DNA from: Astrocystis sublimbata
Lineage: Eukaryota; Ascomycota; Sordariomycetes; Xylariales; Xylariaceae
DNA length: 55,838 bases
Assembly: GCA_022453515.1 (NCBI GenBank)
Contig: JAJNNY010000115.1
Coordinates: 1 to 55,838 of the forward strand
Direction of reading: 5' to 3'
The notes under the pieces are model-generated. The model was not told where the DNA came from. It saw only the letters and a program-made list of their open reading frames with translations, and made no database searches. The first letter of the stretch is position 1; each line of letters starts with the position of its first letter. Shown here piece by piece: positions 1 to 55,838 of the stretch. The translations under genes and the position numbers were made by a program.

Positions 1-1480
1 AACTTTTATCAGCATGGCATTGCAATAAGCCGGATACACATGATTTTGATATTGGAAGACGACGTACCCTTCTAAGGTCTGCTTCTTGACTGGAGTGCTT
101 CATTGTGCTACATCTCAGAGATCTCGTAGATAAATTGTGTTGTTGCGCAAGGGAAGAAGCTCCCTTTTGACAATGGTGAAGAAGGTAGCATGTTTTGGTC
201 GCATACGACATGCGAAAATCACAGGGTGAACCAGTCACGTGCCGGTGCGATCCCTTGACATGATTATATGCTACCAAATGCCGAGATTATTGTGGCTTGA
301 CCGGCTTTTATTCGCTCTGGATTGCCTAGAATTGGGTCCAAGCATGGCAGGCAAGTAGCTATACAAAACAGATAGGACACTACCAGGTTCTTAATAGCAC
401 CCTTGAAATATAAATCTTCTTAAGAAAGTGATGTGTTCTATTTATTGTTTAATTATTACTTGATTATATAGTAGTCATTTAAATAAATTGTATTACTTAT
501 GTAATATTTATTCTACGATTAAAGAAATACTTACTATACTATCTATTGACTTAAAAAGTACACAAGACCGTCTCATATATCTTGTGTGGCGCCTCGACAG
601 GGTGCGGCCACAGCCCCACGATAGCAGGGCAGATTTGGAGAAAACCAACCGAACCTATCAAATACTACTCTTGAACAAGGGGGGGATAGGTCTCTATGGC
701 CATCACAGCAATTACAACACTGAAAGTGTACACTATAGGAATGAATATATTTTGAACAGTCATGATTTGTAGCAACGGCATCAGCAGCTAGTAGCTTTTG
801 ATACATGTGGGCTGTTGAAAGCAAACGTGCGCCGTTCTCCAACAGTCCAAGTTCTGAGTCTTGGAGCATCGCCCCCACTCTGCCCGACCGGTCGGTCGTA
901 TCTGTGACGACGTGGCGTCGATACCCCATCATCAAGCCAGCAAATCAGGCTCCAGTTTGGCTTGGTCGGAAGTACACACACTATGCAGCGAGGGCTGATA
1001 TAGAGCTTACTGGAAGATTGCACAAATGGAGTTGCAATGTATCTGCCGTGAACCACGCGTCCACCTCATAGAACCTGCAGACCGGACATTCTCATGCTCG
1101 CCCACTGAGCTGCTTATTAGTGTCAAGTGGTGTTACATTCTATGGATTCCTAGGCTCTTACACACACGGATTTCACACCCAAATAGCCCTCTGCAAGGGA
1201 GCCCCTAGGTCATAGTGAGGCTCATGCTACCTTGGTACCTGACAATTAGACCCGGTAGCGCCATCAAGCCGTCACTCAAATAGAAAACTCCGCTTTCTAA
1301 TTGATTTCCTTTCAGGATATATGTCAAGCAAAACGGGCTCAAGCCACCGAGGGAGAAACGCCCAGCTCACAAGAGGCCAGCTCAGCCATAATTAAACCCC
1401 ATCTCCATGCCAAACACATGTACAGCCCCCAGCTGTAATTATACACCAACCACCCGATTCCCCCAACAAATCCCAAGTAC
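1..1480. other. Intergenic, no supported gene
   Basis: I see no convincing gene here. The short open frames overlap on both strands, lack recognisable motifs and several begin at non-ATG codons. The stretch holds a decayed copy of the dispersed inverted-repeat element (about 347-545) and, at about 564-591, a short inverted repeat (ACACAAGA / TCTTGTGT) that could be a further element end. Confidence 0.6.
347..545 (-). repeat. Decayed copy of the ~260 bp MITE-like element
   Basis: The reverse complement of the element at 49556-49824 aligns recognisably here. It starts with GCAGGCAAG, lacks the next ~35 bp of the terminal region, resumes at CTATACAAAACAGATAGG and continues through TTATTGTTT, GTAGTCATTTAAATA and TTATTCTACGATTAAAG. 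Differences from the better copies are many and mostly transitions. This makes at least three copies in the window, this one inverted relative to the other two. Confidence 0.6.
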
Positions 1481-2080
1481 CTAAGGTCGAGTGAGGAACT
1501 CGAACAACTCGTCCCTCTCCTTCTCGTAAACACCATAAATATCATCCCTCTTGTCTTTGGCGCGATTATACGCCACAATCTCTACGGGCGTCATTTGTTC
1601 CAGGGCGCGCATTTCTTCATAGACGGCATCCTTGACTTCCCAAACCTCGATTATGCGCCAATCTTTGTCGGGGTCCCACTGCGTTACCAAGCCCTTCCTC
1701 CAGGGCCACTCGCCGGCTTGGTGTACCCAATGTTCGCCAATTTCGCTTCGCATGCTGTTACTTCTTTGTGGCTTATATTGTTGTGGGGGTTTTCTGGGCG
1801 TTGATGGCGTAGTTGCTGACGCTGGTGTTTCGTGCTTTTTGTCGGTTTCATTTTCTGGTTCTTGGGCTAACGTTCGTTTCCGTATTTCGCGTCCATTCTG
1901 ATAGTCAAGTAACGCTTGTTTGATCTGGTGGAAAGGCCACGTAGCAACATAAGAGGGCCGCAGAACGCTATGCCTCGCCTTCGTCTTCATCTCGGGCTCA
2001 TTGTGATGGGGCTCTGCGGCTTGCTTGTTGCTCATTTTATCGGGTGATGCTTGAGGATGATTTGAAGTTGCAAATGCCAT
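1481..2080 (-). CDS. Hypothetical protein, Pro/Ser/Thr/Gln-rich
   Basis: I do not recognise a family. The frame is open further upstream but only from a GTG (2173), so I take the first in-frame ATG at 2080, giving 199 residues; an upstream exon is possible. The N-terminal half is low-complexity (Pro, Ser, Thr, Gln, Lys). The C-terminal ~75 residues are denser and charged, with two WPW/WDPDKDW-like aromatic patches followed by an acidic/basic helix-prone end (roughly residues 140-195). There is no signal peptide or membrane segment. It lies downstream of the NRPS on the same strand, with 580 bp between them, so co-transcription is not implied. Confidence 0.55.
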   Translation of the reverse strand: MAFATSNHPQASPDKMSNKQAAEPHHNEPEMKTKARHSVLRPSYVATWPFHQIKQALLDYQNGREIRKRTLAQEPENETDKKHETPASATTPSTPRKPPQQYKPQRSNSMRSEIGEHWVHQAGEWPWRKGLVTQWDPDKDWRIIEVWEVKDAVYEEMRALEQMTPVEIVAYNRAKDKRDDIYGVYEKERDELFEFLTRP

Positions 2081-2660
2081 ATTTGAAGAGTTGATAGGTG
2101 TGACAAGAGGCGAGGCTGTAGCAACAAGTGTTTGAGGTGATATCGACGGTAACTTTGGCGTCAGAGATTCCACGGTTGGATGGTTGGCTAAGAAGGAAGA
2201 GGAGACACACCGGGCGGAAGATCTGTCCTTAACACTTGCTTAAGTCACGGATTGACGCAGGTCATATGACGAAGTCATGTGATTATACGAAGAGCAGAGG
2301 AAGCGGTACAGGGCAATAGCTAGGTTAAACCTAGACTATGCTTCGTCTCTGCTTAATATTCTCGCATATTAGATTTTCGTATATGCAAAAAGCAGGAATT
2401 ACGAGAATCAATCAAGAGAGATAAACTAGGAGCGCTTAACTGCTAAAATAATCATCGATATGTATATAAACGCTGATATAAAACTTTTCATATACGTTAA
2501 TATAGACAGACTACCTAGGTAAATACTTAATAATTATAAACATAACGGAATGAACCAAATATATAAACGAAAAGAAAAACTGAAATCAAAACATTAGGAA
2601 ACATCCTCGCCCCCTTACCTCAATTCCCCCTTTTCCCGCATCAACCCCGTCCCCAACCCC
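2081..2660. other. AT-rich intergenic region
   Basis: This is the 3' flank of the NRPS gene and the upstream region of the small hypothetical gene. It is AT-rich in its middle (about 2340-2600) and contains CTACCTAGGTA at 2511-2521. I see no gene. Confidence 0.5.
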
Positions 2661-5600
2661 CTAAAAAAGCACCTCCCCTCTCCTCTCAACCAAAAACCCC
2701 ATCGCGCTCTCCAGCTCATCAAGGAGTTCCTCCGCCATGCCCAACCAGTCTCTAAACGTGACAATCTCAAACATCAGCTCATCTCCCTTGACAAAAGCCT
2801 GGCACTTCCACTCCTTCAGTGGCTCATAGTGAGGATACACCGTCTCCATGGTGCCTCCCAGACCACCTCCGAACCCGAGTTCTTCAACATGCGCCACATC
2901 CTGATGCACAACACTATCGAACCAATCGACACTCCCCTTCCCACTCTCACTCATACCCCCCTCGCCACTCCCCTCAACCTCCCACCCAGTCGTACACTCC
3001 CGAACAATCTCCCCCAGCGCCATGCCCTCATGCCCGGCACTCGCAACATGCTGATCCATAACCGCCTCCAGGAGGTTCTCCCCCGTCCAGCCATCTTCAA
3101 ACCTGACTCTCACAGGGACGTACTGCCACGTTGGGCCTACCACAACGTCCGCATCCCTGAGATCAATATTCCTCCCGGACACAACCTCTCCAAAAAGCAC
3201 ATCCCTAACCCCGAGCCTCTTCGCAAGAGTCAAGGCCCACGCCGCCGTCGGCAGCGTCGCAACCGTAATATCCCTACTGCGTTTACTAATATCCAGCGTC
3301 CTCGTCACAGCCCCAGGAATCTTACTTCCCAACACAAATCTCCCTTCCTCGGGCCTCAGCACCGTAACGCCCTTCGTACCCCTCAGCAACTCCGTCCAAT
3401 ACGGAATCGCAGCCGGAATGCTCTTGTTCAGGGTATGATAGACAAAGCCCGAAAACGGCGCCGAGGGGCGCGTAGGGCGGTCTTCATAAAGCGCCGCAAG
3501 CTCCCTGATCAGGATCGGGAGACACACCTCGTCGTACTGCGCGTGCGAGATACGAATAGCAAGACAACTCTTATCGCTTCCCGCCTTTTGGACATAGAAG
3601 AACTTCACAAACAGCGAGCCAAGCGGCAGGCTCGTCTGAACATCGAGATCGCAAAGCTTGTGCGCAAAGGACTTAAGATCGCCTTCGACAACATATTCAT
3701 CAATAGCAGCCGTCACGCTCTCGACAACAACACCATAGCATGTGCTCCCCGACGCCGGGGTCACGAACAGCGTGCGCAGCATCTCGTTCCGCTTGACCAG
3801 GTCCTGGCATGCGCGGAGGAGCTTAGCCTTGTTGACGGTGCCGGAGAGGTGGAAGAGTTCATAGCGCGACGAGTAGCGTGGGAGCTGCGTCGTGCCGGTC
3901 ACAGCGACATGTTGCAGGGGGCGCGTGGGGTAGACATCCAAGATCTTGAGGTCGTTGCGGAAGAGCAGGGGTTGTATCGTCTTGGTAACAAAAGCCTCTT
4001 TATCAGCGACATCTAGCAGGGAGAAAGGTGTTGGAGCTAGCGGCTTCGCTTCCGTAGATGACGACGCGACGTTGCGTTCCCGGATAGTCTTGGCCATCTC
4101 GTAGAGTGTGCGGTGCTGGAAGATTTCCGGCACAGTCAAGTCGAGGTCCTTGGCGCGCAGGTCCGAGACGAGCTTCATTGAGCCGATCGAGTCGCCGCCT
4201 AGTTGGAAGAAGCTATCGTTGAGCCCAATCTCTTCTTCGTCGATGCCTAATATCTTGCTCCATGCCTGGCGGAGGACTTTCTGTCTCGGCGAGCTGACTT
4301 TCATGGCCTTCTTCTGCTTCAATACCGGCTTTGAGGGCTGGCGACGCGACGCCTCGATCAAAACGACCTTCGCATCGTCCGTGTATTTCGCTAGTCGTTT
4401 CGTTCGGTAGAGAGTGCCCCTTGGTGACTGGCTTGATTGATGGGGACTGTTAACTTGTTCCATCTGAAGAGCGCTGGTGCTTCGCACTAGCAATTCTCCC
4501 ACGGCGCCCCTGGGTACAAGGCGATCGAGCTGAAGAGGATCTACAATCATTGTCTCAGTAACGGTACAGCCTAAGGGGAGTAGAGTAGACCCCGCTAGGC
4601 TTAAGCCAGCTGTGCGACCGAGCTGCACCAGCTCTGTGACGTCGTCCTCAGACACCAAGTCCACTTTACCGCATTGCAAGTCCGGGTTCTGGATGAACTG
4701 CTGCGTGAGGTGTCCGAGCTGGCGCAAGATCTTCTCCATCCGGGGGGACGTTACGGTCTTGGAGTCGAAACTGGCCATGATAAGGAATCCCTTTGGATCC
4801 AGCGAGCACACCAGCATCAGAGCATACGTGTTAAACTTGAGCGCCTCCTGCGCTGCCTCGTTATCTCCGGCTGGCACGAAGCCGTCCGCCGCCTGTTTCT
4901 CACCGCGAGCCGCATCATCGTCAGCGGTGCTCGGGTGCATCACGATGCCCGTCCGCAGCTCACACGCTTCCCGCGCATCCGGGCTGAGACGACGAATATG
5001 CTGCAGGCCGAAATGCTCGTGGGGGATGCCAGCAACGGACTGATCGTGGACCTCTTGCAGATACTCCGCAATCGTGGCTTCTGGGTCCACCGTCAAACGC
5101 AGGGGCACAGTGGCGATCATCGGGCCTTCAATTTCCTCGACGCCGGGGATGGGCGCATTGCGCCCGGTGAGTGTTTCGCCGAAGACGACGTCGCCCGAGG
5201 CGGTATATCTGGACACCAGCATGGCCCAAGCTCCACGAATGATCGTGGCTATTGTATTGCCCGTTGTGAGCTTACCGGTAGGGACGTAGTGCTCTAGTAA
5301 GGAGTCCGCCTGCTGCTGATAGCCCGAATATGGCAGGGCGGGGAACTGCTCGCCAGCGGCACCAGCGAGACGCTCGCGCCAGTAGGTCTCTGATTCCACA
5401 CGGTCCATTTCGAGTAAGTATTTGATGAAGTGCTTGAAATCTGCAGGTCGCTCGGTTGGTTGGCCATTATAAGCTCTATTGACACGGTCCACAATCAGAG
5501 GCATACACCAACCGTCGTAGAGTGCGTGGTGCATCGTGAGCATGAAGTATGCCTTGCCTGCCGTCTTATCGGCATAGACACCGTACCGCACAAGAGGTTT

Positions 5601-8018
5601 TCCCAAGCCCACTTGTATCTTTCGATCATTCTCCAGATACTCTTTCAAGGTTCCTCCCGGTGTTGATTCATATGCGAAGTCGTCCTTGATGACTACTTGC
5701 ATCAGCCCATGCTCAGGCACTTGGACAATCCTAGTGCGGAGGATAGGGCAATCAGAAGATGCGGTTCGGAACGCTTCAAGCAGGTCCTCAGCTGCTTTGC
5801 GGTCTGCGACTTCAACCACACGCTGCGCCACATAGGCCTCACTGATCTTAGCAGAGAGGGCCATGAGGCCTTCTTGCAGGGGTGTACAGGCATAGACATC
5901 CTCGACCTTGCTCGCAGGTACCTCGCAGAACGCCGCGCACTCAGCTCGCGCCGCGTCTTCGGTCCATTCGGTACCGATGAGCGAGAAAGCAGGAATCTCG
6001 GCAGCGGCTTGCTCGACCCCAGCCTTGGCTGCGATGGCCATGTCAGCTAGCACGGGGTTGCTGAAGATGTCCGCAACAGTGATAGACACTTCTTGGGTGC
6101 GTGCTTCAGCGACCAGCTTCATGGCGCGAAGCGAGTCTCCACCGATGGCAAAGAAGTTGTCATGCGCGCTCAGATCCATATCCGTTCCAAGCAGCTTACA
6201 CCATATGCTCGCGAGCTTGATCTCCATGGGCGTGGAAGGTTCCCTCCTCGGGACAGCCACCGCGGCATAGCTGGCCAATTCCTTCCGGCTTAGGGCTGAC
6301 CCTAATTCTCTCAGGCGCTTGCGATCGGTCTTTGCGGATACGAGCAAGGGCATGACTTGAAGCGGGATATAGACGGCCGGGATCATGTAGATTGGGAGGT
6401 CGTTGGACAGGAGGCCATTCATTCTCGCAAGGGCGTCCTGAACTTGAGCAGAGTGAGAGCCGATGAGGGGCTCCGAATCACCGACTAGACCTGCCCTCTC
6501 GGCGATGAAGGCGACCAAAGTAGGCTCCCCGGAAGCTCCCCCGGGCTTTATAACTTCTATGGCCATTCGAGTGCCAGGGGGCAATTTGTCGCGCATGTTG
6601 TACTCGATCTCCGCGAGCTCGATTCGCTGACCTCGGAGCTTCACCTGCTGATCGGCACGTCCAGCAAATAGGATGGTGCCATCCTCATCGTATCTAACCA
6701 GATCACCGGTCTTATAGAGTCTCCCCTTGCGTCCGGGGTAACTGGGAGCTCCGGCGAGGAGCCATTTCGGGTTGTTGATGAAGACTTCAGCGGTTTTTTC
6801 GGGTTCGCCTAGATATCCAGGGCCGACTATTGGGCCTTCAATCAACAACTCGCCAACTGACCCGATGGGTACAAGTTGCTCGTGGTCAGCTTGCTCCACG
6901 ATCCAGGTGGCGGCGCCTACACCTCTGCCTATACTGATATGCGGCTTGTGCGACTCCCTGCCTACATCACTGTTGACAGTACATCCGACGGTACACTCTG
7001 ACGGCCCGTACGCGTTGACGACTTTCGTGGTCTTGCTCCAGATCGAGGAGTCACCGGCCGAGATGGCCTCGCCTCCTAAGCCGAGGACGTCGAGGGAGGG
7101 AATGACGTCCGGCTCAAGCACACGGGCTACTGAAGGTGTCATGTGAGCCATGTTGACCTTCATTTTGCGGATGGCGCCGCTCAAATTGTTAATCCGGTCA
7201 GCATCCGAAGGTATGCAGAGGCAACCACCAACAGATAGTGTGCAGAGCATGCAGTCTATGCATACGTCAAATGCGTACGATGCGAAATCAAGCACCCTCG
7301 AATGCGACTTGTAGCCCACCGCCTCCCTGCGGGGAATCGCGCCGCTCGTGTAGTTCCCATGAGTAATGAGCACGCCCTTGGGCTTGCCGGTACTGCCCGA
7401 GGTGAATTGTATGTAAAGATTTGTGTTGAGCGAGACCTTAGGCAGTTTTGAAGGCGCCTTGATGGTATCCAGTAACTGTTGTGTCAACGTAAAGCGAGTC
7501 GCATGAGGGGCAATACGGCTCCCAAGATCTTCCTGTAGCTTAGAAGTTATGAGGACAGTTGCACCTGTTTGTTCGACGATGGTCCGTAACCTGCCTTCGG
7601 GTTGGCTGGGGTCAGTAAGTGCGAAAGTGAATCCGGCCTTCATCACGGCGAGGACGGCGACGGCGGTCCACCGGGACTTTTCGAAGCACAGTGGTATGTT
7701 AGCCCCCGCCGCAATGCCCAGCGAAGCTAGCTTGCTGGCGAACAGGTCTGACAATGCATCGATGTCGTGATATGTGAAATTGCCATCCCAGGACTCAATG
7801 GCAAGACTTTGCGGCTTCTTCTGTGCTTGCTCCTTGATCAGATCGTGCATACAGGTCTCCAGCGTCTCGGGGAGTGGCGAATTCCAGCTCCATAGCTGTT
7901 CTAGTTGCTCGGGCGCAAGACCATCTGCTTCTACATCAGTAGGCGGTGTCGACCGAGCAGAGGCAGCCTCATCGGTAGCCGAGCAATCGAAGCCGTTGAC
8001 TGTGAAAGGAGAAAGCAT
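2661..8018 (-). CDS. sidD: NRPS, fusarinine/TAFC-type siderophore synthetase (A-T-C-A*-T-C)
   Basis: Single-exon nonribosomal peptide synthetase of 1785 residues. I start it at ATG 8018 because the longer frame begins at a TTG. Domains in order: adenylation (about 40-585; core FTSGSTGKPKG near 205, NAYGPSE near 335, YKTGD near 435); carrier domain with GGDS near 626-629; condensation with MHHALYDG near 829-836; an adenylation remnant of only ~100 residues (about 1130-1230, retaining GAVGELLV); a second carrier with GGDS near 1274-1277; and a terminal condensation domain. There is no thioesterase. This arrangement is known for SidD/NPS6 enzymes, which join and cyclise acylated N5-hydroxyornithine units into extracellular ferric siderophores. 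My hand-aligned A-domain code is D-V-D-H-G-G-A-V-G-K. The last condensation motif reads SHAQYDE, not the usual YDG ending. No hydroxylase, transacylase or transporter gene is adjacent. Another A-T-C-T-C enzyme is possible. Confidence 0.78.
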   Translation of the reverse strand: MLSPFTVNGFDCSATDEAASARSTPPTDVEADGLAPEQLEQLWSWNSPLPETLETCMHDLIKEQAQKKPQSLAIESWDGNFTYHDIDALSDLFASKLASLGIAAGANIPLCFEKSRWTAVAVLAVMKAGFTFALTDPSQPEGRLRTIVEQTGATVLITSKLQEDLGSRIAPHATRFTLTQQLLDTIKAPSKLPKVSLNTNLYIQFTSGSTGKPKGVLITHGNYTSGAIPRREAVGYKSHSRVLDFASYAFDVCIDCMLCTLSVGGCLCIPSDADRINNLSGAIRKMKVNMAHMTPSVARVLEPDVIPSLDVLGLGGEAISAGDSSIWSKTTKVVNAYGPSECTVGCTVNSDVGRESHKPHISIGRGVGAATWIVEQADHEQLVPIGSVGELLIEGPIVGPGYLGEPEKTAEVFINNPKWLLAGAPSYPGRKGRLYKTGDLVRYDEDGTILFAGRADQQVKLRGQRIELAEIEYNMRDKLPPGTRMAIEVIKPGGASGEPTLVAFIAERAGLVGDSEPLIGSHSAQVQDALARMNGLLSNDLPIYMIPAVYIPLQVMPLLVSAKTDRKRLRELGSALSRKELASYAAVAVPRREPSTPMEIKLASIWCKLLGTDMDLSAHDNFFAIGGDSLRAMKLVAEARTQEVSITVADIFSNPVLADMAIAAKAGVEQAAAEIPAFSLIGTEWTEDAARAECAAFCEVPASKVEDVYACTPLQEGLMALSAKISEAYVAQRVVEVADRKAAEDLLEAFRTASSDCPILRTRIVQVPEHGLMQVVIKDDFAYESTPGGTLKEYLENDRKIQVGLGKPLVRYGVYADKTAGKAYFMLTMHHALYDGWCMPLIVDRVNRAYNGQPTERPADFKHFIKYLLEMDRVESETYWRERLAGAAGEQFPALPYSGYQQQADSLLEHYVPTGKLTTGNTIATIIRGAWAMLVSRYTASGDVVFGETLTGRNAPIPGVEEIEGPMIATVPLRLTVDPEATIAEYLQEVHDQSVAGIPHEHFGLQHIRRLSPDAREACELRTGIVMHPSTADDDAARGEKQAADGFVPAGDNEAAQEALKFNTYALMLVCSLDPKGFLIMASFDSKTVTSPRMEKILRQLGHLTQQFIQNPDLQCGKVDLVSEDDVTELVQLGRTAGLSLAGSTLLPLGCTVTETMIVDPLQLDRLVPRGAVGELLVRSTSALQMEQVNSPHQSSQSPRGTLYRTKRLAKYTDDAKVVLIEASRRQPSKPVLKQKKAMKVSSPRQKVLRQAWSKILGIDEEEIGLNDSFFQLGGDSIGSMKLVSDLRAKDLDLTVPEIFQHRTLYEMAKTIRERNVASSSTEAKPLAPTPFSLLDVADKEAFVTKTIQPLLFRNDLKILDVYPTRPLQHVAVTGTTQLPRYSSRYELFHLSGTVNKAKLLRACQDLVKRNEMLRTLFVTPASGSTCYGVVVESVTAAIDEYVVEGDLKSFAHKLCDLDVQTSLPLGSLFVKFFYVQKAGSDKSCLAIRISHAQYDEVCLPILIRELAALYEDRPTRPSAPFSGFVYHTLNKSIPAAIPYWTELLRGTKGVTVLRPEEGRFVLGSKIPGAVTRTLDISKRSRDITVATLPTAAWALTLAKRLGVRDVLFGEVVSGRNIDLRDADVVVGPTWQYVPVRVRFEDGWTGENLLEAVMDQHVASAGHEGMALGEIVRECTTGWEVEGSGEGGMSESGKGSVDWFDSVVHQDVAHVEELGFGGGLGGTMETVYPHYEPLKEWKCQAFVKGDELMFEIVTFRDWLGMAEELLDELESAMGFLVERRGEVLF

Positions 8019-8437
8019 GACTGCTTCAAGAATTGGGCAGCTGCTTTGGGAAAAGGTATGAGGTGGCAAATGATATGAGCAATTGACGTCAGTTCATACT
8101 CAAGTTGCTCTTCTCTTCCGAGATGATATATAACTTTGCATGTCATGAAATGGTGTCAGTGAGGATATCCGAGGATGCAGGAATCCAGCAAAGACGACGA
8201 AAGTGTCACGACCCAGAGATGGGGTCATATATGGAGGGTATGATCGACCCCATCCTCATTACTACCGACAGCGGTGGTCCCCCGAATGAAGGGACCTACC
8301 CATTTAGGCCACAACGCTCGCCTCGCCGGGGCGAATTAATCCAGTCAGCCCACGCATTTGGCTTGTTGCAGCCATAGGAGAGCGAAATAAGCCAGCAGGG
8401 ACCCGAAGCCGGCCGACTAGGCGCCGCCTGGCCTCGG

Positions 8438-8446
8438 ATCTGATAA
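8438..8446 (+). promoter_or_regulatory. SreA-type GATA site ATCTGATAA
   Basis: Exact match to ATCWGATAA, the consensus published for the fungal iron-responsive GATA repressor SreA. It lies ~420 bp upstream of the siderophore NRPS start codon. This supports iron repression of that gene. Confidence 0.72.
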
Positions 8447-8457
8447 CTTTAAACCGG

Positions 8458-8466
8458 ATCAGATAA
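8458..8466 (+). promoter_or_regulatory. SreA-type GATA site ATCAGATAA
   Basis: A second exact ATCWGATAA match, in the same orientation and starting 20 bp (about two helical turns) after the first. The pairing makes chance less likely than a single site would. Confidence 0.72.
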
Positions 8467-8788
8467 CCCATGGCAGCAGGTCTTTAAGCTGTAGGTGCAT
8501 TAGATCGGGGCTTGGCGATGCCAAATGCGCGTTGGTGATGGATGTGTGCATGAGTAGGTGCGGTTAGTGGGCTCTAGTGCCGAATGCTTATACCAAGTCA
8601 GCGCAGCTGAGGCGCCGGATCGCCTCACGCGAATTAGATACTCTACAGAGGCAGAGAAGAGGGGCCGGCCCATGAACGAATGATGAAAATTTTTGTCGAT
8701 TGATGAGGTCTGCGGAGGGTGAGATGGGGGATCCTGGACCAGGAACATGCGAGCTGCCCATTTGGTGAGACGACCGACGGACATTTAG

Positions 8789-8816
8789 ATCTGATTAGAT
8801 ATGATAAGATTATCTG
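8789..8816. promoter_or_regulatory. Secondary GATA-factor site cluster
   Basis: Within 28 bp there are a near-consensus ATCTGATTA, a TGATAAG (8802-8808) and an inverted CAGATAA (8810-8816 on the minus strand). These fit general HGATAR sites and may add to the iron-responsive pair nearer the NRPS. Function is inferred. Confidence 0.4.
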
Positions 8817-10690
8817 CCCGACAGGGATGGCTAGAGAATCGTCTTGATTAATTTCGTGGTCTGCCCACCCGCCATTCGGGCATGCTGGGCAGACCACATG
8901 TTCCATTCTATCCTGGTGCGACTTTGTCCTGCCTTCGCGTAAGACCGGTTTCGGACAGCGTTCGTTGCATGGATTAGTGTTTTGTTTACAGTAAGTCATT
9001 CATACGCTCGATAGAACCCGGCATGCTTGGTCTCGTCAGGCGTTTGTTTTTCCGTCAAGTTGGCAACGTGATCATCCGGGTTTGCCCATCTATGTTTGAT
9101 CGGGTTAGTTGATCATCCTGCGCCAACGTTTAGCCCATGCGAATAGCATGCCGCAAGGTCACAGCGCATAGGGCAAGTCATATGTAGGGTACAAAACAGC
9201 GTCTGGCCAGAATTCTAGTTGCACCCGGTCCCGGCCATCTGGTCGTGCAGTTCACACTCGGCTCGAGGGGTGTCTCTCAACGGCTTTACTTCTGTGAAGG
9301 ATATTGCCCGGTCGTGTTTGAAACGATCAAGGTACCTAGAACTACCTAGGGTGCTAGGTAAGAGATTGACAAGGACCAAAGTTGCCTCTCAGTGACGGAA
9401 ACAATCGGCTCTCGGTCAAGGTGAGAGATAGATTTACGTCATGGTCAAGGTTGTGGGGGGGTGTCAACTCGACAAATGGCGCATATCGGCAGGCAAGGTG
9501 GAGGTGCCACATGTGCATGGCTCCGGGATGGGATGGGAGGCCGATGGCACGTACGACATATAATGGAACCTCAAGGTTGCCTCGGCTGAGGTTGTCCCAT
9601 TTGATGGCCTTTGAAGAGACACGACCCTTGACGACCTGAAGAGAGGCTGCATCGCGTACCCATCTGGGTTTGGTGGCAGCTCTCGTGACATGGTGCTCGG
9701 CCGATGTGACTCCATTGGGTCATAGTGGATTGGTCGCTCGCCATGGAATACCCTGAGAATTCAGTGGTGGTGGGGGCAATGGTTTGTCAATGCAGGAGTT
9801 TGTGGCAGTTCGAGACGAGCGCGATAGCCGATCGAAGACCAAGACGATGATCGACGAGCCTCGACATCTGCTATATGGATTTTTGTTGTGTCCCAAGAAG
9901 CCTTCTAGAAGCGGGAAGCGGGAAAGCACGGGGAAAGTCAAGCGAATGGAGGTGTAGCATCAGCCCTGCAGTGCAGAGTCAGTCCATGCCAAGGCGTTCA
10001 CTTCGGATGTTGCATCCGCTGAATCTCTGTAAGTAGATTGTGGTAAGGTGAGTGAGCATAGGAAAGTCATGATTGGGAGTGTCGAGTAGCAAGGCAAGAC
10101 ATGACCTACAGGGCAGGCATTGAAGTGTTCCTTCCATTGGATGATTCTCAGCAGCCCGGGGCAGGTACCGTGTGTTAAAACAGTGCATTTAGGATACATC
10201 GCACCCCGCACGGTACGTGGCAATGGTGGGCTGTAGTTTAGCAGGTAGCCCCTCCCAAACCGTTTGAAACTGAAAGCCCAACCTCGCTCATCCGTCGGCC
10301 GTAAACATCCATCCATCCACCCATTTCACCAAACCTTCAGTATTCTGAACGGTATCGATAAGACAACCAGCGCGACAACAGTGCCTCCAGTGTCAGTCGG
10401 TGTTTGCATCGACACTTGCACACTACCACCTCATTTCGACAGTTCTTGGCCAAGGGCGCCCAGAGGTCGGCTCGACAGCGCGACCGCGCGTGTTGGTGTC
10501 CGGCTCATGTCCAACGGCTGATCTCCCTCGCCGCCGTCCCATCGTCGCGTCGGCGGGGCTGCATACCATATTGCTTCCTGCACGTTGCAGGTCACAAGTT
10601 ACGCATCAACTGTTACGTAACGAGCTGCAGCTCGACAGGTCGACAGGCTGACCACCGTTCCCATCGCGTCGACCGCGTCTTGCTTGCATC

Positions 10691-11579
10691 ATGGCTGATG
10701 CAGAGGCGCAGCTGGCGACGCCGACAGCGCCCGCAGCCGCCTCGGCCACGGCGACGCCCGGTTCCACGATGACGACGCGCTCGTCCCGCCGCAACGTCGA
10801 CCGTCGCACGCCCCGCTTCAGCTGGAACACGGCGTACGAGGACACCTTCTTTCGGTCGCTGTGCGAGTCGATGCAGCTGGGGTACAAGGACAGCCACAAC
10901 TTCAAGGCCGGCGCCTGGGAGCGTGCTGCCGTCGCCCTACGTGACCGCCACGGCGCCTACCCCGAGAAGAGCCACCTCATCAACAAGGCCGACAACGCCC
11001 GCAAGAAATTCCGCATGTGGCGCGGCCTACGCGAGGACCCGGACTTCCTCTACAACCCGGCCACCCGCATGGTTACCGCCCACGAGGACGCCTGGAACCG
11101 ACACTTCGACCGGGAGCCGCTTTCGAAGGCCTTGCGAGGCCGCCCCTTCGACCACGAGGACTACATGGAGATCCTGTTCCCCGATGTCATAGGCTCCGGT
11201 GGCGCCCCGAAGCGCATCATGAAGCCGAGGCGCAGAAACCCCGACGGCTCCATGCCTCCGCGCACGAGCGACGTGGACCCCGACACCTCAGCCGTCGTGG
11301 ATCCCGGCCTCGACTCGTCCACCTCGGCCGCCTCTCAAGATTCCACCCAGCAGATGCCACCACCACCACCACCGGTTCAACCGCAGTCATCGCCGACTAC
11401 CGCTCCCCGACCAGCACCCGCCGCCTCGGCCGCTCCCAACGGCGCCAGTGCACTCACACCTCCCGACGAAACCACCACCACCCCCGCCACCCAGTCCCGC
11501 AAGCGGCCTCGTCATGACCCCCCCTCAAGTCAACAGGAAAGACGCAGAGGCAGACCGTCGCGATTCGCACCCTCCTTCT

Positions 11580-11620
<41 letters not shown>

Positions 11621-12082
11621 CCAACTTCCGCCACCACCGCCACCCCATCCAGCGCCACCAACACCAACACCACAACCAACCCCGCGGCCCCACCGACATC
11701 AACCAGCGGTCTTTCTTCCACCACCACCCCAAATCTCACAACCGCACTACGCAACCTCCCGCTCGGCCTCACCGAAAACGGCATCGTGTCCCTCCTCGAA
11801 GCAGCGCTCAACGCGCGCGCCGCCGCACCGCCTGCGCCTCCAGCCCAGATCCCCAAGTGGCCCGAGCAGGCGGTGGAGATCCTGTTCCGCGAGTTCGCCG
11901 ACGAGGACCTCGACCTGCAGCTCAAGATCGCCGAAAAGGCCCTCACCGACGACAACAAGGCCATGGTCTTCGTCAAGATGACCCCCGTCCTGCGCCGCCA
12001 CTGGGTCGGTCGCCTGCGCGATTTCCATACTAGGAACTTGAATTTGGGGGGGCTGGGGAGGGTGGGGGAGGAGGGGTCTTGA
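10691..12082 (+). CDS. Myb/SANT-like DNA-binding domain protein
   Basis: Intronless, 463 residues. Residues about 42-166 fit the Myb/SANT-like DNA-binding domain (the Myb_DNA-bind_3 kind related to Harbinger-type transposon proteins). They show FSWNTAYEDTFF at the start, AWERAAVAL in helix 2, an NKADNARKKFRMWRGL helix, then the family's tail in which HEDAWNRHF and PFDHEDYMEILFPD follow. A long low-complexity linker comes next (polyproline near 215, a KRPRHD/RRRGRP basic patch near 270-285, thirteen consecutive Asn). An Ala/Leu-rich C-terminal helical region follows (about 350-455). It is probably a nuclear DNA-binding protein; its target is unknown. It converges on the FAD monooxygenase gene at 12750. 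Confidence 0.78.
11582..11620 (+). repeat. AAC trinucleotide repeat coding poly-Asn
   Basis: Twelve AAC codons and one AAT encode thirteen Asn in the linker of the Myb/SANT-like protein. It is a microsatellite likely to vary in length between strains. Confidence 0.9.
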
Positions 12083-12749
12083 GGAGGGAAGGGGGTGAGA
12101 GATGGATGGATGGGCTTTGCCTGTCTGTTATGAGGAAGGGGGCTTGAAGCGGGTTAGATGTTACGTATGACGTATGACCTACTTATGGCATATTGTCCGA
12201 GAGAAGGGGAGCCGGACATATGTATCTGCACATGTGGGTGTATACAGCAGCTTTTCGGCGAACGGAAGGAGGGGAGATACTGATTGATTATGAGATGAGA
12301 TGTGATACCAAAAAGGTGCCAGTGGTGGGTAGTAGGGCAGCGCCATATGTGTTTCGGTCGCGTCACATAGCTTCATATGATAATTCAAGTTTGGCGCCAG
12401 GCGCCGGGTGTCACTTAGTATTGCCATCTATGCTACCTGCTCGTCGTTTTCTTCTACCTAGGCTACGTACGATGGAATTACCTAGACAATGAAAATCCGC
12501 TCGCACCGTCAGTCGTAGTGGCAGTGGCAGTGGTGCTGGCGGTAGTTATTGTTACTTTTATTATTGTTATTATAGATGTTATCAAGACGCGAAGTGATTT
12601 TAATAGCTGTCGATAGGTAATACTTGCCCATGCCTACTACCCAGCTGATCATTATTCCTAAATCCCCTAACACATCGGTATTGACTTAATAAACCTTCAT
12701 TTCCTCCACCTTCAGCTACCTACGTATTCTCCAGAATCCTCAAGTGCCA
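12083..12749. other. Convergent intergenic region, no gene
   Basis: 3' flanks of two convergent genes. It holds simple GGCAGT/TTATTG-type repeats near 12520-12570 and CTACCTAGG near 12457. No gene seen. Confidence 0.5.
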
Positions 12750-14257
12750 TCACAGAACACCTCCACCACAACGCAGCAACACCCGCATCCCCTCCACCGC
12801 ATGCTCCGCAAGCACTCCCAAATCCAGGTCCCCAAGCGGCTCAAACAGCGCCCCAAGCTCGTTCCTCAACTTCTCCGCATCGAGACCAGCGGCCTGATCC
12901 TGGCCACAGAACAGCCTTCCCGTCCTTCGTCCATTCTCGACAACTTCCTGGCACCGGGGCCACCGCACTGCACTGAATGTCTTCAAGGCGGTCGGGACTT
13001 CGGCGGCGGATGATACGGCGCCCAGAAGATGTCCGAGGACGAAGGCGTCCTCGATGGAGATGCCGGCGCCGGCGCCCTGCCACGGCGAGGTCGCGTGGGC
13101 CGCGTCGCCGAGGATGCAGATGCGCTTGCGGGCGTAGGTCGGGGTTGTTTTGTGCTCCCATTGCGCGTAGCCTTTGGGGGAGTCTTGGTCGAGGATCAGC
13201 TATGTGACAGTTAATCATCTGATGCCCAACCAGGATTTGCGCGTACGATGTGATTGCCAAAGAGATCAATCAGCTCTTAAACTCCCACGGTGACCTCGGA
13301 AGACGACAAGAGGACTACTACTCACCTCAACCATACCCTTAGCAACAGGCCCCTGGTCCCAACTTGCGGGCAGCGCATCTCTCAGTGACTCTCTCGTCAC
13401 CTCCCGCTTCCGATCAACAGAGAAACTCTTATCGACCACCGCAATGATGCACTGGACCATGGTTTTATTCTCCACAAGGCCATGCAGCATCGCCGCGCCG
13501 TCGCCCAGCCATGCATACTGCCGGTCAACTTTGAAGGACTCCTCCCCGAGCACCTCTTTCGCTTTCTCAAAGGGCACCAGCCGTCTGCAATCCCACCACC
13601 CGGCCGGCGACGCAGCATGTTCCTCCCACTCCTCTATAAAGAGGTATTTTCGGACCGAGCTGAAAATGCCATCGGCGCCGACGACGGCGTCGAAATGCGC
13701 CGAGGTCCCGTCTTCAAAGGCCACAACGACTTCAGAAACGCTCTGTTCCAGGGACTGCAGGCGTTTCCCGGCATGCAGTTTATCCTTGGGAAGCAAGGAG
13801 AGCAGCGTCTGGAGAAGCGGTGCGCGGCTCAGTGTCAGTCCGGCGCTTTCTTCGAGATCAGCCACGAGGGCGCCGGCTGAGGGCCCGGAGCCCTGGCTTA
13901 TGTGTCAGTCATGGTCTCAGTCTCCGTCTCAGTCTTGACACTGTAAAATGAAGATAAAGATGAGAATGAGCATGAGGTAAGTAGGTAAATAAGTCAAGCA
14001 CTTACAATGACAAGACGAGCCGCATCAGCCTCAACAGCCCCAGCCTTTGTCTTCAGTAACTCAACAGCGGAAGGGATGATGTCGTCGAGGGCCTCGAGGG
14101 CCAGCGGTGACAGCCCGATGCCGGCACCGCGTTCCGTGAACTCGGGCGCCGACTCGTAGACGTGTACGTCCAGATGCTGGTGTTTGGTGAGGGCGATGGC
14201 GGTCGTGAGCCCGGCGAGGCCGCCGCCGATTATGCCGATTCGGATCCGCTCGGCCAT
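12750..14257 (-). CDS. FAD-dependent monooxygenase, salicylate-hydroxylase-like
   Basis: Three exons by splice consensus: 14257-14006, 13892-13326 and 13199-12750, all phase 0, giving 422 residues, the usual length for group A flavin hydroxylases. The N-terminus carries the dinucleotide-binding IGIIGGGLAGL motif followed by VYESA. The middle has VVGADGIFSSVRK, the conserved DG motif. Exon 3 has ILGDAAHATSPWQGAGAGISIED, here split across text: ILGDAAHATSPW binds the FAD ribityl chain. Such enzymes hydroxylate aromatic or other ring substrates using NAD(P)H and O2; the substrate here is unknown. It is clearly related to the gene at 24929. Intron 1 uses the acceptor ending at 13893, because an earlier acceptor would put a stop in frame. 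Confidence 0.85.
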
Positions 14258-15114
14258 TGTTGCGTTCCAAATTCTGGGATTGTCTGATTTTTGTTGATGA
14301 AATAAATAGCTATGATTCAGCTTGCTTCGGTGAGATGTGATGAGCTCTAAGACACAAAGCCGCGCCATGGTCTGTTGGCAAGCCTGTATGGCCCCTTTGA
14401 TGCATGACATGGGCCAACAATAACATTATTGTGGTTATCTCCAGGCCCCAACTACCTCCTCTCTCGGCTGCGGCGATCTTTCTAGGACTGATGTGCATTG
14501 GTGTCCGAAAGAGGCACTTTGACCCCAACATCCATGTTGGGATTTGTCGATCTTCGGATTTGGACGCATCACGGTTCAATTGATTCGATCAAGCTCATGA
14601 ATTCAATTCCTGCGAGATGGACGAATCACACATGTAACAGCAATTCTAAACACATTGCTGTCCATTAATGTTGCATACTAGGCATCTAGGTAGCGATGCA
14701 GCGCACATCGTGAGCTTTAGTGGAACAATACAACGGAGGATCTACAGCAATTCAATCCGACAAGGCTCTTCCCCTTCCCCCAGCTTGGACACAGCACTAC
14801 CGGGGTCGACGGCTTCTTGCTATGTCGCTGCTGTCGAGGTAGGAAGATTACATATGGGATTGTTCGCTATGAAAGCCCGTCGTTGTCAGAGCAATTAGTT
14901 GCTCTGGCCAGTCTTCTCCACCGTCGGCCCCGGGGACGAATCCTTCAGCATCGAATAAAATCGCGCGTTTGTTTCTCCGCGTCATTTCATTAAAATCCTT
15001 CAATAAGCCATTATGTAAGAGTATATATAAAAAATCATGCTTACCATGGCAGCCTGAACTTAATTTGCTATACTTTTTTTTTCCACTTGGTGATATTGTT
15101 TTTTCTCCAGCGCC
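14258..15114. other. Divergent promoter region, no gene
   Basis: It separates the minus-strand monooxygenase from the plus-strand amidase, so it probably holds both promoters. A T-rich tract lies at 15061-15083 just before the amidase start. No gene seen. Confidence 0.5.
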
Positions 15115-16906
15115 ATGTTGTTGTCGGTTTTCGTAGCTCTAGGACTATGGTCGTGCATCATCAGTGCACTACCATCATGTCCAACCAAACCGCCGTCGCT
15201 CCTAGACACCTCAATCGCCGAACTAGGCGCACTTCTCGAAGCCGGCGACTTTACCAGCCGCGACTTAGTCCAGCTATACATCCAACGGGTGGGCGAAGTC
15301 AACGATGACCTGCACGCCGTAATCGAGGTCAACCCCGACGCCCTTCGGCTCGCCCGGGAGCTCGACAGGGAGCGCGCGGACGGCAAAACACGGGGCCCAC
15401 TGCACGGCATACCCATCCTGGTCAAAGACAACTACGCCACGGTCGATGCCATGTTGACAGGCTCCGGCAGCGTGTGTCTTGCGCGGGCGATCCCCACCAC
15501 CGAGGCGACCGTCATCGCCAAGCTGCGGGAAGCGGGCGCCATCATCCTGGGCAAGCTGAACCTGAGCGAGTTCGCCGGCGTGCGCGGCCTCAACGCCATA
15601 GCGGGCTGGAGTCCGCGCGGCGGCCAGACTTTCGGCGCCTATGTGAAGCACCAGACTGCGTGCGGCTCGTCCAGCGGTTCGGGCGCGGCCGCTTCTGTCG
15701 GTCTTGCAGCTGGCACGCTGGGGACCGACACATCTGGAAGCATCACTTGTCCGGCCATGTACAATAATGCGGTCGGCGTCAAGCCAACCGTGGGTTTGAC
15801 CTCGCGGTTTGGAGTGGTGCCCGTCACGCTTCGACAGGACACGGCGGGACCCATCACCCAGACTGTCAGGGATGCGGCCATCCTTCTCGAAGCCATGGCC
15901 AGCAAGGACCCGAACGACAACTATACCTCCGCGCAGCCCTGGGATTCCCCTCCACGCTTTGCTACGGGACTGAGTACATCGGGGCTGGAAGGAGCACGTA
16001 TCGGCGTCGTTTGGACAGGACAGGATTTGCCCATCTCAGCGCACCAGGTCAATATCGACCAAATCAAGCCCGTCTTCGACAGAGCTGTAGCTGATCTGAA
16101 GACTGCGGGGGCCGAGGTTATTGACGTTAACCTAGATACTATGAACCAGACGCTCTTCGAGATTGCGCTGAAGTTCCGGAATAACGTCCTGGTATACATG
16201 GCCGCGGACTTGAACCCCGCAATGGAGGGCTACTTGAAGAATGTTAAGCAGAGCAAACACGGCGCCCTACACAATGTATCAGACGTCTTGCAATGTCTAA
16301 GGTCCGACCCCAAGGAGCTTGCCTCGGTATATAGTTTGTCCGACTGGGAAAACGCGGCTCAAACCAACATAACCGCCGATAGCCTCGAGGCATGGAACGC
16401 ATACGACACGGTCCTGACACTGTCTAGAAACGCCATTCTAGGTCCGATCAAGGAACATGGCTTAGACGCTCTTGTCATGCTTCCGGATCTTGCGCTTCTG
16501 GTCGGCGCGGCTCCAGGTTTTCCAATCGTAACTGTGCCCAGTAAGTGATATTCCCTTTGTCAATTACCTCTGCAAACAACCCCCATTTTCGTATACCAAC
16601 ATCGAACATGCCTCTTATTCTCCACGACATCCTGCGAAGCCTTACTTACACCTATGAACTGAAGTGGGCGTTCTTGGGCCAGAGGCCGAGACAGTTCGGA
16701 ACGGCAACGTGACCATTACCACTGGGCCAGGCATACCTCTTGGTCTCAGCTTCACGGCAGACAACTGGAGCGATCAAAAGCTGATACAGTACGCCTATGC
16801 ATATGAACAAGGATCGCAGAGGCGGAGGGAACTCACTCCCGTTATTAAACCGAAGTCAGACCTGCGTAGCATTATCCATCGACGAAGCGGTCGTGGTGAT
16901 TTATGA
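15115..16906 (+). CDS. Secreted amidase-signature-family hydrolase
   Basis: Two exons, 15115-16540 and 16665-16906 (intron phase 1, donor GTAAGT), encoding 555 residues. A hydrophobic start of ~20 residues suggests a signal peptide, and four or more Asn-X-Thr/Ser sites fit secretion. The amidase-signature triad is visible: Lys104 in ILVKDNY, the cis-Ser near 185 in CGSSSGSGAA, and the nucleophile Ser209 in GTDTSGSI. These enzymes cut amide bonds of small molecules or peptides; the substrate cannot be read from sequence. The splice join restores the family's ...VPMGVLGP turn near the C-terminus. It sits 0.5 kb from the first UstYa-like gene, so a role in processing or detoxifying the putative peptide product is possible but speculative. 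Confidence 0.85.
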
Positions 16907-17440
16907 TAAGCAGGACGTGGGAGATATTGTTCGGAGCCAGGACAGTATCTACTCAATAACTTATAGATAGTTAAAGCATCTTAGTTATAATAAACAATCT
17001 TTCTGTATCTGGTCTGACTAAGGCGGTGGACGCGATCCCGCGTTTCCCAAACTCCACGGGAATAGGCCCGACCTAGTTGTAGGCTTCAATGATAACACAA
17101 TCTTTGAAGATCCCGGCGTAAAGAGGGACTAACTACATGTTCGCAGCGCCGTCACCACTTCTCATTAGTTCTCGAAAGACGTTGCTGCGGCCTGTTTTCT
17201 GCCTTCAACTTCACCCAGTACCTGGTCGTTAAGCATCACGAGCAAGCGAAAGCTGAATCGCATATTAACGCTATATGAGCGCCGATGCGGCAGATACGGC
17301 AAGGAAATTCATTAAAGCAACGACCTCAGCGCCCTCTAGCACTTAGGTACCGTACTTAAGTATGTATAACACTCAACTAGCACCAATGAGATAGACAGAC
17401 ATAAGACTACTAGGTACATTAAGTACATATGCCCTTACTC
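16907..17440. other. Intergenic, contains a diverged dispersed repeat
   Basis: Convergent 3' flanks of the amidase and UstYa-like gene A. The piece at about 17230-17332 resembles 29519-29634 (shared core AGCATCAYGARCAAGCGAAA). No gene seen. Confidence 0.45.
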
Positions 17441-18553
17441 CTAATTGGCATGTCCAGATTTAAATCGTTCATTCGGCAGACCGTCCAATGCTTCGGCTTC
17501 GCCGGACGGCGCCGGCACGAGTGCATCAATGAATTCATCCATGTCGGCATACTGGACTCTTCTATTGTCTGCCCAATCCTGTATACGGTCCCAATTGGTG
17601 CATTTCCGGGCCCCAGACCGGTCGCCCTTGATCGTGCGAGGATCCTTCCAGAAAAATGTGTTCATCGAGATGTCTGCGTTGCACATAATACCCTCGCGGA
17701 GAACTTCAAGACAATGGTCTATTCATACTTTAGTGACGGTACTAGGGAGGCGTGCAACTATAAAGAGTACTTACCAATATGCATCGATGAGAATGTATCG
17801 CCCCCTTTGAGCTCGGGATAGGCGCCTTGATGCCGAAATTGGTAGATTCGTTTCTACTAGCTGTTAATCACTATCTATATCATGGCCTTGCGCAGCTTCT
17901 GATGTTGAGCATCACTCGTTAACGTACCACACAATGAAGCATATGATGAGCCTCAAGGTAACCGAGGTATCCAGAACCATCTTTCATCTGGATGGAGGTT
18001 TTGTTCATCATCCTCATCTCGTCTTCAGAAACCTTCACCATTGTTGCTATTATGTACTATCAACCTGGCTGTTGATACATGATACCAGAAACCTGGAGCA
18101 CTTACCTCGTAATAAGTTTGACCAAGCTTGGTCAAGCTCATAGCGTGGCTCGCCAACAAACGGACTCGATCCATATCCAAGCAGCTCTACCTTATATTCA
18201 ATGGCAGACTGTGCAGGTGCTGAATCAACCCCTATCGTCAGTGGAATCACATAGACCATGACAAGGAAATTCTTACAGAATGTTCGTTTCAGATCTGACT
18301 CGTTAAACCTGTTGTCTAAATGGACCTCGTTCATCAAAGTCTTGCTGGTCCGTAGAAGCAGGGCAAAGTTCAAGATCAAGAAAAGCAGGTTAAATAAACC
18401 AAAAACACCATTCAAGCTAAAGAGATGGGTTCGTTTTGGGTGTGGCTTGATCTTAGACCCTTTTGAGGCTTCAGGTATACCCTCATCGGCCGTCAAGAAA
18501 GGCTCCTGCTCCTCGTGAGTCTGGAGCATCATCTTCCAGGACATTGAATCCAT
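17441..18553 (-). CDS. UstYa-family oxidase/cyclase A (DUF3328)
   Basis: Five exons: 18553-18277, 18219-18106, 18046-17928, 17853-17775 and 17718-17441, encoding 288 residues. Features follow UstYa order: a short cytosolic N-terminus with EEQEPFL, one membrane helix (near residues 45-65), an SPAQSAIEY segment, DGSGYLG, the first metal motif HHMLHC, and the second motif DHCLEVLREGIMCNAD with CTNWDRIQDW near the end. UstYa proteins are established as copper-dependent oxidative enzymes that form ring links in fungal RiPPs such as ustiloxin and asperipin; some homologues chlorinate or hydroxylate. It is divergent from UstYa-like gene B and close to a repeat-type precursor, which supports a RiPP role. 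Intron 1 must end at the CAG at 18222-18220, since the next CAG brings a stop into frame. Confidence 0.9.
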
Positions 18554-19332
18554 GAGGGGTTGTGGCAGGAATGAAGATGAGCAATGTGGTGATGGGGTGA
18601 TGGGGTGAGCTTTAGAGCGGGAAATTCTCAGATTTTTTGTTGCATGCACCAAACTACATGTTAGGTGCTTGCCGGGGTCCGATCCAAGTATTGTAGGACT
18701 TTTTTGTTCAGGAATTTTCGAAATGAAGAAGTGGTATGTTGCAAGGCTTGTGTGATGTGACTCGGAGTGCCTGGTACCTTGGTACGGATCCTTCTGACGA
18801 TTCAACCGGCATTAGGACCAGCCGTCAAATAAATTCAAGCTATACCTATCAGAATAATGTCTATTGCGTCGGCCCCTTTTTGACAGTAGAGGCAACGATT
18901 GCCACGTTACAGTTCTGAGGACCTTCATAAGCTACTGTAGTAAGATTTTAGTCCGCTGTGTCTTTTACGCCACATAATGAGATCCCCCAGAGCTCTACTC
19001 GTATGATCGACACTTGGCCCCATAGTAGCCTCGGTAGCATTCGGACACGATGCAAAGTTAGGTCATGAGAAGGGGAGTCCCGATTTTCCGGTTTGAATCA
19101 ATGTAACGCTGGAGACGCAATGGACTTATGCAAGGCATTTTCTCGCCGAGTAAAGCCACGCCCCTGTGAACCTATTCCTTGAATTGATGGTCCTGCGGAT
19201 AGTGCACGCATCCTTATGTGAGATTTGGTCTCATTTATTCAATGACAGTGTGATTTTTATCGCTCAGAGCTTTGCCCATCCTAAATTTGTTTTTTGTGCC
19301 AATAGTGGTGCGAACCCAGTTCTCATACTTAC
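18554..19332. promoter_or_regulatory. Shared intergenic promoter region of two UstYa-like genes
   Basis: About 780 bp separate two head-to-head UstYa-like genes, so the region must hold both promoters and could coordinate them. I could not pick out a convincing regulator site by eye. Confidence 0.5.
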
Positions 19333-20375
19333 ATGTTATTGATCAGAGATCGAGACATGTCGAATGAAGAACAAAAGCCATTTCTTGACGAGAGTCAAGA
19401 TGAGAGCCAAAACACCCTACAAAGCTCCATTGTGAGAGAGAACTTTGCCAAGCAACAGAGTCGGTTTTGGAGTCCTATCCAGAAGCTTTCTGTGATTGCG
19501 AACCTGCTGCTACTCGTCATGTGCATTTTCTTGACAGCAACGATCGCGGTCAAGTCTGCAGGTGGAGGATCGTCGGCGACCAGACACAGCAACGACAAAA
19601 TCTCTGAGCCGTATTGTATGTTGCTTCCTGTACCTCACACAATATAGAACTGACGTTTTTGTGCGTGCTCCTTTCAGCTCCTGCGGCTTCTTTCATAGAA
19701 TACGAGTATCGACCTATAATTCCCAACGACACTCGCTTCACTGGCCATCCGGGACCAGAATGGGAGCATTCTATGCATGAACTCATGACAGGCAAGTTGT
19801 TCGTTGGTTAATCTTCATCACCCATTTCTCACACGAAGCTATCAGGTACCCTCATCCGTATTAGCGAGGAGGAGCTAAGTCGATCTGGCTCAAACTCTAT
19901 TTCGTTGAAGGATGGCGGGTATGCAGCAGGGCTCGGAGTCGGCCATAATCTCCATTGTATTGTAAGTACAAGAGTCTCCATTCTTGGTGATTAGATTAGA
20001 TGGTCTCATCACAATTTATTTGATAGAAACAGATAAAAAAGTTCCTATATCGCGAACACTTTTATCCCAACCTCAGCGAAGACAAAGATCAGTTCGAATA
20101 TACCCAGACCCATGCAGGTAAGTGGTACTTAATTCCTGATGCCACAACCCTAACGCTTCATGGCTAACAGGCTATTAGATCATTGTCTTGACTTTCTACG
20201 TCAAGAGATGCTATGCAACTTGGACTACTCATTGTGGACATTGTATTGGGGAGAAAGGCAGCAGGACATTCCAACACATCAGATTCCTTCTGAGAGAAAG
20301 TGCATCAACTGGGACAAATTGCATTCTTGGATGGGAACGAGAGCCGCTAATACCGACATGCTGGTGCGGCCATGA
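19333..20375 (+). CDS. UstYa-family oxidase/cyclase B (DUF3328)
   Basis: Five exons: 19333-19615, 19678-19791, 19846-19961, 20027-20117 and 20179-20375, encoding 266 residues. An alternative start at 19357 (MSNEEQKPFL) aligns better with gene A. It has a membrane helix near residues 54-75, then SPAASFIEY, ISEEEL, KDGGYAAG, the metal motif HNLHC (preceded by Gly where gene A has His), and DHCLDFLRQEMLCNLD with CINWDKLHSW. The second intron has a GC donor (GCAAGT at 19792) and an ordinary CAG acceptor. All four intron positions and phases match gene A, showing common origin. Expected role: oxidative ring closure on the peptide encoded 1 kb downstream on the same strand. Confidence 0.9.
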
Positions 20376-21381
20376 GGGAGCAGTTTTGATTCGAATATGT
20401 TAGTCCTGATAGCTCGAAGATACAAGTTAGATGAAGCATAAATCTTGCATTCTAATCACATATGAATATGATTTTATGAGTTGATACAACATAAAAACCC
20501 ACGGGGTGCTTTGCATCCCACAGGGAAAAGCAGACTGGACTTTGGTAATCTGTTTTCCGTGGAGGTGAGGACTAGGACATATCCCGATAAACTCCACGGA
20601 CCATGAACACTGTCGCTTTTTAGCAAGACCTGTTTGAACAACACCAAGAACCTAGTGAAGTGGGGAGTTAGGCAGACCCTGAAGATCCAGATAGCGCCCC
20701 GGGAAAGAACAGCCATTGCAATTCTTAGTCATAGTCATCGCAAGAGATCAGCAATATTCAGTGCCGCTAGCCTGCAGGAGAAAGCCTGGGTGATCCACCC
20801 CGACGTCGTATTATCAAATGTCTAGCCTACGGCGAGGGTGTGTCGTAGCATGCGGAAGGTATCTCTCAGTAAGCTGTGATATTACTCCGTGGGTTGCATT
20901 GCGCTTATTCTACATGTTTCTTCCGATAGCTACGATCTGTGATCGTGCCTCCATCTAAAACATTGCCGACATACCCATCCTGACTTGTTGCGATACGAGT
21001 TCTTAACCACAGGGCTGCATTTTCGATACTAGCGTGTAACATCAACGTCTTGTTCCGATGATACTGGCCTGCGATTGGTCATTGTATACATGTGCCCAGA
21101 GAGCAGGATCATGCAGTCTCCTCCTCGAGTTTAAAACATATTTCGTGAAACTAGAAGTGATTCTCGGTGGCAACGTAGGTTCGTCCTAGTAATCACCTAA
21201 TCCGACCATGTATTGTTTAGTACGTGATCTATAAGATCGTCATTAGCTGCTCATTTATTTTTATTTCCAGAGTAAGCGCCATATTTATTAAGAACAAAAA
21301 ATATCTTTCGTAGTCATCGCTCTAACTCACACTTCAAATCTGCACATACACTTATACACGCATTAAGTTCCTTGCATCATC
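20376..21381. other. Intergenic, promoter of the precursor gene
   Basis: No coding potential beyond short frames without motifs. The last ~150 bp are AT-rich and then C/T-rich before the precursor start, as expected of a fungal promoter and leader. Confidence 0.5.
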
Positions 21382-21676
21382 ATGAGAGGCACTACCCTTA
21401 CTCTATTCGTGGCTATTGCCGCAGCTTTGCCATTCGGACCTGGTATGTAGTTAAACTTTGAAGTGTTTAGCAACTTAGCTAGTTCTAACATTTTACCCTG
21501 CGCAAGGCCAACACAAGTCTGCGGGAGATATCGAGCAGCGCGACGGCACTACAGAGTTCGATCCTGACTTTGCTCTCAAGTCAAAGCGCGACGGCACTAC
21601 AGAATTCGATCCCGACTTTGCTCTCAAGTCAAAGCGAGATGGGACTACAGAGTTTGATCCCGACTTCGCTCTTTAG
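21382..21676 (+). CDS. Repeat-type RiPP precursor peptide (Kex2-processed)
   Basis: Two exons, 21382-21442 and 21507-21676, joined phase 1 across a 64-bp intron (GTATGT donor), giving a 76-residue protein. Residues 1-19 are a signal peptide (basic start, hydrophobic core, Ala-rich end). A short leader ending in EQR follows, then three units: DGTTEFDPDFAL plus KSKR, the same again, and a final DGTTEFDPDFAL ending at the stop. KR pairs are classic Kex2 cleavage sites, so secretion-pathway processing would release identical peptides. This layout, beside two UstYa genes, is that of dikaritin precursors (ustiloxin, phomopsin, asperipin types). The repeats are identical in protein but differ at synonymous positions. 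No Tyr is present; Phe and Pro in FDPDF are candidate modification sites (inference). A mating pheromone is a weaker alternative. Confidence 0.88.
21542..21673 (+). repeat. Three in-frame 48-bp precursor repeats
   Basis: Units lie at 21542-21589, 21590-21637 and 21638-21673; the last lacks the KSKR codons. Differences between units fall only at synonymous sites (for example GAG/GAA for Glu, TTC/TTT for Phe, CCT/CCC for Pro), so the peptide is kept while the DNA drifts. Confidence 0.95.
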
Positions 21677-22981
21677 GCCACGCACAACGAAACAAACGGC
21701 ACTTCTATTGCGACGTTGCTCCCTAGGAGCCGCGACGCTAAGTTCCACACAGGAGATTATGCAACTACACTACATTGTCCTATTGTATCATCGTGGTTTA
21801 GGTACTTTTTAACTCGGGCTTAGATCATGTATATGACTTAGTAGCAATGGCTCTCTCTTATTTTTCCATAGCAGTAGCTTGAGGTCGACGTCAATGGCAC
21901 ATACCTTCTTACCTAAGTACATATGTACTTGGCATTCGTTTTAACTCGAAACAATAGCAGATAAAACCAAAGGCTATGATTATTTTCTATTACATCTACT
22001 ATGGTAGAATAACTTGATATGATAGTTCTCTTAAGTTTTCAATGATACTAAGTGATTTAGCTTGATCTTACATATGTATATAATCAGTAGGTAGGTATGG
22101 CCATTGAAAGTTTGAACATCTGACGTGCACTGCCAACGCATCACAGGGGCTGAGACTGGCGCACGGAGGGATTGCATGCTGCAATCAGCGGCCCGATACG
22201 CCCATATGCGGAGGAGACGGGATTGACTGTGCCCCCTGCAAGATGCGCTAAAAAAGTACCTTGCTGCTCTAGCCTGCTTGGCTTGTCGGGCATCTTCCGT
22301 AGGCCCTGTTGAAGTCAGGCGTTGATCAATTGGAGGAAATGAAGTACTGCACCTACCTAGCTAGGTACATAATGTCAGTACTTATGGTGCGAATGTCACA
22401 TGGATCGCGCCTCCTTTCGTGATGTTGATGGCACTCGGGAGAGGCGGCGCTCGCCGCTTACGTCTCACGGCTCACGTCTCACGTCTCACGAGTCACCGAC
22501 GTCGTATCTTGAGACTCCAACTCGAGCAAGATCTCATGTTTACCCAATGGCGACGGACATCTATGAAGGAGCGGGCATGAATTAAAATCACTCATGACGA
22601 CTGCTACGCTGAATTTAGTGTTCTGGATGCTACCAAATGCAGGCTGTGAGTGACCTACATGCCTGCCTGATGCCTTGAGGGTATTGTACTGCGATCTTCG
22701 CATGGATGTGACCCATCCATCCATTGGGGGCCACAGAGAAATCCCGCTGCGTCAGTGGCTGGCTAATGCAGAGTCGGTAGACACCTAGTCATCCAATTCC
22801 GCCTTGCAGCCTTGGTTGTCCAGATACCCGGGATTCGATAAAAACCCTTGACGATATCACAGCCTTGAGGTCGGGGTTGCTCATCACTCACTCACTGCAT
22901 ACTACCTACCGAGTTTCTTCCAAGAGCACCTTTCCCGTTCTTGCAGCCCGATCCACCACTATCGGACGCCTCGTGGTCATC
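21677..22981. other. Intergenic, no supported gene
   Basis: No gene seen. A short tandem array of CTCACG(T/G)-type units lies at about 22459-22492, and CTACCTAGCTAGGTA at about 22353-22367. Confidence 0.5.
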
Positions 22982-23680
22982 ATGCTTTTCTCGCAGAGAC
23001 ATGTCCTTATTTTCGCGATGAGCTTACAGCAAGTACTGGGGCTTCTACGCCCTGTGCACCGGCAGACAACCAATAGCACCGACCAATATCCTCAGGTCAT
23101 ACTAGGGCCCGAGGGTTCTGACCCGTCCACAACCGAATATCAGCTAAACCATGCATCACTCAATACCAATAATCTCACCCGCTCTGTGGACTTTTATACC
23201 AAGGTTTTCGGGCTGCGGGTGATCGCCACACTCCAACTGACCAAACACTTTTCGACTACGTACCTGGGCTATAGTTTCGCGGGGAGGAACGGCACCGGCT
23301 ACATGACCTCTGAGGAGTTGCTTCAGCAAATGCACAACGCCCAAGGCCTTCTAGAGTTGTTGTATCTGGATGCTCCCGACAACGATCTACCCGCGTCGAC
23401 CCAGAACACAAACACGTTCAGTCACATGGGATTTGTTGTTCCGGATACGACAGTCACACAGAAACGACTCGAGGACTTCGGCGCGACCTTCTACAAGAAG
23501 ATTGGGGAGCCCAGCCCGGAGGATGGGCCATACGCGGTGGCAATAAACTTGGTTCGATCCAAGGTTGACCCTACTGAGTTTGCTACCCTCCATGCCACGC
23601 TGAGCAGTGCCCAGAAGTCCTATATTTTTGCAGCCGATCCGGACGGGAACATGCTGGAAATCCTGCCGCAGATGGGATAG
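22982..23680 (+). CDS. Secreted glyoxalase/VOC-superfamily protein
   Basis: Single exon of 232 residues from ATG 22982; the open frame extends upstream only from a TTG. A hydrophobic N-terminus (about residues 1-22) suggests a signal peptide. The rest is a two-module vicinal-oxygen-chelate fold like lactoylglutathione lyase, with the four metal ligands in the right places: His57 (LNHASL), Glu125 (GLLELLY), His148 (FSHMGF) and Glu226 (NMLEILP). Glyoxalase I detoxifies methylglyoxal with glutathione, normally in the cytosol; a secreted version is unusual and may have another substrate. It lies 1.3 kb downstream of the RiPP precursor on the same strand, so membership of that cluster is possible but unproven. 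Confidence 0.85.
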   Translation: MLFSQRHVLIFAMSLQQVLGLLRPVHRQTTNSTDQYPQVILGPEGSDPSTTEYQLNHASLNTNNLTRSVDFYTKVFGLRVIATLQLTKHFSTTYLGYSFAGRNGTGYMTSEELLQQMHNAQGLLELLYLDAPDNDLPASTQNTNTFSHMGFVVPDTTVTQKRLEDFGATFYKKIGEPSPEDGPYAVAINLVRSKVDPTEFATLHATLSSAQKSYIFAADPDGNMLEILPQMG

Positions 23681-24928
23681 TTGATCATGTCGATCCCTGT
23701 GGAGGTTGCAGGTTGCACTAGGCAGCTGCTAGCTCCTAAACAGCTCTTACAGGCGAGACAGGTATGTAGAGCCTCATGCAGGCTACTGGACTGTGTGGAT
23801 TGATCACAACAAGCGAGAAGGGGCTAGCCTTGGAAATATGGGATGTATGTAAAAGGAAACGTCATATCTATGTACCTTAGGGAGCTCGGGAGGTAGTGAA
23901 AAGCTGGAGTTCAAAAGGGTGTTGTACCCCTGGCAGGTGTGTCTGCAGAGACCTTACCTACGCTATCTCGGCTATCAAGGCTTTTGACAGAATAAAGTTG
24001 ACACCTGACCCAGTCTTTTACCCCCACAGTACATCTTGGCAGTAAGGACTAGAATTGTATTTCTGAAGCTTTTCATATCATTCTAGCAATTTTTGAACAT
24101 CTATATACTGCGTGAGTAAGTATAAGCGAAGTCTTCGTTATCTTGCTTTATATGAGAGAAAACAGACTGTCAGTTAAGCATGTGGTAGACTTTTCACAAT
24201 CCTTGGAATATGAGGCTATAGGTAAACAGAGTACGGAAATGCGCAGGGGCTGACATAGGGTGATAGGTCACTTTAGGGGGTCTGCCAAGAAGGGGTAGTA
24301 TGTGTAGGGAAGTACCTCAATAGAAGTACCTACTAAGCAGGTACCTCCTATACCTAAAGCAGTGCTTACAAGGATCCTAAAAAATGACCAAAACAACTCA
24401 TCCAATGGCGCACTGGGCAGGTAGGCATCGGACCAACTCGTCATTTGTGTATGGCCATTGGCAGACGTCCTCACTCTAAGTTCCCGTCGCTGATTTCTTG
24501 GGGTGCAACTTGGATCTTCACCTCAATGTAGGTAGGTAATGTTGTACTGGTCAGGACATGAATATTGAGCCCTCTCCGCGGGGACGCGCCTCTGTCGCAG
24601 GCGATGGCACTCCGGGTCAGCAAGGCAGTCTTTATGCATGTATATTGGCCCCCAAGACCATGGAGGGGACGTGCATCCTGTTCTGTCCCCCAACTAAGTG
24701 ATGGGTTACATCTCTGATGTAATTCGATAGAAAACAAAGGTTGGGGGCCGTGTTCGCCGCAACCCTCCTGTCTGCCTAGTTACTTCTACCTACTTACCTA
24801 CTCACCACACCAGCCTTTACTCCCTTCCACAGACTGCCCATAAAAGAAAGCCTTCATATCACTCCGGTGACGAGAGACTCCGGCAACTCGCAGAGTCTCA
24901 TACATACCACCTCTAGACCTCACGCGCC
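23681..24928. other. Intergenic, no supported gene
   Basis: Holds several CTACCTA/GGTAGGTA motifs near 24308-24350, 24528-24540 and 24785-24800. No gene seen; the last few hundred bases are presumably the promoter of the next monooxygenase. Confidence 0.5.
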
Positions 24929-26251
24929 ATGTCTCGACCCATTCGCGTCGCCATATCGGGTGGCGGCCTAGCTGGCGCGTCATTGATGCAAGCTCTATTC
25001 CGCTACCCTCACCTCGATGTCCATGTCTTCGAGTCAGCTTCGGCCTTCAAGGAAGCTGGCCTAGCTATCGGCATCACTCGGAACGCCCAGGCCGCACTCG
25101 ATCTTCTTGGCCCTCCAGCCCCTGAGCTTCTGAAGCGTTCCGGAGCTGTTCCTATGGCAGGCGTACGCTTCATGATCGCCCAGGGCGAGGGGGCAGGCCA
25201 AGTCATCAATGAAGTTGACCATTCCTCAGGCGAGCGTCTCACTAGTATCATCCATCGCGCCGAATACCTGCAGCAGCTGTTGGCCGATGTTCCAAAAGAA
25301 CGGCTGCACGCTTCCAAGAAACTCGAGAGTATCAAACAGAATCCCGACGGCTCTGTTACGCTACACTTTGCCGATGGGACAAACCACGAGTGCGATATTC
25401 TTGTGGGTGCCGACGGTATCCATAGTACAGTACGGAAAGTCTTGCTCGGCGAGGACGACCCCGCAGCACACCCGAGAAACACAGGTGTTTGGCTAGTAAT
25501 GAGCCTCCAGCCTTTTGCAAAGGCTCAAGCTATCATGGGTGAGGAGCTCGTCGCTTCTGGCGATGCGCGTGAGTACTCTTGGGTTGGGGAAGGCACGTAT
25601 ATCCTACATAATCTGCTTAGCGACGGGCAATTGGTCCAGTTTGTCATCGCCTCAAGCGACGACGAAGCCGAGGCATCATCTCAATGGCGTCGGACCGTTC
25701 GCGCGGATGAGATTAAAAAGCTATATGCCGAATGGCCGACGAATCTCCGGCAAGCCGTTGACGAGGTATGGGCTCGACCTTAAAACAAGATGACTTATGC
25801 TGATAGCAAATAGCTACTTTGCCAGGAGCCCGAGCAACAGGGCATGTACCTTTGGGAGCACCTGCCAGCCCGCACCTACGCTTCCGGGCCCCTTTGTTTG
25901 ATGGGGGATGCCGCCCATGCTACGACACCTTGGCACGGCTCTGGCGGTGGTATGTCTGTCGAAGACAGTCTTATTCTATCCACGCTACTGGGGCGCGCAA
26001 GATCACCAATTGAGGCTCAAGCCGCTCTCAAGGCCTATGATCATGTTCGCCGCCCTCGCACCCAACGGATTGTTGAATCTAGTCGCGTCACGGGCATGAT
26101 GCTTCTGGGCAAAGGAGGGCAGACCGGTATGGAAATGAAGAAGTCGGGAAATCTACTTCCAAGGTGGGACTTTATCTTGGACCTTGACATGCTGGAACAT
26201 CGCAACCAGGCCATACAAAAGATGCTGGATGAGTTGGCTGTCTCGGCCTAG
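24929..26251 (+). CDS. FAD-dependent monooxygenase, salicylate-hydroxylase-like
   Basis: Two exons, 24929-25765 and 25814-26251 (phase 0), 424 residues. An alternative acceptor at 25825 would drop four residues. Motifs: VAISGGGLAGAS for the FAD-binding fold, VFESA, LVGADGIHSTVRK (DG motif) and LMGDAAHATTPWHG (GD motif). The length matches group A aromatic hydroxylases. The protein is a relative of the one at 12750-14257, sharing motif spacing, but introns fall at different places. Two such genes flank the UstYa/precursor core on either side. Flavin monooxygenases do act in some dikaritin pathways, so a tailoring role is plausible; an independent aromatic-catabolic role is equally possible. 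Confidence 0.87.
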
Positions 26252-27548
26252 CACAGAAACCATTCGCTTCGCCAACAAACCTCTAGAATCTAGTAGTAGG
26301 ATAGTTGAGCAATATTCAAGTCCAGGAGAGGATTTTTCTTTCATCGCAAACGAGCAACCTGTGTTCTGCTCTGCAGCTACTATGTGGCTGGTCATAGTCC
26401 GCAACAGATTGAAGCTAGGCTTTTTGAATATACGATCAAACACTCAAGCAATGCAAATTATTAGATCTAAAATGTGTAATATTCAAATGCATTCATTACT
26501 GGGAACATGCCATGAAGGCATTGATTCGTGGGTGGGAAACGGTATATCTCATGTTAACCGACTCTATTGCCCATGACTGTAATCTCTCCTTGTCTGTGAT
26601 CTTGCAGCAGATGGCTCACGGCTAACGGAATCATCTGCACACCCAAAACCATGTAGGAGTCGGCATGCAACGTGTGGTGGGCATGGTGGCTTGGGAATGC
26701 AGCCGGGAGTGTATCTATTAACAAGGCGCACCGCATAATCAAAGGCAAAAAACTGAATCGCGAATCGCCGATGTGGCGCTACTTCCTACTAAGTCCTGAA
26801 GATCATGAACACTTCTCGCCTCCCGATTGGTTTCTTTTCGTACGGAAGCGGTAGCATCTGGCACGCGGGCTGATCTCTATTGCCTGTCATCCGTGATTTT
26901 GGGGACCGCCCCCAACAGCAGCCTCATCCGCTGTAGCTTATGTGCGGGACTTAGCGGCACTTGTTCTGCCTACCACCTGCCTAGGTAGGTGATAGAATCC
27001 CGAGATACAGTAATTATCAAGTCCGCGCAGCCAGTGCTCTGTTTTTCCTCGGCATACCTAGGTAGGCAGCAAGATCCACTGACGTTGCACTGAGGAAACC
27101 GGTACGCAAACACCTCTTAGATGGGCCCTCAGGAGGGCCCTATATTGTGTTGCATCTGCTTGAGAAAATCTACCCGTATTTGGCAGTATGTTGCGCATTG
27201 TCAGGAGGGCCTTTGGATTAATTTTAGAAGCTCCTGCTCAATGCTGATCATCGAATACCTGATTCATACCATCATGCATACTACTAAGTACTTAGTCACG
27301 AAGAACTTGCAAAGCCTGCTGAATTGTTTGGGGGCCGCATCTTAAGGGTTTGAATGTTCATTACCACATTGAACACTGACAGTCTGACATCTCCCACAGC
27401 ACCACTCCGAGTAAGCGCTACACATACAACCGTCTGACTGCTCCCGACCTTTAGCTTTTCTCAATTTTCCCTCATCCTCTCGTCTTCTTGGATAGAAGAT
27501 ATAGTAATTCCCCAAGAAAGAGCACAAGCTCTACGATTCAGCGACATC
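26252..27548. other. Intergenic, no supported gene
   Basis: No coding signal. It contains GCCTAGGTAGGT at 26979-26990, TACCTAGGTAGGC at 27055-27067 and a small hairpin GGGCCCT-CAGG-AGGGCCC near 27123-27140. Confidence 0.5.
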
Positions 27549-29057
27549 ATGGAACCCGATACAGCAACATACGTTACCAAGAGCAGCCTGACTGCGATTG
27601 GGGTTCTCTTTCCGGTGCTCGGCTTGCTCGCCCTCACAGCACGTTTTTACTCATGGCGACACAAGCCCAGGGAGCTCGCAACTGATGATGTCCTAATATT
27701 GCCCGCTGCCGTGAGTAGAATAACTCATTATCTTGAGTGAAAACACCAAGCCTGCTCTGGAGCTGACGCGGCTTCCAGTTTCTTGACATCGCTGCTGGTG
27801 TTGCCATCATCATAGGTGCGAATCGTTACCCGAGGCCGACGTATTTGAAGGGGCATTGTCTTACAGAGAGGCACAGGCGCACAGTTGAACATCATAGGCG
27901 GACATTCGCTACCAATGATCACTGAAACCGAACAGGTTCAACTCGGCAAGGTTGTTTTTGCTTACAGTTCTAGTGTTATCCGATCAAAAGACTGATTATC
28001 TTTCTCTAGTTCGAATATGCCTTCTGGATTGGCCATGTACTCGCAACTGGTGCAATCAAGTTGACAATCTTATCGCTTTTCCGTATTTTATTCGGCGGTG
28101 AGTTGTTGCGATGGACGATGACGCATGCTCGTGAAGGCTAGCACTAACCTTCAGCCCTTCACGTAGGACGGTCATATTGGACTCCCTTTGATTATTCCAA
28201 CTGGACACTTATCACACTTGTCTCTCTTTGGACCACCGTGTTCTTCTTCTTCGAGATCCTAGCATGCGGGTCACATCCTGAGGCCAGTTGGTCTAGCCTT
28301 GCCTCATTGCGTAACGACTGTGTGGACACATTTGGGCTCCAGACCGGCGGTGCAGTGTTCAGTTGGGTTTTAGATCTTGCCATCTTCATCGAACCTCTTC
28401 TAATGGTACACTCCCATGTTTCGCCGAACAACAACAGACTTTTGACATGTACTAGATTCGGACATTGAACATGACCTTCAAAAGAAAGGTGCAGGCATCT
28501 CTAGTCTTTCTTGGAAGTGGCTTGTAGGTTCAGTAATCGATATCTTTGATCTATATACACGACTGAAATAGAACCAGTGCTGTCATAGCAGGTCTTCTGC
28601 GATTAATTCCGTGGGTCCAAATCAAGATTCAAGACCTGACGCATCCGATCATCACGGTTGTTGCAACGAACCTAGAAATCGCGGATCAGGAAGGTAACGG
28701 CACCCGCTCAACGGGAAACTTCCACGCTGACCTAATTTCTTAGCCATCGTTTCGATTGTCCTGTTCTGGACGTACATTGAGATAGGGACTGGATTTCTGG
28801 TCGCTTGTCTGCCTCGAAGTGCCTGGCTCTTTGACAAGCTATCACTTCGTCCTATCGTCAAGAGACTTCGCTCAATTCCCTCGATGAAGTCTCTCCACTT
28901 GTGGGATCGTACATCCTCCCAACAGAACGAACGCAGCACAAAGCCCTCTCAAGAGGAGGCCTCCAACAACAGTATGGAAATGTCGAACCAGTACTATTAT
29001 CCTGGACATTCAGACGCGGTTAGCTGGAGTAAGGTCTCGACCTACAACCACGTCTAA
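27549..29057 (+). CDS. Fungal rhodopsin-domain 7TM membrane protein 1
   Basis: Eight exons: 27549-27710, 27779-27815, 27871-27950, 28010-28097, 28167-28405, 28456-28523, 28578-28693 and 28744-29057, together 367 residues with every phase matching. The product has about seven hydrophobic helices. It shows the features of the large fungal rhodopsin-domain/PTH11-related family: DDV after helix 1, an LTILSLFRILF helix, WTPFDYSNWTLITLV, the cysteine-bearing loop, and a helix near the C-terminus with YIEIGTGFLVACLP. A polar Ser/Gln-rich cytosolic tail follows. Members act as putative receptors or have unknown roles; no ligand can be deduced. Exons 2 and 3 are short, so their exact ends are the least certain part. 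Confidence 0.78.
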
Positions 29058-30482
29058 CCTTTGAACTGGATGACAAGACGAAGCAGAGGACGAAGTAGGC
29101 GACGCTTGCCAGCCTCTCAATGAACGCCGTAAAAATAGCTCTCTTGGCGGGTCCTCTGTGCTCAGGCGCCACGTCTTGAGCTCGCCGTCTTATCCAAAAT
29201 GCATTGATCCCGTGCAATAGCCCCCTGAGCATGCAACTATTGAACTTGCGACAGTGAGCATTGCCCGAAGACATCCTGCAATCCATTGTTTGCTGGGACG
29301 AATAACTCGAACCTGTTCTTCCTATGCTGTCTAGGCGGTACTCACTGCTTACCCATATCTCGATGTTTTTCGGAAGACAACAGTCCGACTTGCTGGTTTT
29401 TAACCTGATGCATTTCAAGCGCACTACAACATCCTTCCTGCAATCCTTCAGCAGGCTCTGCGTTAACGCTCACCGATCACCAACCTTGAAGTTCTGACCA
29501 TGCCAATTTGATTGGCTGAGCATCATGAACAAGCGAAAGCTGAGAAATGAGTGGCGTATTGACGCCACATCGGGACATATACGGCAGGTGAGGAGATGAC
29601 CTGTCGCATGTAGTGCTGACCGGTTCTCAGCGCCAGCAAGCCACCTCCACCAAATGTGAACTGGGGGGCGGGGTGCAGGGTGCGGGGAACGCTTGATCAT
29701 GTCATTCGAGGAGAGCAGAAGTTTACAGCGTTCTCAGCAGGGGACGAGGTGGTAATTAGCTGTGATAGTTGCTACATAGAATGACAGGTCTTCTTATAGT
29801 CCATGAGATAACAAGACCACACACACATTTCTTTCAGTTTGCCGACCTCACATCAGCCATGAGTATATTCTCGCAGTCCCATGCACGCGCCTACCGCCAT
29901 GGTGTCTCGGCAACCTTTCCGGAATACGGTCTGATCCAATCATGCCCGGTCGCATAAGCTGACAACGTGTGTACTGGTGCTAATATTGTCTGCTAAAATA
30001 GTATACTTCCGCATTTTCTGGGGTAACACGGCGTCTGTAGGATCGGTGTCTTCCACATGAATCAATCTCGACAACATAGGGCTTTCCTGTGCACGATGGG
30101 AGCTCGCTTAAATCACCGAGCCCTAGCTGGTAGGAGCCAAAGACCAAAGTTGGCTTGTAACTTGACGGGAACTCGCATCTCATTGAACGCCATATTTTCC
30201 GAGGACGCGGGGATAGGTTGCATTCTGGCATGCGACGGAGGGAACTCTCGAATGATGAGAGAGGCATTCCTAGACTCTAGGTAGGAGGTGCGTCGCTTAT
30301 TGCTTTCCTGTCACGCTCATTCAACTCATCGTCGATTACACTTCATGCCATATAATATACAATTGACCTCGCCGTGAGCTCAATTCCTCAACTGGCTAGG
30401 TGTCACCAACGACAAACCCGAACATCATACGCGCCTCTGTACACCCAGCAATTGACCAAGGCCCTTTCAGTGCGACCCCAGA
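29058..30482. other. Intergenic between two 7TM genes
   Basis: No supported gene. A frame on the minus strand (29020-29424) lacks motifs and overlaps the end of the upstream gene, so I left it out. Positions 29519-29634 resemble 17230-17332. Confidence 0.5.
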
Positions 30483-31891
30483 ATGGACATCGACCCGTAC
30501 CACACACCCGCGCTTCTGCCGCCCGAAGGCGTCGAGTCCCGGTTTCAAGACTACTATCCCGTCCGAGGCTCCCAGATCGCATTGGCGACGTTTCTGTTGA
30601 CACTGTCTACGGGCGGCGTACTCGCTAGATCCTACACGCGGGCTCGCCTTCTGAATCAGTTCGACTTAAGTGATTGTTAGTATCTAGTTGTACTGATTGA
30701 TATATATATGAATGGCTAACGAAGCTTAAAGGGTCTCTTATACTCGCTTTGGTAAGATTATCGCTTCTTTATGTCGTACAAGATGATCACAACCGCCGAC
30801 TAACTATTGGCAATAGCTTCTGTTTGCAGCTTTCACTGCGTTGAAGCTTGTCGCGAACACTTATGGACAGGGGCATCATCAGTGGGATGTCAACCTCGTC
30901 TCCATCCAAGGTTTCCTGTTGGTGAGTTTGTTCTCTTTCAATCAAGCTCATTTCGCGAGAGAATGTATGCTTCTCAGAGAATCATCTCATACCACCAATC
31001 CATCACGACATCATAATCACTGCACTAACTAAACTCGTCCTTCCCATCCAGTTCCAAAACCTCGTCGAAACCACCTACTGCCCAACCATGCTCTTCGCCA
31101 AATACACGGTCCTGCGGCAGATCGAGCTGATCTTCTACAAGCACCAGCACAAGCGGTTCGCCTCTCGGCTGATCTGGGTTCTGATCTGGGCGAACACGAT
31201 CTTCTACGTGACGATATTCTTCACCTTCCTCTTCGCCTGCGTCCCGCGCGCCAAGATAGTGAACCCGACCGTCGCGGGGCACTGCATAGATTCGAAGGCC
31301 AGCGTCCTCGCGACGAGCGTCATCAACGTCATCTCCGACATCACGATCCTCATCATCCCGCTCGTGGCCGTGTGGCAGCTGCACCTGCGCCCCAAGACTA
31401 AGTTCGGCATTTCGGTCGTCTTTGCGGTTGGCATCTTGTATGTGATGTCATTCCCATGTGCACCTCACTTTACTTGCGACCCTCGCTAATCATCGTGAAT
31501 TTACGCAAGTGCCACCATCGCATGCATTGTCCGTCTGTACTACGGCGTGGTGTTGACCCTCAACGAGGACGGCACTTGGCTCATCGAGAGCGTCGGTACC
31601 TGGGCGTAAGGCCTCCGTTTCAGATTTCTGTCCAAGCCATCTTCCATCTCTCGTGCTGACCTGATATAATGCGATTGTAGGATGGTAGAGTTTGCGACGG
31701 TCATCCTCGTCGCCTGCTTCCCCTTGTTCCCGCGCCTCTACAAGCACCTTATGAACCGCGACAACGACGCCCCTGTCGAGTTGGTTGACGACTACGATAG
31801 CAACAAGAAGTCGAGTCACATGCCGCGGCCACGGACGCCGATGTTCGGTGGCGAAGGTGGAAATAGTGAGACACAGTTATATCAGGTGTGA
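30483..31891 (+). CDS. Fungal rhodopsin-domain 7TM membrane protein 2
   Basis: Six exons: 30483-30675, 30732-30751, 30817-30921, 31052-31437, 31510-31605 and 31681-31891, giving 336 residues in frame. Helices are evident (QIALATFLLTL; SLILALLLFAAFTALKLV; RLIWVLIWANTIFYVTIFF; VINVISDITILIIPLVAVW; VEFATVILVACFPLF). CVPRAKIVNPTVAGHCID and the DITILIIP-W-LHL signature are typical of the fungal rhodopsin-domain family. The tail is polar. Exon 2 is only 20 bp, chosen because it links two hydrophobic stretches in frame. The second such gene in 4.3 kb, on the same strand as the first, but the two are diverged. It ends ~100 bp from the convergent HET gene. Confidence 0.8.
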
Positions 31892-31991
31892 AATTGTGGG
31901 TGGCATTCTACTTCGTTGTCATTATTGTCATACCAGTGTACAAGAGTGTTTCATGTATTGCGAACCAGTCCCCCAGTGTGCTTATAAATGT

Positions 31992-33875
31992 TTATTCAAA
32001 TGTTATCATATCATATGAGTCAACATCTAAATCACCGTCGCTAAATAACTCGCCATCCATGATGCCATCAACGTAGCATTCTCCAACCAGAGTGTAAGTA
32101 CCTCGCTCTGTCGGTCTCAGAATAAACGGCACCTCACCACCAAGCAGGACGCAGACCCGATCTCCCGGTCTTGTGTTCAGCGGCACGTTTCCGAAGCGGT
32201 CGTCATCGGTGACGACAAACTTGAACCTCCATGGCCATACCAGTAAGCATTCGTCTATTGTCGCTGACCACTTGTCGAAGGAAAATGGATGGTGGCCAAC
32301 ATCGCCGTGCTTCGCCTCTGCCCGCTCCCGTGCCCATGCTATGTACTGCGGGAACGTAGCGATGAGCTCAGCAGGCATGCGATTGCGCATGAGGTCGAGG
32401 TCGCACACCATGGTGCGAGCAAAGGCCGCCATGCGCTCCTCGGACGGGTCGACAGCATTTTCGGACCCGAAGGCAGCGCGATAGCAACGATGAAGCCAGT
32501 TGGAGAAGCGCCTTGTTCTGCGTTCCGGGTCCGGATCTTCTAGGTTTTGCCAGGTGAGACCCTTCAGCTCAGGCCTATCGGCTAGTAGCATCTCCACTAG
32601 CGACGCAGTGACCGTCTTGACGGTGTCAATCACGCGGCCTTTGCACACGAGGATATTTTGATCGTCGGATATGCTCAACATGGGCTTGCCGCGTCCGCCG
32701 GCAAAGAAGGCCTGCGGTCGTATGGTGTAGCTGACCATGCGCTCTGTTCGTTCGAGGCGCAGGTCCGGGACCCATGACGGGAGGCCCTCAAGTCTCTTGA
32801 CTTCTGCGTCGAGGTGGCTCGAGTCTTCAGTCGCTAGGCTGAGTAACTTGAGGTTCTGCCCTTCCACCAACATCGCGATCGCAAAGCGACGGAAAACCTC
32901 GCCGTCCGAAGCCGTGTAGTCCGGCACGATGGATGGCCCGATGGTGCCCATGTTCAGAAGCGAGTAGACGTGGTCTCTTGGGTCCGTGCAGTTGAACATC
33001 AGACTAGCGAGCACGCCATCCAGAAGGGTTGAGTACTGTCGGTACAACTGGACCGTGTAGACACAGCCTACGCAATGCAACGGCGACAGGGAGACCTCCA
33101 GCCCCGACTTCCCAAACTCCAGGTTCCCAAGTCTCATGATGCCAAGTAACTCGATGTTGAACGCGAGATGCGCCAGCTCCGGCCACGGAACTTCGACCCC
33201 ACCACCCGCATGCAGCACGACCTCTCTCGAGAGCGCGATCTCCTGAATGACCCATTTCCGCCGAAACCAGGGCCGTGCCAACAGCGCCGACAGCAGCGAC
33301 CAGTCGTGGTCCAGTATGTTCGGCTTGCCTTCTTCGCGCAACCTTAGTGAATCAGGGTGCAAGGCCTGCGTCTTGGCTGCTATGTCCGATGCACTTTCAG
33401 GGTCGAATGCGGGCAGCAGCTGCGAGGCCTGGCGGATCGAGTCAGTCACGCTGCGCGACACGGCGCCGTAAACAGGGTCTTCGGCCACGCCGAGCCAGAC
33501 CAGGGTGCGCGTGGCCTTGGAGTAGATGTGCGGCATCAGCAGGACCTGCCCGCCTTTCTCGATCGCATCGGCTTGGTTGATGCAGATGGCGTCGGCCCAC
33601 AGCGTGCGAGGCTTGTCGGCATGGCGAAAGTACGCAAGGCCCGTGAACAGACTGTTGGTGATATATAGGGTTGCGCCGTCACAAGTCACCTCGCGTCTGT
33701 CTTGGTTCGTTCCCCAGCAGTATGAGATGGATTCAAAGTTAGGAGCGGAATCCAAGGCCGTGACTTCAAGTGAGATCTGAATGGGGTCCGTTTCGAGACC
33801 TGGATGTAGGCGCATCACACGGATCGCCCGTGGCGCCGTGATGGCGGCGTATTCATACTCTTGGCTTGAAGTCAT
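31992..33875 (-). CDS. HET-domain (heterokaryon incompatibility) protein
   Basis: Intronless, 627 residues. The N-terminal HET domain (about residues 45-200) has its three marker blocks: SISYCWG (near 50-55), LWADAICINQ (92-101) and KGGQVLLMPHIYSKA (107-121), followed by VWLG. The remainder is a long, mostly helical region without motifs I recognise, ending in a small beta-like segment (GDRVCVLLGGEVPFILR...YTLVGECYVDGIMDGE) that is common at the C-terminus of this family. HET-domain proteins mediate non-self recognition and can trigger cell death. Genomes of Pezizomycotina hold many copies, so a specific het locus cannot be named. Start ATG 33875 fits the family N-terminus. Confidence 0.92.
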   Translation of the reverse strand: MTSSQEYEYAAITAPRAIRVMRLHPGLETDPIQISLEVTALDSAPNFESISYCWGTNQDRREVTCDGATLYITNSLFTGLAYFRHADKPRTLWADAICINQADAIEKGGQVLLMPHIYSKATRTLVWLGVAEDPVYGAVSRSVTDSIRQASQLLPAFDPESASDIAAKTQALHPDSLRLREEGKPNILDHDWSLLSALLARPWFRRKWVIQEIALSREVVLHAGGGVEVPWPELAHLAFNIELLGIMRLGNLEFGKSGLEVSLSPLHCVGCVYTVQLYRQYSTLLDGVLASLMFNCTDPRDHVYSLLNMGTIGPSIVPDYTASDGEVFRRFAIAMLVEGQNLKLLSLATEDSSHLDAEVKRLEGLPSWVPDLRLERTERMVSYTIRPQAFFAGGRGKPMLSISDDQNILVCKGRVIDTVKTVTASLVEMLLADRPELKGLTWQNLEDPDPERRTRRFSNWLHRCYRAAFGSENAVDPSEERMAAFARTMVCDLDLMRNRMPAELIATFPQYIAWARERAEAKHGDVGHHPFSFDKWSATIDECLLVWPWRFKFVVTDDDRFGNVPLNTRPGDRVCVLLGGEVPFILRPTERGTYTLVGECYVDGIMDGELFSDGDLDVDSYDMITFE

Positions 33876-35507
33876 TGTTTGGCACTCCCCATCAAAACAC
33901 CGGAATGGCCATGTTCATAACATGTTGCCAGCGTTGTGTGTCGTTCTTGCGCACCGACCTACTCACGATGCTTAATTGACGAGTGCGTCGCAACACGTCT
34001 AGACCAGTCGTGATTCTCGGGCGCGATCTTTAGCGGAATCAATGTGAGGGGGCATGGGAGGCTAAGGTCAAACGGGATCGTAGCTTACGGCGATTGTAGC
34101 TTGGCGCAATATGAGCAAGGATACCTACAGGACTTCGAGGGATGCGATGCGATGCGATGATTCAATTTAAGAGATGCAAAAAACACATGCTAGTGGCAGT
34201 TATGGCCAGTTCTTACAAGGCAGGTAGCGAAGGATATGAAGAAGAGACAAGGCGAGTATAGCTGCATATTATCAACGCAGCACCAGGACAACAAAGGTTT
34301 GTTTACCTTCAATTTTGGCCAAAGAGGAACGACTAGCTGACCGGGATGAAATTTTAGGTTAAGGCAGCTAGCCTAAGACTAATACTTATTATAGTAAGGA
34401 CCTTAATATCCATACAACGTCTGTTATAGGGTTGAAGGCCAATCATTTTCAATCTTAGCTATAACGCGTGGCAGGGGGGCAGGGTAATTAGCGACCGTGA
34501 TAATCAAGTAAGAAGAAATATAGCCTTCAATCGTGTACATTGAGTTTGGGGAAATCATAGGCTTCGGGCAATCATATTGCCAGGCTTCTAGTGGCTTTCT
34601 ACTACGACTGTGAAATCGTCCGCCACATCGTCGACTTGGCAAGGTGCTTACCGGGACAACTCCGTCGTCCGTGTCCGGGTGTATCGTTCTGTGGGTCTGG
34701 GGCCGGATCCGAACACAGATGCCGCGCAAATGAAAACATGTGACAAAACCTCATACTGAAGCGAGCGCGATCCTCTAAATTGTTTATCGAAGATGGGCTA
34801 CCGAAGCATAAGGTTTGCTGGAGATGATATACCGGTGCACAATGCAAGCCCGCAATTCGGAACAAGCCGCCCTAATCCGGTGGCCAAAATGTACATGGGT
34901 GACGTAGCAATCCTCACCCCGATGACGGGCGCGGACATGGGCGCATTGATTAGTTAATATTCAGACCTGCCTGCATATGTTTCATCCGTACGTATTCATC
35001 GTCGGTGTATGCAATTTTTCTCACATCACATGTCCTATCTGCAATGTTGTTACTGGCCTCTTTTGTTTAGGTTTCTGTTGTTTTACTTTCCATGGGTACC
35101 ATTAGAGAGTCGAGACCAACGAACGTCATAGTTTGTCTCACTCTGTGTGGTGCCTTCGCTTCACCGAGGACAACTCATTCAATATGGATGTAATGGAATA
35201 TATGGCATCGAGATGAGGGAAATGATTCGTACATGGAAATAGCCATTAATGCAAAAGGTGATAAATTCTTTCTCCTTGCTGATAGCTGGAGATACATGAA
35301 TACTGTGTAAACATTGTAAGGCATATGGCGAGCATTTATTGGGTTTGCTATAATGCTACACGAATATATATATGACGCCCAGGCTCTTGAGATTCGAACA
35401 CCTCCTTTTGCACAGCACCGAATTTTCTTTCAGAATCACGATCCCTTATCACACATTCAATCTCTATACTCTCTAAAACCCAGTGTTACACTGCCGATTC
35501 TTCCGAA
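33876..35507. other. Divergent intergenic region, no gene
   Basis: 1.6 kb between the HET gene and the O-methyltransferase. A GATGC microsatellite lies near 34140-34160. No supported gene. Confidence 0.5.
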
Positions 35508-36910
35508 ATGGTGAAGTCAACCAAAAATATCAGGTCGATGATGAATCAACTCAACGTAGATAAGTTGAGCGACAGCCAACGTGTTCAATCCATCGAAGCA
35601 GCGAGGAAGCTGATCAGCAGGCTCCAAACCAATGGGGAGAAAATGCATGAACTAACCTATGTCCAACCGATTGTCTTTGCTATGCTTCAGGCAGGCCTCG
35701 ATGTTGGGTTGTGGGCAGGATGGACGCAGGTCGGTGGTGACTCGAAGACGGTGTCTGAACTCAGTCAAGTGTGCAAACGCGAGATTGAGCCGGAACTACT
35801 CCGTAAGTGAGATGTGCCGTCAACGGCTTCAGACCCGTCATCGTCTGTTAACTTCATTGCAGGCCGAATGCTGCGCCTGCTAGCTGCAGCGAACATCATT
35901 GAAGAGGTTGGTGAAGATACGTTCAAGTCGACACCGTTTTCTTTCGCCTGCGGCGATAGCGAAAGCTTCGTTCCCAGGACAATCCTATGCTCGTGAGTAA
36001 CTCACCAGAGGGGCAGAGTGGCAGGTAAGAACCAGAAGAATCACTAATCAGGGTACTATATGGCAGTACCCATCATTTCTTGCCGGCGGGAATTAGCCTG
36101 CCCAAGTATCTAGCTGAGATCGGATACAAGAATCCGCGTGATTCCGTAAAGTCGAACTATGTATTTTGGGAACCTGGCCACAGGGACCTCTTTACCCGAT
36201 TGATGGCCGAGCCAGAACAGCAGGATTCCTTCAGCGGTTGGATGAGATGCTGGACAGACCAAAAGCTGCCGTGGGTCGAGTACTTCGACACCAATACTCT
36301 GGTCGAAGGTGCAGACCTGAGTGCGGCACCGCTCTGTATTGATGTCGGAGGCCACCACGGGATCGACTTGAGCCGGATCGTGGATAAGCACCCAAACATA
36401 CCGAATGGCTCACTGGTCTTGCAGGACTTGCCCAAATGCCTCTCCGAGGTAAAGGGGTTGAGCGAGAAAATCAGGATGATGGACTACGATTTATTCACTC
36501 CACAGCCAGTGAAAGGTATGCAAGTCCACCACCATGGGCAGAGATGGCCAGTCAACGGCTGCCGAAAGAGGAAGATGTGTGCTGACGATCGAGCAGGGGC
36601 ACGTTCCTATTATCTCCATTGCGTCATCCACGACTGGTCGGAGGATAGAGCCCGTTTGATATTGGAGAATACCGTGAATGCGATGAAGAAGGGCTACTCA
36701 AAACTGTTGATCAATGAGATCGTCATGCCGCGAACCGGAGCTAGCTTGACCCAGACCGCGATGGATACGCAGCTTATGGCTCTTTGCTCGTCGTATGAGA
36801 GAACCGAGCCGATGTGGACGAGTCTTCTGCAGGCGGCTGGCTTGAAGATTGTCAAGATCTGGCCCGACGGTCGCGGGCACGAGAGCGTGATCGAGGCGGA
36901 GTTGGCGTAA
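35508..36910 (+). CDS. SAM-dependent O-methyltransferase (class II, plant/fungal type)
   Basis: Four exons: 35508-35802, 35863-35992, 36052-36515 and 36597-36910, encoding 400 residues, the usual length. The N-terminal dimerisation helices precede the Rossmann methyltransferase domain. The SAM glycine loop reads LCIDVGGHHG (one Gly replaced by His), followed by VLQDLPKCL. The catalytic-base region LHCVIHDWSEDRA and the late LLINEIVMP block are also present. These enzymes methylate hydroxyls of phenols and polyketide or alkaloid intermediates. Its position, between a HET gene and the Zn2Cys6 regulator, leaves its pathway open: it could serve the aromatic metabolism block to its right or act alone. 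Confidence 0.87.
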
Positions 36911-37616
36911 GACAGTGTGCCACTGGTTTTGGAGTGTACCCAGATAGAACTGGTCCAGCTATGCATATCATCTTGTTATTGTAGACACAATTTCGCTGAT
37001 ATGTTCACTCAACAGAAGGCAAGGCATGTAGAGCTGGTTTGAATGACAGAATTTGGAGGGGCAAAGGCTCTACTCAAGTTCTAGCAGGTATGCTTTTGTC
37101 GCGACGCGTACAAGCAGATGTAGCAGTCTACAGTAGGGCTCGATTAGATGCCCAACCTCGCCCCAATAGCTGTTCATTAATATCATCTCTTGAGAGTCAA
37201 GGCGCTGGGGTCTCAGGTGCGCGACAACCTAGGCCTTGGGTCAAGGGGAGATATGTCAAGATCTCCGGTCATCTTGAATACCACCCTTCTCGTGCGAGGT
37301 AGAAATAAAGTCACAGCCGACAGCTTAAACCAAAACATTCATCGCGTACTGTCTAGAGCAAAAGCCCCTAAAGCCCCTAAAGCTCCCTAATTAGGAGGGC
37401 TGCCAGGTCCGTGCGGACACTAGCCTCTTGGGTTATAGAACCAAATCAGACTAGATAATCCGCATTGTTTTGGTCAAACCATGCTTATTTTCTCTCACAT
37501 TTAATATCATGCTTGAGCAATTGGAGAAAACCCGAATCTTGACTTGAACATACGCGAACATGATCTTGGCACGTCAAGTATGTTATGAACCTCGAAGAAA
37601 TTTTATCACTACTCAC
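36911..37616. other. Convergent intergenic region, no gene
   Basis: 3' flanks of the methyltransferase and the regulator gene. A short CCCTAAAG repeat lies near 37365-37387. No gene seen. Confidence 0.5.
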
Positions 37617-40600
37617 TTAGAAGCTTCCACCCCCTAAGCCAGCTCCATCGTCCATATTCCCCAGGAATGGCGCCATTGAAAGCCATGCGACGTCTGATGA
37701 TTCGTAAATCCAGTCCTCCTCCCCATGTGCAGCACACACGGCGGCCGCCACATCTAGGTTGAAATCTGACGTGCTTACATCAATATCCTGTTCCTGTGGC
37801 ACAACTCCTTCGTGGCGATAGTGCGCTATATTGTCCGCGAAATCCGGCCTTATTCGCTGCAGTGGCGCTGCACCATCAATGGTCATATTGTACACGTTGA
37901 ACAACGCGGTAGAGGGCCCTTCCTCCGCTCCTGCTGCAAATGTTAGTATTGATCAGACAGGCTATTGGAGAGCGTGCGCAACATCGTCCGTGAATCTGCC
38001 ACGCTGGCTAAACTTGGGAAAGAAAAAAGAACGAACAGAAGGGCCTTACTACAATCCCGAACAAGCTCACGTCCGATCGTTCGGAGGAACTTGCAACAGC
38101 GACGAGCCGATCGATTGCGCCATTGGTATGAGCCGAGAAAATCGACACAGCAATTGAACCCTTCGATCATTTTGGGCCGAGGCACACAGTCAATGGATGT
38201 CGCGGAGCCAACAGAGCTCGTGAAGAGGATCATGGCGCAACTATAAATGTCTGTACGAAGACTGAACATCAGACCAAATTCGCCAGAGAACTAGGAGCTC
38301 GAGATCGGATCTACGAACAGAACACGTTGTACCAAGGCGCTGGCAGATAGTCGACGTCGGATTGGAGGCCAGCTGAGAGTAGATGCACAAGGTCGAGTGC
38401 TGTAGAGACGCATATGTTGGCTGCCTTGACCAACATGCCTTGGCTCATGTTGGATTGTATGGAATCCTCTTCGCTATCTTCTCTGTCGTCAATGAGGCCC
38501 TGGATCCAAGACCTCTGCTTCTTGGGAACCTGCAGGACTGTAAGTGCGGGTCGGAGGAGCAGTAGTCGTGTATGAAGAAACCTACACACAGACACGTTAG
38601 ACGATGCAGAAAGCTAACATTGATATCTCTTTCGCACACATAAGCTCACCTAGCTTCCAAGACTGTCCCTTGTCTGCGGTAGATTCTGGTTCGCAACGAC
38701 GAAGAGCTATCGCTGCCCACAGAGCTTGTTCCTTCTTCCTTGTAGGTTCGAATTCTAAGGTGCTTCGGCAACTGCTTGTGCCACCTCACGAGGAGACTGT
38801 CTATATCCAAGAGTCTCTGAAGCTTCGAACTGCTCATGACGCCCTGCTCGGCTGCGCCTGAGTCTGTTGTGTATCTAGATTTTTGGTGTCCATCATTAAA
38901 GTTCCCTAGGACTTGAATGAGGATATCTTTGAGTTTGGTGCTTTGCACATAGCATTCGATCAAGCTCGGCGTTAAAGGCGGCTGCTCCCCTGGCGCTGAT
39001 GGATAGCGAACTAGGTACTCATCGTCAATTGCCGCTGGCAGAACCATGTTCTCCACGCTAGAACTCGATTGGATCATGAACGGACGTCCATAGGTTAAAG
39101 ACAGTACTCTGGTCAGGCTCATTAGCAAGGCAACGGGTCATACGTCAGGGACTGCATTTCAGATGCATTTTTCGAGACTGTTGCCGCAATTCAACTGTAC
39201 AAAGAGGAGTCTGGATGTCGTCTTACCGATCTAGAAGCGTACAGCCCGTCCAAACTCGCCTGCGCATCTCCAGTTCCAATTGATCCGCTTTTGCTCGGGT
39301 CTGGCATGCTACGCCACACGGTTTCGGCTCCTCATGCAGGCCAATGCATTGTGCGATGCGAATAGCTAAACCGACAACATTCCAGCACGAACTAGACTCG
39401 TCGGTGCTCTGGAGATACTGGCCCATCAGCAGCAGGATTTGGACGAGTGCGAGGCTCCCGTGAGCAAAGATATCGAAATGCAAAAGACTTTTGGCGCGCT
39501 GGAAGAAGGAGCGGCTGACATCATCGCGATCGGACGGGTTGATAGCCGTGTCGAAAAGAGCGCCCATGGCGAAGACTACATTGAGCAGGCAGAAGAATAA
39601 CCCGTTGCTGGATAAGCTATAGGGGTCAGACGAAGACGAATTCCATGCATCGCCGGCTTGCTCGTGTCGCTGGGGGTCCCACACGGCAAAATACCTGGCC
39701 TGGAATGAAGGCCAATGCAAAAAAGGAAAGAGCGAGTGAACAGATATCCAATAACTTTCCAACAGACTATCTGCTTGTGCTCGTGGCGGAATTCTCATGC
39801 TATACCTACTAGCATCCGTCCTTTCGCGCCTAGAGAATGACGAAACGTTTGTGAAGTCTCCGTTGGAGACAGGAGACGAATCATTTCGGTGTTGAGAAGC
39901 ATCAGATACCATTAGTCGGTTTCGTGTGCATCTGCAACTAGCAGAAGTCTCACGAGTCTGACCCAAGAGATTCATGATGCTTGAGGGGCCAAAATAGCCC
40001 GAATGCCGTCGAGTGCGTTGACTAGGCACACTCTCGATGGACCCAACGACCCCCATGGCGTCGACTTCTGTGTCGTCACTTATTGTTCCATCCTCGTCGT
40101 ATCTGTCATCCTGGATTGCCGACGAACCGATGATATCAGGTCCGCAGCCTAGGAACCCGGCACATGTTTCTGGACCATGTACCCTCATATCAGAGAGGGG
40201 CACGGGATGAATCAAACTATCATCATTGCTCTCATTTCCTGTTGGTATGTCGGTATTGCGCGAAACAGACATGGGCCGCGGGTGCTCGGGCAGTGGTGGC
40301 GCCATGTGGATTTCATCATCACGACTCGAAAGGCTAGAGCCATTTGCCACGAACTGATTCGTTGCACCCTGGGCCGCCTCCAGCACACTGATGCGAGATC
40401 TCAACTCCTCGACGTAACTAGATAAGTCATTGTAAGATGAGAAACGAGCCCATAACACATGAAGCTGCTGACGGAAGGCTTGCCTACCTGTTGCTCCAGC
40501 CTTTATGATGTCTCTCCTCGTTCCACACACAACAAGGATTAGATCTCCCAGAACACGAGCCACAGATGGGCTTAACGCCGTCGCATTTCCTCTTTCTGTT

Positions 40601-40702
40601 GCGACATTTCTCACACGCGATGGCCACGCGACGCCGTTTTCTGCCGCCACCCTCAGGCTCAGGAGAGTCTACCTCGGGTCTCGATAGCGAAGTGCTGGCC
40701 AT
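37617..40702 (-). CDS. Zn2Cys6 transcription factor with fungal-specific TF domain
   Basis: Six exons: 40702-40488, 40417-39227, 39108-38650, 38581-38319, 38250-38050 and 37933-37617, encoding 881 residues. The N-terminus carries the binuclear zinc cluster ACEKCRNRKRKCDG followed by CGSCSGRSNPC, with an RKRRR basic patch before it. A short coiled-coil region comes next (YVEELRSRISVLE). A serine-rich linker leads to the fungal-specific regulatory domain (from LLESYWISVHSLFPFLHWPSF through GLAIRIAQCIGLH and TYGRPFMI). Its C-terminal half includes PAPWYNVFYIYSCAMIL. I start at ATG 40702, since the codon just upstream is TTG. It is probably the local regulator of the dehydrogenase/decarboxylase/monooxygenase block (inference from position). 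Confidence 0.88.
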
Positions 40703-41156
40703 CAATGCTTGGCTATGCTCTTTACCCGGGTCACCCGCCTAGGTCGGTCGAAAATATATGTGCGTACTGAGCCGTCCGCGACTACATGGAGTGTTACAGA
40801 TTGTTTGATATTATCCTCTCTGAGTGAATCGGAATTGATAAAGTGCCCACGAGAGAAGAATTCGATACAACAACGAACAAGCTACTCTTTCCTTTGATAT
40901 CTGCTTAGGTAAGTACCTAAGTATTTACCGCCGCGCATGATAAATTGGGAATGAAGCTGGGGTATACGATCGGGACATGGAGTCAGATCTCCGCATTGCT
41001 CCATTTAGTTGCATACAATACTCCAATCGCAAGTACCTTTTTGGTGAACAAGGGACCTAGTTGGGTATTTCAAACTCAAACTGCGGTTTTCGCAGGGCCA
41101 AGTGCCTTAACGAATAAGCATAATCATTCACTCAGGCCCATTTTCGCATGGCCTGC
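40703..41156. other. Intergenic, regulator promoter
   Basis: Upstream region of the regulator gene and 3' flank of the SDR remnant. CTTAGGTAAGTACCTAAG near 40904-40921 is a small palindrome. No gene seen. Confidence 0.45.
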
Positions 41157-41947
41157 TCACATCCGTAGCTGGCCGTGCAGACCTCCATCTACAGACAGAC
41201 TCACGCCAGTGATCCCTCGCGAAGATTGACTTGCTAGAAAGACGGCCACATCCACAATCTCGTCTGGTCAGTACTCACATTCAGGTAGAATGGCGTTGGA
41301 GTGGAATGATGAGGTGCGAAGTCCATTGCCGCCGTTCTTGTGATCGCAATGACTGCTCCTATGGATGCCGCATAGCTGGGAGTTCCAGCAAGCCCCAGCA
41401 GACCCAAAACTGACCCGATGTTTATGATGGTTCCTGCCCCTCGATATCGGGAGAAAGACGCCACTGTCGCATCATCTGCGCACCGCCGTACTTGCAGCCG
41501 AGGAACACGCCACGTACGTTCACTTGTTGGACGGCATCGAACTCAGCCTCAATAGTCTCCCAGATGGGCTTCGGTGTGGAAGCTTCAGGTGCGATGCCGG
41601 CGTTATTAACCATGCTGCCAATTTGACGAGATGCATTGTGAGCGTGAGGCTTTTGCCACGAGTGCTGGAGACAGGTCGCGCTTCACCCACATATCAACGC
41701 GGTTGAACTCTCTAGTGGCGTCTCTGACAAGGTCTTGCACACTCTGACCTTTGGTCACGTCGGTTGCCGTAACCATGCTTTTCACTCTGTATCCATGACC
41801 AAGCTCATGTGTTGGACCGCGACCAGGGGTTAAATCTACGCACACAACCGAAGCTCCCTGCCTCATGTATGCTAAGGCGATGGCCCGACCAAGACCCGAC
41901 GAGGCACCTGTGACTATTGCCACCCGCCCCTTGAGAATTTCTGCCAT
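41157..41947 (-). pseudogene. Decayed short-chain dehydrogenase/reductase
   Basis: The first part reads as a good SDR: cofactor loop TGASSGLG, an intron with plausible borders (GTGGGT...CAG, phase 2), then NNAGI and VNVRGVFLGCKYGGAQMM. After that the gene is damaged. The frame changes between MMRQ and GTIINIGSVLG. The catalytic YxxxK motif reads SYAASIGAV, with Ile in place of Lys. After MDFAPHH the frame changes again, and about 30 residues expected before the C-terminal block are missing. The block itself (DEIVDVAVFLASQ ... VDGG) is intact in yet another frame, after a stop. I see no intron layout that repairs these. It lies between the regulator and the alcohol dehydrogenase, so the pathway probably once used it. 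Confidence 0.75.
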
Positions 41948-42511
41948 GTGTCAAGGTCTGGGCGAAATGCAATATGATAGCAGTAATAGCTAAACGAGAC
42001 ACACATGAAGGCAGCTTTCGCTGTTCCCTATATTTAGCATCCAAAGCCTAACTAAGTTGGAAAGAATTGAGTAAGATATGCTACGGAACTCACTCCCAAG
42101 TAATCACTTAAGTAATTAAAGCTGCGCATAGTTGCCCGCAAAAATTGTTCCCGGACTGCAGACTCGGTCAACCTGGTCGACGACCCGCTCTGCGGGAGTG
42201 CATCCGCACCCCATCAACCAGGCGGGATCATATCCGCCTTGAATCAATGAGACCCAGATAGATACAACACGGGCCGTCTCATGAACACACGGAGCTTCAA
42301 GCAGAGAAAATAATGGGGTAATTACCATAGTGCAAGGTTTTATCAAGAGGATAAACCCCATCAAGAATCAAGATGCGCCAACAATAACTTCATTTGGCAT
42401 GTACCATCACAAAAAAAACAATTAGTAGCAGCGGATCTTGGAAAGTATCAGCTGTCACTGGCGGTAAGTGCGGTTTGCCATTTTAGTCGAGGTGATTTAC
42501 GACGATGATAG
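41948..42511. other. Intergenic, no supported gene
   Basis: Between the SDR remnant and the 3' end of the alcohol dehydrogenase gene. No gene seen. Confidence 0.5.
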
Positions 42512-44013
42512 TTAAATCGTCGCTCGATCAATGTCGTCCCATGACAAGATCGGCTTTACCACCTGTAGATTGACCAGTCAACAACGCGCCCTGCAAAATC
42601 ATCAAACTCAAGTACATACCTTGCCAGAATGGAGATCCTGGATGGCTTCCTGAAGCGCTGTAGCAGGGTAGCACTTCGATAGACGGTCGATTGGGAATTT
42701 TCCTTCCTTGTAGAGGCGGTAAAGTTTGGGAATCAGCTATATGTGAAAGCAAAGATTAGCTCTCGCCCCATCGTGTGCAAGCTCATTCAACTGTTCTAGA
42801 TCGAGTACGAAGTGGAACGCACCTTCTTGGGATCCGCCTGTGCCTCAATAACCCCTACCACCGTCTTGCAAGAAAACAGGAAGTCTTGCGCGTCTATCCG
42901 CAACTGTGTTGCCGGGGGCGGTACCCCGACCAATGCCAGCGTTCCGCCGTGCGCCAGCGCTCTCACCGACGCCTCCATTACAGCCACCACTCCGGTGGTG
43001 TCCACGATCTTGTCCACCCCGCCTGGGAAGATGGCTTTGATGCTCTCATCGAGACTGCCACTGATAGTCCTTCCGTTGATCATGTGCGATGCCCCCAGCT
43101 CTTTCGCGAGTGCCAGCTTTGAGTCCAGCACATCAACGACCACGATGTCTTTCACGCCCGCCAATCGAGTCGCAAGCAGCGCCGTCAGTCCCACAGCGCC
43201 CATGCCTAGGATGGCTACCGTGTCCGACGCACGGGGCTGTAGGACGTTGATCACGGTGCCCGCACCAGTTAGGTAGCCGCATGCCAAAGGGGCCAAGGCG
43301 CGAAGGTCCTCCGGACCAATCGGCGAAACCGGTGAGATTGGTGAGATGGGTGTCAATGTCTGTCCTTGGCCACGTATATCTTGGTCGTTGTCGTCACCAA
43401 GACGGACCACGCACCGGCTGGTGACCACCGCGAAAGCTGCGAGGGAAGACTGCCCAAAAAACTGGCCGTGCACACGGGTTCCGTCAGGAAGGGAGATGGG
43501 AGAAGATGGTGACGAGACAGTCCCGTCCTTTAGTTGGTCCCTCTCTCGCGCAGTCTTGACGAAGTTGATCTCACCCATCCGCGGACAGCTGCCGGTGCTA
43601 CCTTTGATGCAGGCGGTGCACTCGCCGCAGCAGTGAAATGAGAGCAGGACCGCGTCCCCAACGGCCAGCGCGGAGGTGCCGCTCACGCCGGACCCGAGTT
43701 TACGGACGATACCGCAGCCTTCGTGGCCGAGGACAGCGGGGTAGCAGCCGACGGGCATGTGACCCTGCTGTACAACAATGTCCTGTCGAAAGGTTAGACC
43801 ATGCTATCAGATCGGGGGTCGCATGTATGTTTGAAAGGTATTCGTAAGGGGAATGTGTGTGATTGATGGAAAGACCATACGCACTGTATGACAAAGTCCT
43901 GTATACTTCATCTCCACCAAAACCTCATCGGGGCGAAGCTCGTCGTCGAGAATGACGTCTGTCAGGACGAAAGGCGCCCCTTTCTCTGACACTACGTAGG
44001 CTTTGGTTTTCAT
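42512..44013 (-). CDS. Zinc-dependent alcohol dehydrogenase (MDR, aryl-alcohol type)
   Basis: Four exons: 44013-43885, 43782-42823, 42736-42620 and 42562-42512, all phase 0, 418 residues. Catalytic-zinc ligands are seen in GLCHTD and GHEGCG. The structural-zinc loop has CGECTACIKGSTGSC, the NAD-binding loop GMGAVGL, followed by VVVDVLDSKL (the acidic residue after the second strand favours NAD). The C-terminus YKEGKFPIDRL is typical of benzyl/aryl-alcohol dehydrogenases. The protein is longer than the usual ~370 because of a Ser/Pro/Ile-rich repeat insert (ISPISPVSPIG near residue 190). Likely role: oxidation of an aromatic or other primary alcohol in the same pathway as the neighbouring decarboxylase and monooxygenase. 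Confidence 0.88.
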
Positions 44014-44783
44014 CGTTGCTGTGTTACTGTGTATAACTAGGCAGTGCCCTGATCGTTATACCGTAGTTGAGATACAAGGTTTCAAGTCCAGAATAAAGAA
44101 AAACGTGGCAGGGAGGAAGAGGAGGTCGAGGGTACGAAGGTCGGTCTCTTTATAACGAAGCAGTTGCAGCTCGGGGGTAACAAAGCCAGAAGAACAAAGA
44201 CCAATAACTACCCGAGAACTAATCGATCAACCCCTCAAAATTGACCCATCCGAGGTAACCATGTCTTATAAGTTCAGGCGACTGAAACCATGGCATTGAC
44301 AGGTGCTATTCGGTGAAGGAATGTGTCTCAAGTAATGTCGACTCAATCCGGGCATGTGAGGGTAAGATTAAGGGTCCAGTGTAGGTGTAGTTGAGTGGAG
44401 GTACGAGTAGATGTCGACATATAGTATAATAAATATTCCTTTAATCGTGGAATAACTATTGTATAATTAAAAACCTATATTAAATAACTACTATATAACT
44501 AGGTAATAATAAAACAATAAATTCGAAAAATCAGGTTGGAAGTATCTTATCTATTTTATGTGGCACCTCGAACCCGGACACTTAATGTGACTCCCCCTTG
44601 CCGGGGTGCAATAGGGGCTCATAGAGACTTATGGCGTCAAGGCTTACAATCAAATCGGATCCTATTAAAAACTTAGTGGAAAGACGGGCCCTGTTAATGC
44701 CCGTCGATACGTGGCAAGAAAAGTAAATTCATAGTATTGAAGATAAATTACATGCACCCGACTTCTTATGTTGAGTAGTTGCT
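44014..44783. other. Intergenic with MITE-like element
   Basis: Holds the first well-preserved copy of the ~260 bp element (44349-44604). I see no gene. The rest is the promoter of the alcohol dehydrogenase and 3' flank of the amidohydrolase. Confidence 0.6.
44349..44604 (+). mobile_element. MITE-like element, copy 1
   Basis: About 256 bp, AT-rich inside, GC-richer at the ends, no coding capacity. The ends form imperfect terminal inverted repeats of ~30 bp (left CCGGGCATGTGAGGGTAAG..., right end reversed CCCGGCAAGGGGGAGTCA..., both then ATTAAG...TCC). The whole unit aligns along its length, in the same orientation, with 49556-49824. I could not define a target-site duplication. Confidence 0.72.
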
Positions 44784-45815
44784 TCACACAAGATTCCCGG
44801 CCTCTTCTTTCAGCCTTGGGAAAAGCTCAAGCGCGTTTTTGTTATTGATCTGGTTGATCATATCGGGGTGCTTGAATTCGTATTTGTCGAGCCTGCTGGT
44901 GTGGAAATTGATGATATGATCGGTGGCATAAGGCGTGTCGCTGCCATACAAGATGTGACCTGGCTTGGCAAACTTCTCGAGAACAACCAACGAGTTCTCG
45001 GTCCCAGCCACCGCCACGTCGAAGTAGAAATTGCGGGCGTCTTCCCAGAACTCTTCGAGTTCCTTCTCCGACTTGGGAAGGATACTGGCCGGTCGACCTA
45101 TGAGAAAGGGCAGGGTGCCGCCTCCATGGGATAGGATGACCTTGCAATTGGGATTGTTGCGCATCGTTTTGTTGACCAGCATGTCCATGGCCGTTGTTGT
45201 TGTCTCCATAGGGTATCGGATGATGGGCTGTGGCAGGTTGCTGACTTGACTTGTGTCCACCGAGGGCGTTGGGTGCACTAAAACCACAGCGCTTCGTCTA
45301 TTCAACTCGGCCCAAATGTCGTTGAAGTCAGGGTGACCCAAGTAATGATTGCCCATGCCGTATCGGGTGAATAAGAGTACCCCATCGGCCTTGAGGACAT
45401 CGAAAGCATAAGCAAGCTCCTTTGAGGCAAGCTCCTTATCGAGCAGATTAGGCAGAGAGGCGAGGAAACCGTACTTCTTGGGATTATCATCTCGCATCTT
45501 GGCCGCGTACTCATTAGCCTGACGAGCCAGATTGGCACATTCCTGGGGGTCCTTCAAGATGAGGGCACCTGGCGTAGTCAAGGACAGCATTGTGGTTGAG
45601 ATGCCATAGATCTGGTTGACCTTCTCGTCGGTCTCTGGGGTCCACTCGGGGATGTGCCAACCGGACGGGTCCCCCCCAGATTTGATGATAGCTGTAGTCA
45701 CTTAGTCAAAAGAGCTTGAACGAAGAGTGTGATACTGCTAGAGCAGATGTGACATACCTTGCTTATAAAATTCAGGGATATAGTGGTGGTGAACATCGAT
45801 TCTGTTAGGTGCCAT
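44784..45815 (-). CDS. ACMSD-like amidohydrolase (6-MSA-decarboxylase type)
   Basis: Two exons, 45815-45758 and 45691-44784 (phase 1), 321 residues. The metal-binding HHH of the amidohydrolase superfamily is near the N-terminus (RIDVHHHYIPEFY), with GGDPSGWHIPEW close after it, a signature of fungal 6-methylsalicylate-decarboxylase-like enzymes. Later metal and catalytic residues are seen in VVLVHPTP, ILSHGGGTLPFL and LYGSDTPY. Such enzymes remove CO2 from aromatic or semialdehyde carboxylates without an organic cofactor. The start requires the small first exon, because the long second exon alone would lack the HHH ligands. It is divergent from the flavin monooxygenase across ~420 bp, which suggests co-regulation. 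Confidence 0.88.
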
Positions 45816-46234
45816 GGCTGAAAGTGCAACAAGAGTAAGTACCACTTCTATAGTTTTTAATGTAACTTGTGCGTTGGAAAGTTTGATGGATGCGGTTGTG
45901 CCTATCGATTTTTTGGGATTGAGAATAGCCCTCTAGTTGTATTTAATTCCGATTGCAGATTCCCTTCGGTGAGCGGAAATATACCGATCTTGGGTGTTGG
46001 GGTACACCGAGCTCAAACGATAGGCTGAAGGTTTGACATGTGGCAACGACGTCGGGAAATGATCCGCAATGTGGGCGGCTATATATCCGCCATCGTCGAG
46101 CCCACATGCGGTGTCCATCCTCGAGTGTGTCATTACAGCTTGGTTTACAGATTGTGTATACTGTTTCCGTTTCTGACATCCTTGGATTGACGTTGAATTG
46201 CCCATGTGTGACTAGTTTCACACATGTCATCACG
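45816..46234. promoter_or_regulatory. Divergent promoter region
   Basis: About 420 bp shared by the head-to-head amidohydrolase and flavin monooxygenase genes. The open frame of the latter extends into it only from a GTG codon, so I treat it as non-coding. Confidence 0.45.
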
Positions 46235-47830
46235 ATGAATCAGCATACGGATGTTGAGATTTTTGATGTGGTTATCGTCGGAGCCGGAATCTCTGGCATC
46301 AACGCAGCGTATCATATTCAAACTCAACTTCCCAAGCTCAATTATGTTATTCTAGAAGCGCGCGAAAATTTAGGCGGTACTTGGGACTTGTTCCAATATC
46401 CCGGCATCAGATCTGACACGAATCTTCACAACTTCGGCTTCCAGTGGAATCCGTGGCAAGAAAAACGTGCAATCGCCGACGGCGCTTCAATAGCCCAATA
46501 TCTCCGCCGGTCGGCCGCACTGGGGGGAATTGATCACCACATACGTTTTCAACATTGTGTCTTGAAAGCCGACTGGTCAAGCCAATTTCAATTTTGGATG
46601 CTGGTTGCTCAGACCCCGAATGGTCGACGACTCTCCCTCAACGCCCGTTTTCTTATCCTTGGGTCAGGCTACTACGATTACCATGAACCACTCCAGTCTC
46701 ACATCCCCGGCTTGACTCAGAACTTCAAAGGTCAAGTTATCCACCCCCAGTTCTGGCCCAAGAACCTCGACTACAGTGGCAAACGCATCGTGATCATTGG
46801 CAGCGGCGCCACCGCTATCACACTTTTGCCGAACTTAGCAAAAAAGGCTTCGCACGTTACCATGCTCCAGCGCAGTCCCTCATACATCTTGTCCCTGCAT
46901 AACGAGACAGGGAAGTCGTGGTACCACCGCCTACTCCGGCAGTCCTGGGCCTTCACCATTGACCGCTGGCTTTCTATGTGGACGGCCACCATTCTCTACG
47001 TACTATGCCGTGCTTTTCCCAACACCGCGAGGAAACTCTTGTTGAAGCAGACTGCCGCGCAGCTACCCTCGGATGGGCGTATCTTGCTAGACCCGCACTT
47101 CTTACCCTCGTACCAGCCCTGGGATCAGCGCATGTGTTTCTCTCCGAACGGGGACTTCTACGCAGCACTCCACAGCAGTGAGGAGGTTCCAACTGTGGAC
47201 AACAGCATCAACAACAACAAAGCCTCAGCTACAGCCACTGGCACTGCTGCTACTACTTCCATTGAGACGGGCCATATCCGGACTGTCACGAATGACTCCC
47301 TAATTCTCGAAGGGGACAGTGCGCCTGGAAAGGTGATCCCTGCAGATATCATCATTACAGCGACAGGTCTAAAGCTAGGTATCGGTGGCGGGATTCGATT
47401 CAGCGTGGACGGGTTGGACATCGCCCTCGCTGATCGAGTGGCGTGGCGGGCCGCTATGCTTGAAGGGGTGCCCAATCTAGCCTTCATGCTAGGCTATATC
47501 AACAATTCGTGGACGCTGGGCGCCGAGACGACCAGTATCTTGGTGTGCCGACTGCTCAAACACATGCTCCAGCAGGGTTTCACAAGTGCGGTTCCTACAG
47601 CCGTGGGCGGTGACAACGATGATTCGGGTATGACGATAATGTCTCTGTGGAATTTGGATGCGACATACGTCAAGGAGGCCAAGGGGTCTATGCCTGTATG
47701 CGGAGATAGGGGACCTTGGAAAGGCCGCTCAAATTACTTTGTTGACTTGTTCAGGGCCAAATATGGGAGCATTACGGATAGGATGCAGTTCTCTGAGGGA
47801 GGAGTGGTTAAGTTGGACAAAACCGAATGA
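46235..47830 (+). CDS. Flavin monooxygenase, Baeyer-Villiger type (class B)
   Basis: Intronless, 531 residues from ATG 46235; the preceding open stretch starts at GTG and adds nothing recognisable. FAD-binding loop IVGAGISG near residue 15, then ENLGGTWDLFQYPGIRSD (typical of CzcO/BVMO proteins). The class B fingerprint FKGQVIHPQFW fits FxGxxxHxxxW, and IVIIGSGATAI is the NADPH-binding loop. A low-complexity NNNKASATATGTAATT stretch (near 325-345) is unusual. Known relatives insert oxygen next to a ketone, giving esters or lactones, or oxidise heteroatoms. With an SMP-30 lactonase next door, ketone to lactone to hydroxy acid is a reasonable proposed sequence. Confidence 0.87.
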   Translation: MNQHTDVEIFDVVIVGAGISGINAAYHIQTQLPKLNYVILEARENLGGTWDLFQYPGIRSDTNLHNFGFQWNPWQEKRAIADGASIAQYLRRSAALGGIDHHIRFQHCVLKADWSSQFQFWMLVAQTPNGRRLSLNARFLILGSGYYDYHEPLQSHIPGLTQNFKGQVIHPQFWPKNLDYSGKRIVIIGSGATAITLLPNLAKKASHVTMLQRSPSYILSLHNETGKSWYHRLLRQSWAFTIDRWLSMWTATILYVLCRAFPNTARKLLLKQTAAQLPSDGRILLDPHFLPSYQPWDQRMCFSPNGDFYAALHSSEEVPTVDNSINNNKASATATGTAATTSIETGHIRTVTNDSLILEGDSAPGKVIPADIIITATGLKLGIGGGIRFSVDGLDIALADRVAWRAAMLEGVPNLAFMLGYINNSWTLGAETTSILVCRLLKHMLQQGFTSAVPTAVGGDNDDSGMTIMSLWNLDATYVKEAKGSMPVCGDRGPWKGRSNYFVDLFRAKYGSITDRMQFSEGGVVKLDKTE

Positions 47831-48226
47831 TAGGAGCGCGTCTGATGTCGTTCAGGGGACCCTCCCGATTCTACTACGGCCTTTTGAACCGAGCACCGGG
47901 AATACGTGGCATAAGTGCACCCAACATAAAATGAATAAGTACCACTACTTCCTGTTCATGCTTTTACGCACACTGAATAGATGCGTTTCTTAGCCGGATC
48001 GTAGTTAGCCCTCGAGTCGTACTCCAGCGACTTCGTCCGAGCCAACCAATCGCATTCTAGGTCAAAAGTACAGCAAAGACATTGTGTTAGATATAGTTGA
48101 GATGAAAGTTCTTAAATTCCTGAAAATAAAGATATATGATCTATATTTTAATTGATTACTAGATATCCTATACGCAAATCGTGCAAAGTTTCCCCCCTAG
48201 ATAGACGCTCATACCACTCCTTAGTG
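47831..48226. other. Convergent intergenic region
   Basis: 3' flanks of the flavin monooxygenase and the SMP-30 gene, AT-rich near 48105-48175. No gene seen. Confidence 0.5.
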
Positions 48227-49153
48227 TTATGGGCGTGCAGTGCCTTTACCAACCTCAACCGTCACGACGCTGACTGAGCACTTTGTCTCCAATCCAACCA
48301 TGGCCTTGAACAGGTCATTTCCTGGAGGAACCCAGTTGGTAACGAGAAACAGGGACTTCCCATCCTCGCCGCCTAGCGTGCATGCCGTGGCGTGACCATC
48401 GACGTGTACCTCGTGCGTGATGTTGCCCGCGTCATCTAAGCGAATGTATTTTTCGAGCCCCATCATGCTTAACCACATACCACCCTCGGCATCCATACAC
48501 GCGCCGTCGATGCCCACGATGGAATCCGTGGACGCCCAGCTCATCTCCTCAGAGGCAGCTTTGGGGGACCAGCAGAGCTGACGGTTCGTCAGCGTTGCCG
48601 TGTCCCCGTCCAGGTCAAACTTGAGGAGCCCCGCGCCGAACGTCTCGGCATTGTAGAGGGTTTGACCATCGTTGCTGATGAACAGGCCGTTGGGGAAGAT
48701 GATGTTCTCAGCTGCAACAGTTGTGTTGCCAGACTGATCGATGAGGAGCAGGCGGCCCGGCTTGGGCGCTTCGCCGTGCAGGACGCGGGCACCCGTATCG
48801 TCGAGGAAGACGCGACCGGCCCTGTCAATGGCCATATCGCCGCAGTAGCCCTCCATGAAGGACGACATGTCGGCGTATAGGGTGTGGCTATCTTGCGCGG
48901 GGTCGTACTTGTGAAGCTTGGCGTCGAACATGGACGAGTAGATGAGTGTGCCGTCGTTGTTGAAGCACAGCCCATTAGGTTGGTTCGCGACCTCCGTGAG
49001 AACCTGCTTAGAACCTGATACAGGATCGATGATGTAGATCTTGTGACCCGTCATGTCGCTCATGTATAGTCGCCCGTTATGAAAGCGGGGCGACTCGCCG
49101 AAGAACATGCCATCCGCAAGCAGCTGGGCAGACAGACACTTTGGCTCGGCCAT
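48227..49153 (-). CDS. SMP-30/gluconolactonase-family lactonase
   Basis: Intronless, 308 residues, six-bladed beta-propeller family. The divalent-metal ligands are recognisable: Glu in FGESPRF near residue 19, Asn in IFPNGLFI near 155, and Asp in GIDGACMDAEGGMW near 213-220; ANQPNGLCF and YCGDMAID are other conserved blade starts. Members hydrolyse lactones such as gluconolactone or esters. There is no signal peptide, so it is probably cytosolic. It follows the Baeyer-Villiger-type enzyme tail to tail, and the pair makes biochemical sense if the monooxygenase produces a lactone. Confidence 0.88.
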   Translation of the reverse strand: MAEPKCLSAQLLADGMFFGESPRFHNGRLYMSDMTGHKIYIIDPVSGSKQVLTEVANQPNGLCFNNDGTLIYSSMFDAKLHKYDPAQDSHTLYADMSSFMEGYCGDMAIDRAGRVFLDDTGARVLHGEAPKPGRLLLIDQSGNTTVAAENIIFPNGLFISNDGQTLYNAETFGAGLLKFDLDGDTATLTNRQLCWSPKAASEEMSWASTDSIVGIDGACMDAEGGMWLSMMGLEKYIRLDDAGNITHEVHVDGHATACTLGGEDGKSLFLVTNWVPPGNDLFKAMVGLETKCSVSVVTVEVGKGTARP

Positions 49154-49555
49154 GTTCCGGTGTGTCTAAGGAGATCAGGCAAGGTGAAAGTGAAGTAAGA
49201 ATTTGCCGAATGCACGGTATGAGAGACGACAATGTTTTTGCACAACAAGAGGATGCCAGTAGACTTGATAACATGAGAATATCAGAACAGCGTGGTAGAG
49301 TCATTAGTTTAAACTGCGGCGATCGAATCAATTATCTCTTGCCTGTGCCGTACTCTAGCATCTCGTGCCCAGGATATTAACGATCTCCATTCATAACATT
49401 CATCCTGTCCAAATTATTCCTCTGAACTCAGGTTGCCCGTCGGGAGTTTGTCCCGCTTGTTTACCATCAGGTGTTAGATAAAGTCGGCAAGGTGGGTTGA
49501 GCTAGCGGATAGTTATCCGCGAAACCATTGCCGTTCCCACGGAATTTCATCCCGC

Positions 49556-49824
49556 CCTGGCATGTGGGGGTAAGATTAAGTGTCCGGTATAGGTATAGTT
49601 GAGTGGAGGGAGATGTCGGCATAATTATAGTATAATAAATATTCCTTTAACGGTAGAATAACTATTATATAATCAATAGACTATATTTAAATAACTACTG
49701 TATAACTAGGTAATACTAAAACAATAAGCATTATAGAAACTACGAATAACCTGATTGGAAGTATCTTATCTATTTTGTGTAGCACCTCGCACCCGGATAC
49801 TTAATATGACTCCCCCTTGCCTGG
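49556..49824 (+). mobile_element. MITE-like element, copy 2
   Basis: About 269 bp. Same structure and orientation as 44349-44604, with ends CCTGGCATGTGGGGGTAAG and, reversed, CCAGGCAAGGGGGAGTCA. Internal landmarks shared with copy 1 include TATAGTATAATAAATATTCC, AAATAACTACT, AACTAGGTAATA and GGAAGTATCTTATCTATTTT. It is non-coding, so any movement would need a transposase supplied in trans. Confidence 0.72.
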
Positions 49825-50140
49825 TAAATCTTTTCCGGTTGCTGGGTTCAGGGGTATATCTTGTAAGCCAAGAGCGGACCTGACCCGTCAACTCGGGTGC
49901 GGGTGTGATAAGCTGACTTGTCGGGTAACAATGCGTGCACCACGAGTGCTCTTAATAGAGAGAGAGTGCTTTCACCATGGAGTGATAGTAGCGTTGAATT
50001 AATATTTGAGGTAAAATGGAAACTGATACCTAGTAGTAGAGTGATGTGTTATAGAGGAAATACCTTCTCTGTCTCTTCGGGTTGAGCGATGGATTAAGTA
50101 CCTGCCAAGAACCCATAAGCTCTTGGCAGCTCAGCCCACG

Positions 50141-50182
50141 GCCCATGGGTTGTTTAGCGGCCCGCCACATCAACCCATGGGC
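50141..50182. repeat. Spaced inverted repeat
   Basis: The 11-base arms CCCATGGGTTG and CAACCCATGGG are separated by ~20 bases. It could form a hairpin or be a palindromic binding site; no gene depends on it visibly. Confidence 0.5.
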
Positions 50183-50940
50183 CCTTGTTTGGCTACCCTT
50201 GCTTTTTAAAAATGTTTTTTTTCTATCAAGCTTTCTCGATTGTATAAGATAAAACTCCTGTCTAAAGAACCTTTATGATTAGTACATTCCTTACAACTTT
50301 CCCTCCTGCAGCGTAGTTGTACACTCCTACACATGCACATCTCAAGCCCAAAATTCGTGCATGAAAGCATCGAGCTAAGACTTTCAGGGAACATCACTTC
50401 TGCACCTGTGTCCCAGTATTGCAATGGGAACCGCATCGTACTCCGAAACACGCCGACTATATTCAGTTCATCTTTCCTTCCTAGATACTTCAGTTTCCTC
50501 TGACGCTCAATTGATTTCTCTATGTCTCTAATGAGCTTACATAATTCAGGTGTCGTAGCAGATCTTACGGTTAGGGGCTAGCCAGGCTTGGCAATCCGAT
50601 GCGTGTGATCGCTTCCTATTATGTCGTGCTCGGCCATATGCATCGGTTCTCGGGGAGCATTGGTTTTGATTCGATACTTCTCATGTCAGTGGAGTGCTGT
50701 AGCTTTCTCGCTCAAGCTGATCTGTGACCTGGGATTCGTAGATCCAATCGACATGCACGCTATCGCATGCGTCTGTCCCAAACGCCATCTTTGCCCTGCT
50801 TATGGGCTGGAAGCGGAAGGTGCTTCAATCAAGGCGAACATGGCGATTGGTTCTATAAATGAAATGGGCAACGCTTGAAGTCAAGAGGAGCTGGTCAGAA
50901 ATACCATTCTCAGCTTTCTTGCTCACCAAAATCCCGTATC

Positions 50941-52648
50941 ATGTTGTCACATCTATTGATTGGCGTAGGACTTGCTGCATCAGCTCCTTTCGTCGCTGCT
51001 GCCGGCCCTTGTGATATCTACGCATCAGGTGGCACACCTTGTGTTGCAGCCCACAGCACGACACGTGCTCTGTATGCTTCATATAGCGGCTCATTATATC
51101 AAGTCAGTAATTAGTCTACGAGCTTCTATCAGGGCGCAAGTATCTAATACTCAATTCTAGGTCAAACGTGGCTCTGATAGTGCCACAAGAGACATCAAAC
51201 CTCTCTCTGCTGGTGGAGTTGCCAATGCAGCTTCTCAAGATACCTTCTGTAGTGGCACAACTTGTCTCATCTCAATCATTTACGACCAATCCGGCAAAGG
51301 CAATGATCTTACACAAGCTCCTCCCGGAGGCGCGGCGACGGGTCCTGAGGCCGGTGGTTACGATTATTTAGCAAGCGCCATTGGGGCCCCAGTGACACTG
51401 AACGGGAAAAGAGCCTACGGTGTCTTTATTCCGCCCAAAACTGGTTATCGCAACAACTCTCCTCGCGGTACAGCCACTGGCGATGGTGCAGAGGGCCTGT
51501 ACGCCGTTTTTGAGTAAGTATCTTATGTTCTTTCCTCCCTGCTGACGTCCGACAAAGTGAGTGCCTGCTTCTGAAGCAAGTAACCTATCTCATGTCGTAC
51601 AAATCGTTACTAGACGAGTAACCACTGACCTTGGCGTATCAGTGGTACTCATTACAATAATGGATGCTGTTTCGATTACGGCAACGCCGAAACCAACAAC
51701 CAGGATACCGGGAACGGCAAAATGGAGGCCATCTTCTTTGGTGATCGAACAAAGCACGGCTACGGCGCCGGCTCGGGCCCTTGGGTCCTGGCCGATCTCG
51801 AAAATGGGTTATATACCTCCGGAGGCAACACTGGTTACGGTGTCAATCCAAACAACCCAAGTGTCACTTCGAGATTCGTGACTGCGATCTTGAAGGGCAA
51901 CTCAGGCAACCAATGGGCCATACGTGGTGGTAATGCCAAAGCCGGAGGTCTGTCTACTTACTATAGTGGTGTGCGTCCGACTCCCAACTACAATCCCATG
52001 AGGAAGGAAGGGGCTATTGTTCTCGGAATCGGTGGTGACAACAGCAATTCTGGGCAAGGGACATTCTATGAAGGCGTTATGACGAGCGGATATCCATCCG
52101 ACGCCACTGAGAACTCTGTTCAAGCCAACATCGTAGCGGCTGGGTATGCGGCTGCCCCTCTTCAGAATGGCCCGGAGATTAAAGTTGGCTCTACCGTGTC
52201 CTTCCGTGCTACGACGGCGCCATGCTGCACGACTAAGTACATCGCCCATGATGGCGCGAATGTGAGACTACAGGTCGTCTCTTCATCGAGCGCTACTGCC
52301 TTGAAGAAATCGGCAAATTGGATCGTCCATGTCGGCCTTGGCAACAGCGCCTGCCTATCGTTCGAGTCTGTCGACAGCCCAGGAAGCTTCATACGACACT
52401 CCAAGAATGCGCTACACGTTGATGAAAACGACGGTGGTAGACAATTTGCGCAGGATGCCACGTTTTGCTCGCAAGTGGCGCTGAACTCAGAGGGAACCAA
52501 CGCATTGCGTTCCTGGAGCTTTCCAGCTCGCTACTGGCGCCATGCAAGTGGCACGCTGTATATTGCCAGCAACGGCGGGCCAAATGGTTTCGATGCGAAG
52601 GCAGCATTCAATGATGACACTAGTTTCGCTGTGGGCGCTGGTTTTTAG
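50941..52648 (+). CDS. abfB: GH54 alpha-L-arabinofuranosidase B with CBM42
   Basis: Three exons, 50941-51102, 51161-51513 and 51643-52648, encoding 506 residues, the length typical of fungal AbfB. A signal peptide (about residues 1-20, Ala-rich end) precedes GPCDIYASGGTPCVAAHSTTRALY, the GH54 start (GPCDIYASGGTPC). The catalytic domain has NGCCFDYGNAE with the nucleophile Glu and adjacent Cys pair, and GIGGDNSN with the general acid Asp. The C-terminal ~160 residues form the arabinose-binding CBM42 beta-trefoil (FESVDSPGSFIRH and RSWSFPARYWRH are repeat landmarks). It is a secreted enzyme releasing arabinose from arabinan and arabinoxylan. Intron 2 (129 bp) is longer than most here. Confidence 0.95.
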
Positions 52649-53904
52649 TGGCCATGAGCGAAGCGATCTTGCCGATTTGATGTTTGTTGTTGAGGTAGGA
52701 TAGATAAAGTAGCGTCGCCTTCGTTATCAAGCCGAGTGGCCTTTTCCGCCGCATGGGATGTCGGGATGTATTTTGATAAGGAGTACTTTGATGTAAAGAT
52801 TTCAAAGTAGCCCTTGATCTCATGTGAATTTGCATAGCCGGGAGAGTAGTCTAGTTCTAGCTCGAATGAATAAATGTAGTTGCAAAAAGAGACGGCACAG
52901 GAAGAACCAGGATATCTGTGAGGACAGGAGTAGGCCAGCTAAGTCATAATCAATTGCATTGTCCTTGAGAGGGTCCATATTACCGTGATCAAAAGGCAAT
53001 AGACGCAAGATCAGAGCATAGGAGGTAGATACTCGTACATAAGATAGTTTGCACTATGCTTCTGCGCATGCAAGTTGCTCGTATCGAGTTACTGGAATCC
53101 TGTACCACTTTTACAGAGGAACAGGAGTTGTAAGATCTACTTAGCACTTCCCTGCTCATGGTTGCCCTGAAATGCACCATTACTCGCCGACACTTACTAT
53201 ATTAAATATAGTATGTATTTCACAACATCTAGACAGACCATAGCCTTGAAATTCGATGAAAAGAATATCTTGCAGTATTTCAAATTAGATCGGTGAACAT
53301 GAAAAAAATTCTTTGGGCTATTGCGCTTTCAAGGTCCTACTCGTTACTCCTCAGCACACGCTTATGGAGAGTTCTGAATTGCACCAACTGTACTAGACTC
53401 GGAGTATGTCACATGCTAATTACCCGCGTTATCTATTTCATGCACGCAGAAGTATCGTGCAGTAGCCGTGTGATATTGCCATTGCTACACAAGAAGGACA
53501 ACATGACTTGGGCGTTCGGCCATTGCGGGGTAGGTAGGATGAGGTAGTAACGATAATATGTTGTATACTACCTACTGTAGCAACTGATCGGCAAACACTA
53601 GCCAAATTCAGCCCTACAACCTAAGTTATTAGTGATTGGGCACCTTGTCACATATGAGGGCACATGATAGCTTATGGAAGCAAAGCTAGTATAGTCTCTA
53701 GTAGGGAGCTTATAGATATAGATTTAGATAATCTCTAAAGTAAGTTTTTAAACGTATAAAAAGAATAAAAAGTAAACAAACCCCCCCTGTCACAAACCAT
53801 CCTATTACGGACCACCTAATTAAAAATCGCACCTATTGAATTAATATTAAAATTTACTACTAAAAACAACTAAACTAGCTATTTTTTGCGCCTAAATTGA
53901 TTCC
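52649..53904. other. Intergenic, passing into AT-rich DNA
   Basis: No supported gene. GC content falls after about 53660, and CCCCCCCTGTCACAAACC near 53780 may be the end of the transposon remnant that follows. Confidence 0.45.
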
Positions 53905-54350
53905 CTAGTTCCTACTGACTATAATATACTCTTTTGTATCTGTTAGCTCCCTTTCTATGACCTCTGCGTCGCTTGCTTCGTCTTTATATACTACCCTACC
54001 CCTTAGCTGTCTTTTGGCCTTGCGGATGTCAGCCATGCGAATGAAACGTTGCCCAAGCGTGAGAGTTACCTTTTGGCGGACCTTTTTAGCCTTATTTTCC
54101 AATTTCGTAGTTAAATAGGCAACCTGCGCTTCGAGGTTCGCGATTTTGCTAGCCTGTTGGTTTAGGGCCTTACTAGCCTTCCTAGTAAATAGGCGTTGTG
54201 ACGGAAGATTGAAAGTAGCGTTGGTTATAGCTAATTTTTGAATATTTCTATATAGTTCCTGGCCTCTAGAGGGCGTTTTAATAGGCGTTGGGGCTATCTC
54301 TACTAGAAAGTCGGGGGTTGATTCTCTTGTAGGTGCTATAGGTGTAGTTG
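53905..54350 (-). mobile_element. Decayed pogo/Fot1-type transposase, C-terminal part
   Basis: The last frame on the minus strand, ending at 53905, reads as the tail of a fungal Tc1/mariner-superfamily (pogo/Fot1) transposase. It shows TPSRGQELYRNIQKLA, LPSQRLFTRKASKALN, a coiled coil (IANLEAQVAYLTTKLE) and a basic end with DIRKAKRQ. These match the order leading from the DDE domain to the C-terminus in that family. Upstream (54350-54800) only scattered fragments remain in broken frames. The element is non-functional. Confidence 0.65.
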
Positions 54351-55480
54351 GCTAGCTTCGGGTAATACCCATGTTTTTTAAAATAATATATTTCGATAAT
54401 AAAAGCTTCGCTTGATTACGTGGCTATATCCCCGAGGTTCTTTAGGTATTTTTGATTATTTGAGAAGTTAGTACTTTAACCCTAGCCTGCTGGTACGCGA
54501 TAAGTATGTTTTTTTTTAAAGGCTTTAACCTGAGGCGTGTGTTTAAACCCTCCCTAACTAAGACCCTTAGCTTTTTTTTTAGTAAACTAAAGACTCCGAT
54601 GTTTAGAACCTATATAATATAGCTATAGTGTGGTTTATAAAATACGAGCTATATTTTATTTAATAAATAGAGCTATAAAAAGTTGTTATTAGTATACGAG
54701 TTATAGCTATTATAAACTAAAACTACCTATTTATTGCCGTAATAAGTATGTATATAGGGGATAAAAATGTTTAATATCTAATCCAAAGCTATTAGATTGT
54801 TTGTCTATCCCCTGGGAAAGCATTTAAACCGCCAGTTTTTAAAAAAACTACGATTTACTATTACGAACCAACAGGGCGCACGACCTGTTAAAGAGACCTA
54901 GTGCGAGAGGGGATAACCATGCCTAAGCTAGTAACACAAGACGAGACCAGGAGACAAGCCACATGCTATAATAAGGCGCTACAAAGGTTATGTAAGGGAT
55001 AGGAGGATCGGAGAACGATCTAGATATCTAGAATCAGAGGATAGTTATACGATCTAGCTATTTAGAACCAAAAAATAGGAGGAATATCCTATAATCTATA
55101 CTAAGATATAAAAAAAAAAAATACTATATAGTTTCGATAATATTTCTATATATTTAGTTTTTTTTTATTTTTTTATTTAATTTAAATATACTAATAGTTT
55201 TTAGAATAAAAATAACTTTTTAAATAATTTAGTAAATAATATTTTATATTATTTAGCGATTTTTTATTATAAGCTTAGCTTTTATTTTTAGGAATATAAA
55301 CCTATTAAAATCCCTATTTTATTTTATATTTAGTATTATAAATAGAGCAGTTATTATATTTTAAATAGTTTTATTTAATTAAACTATAAAATAAACTAAA
55401 TAATAGGACATAATAGCTATATAAGCCTAGATACCTAATATAATATAGGAGCAAGTTCTAAAAATTATTAACTAGTTGTA
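54351..55480. other. RIP-like AT-rich repeat debris
   Basis: Very AT-rich (TA and TT dinucleotides dominate, especially 55090-55440). A GC-richer island at 54820-55010 may be a fragment of another element. No gene seen. This composition is typical of repeat-induced point mutation. Confidence 0.65.
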
Positions 55481-55510
55481 TAAAAGAATCAACTAGTTAT
55501 ATAAAAGAAT
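55450..55510 (+). repeat. Short tandem repeat, ~22 bp unit
   Basis: A unit like AACTAGTTATATAAAAGAATC occurs about 2.5 times in a row before the gag remnant. It presumably lies in the same retroelement reading frame region. Confidence 0.6.
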
Positions 55511-55838
55511 CAACCAGTTGGACAAAGCTAACAAACAGCTCGAAAACCAACTATTTATAATATCTAAACCAAAGTATTATAAGCTAACTCAACTAACCAT
55601 ATTTGATAAAAAACAAGACTAGTTAAAGGGATTCCTAACCTAAGCCAAGGCTTATATATAATACTTTAGAAAGGACTTTCCCTCGGAAGGAGAAAAGATC
55701 CTCTGTATTATAAAATTCCTTACTAGAGAAGCACTAGAATAGTTCAAGCCAAAGATAAAAGAATTTATTAAAAATAAAGAAAAAGATTAGTCAGAAGATA
55801 CTAAAAAAGGATTCGCCGATATAAAGGGATTCGAGAAA
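55500..55838 (+). mobile_element. Ty3/gypsy gag remnant with RIP-type stops (partial)
   Basis: In one frame the DNA reads KLTQLTIFDKKQD, stop, LKGFLT, stop, AKAYI, stop, YFRKDFPSEGEKILC, ..., TREALE, stop, FKPKIKEF, ..., EKD, stop, SEDTKKGFADIKGFEK. This is the gag core common in fungal gypsy elements. Each stop replaces a residue that is normally Gln or Trp (TAG from CAG or TGG), as expected of C-to-T changes by repeat-induced point mutation. The element runs off the right edge of the window. Confidence 0.75.

Follow-up and report, generated by a model that had tools for sequence, protein, structure and literature searches.

A repeat-precursor gene and a divergent pair of UstYa genes in a 55,838-nucleotide stretch of Astrocystis sublimbata DNA (the window, which is the whole of contig C19) constitute, as judged from sequence, a dikaritin-type RiPP locus that is one copy of a widespread precursor family. 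The product of the cluster is very probably a secreted peptide modified by enzymes, and there is good reason to expect an UstYa-dependent pathway, with Kex2-released units being oxidised or cross-linked, by putative chemistry, through the UstYa pair. Recurrence of the precursor together with UstYa genes, contig linkage elsewhere and purifying selection on the repeated unit underlie the UstYa/Kex2-repeat part of this reading, which an earlier note had proposed and which stands; the accompanying suggestion of a two-enzyme pathway does not. UstYa (DUF3328) is reported as the class-defining enzyme of dikaritins (PMC12048977), and on that enzyme-based definition the locus, going by its genes, belongs to the dikaritin type, as a new family within a kind already known.

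The precursor and its repeat units

The spliced product of the precursor gene (Table 1) is identical to a public model retrieved by protein search (F4808DRAFT_467577; P0001), in agreement with the earlier description of a 76-residue precursor with three exact units and KSKR spacers. The three identical 12-residue units, DGTTEFDPDFAL, are separated by two KSKR spacers and the stop codon directly follows the last; EQR, without a dibasic site, precedes the first unit, and the other two follow KR. The array is the top tandem repeat of the whole contig (TRF score 223, the next being 88), and a scan for Kex2-repeat segments found a single one in the window, against none when the window was shuffled 20 times by mononucleotide. 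From hydropathy and small residues at -3 and -1 the N-terminus is predicted to be signal-peptide-like, and the combination expected of a dikaritin precursor, a signal peptide (here by hydropathy only) with repeated cores and Kex2 sites, is present. Related precursors occur at two further loci of the genome, C132 and C103, and the adjoining UstYa-family gene that also characterizes dikaritins is found at both as well as in the window. (A Pfam match of the C132 precursor to EKLF_TAD2, at 24.8 bits with a cut-off of 25, is dismissed as chance.) Pairwise comparison gives 2, 6 and 6 synonymous changes among the window's units and 9, 7 and 10 among those of C132, with no non-synonymous change in either set, and comparison of the one set with the other gives 6-10 synonymous and 2 non-synonymous changes; purifying selection on the unit is supported.

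Table 1. Positions of the features in the window (C132 is a further locus of the same genome)
Feature	Position	Strand	Remarks
UstYa-A (PF11807)	17441..18553	-	five exons; 288 aa by splice; public model P0065 has 278 aa and a differing C-terminus
Intergenic region between divergent UstYa-A and UstYa-B start codons	18554..19356	.	803 bases
UstYa-B (PF11807)	19357..20375	+	five exons; 258 aa; second intron (19792-19845) has a GC donor
Precursor gene	join(21382..21442, 21507..21676)	+	two exons; 76 aa; contig C19
FAD-dependent monooxygenase (PF01494)	24929..26251	+	two open exons, ends approximate; C132 copy 58-66% identity
Fungal-rhodopsin-like integral membrane protein (PF20684 on one exon)	27549..29057	+	several exons, boundaries approximate; C132 copy 45-83% identity by exon

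Across the family the aligned unit is a nearly constant DGTTEFDPD followed by a variable three-residue tail: of 79 unit matches, 78 retain D1, 77 retain G2 and 78 retain F6, and the commonest residue at positions 10-12 accounts for only 44, 40 and 40, in a count that fixed no position but required at least four of nine matches to DGTTEFDPD, and that includes one P0024 spacer stretch, doubtful last units (P0015, P0028) and P0002 and P0003, which may be one gene. An alternative pattern count, with D1 and G2 fixed and positions 3-6 restricted, gives 76 units and misses one from P0006; both counts, and the homologue search by shared five-residue words, inflate conservation. Tyrosine, which takes part in the cross-links of ustiloxin, phomopsin and asperipin, is absent from the window's unit and present in only 17 of the 79 matches, which counts against the dikaritin-type reading.

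The UstYa pair and its linkage to the precursor

That two head-to-head genes carry the UstYa metal motifs, as had been noticed earlier, is confirmed by Pfam scores of 137.7 for the UstYa-A public model (P0065) and 131.1 for the UstYa-B splice (cut-off 25 bits), and by the two HxxHC motifs expected of a dikaritin UstYa protein, HMLHC and HIDHC in UstYa-A and HNLHC and HADHC in UstYa-B. The H, H and C are invariant in both motifs in alignment A1 (30 rows); alignment A2 (26 rows) shows no variation in the first motif and conservation of at least 90% in the second. The protein search with UstYa-B gave 36 matches, none identical. The two AlphaFold2 models, one for UstYa-A (P0065) and one for a relative of UstYa-B (P0030), are mediocre (the lower mean pLDDT is 67.8, the higher 69.8), a PDB sequence search with P0065 gave no match, and Foldseek with the P0030 model against the PDB returned 89 matches at E<=10, none of them at <=0.001; in view of the weak models and the lack of a credible PDB match for the UstYa-B relative, no metal site is claimed.

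A 66-row tree, built from 63 of the 73 proteins found in the database (the ten shorter than 180 aa having been left out) and three spliced here, separates the UstYa-A and UstYa-B matches by a 100/100 branch, with the C103 row on the UstYa-B side, and Astrocystis, Ustulina, X. flabelliformis, Poronia and Bombardia cluster together in both halves (100/98, 100/99). Thirteen contigs, matched up by equal length, have both an UstYa-A and an UstYa-B relative, so the pair evidently travels together.

The precursor search yielded 28 proteins, the named ones being from Sordariomycetes, Eurotiomycetes and Dothideomycetes, and the core that the earlier note had found unfamiliar is accordingly no one-off but belongs to a family spread over three fungal classes. 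Within the 42.6 Mb A. sublimbata genome, where UstYa matches are confined to 19 of 189 contigs, all three precursor loci found lie beside UstYa genes. Overall, at least nine of the 28 precursors share a contig with a relative of UstYa-A or UstYa-B (two of the nine from A. sublimbata itself), a lower bound that was obtained from contigs of equal size and not from maps. Against the RiPP reading, 19 of the 28 are without a linked UstYa match in the lists, and in three fungi, Poronia, Triangularia verruculosa and Hypoxylon texense, the contig that bears the precursor is not one that bears a listed UstYa relative.

Linkage is also pertinent to whether the units are a secreted linear, signalling or pheromone-like peptide with the UstYa genes acting elsewhere. 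Linear mating factors do likewise come from Kex2-repeat precursors, but these are reported to be almost all, with few exceptions, without UstYa neighbours (PMC7329392), as against three of three loci here, and a linear product is unlikely. The same survey, of KEP types, reports UstYa (DUF3328) neighbours for 1758 of 7878 repeat precursors (PMC7329392), and the present family would fall in that kind, with no listed type assigned to it.

Neighbouring genes and comparison with known systems

Five genes are common to the window and C132: the precursor, UstYa-A, UstYa-B, an FAD monooxygenase and a fungal-rhodopsin-like membrane protein, with the same order and orientation except that UstYa-B is inverted. 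Since the syntenic copy retains the last two genes, the pathway probably involves more than two enzymes, and the minimal two-enzyme version is not supported. The fungal-rhodopsin family is large in this genome (163 exon matches), so proximity alone means little and only the homology between the two loci was counted. Against the proposed pathway stands an FAD monooxygenase on C165 that is 65-78% identical to the window's, with no UstYa or precursor match in the 20 kb compared around it, nor on C165 in the genome-wide searches. Nothing in the stretch of C132 that was compared (28.9 kb, 230.0-258.9 kb) matches the NRPS, the VOC protein or the amidase of the window. This is relevant to the notion that the UstYa genes serve the NRPS (2664-8093), the repeat gene being a bystander: UstYa proteins are reported to act in non-ribosomal peptide pathways also (PMC12048977), and a condensation/AMP-binding gene is about 9 kb away, but with C132 keeping the five-gene set and no NRPS match in that interval, the notion is highly improbable.

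An earlier, narrower sense of dikaritin is described as comprising five gene types including a tyrosinase (PMC12048977), and on C19 a tyrosinase with methyltransferase and peptidase or transporter is not found. The absence of tyrosinase and S41 peptidase, already suspected, holds for the contig, which has no match to either; Pfam searches of 17 of its 18 open frames of at least 150 aa revealed no transporter, and the sole methyltransferase among them (PF00891, 36029-36907) is outside the shared block. Ustiloxin and phomopsin differ in having a tyrosinase, as does the window's unit in being without tyrosine, but are described as sharing a signal-peptide-like start, Kex2-separated repeats and UstYa-family genes near the precursor (PMC6514808). 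Ustiloxin is further reported to need two UstYa proteins and to use flavin monooxygenases (PMC6514808), a likeness drawn from the description of UstYa/UstYb; its UstF1 and UstF2 are described as class B flavoprotein monooxygenases, whereas the window's FAD protein is of PF01494 type. Asperipin-2a has a comparably small cluster, listed without tyrosinase as precursor, UstYa homologue, transporter and reductase (PMC6514808), but with one UstYa gene where the window has two, a tyrosine-rich core and other accessory genes. Victorin, likened here by description only, is reported to require an UstYa-family (DUF3328) protein (PMC9002641), and its link, described as joining a C-terminal phenylalanine to an internal leucine (PMC9233826), is a precedent without tyrosine. 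From a survey covering X. hypoxylon and the Hypoxylaceae, a RiPP cluster resembling that of ustiloxin is reported for Hypomontagnella, H. rubiginosum and H. pulicicidum (PMC8403587); it may or may not be of the window's family.

Proposed pathway and its product

In the proposed scheme the precursor would, from its N-terminus, enter the secretory pathway, and cleavage by Kex2 after KR, following established logic for that protease, would yield copies of the unit ending in KSKR, the last copy without it, to be trimmed at the basic end. The membrane-anchored UstYa-A/UstYa-B pair would recognize the nearly constant DGTTEFDPD and oxidise or cross-link, most likely at the aromatic-containing tail (FAL here) or from Phe6 to the tail, with the FAD monooxygenase probably supplying additional oxidation and the rhodopsin-like membrane protein having a putative role in transport or sensing.

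How much of the unit survives in the product is pertinent. A real though less favoured possibility is that the product retains nothing but the variable tail, a short FAL or DFAL, with DGTTEFDPD being a recognition sequence that every unit bears and that is cut off after modification. Near constancy of positions 1-9 with variability at 10-12 suits this, though the search words could come from the whole unit, and tails seem partly to follow UstYa clades: FAL is found in four of the five fungi of the winA/winB clades (Bombardia being unknown and Poronia matched by species only), FFL at the C132 and X. longipes loci, and F[GL]F in X. grammica and X. curta. In ustiloxin, moreover, Kex2 is believed to free peptides of 13-14 residues, the flanks of which unidentified proteases then take off (PMC6514808). 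Tail and clade are only loosely coupled, however, with FGF in both Xylaria and Paecilomyces, which do not group; the contig has no S41 match (S41 being the one peptidase type searched); and 10 units in the 76-unit list end their protein exactly at residue 12, so that a 12-residue product fits equally. A bolder version, to be regarded as a long shot, has each unit's nine-residue tag, common to three fungal classes, and a freely changing core of 3-4 residues giving a tyrosine-independent oxidised mini-peptide through the UstYa pair, with the co-inherited rhodopsin-like protein as the producer's sensor.

Eleven unit strings are absent from the open-access texts searched, supplements and most subscription papers lying outside that search, and the literature search found nothing pairing ustYa with Xylaria; the precursor family is apparently undescribed. 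For an UstYa-dependent RiPP family of this type, the tag DG-x-x-EFD-x-D provides a handle for finding the whole family, with its many natural tail variants accompanied by their own UstYa enzymes, and thereby makes two questions testable, how UstYa enzymes recognize their substrates and whether their cross-linking can proceed without tyrosine and tyrosinase.

Precursor gene and adjacent UstYa genes

The window spans all of contig C19 (55,838 bases) in the 42.6 Mb, 189-contig assembly of the xylariaceous ascomycete Astrocystis sublimbata. The interval proposed in the earlier note for a RiPP locus has exact ends, from the stop codon of a UstYa gene to that of the precursor, and splicing of the window reproduces the precursor described there: 76 residues from two exons, identical to a public hypothetical protein, with a signal-peptide-like start followed by three exact units of DGTTEFDPDFAL, KSKR between them and the stop codon immediately after the third. 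This array ranks first among the window's tandem repeats and is the sole match there in a Kex2-repeat scan, which yielded zero matches in 20 shuffles of the window. Purifying selection on the peptide unit is strong; pairwise, units differ by 2, 6 and 6 synonymous changes in the window and by 9, 7 and 10 in the related precursor on contig C132, with zero non-synonymous changes in either, about 28 of the 36 sites per unit being non-synonymous.

The two UstYa genes are indeed head to head, UstYa-A (-) and UstYa-B (+) diverging with start codons 803 bases apart, and the motifs attributed to them are present as two HxxHC in each, such pairing being reported in a passage of PMC12048977 as a mark of RiPP-related UstYa members. 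Structure models of P0065 (the public model of UstYa-A) and P0030 (an X. flabelliformis relative of UstYa-B) have a single long N-terminal helix, interpreted as a membrane anchor. UstYa-B is probably absent as such from public protein annotation, since none of the 36 matches listed from a protein search is identical (best identities among them 69% full length, and up to 75% over about half); perhaps the GC donor of its second intron (GC-AG, 19792-19845) is the cause.

Related loci in the same genome

Whole-genome search with the precursor gave four matches, namely both window exons, one on C132 and one on C103. The C132 precursor, with three DGTTEFDPDFFL units, adjoins homologues of both UstYa-A and UstYa-B, and that on C103, with two units, DGHSEFDADLAIL and DGASEFDADLAIL, adjoins one UstYa gene. 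UstYa matches occur on 19 of the 189 contigs; a unit motif scan of 39 loci, including a C165 region and another 17 regions that surround UstYa genes, found no copy beyond the three loci.

When frames of the window are compared with a 28.9 kb stretch of C132, a block of five shared genes emerges, in the same order and orientation except that UstYa-B is inverted. The window's non-ribosomal peptide synthetase, amidase and VOC protein have no counterpart in that 28.9 kb, and further matches between window and C132 are limited to a short HET-domain segment at 258.6 kb, besides weaker FAD ones, with the window's second FAD gene matching the shared one of C132 more weakly. An FAD paralogue on C165 is nearer to the window's FAD gene (65-78%) than that of C132, and the absence of any UstYa match on C165 speaks against strict clustering.

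Features of the window, with identity to C132, and of other contigs
Feature	Contig	Position (strand)	Identity to C132	Remarks
Non-ribosomal peptide synthetase	C19	2664-8093 (-)		AMP-binding, condensation, carrier domains
Second FAD-monooxygenase-like gene	C19	12753-14425 (-)		37-48% identity to 24929 gene over two exons
UstYa-A	C19	17441-18553 (-)	47-61% by exon	
UstYa-B	C19	19357-20375 (+)	43-73%	
Precursor	C19	21382-21676 (+)	76%	
FAD monooxygenase	C19	~24929-26251 (+)	58-64%	
Fungal-rhodopsin-like membrane protein	C19	~27549-29057 (+)	45-83%	
UstYa gene near FAD monooxygenase and fungal-rhodopsin-like gene (L029)	C1	517500-527400		
Unrelated repeat precursor type	C136	~55.5-56.0 kb (L019:6840-7289, +)		~1.6 kb from UstYa match; three units of ES[IV]NVVFKTSGAYDEDIN[AT]ADAKEVLGKR
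Tyrosinase match	C141	189692-194911		two UstYa matches at distances of ~1.8 and 4.3 kb; candidate tyrosinase-containing dikaritin locus

No repeat precursor was detected at L029, whose FAD gene is, among the loci compared, the closest match to the window's second FAD gene. On C30 and C63 five fungal-rhodopsin matches have an equal 94.5 bits and a sixth 88.4, a pattern that suggests recent or mobile duplications.

Precursor family and UstYa association in other fungi

A protein search with the precursor, from 689 candidates, leaves 28 related proteins at E 1 or better (27 at 1e-6 or better). Named carriers are Sordariomycetes (Xylaria, Poronia, Podospora, Cytospora and others), Eurotiomycetes (Aspergillus, Paecilomyces) and Dothideomycetes (Pseudocercospora, Septoria), and 23 of the 28 have a strong hydrophobic N-terminus. 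Across 79 unit matches, gathered with no position fixed, positions 1-9 keep their most frequent residue in 78, 77, 73, 76, 76, 78, 73, 66 and 74, versus only 44, 40 and 40 for positions 10-12. The requirement that matches share five-residue words inflates conservation overall; the contrast itself is hardly an artefact, since those words could stem from anywhere in the unit. An aromatic residue is at position 10 or 12 in 74 of the 79, absent there in the C103 units, and tyrosine occurs in only 17.

UstYa genes lie beside the precursor at all three host loci, and nine of the 28 precursors (two from this genome) apparently share a contig with a UstYa-A or -B match, judging by equal contig size; this is a lower bound, since just 36 and 37 proteins make up the two UstYa lists and two of the precursor contigs measure only about 1.1 kb. 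Contig data from Poronia, Triangularia verruculosa and Hypoxylon texense run counter to this association. Thirteen contigs have both UstYa-A and UstYa-B matches; in a tree of 66 rows these part at a 100/100 branch, with an identical five-fungus group in each half. Units end in FAL in this group of five (the tail is known for four of its fungi, with Poronia paired by species, not contig) and in FFL at the C132 and X. longipes loci. X. grammica and X. curta have F[GL]F; Paecilomyces (by species) and A. ellipticus have [FY]xF. Tails thus appear partly to follow UstYa clades, not strictly, because FGF is found in both Xylaria and Paecilomyces.

Proposed processing and standing of the family

Kex2 would cut the window precursor to 16-residue peptides (14 once KR is lost) and a 12-residue end peptide. 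For ustiloxin, a section of PMC6514808 has Kex2 thought to free 13- to 14-residue peptides that a UstYa pair and a tyrosinase cyclise, whereas the window unit is without tyrosine and, in line with the earlier note on the two-enzyme set, neither tyrosinase nor S41 peptidase is matched anywhere on C19; oxidation would therefore need Phe or another residue. Victorin, in which C-terminal Phe is linked to internal Leu (part of PMC9233826), is a precedent for modification at Phe as proposed here. From unit comparison, the best reading makes residues 1-9, which hardly vary, a putative recognition element for the enzymes, and the tail the portion that would be modified.

Repeat precursors accompanied by UstYa genes are a known kind, since 1758 of 7878 Kex2-repeat precursors are so accompanied in one survey (a portion of PMC7329392). 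The unit strings of the present family gave no match in the open-access full texts searched, though supplements may still list it, and the family is rated as new within that already known kind, the UstYa-accompanied Kex2-repeat precursors.
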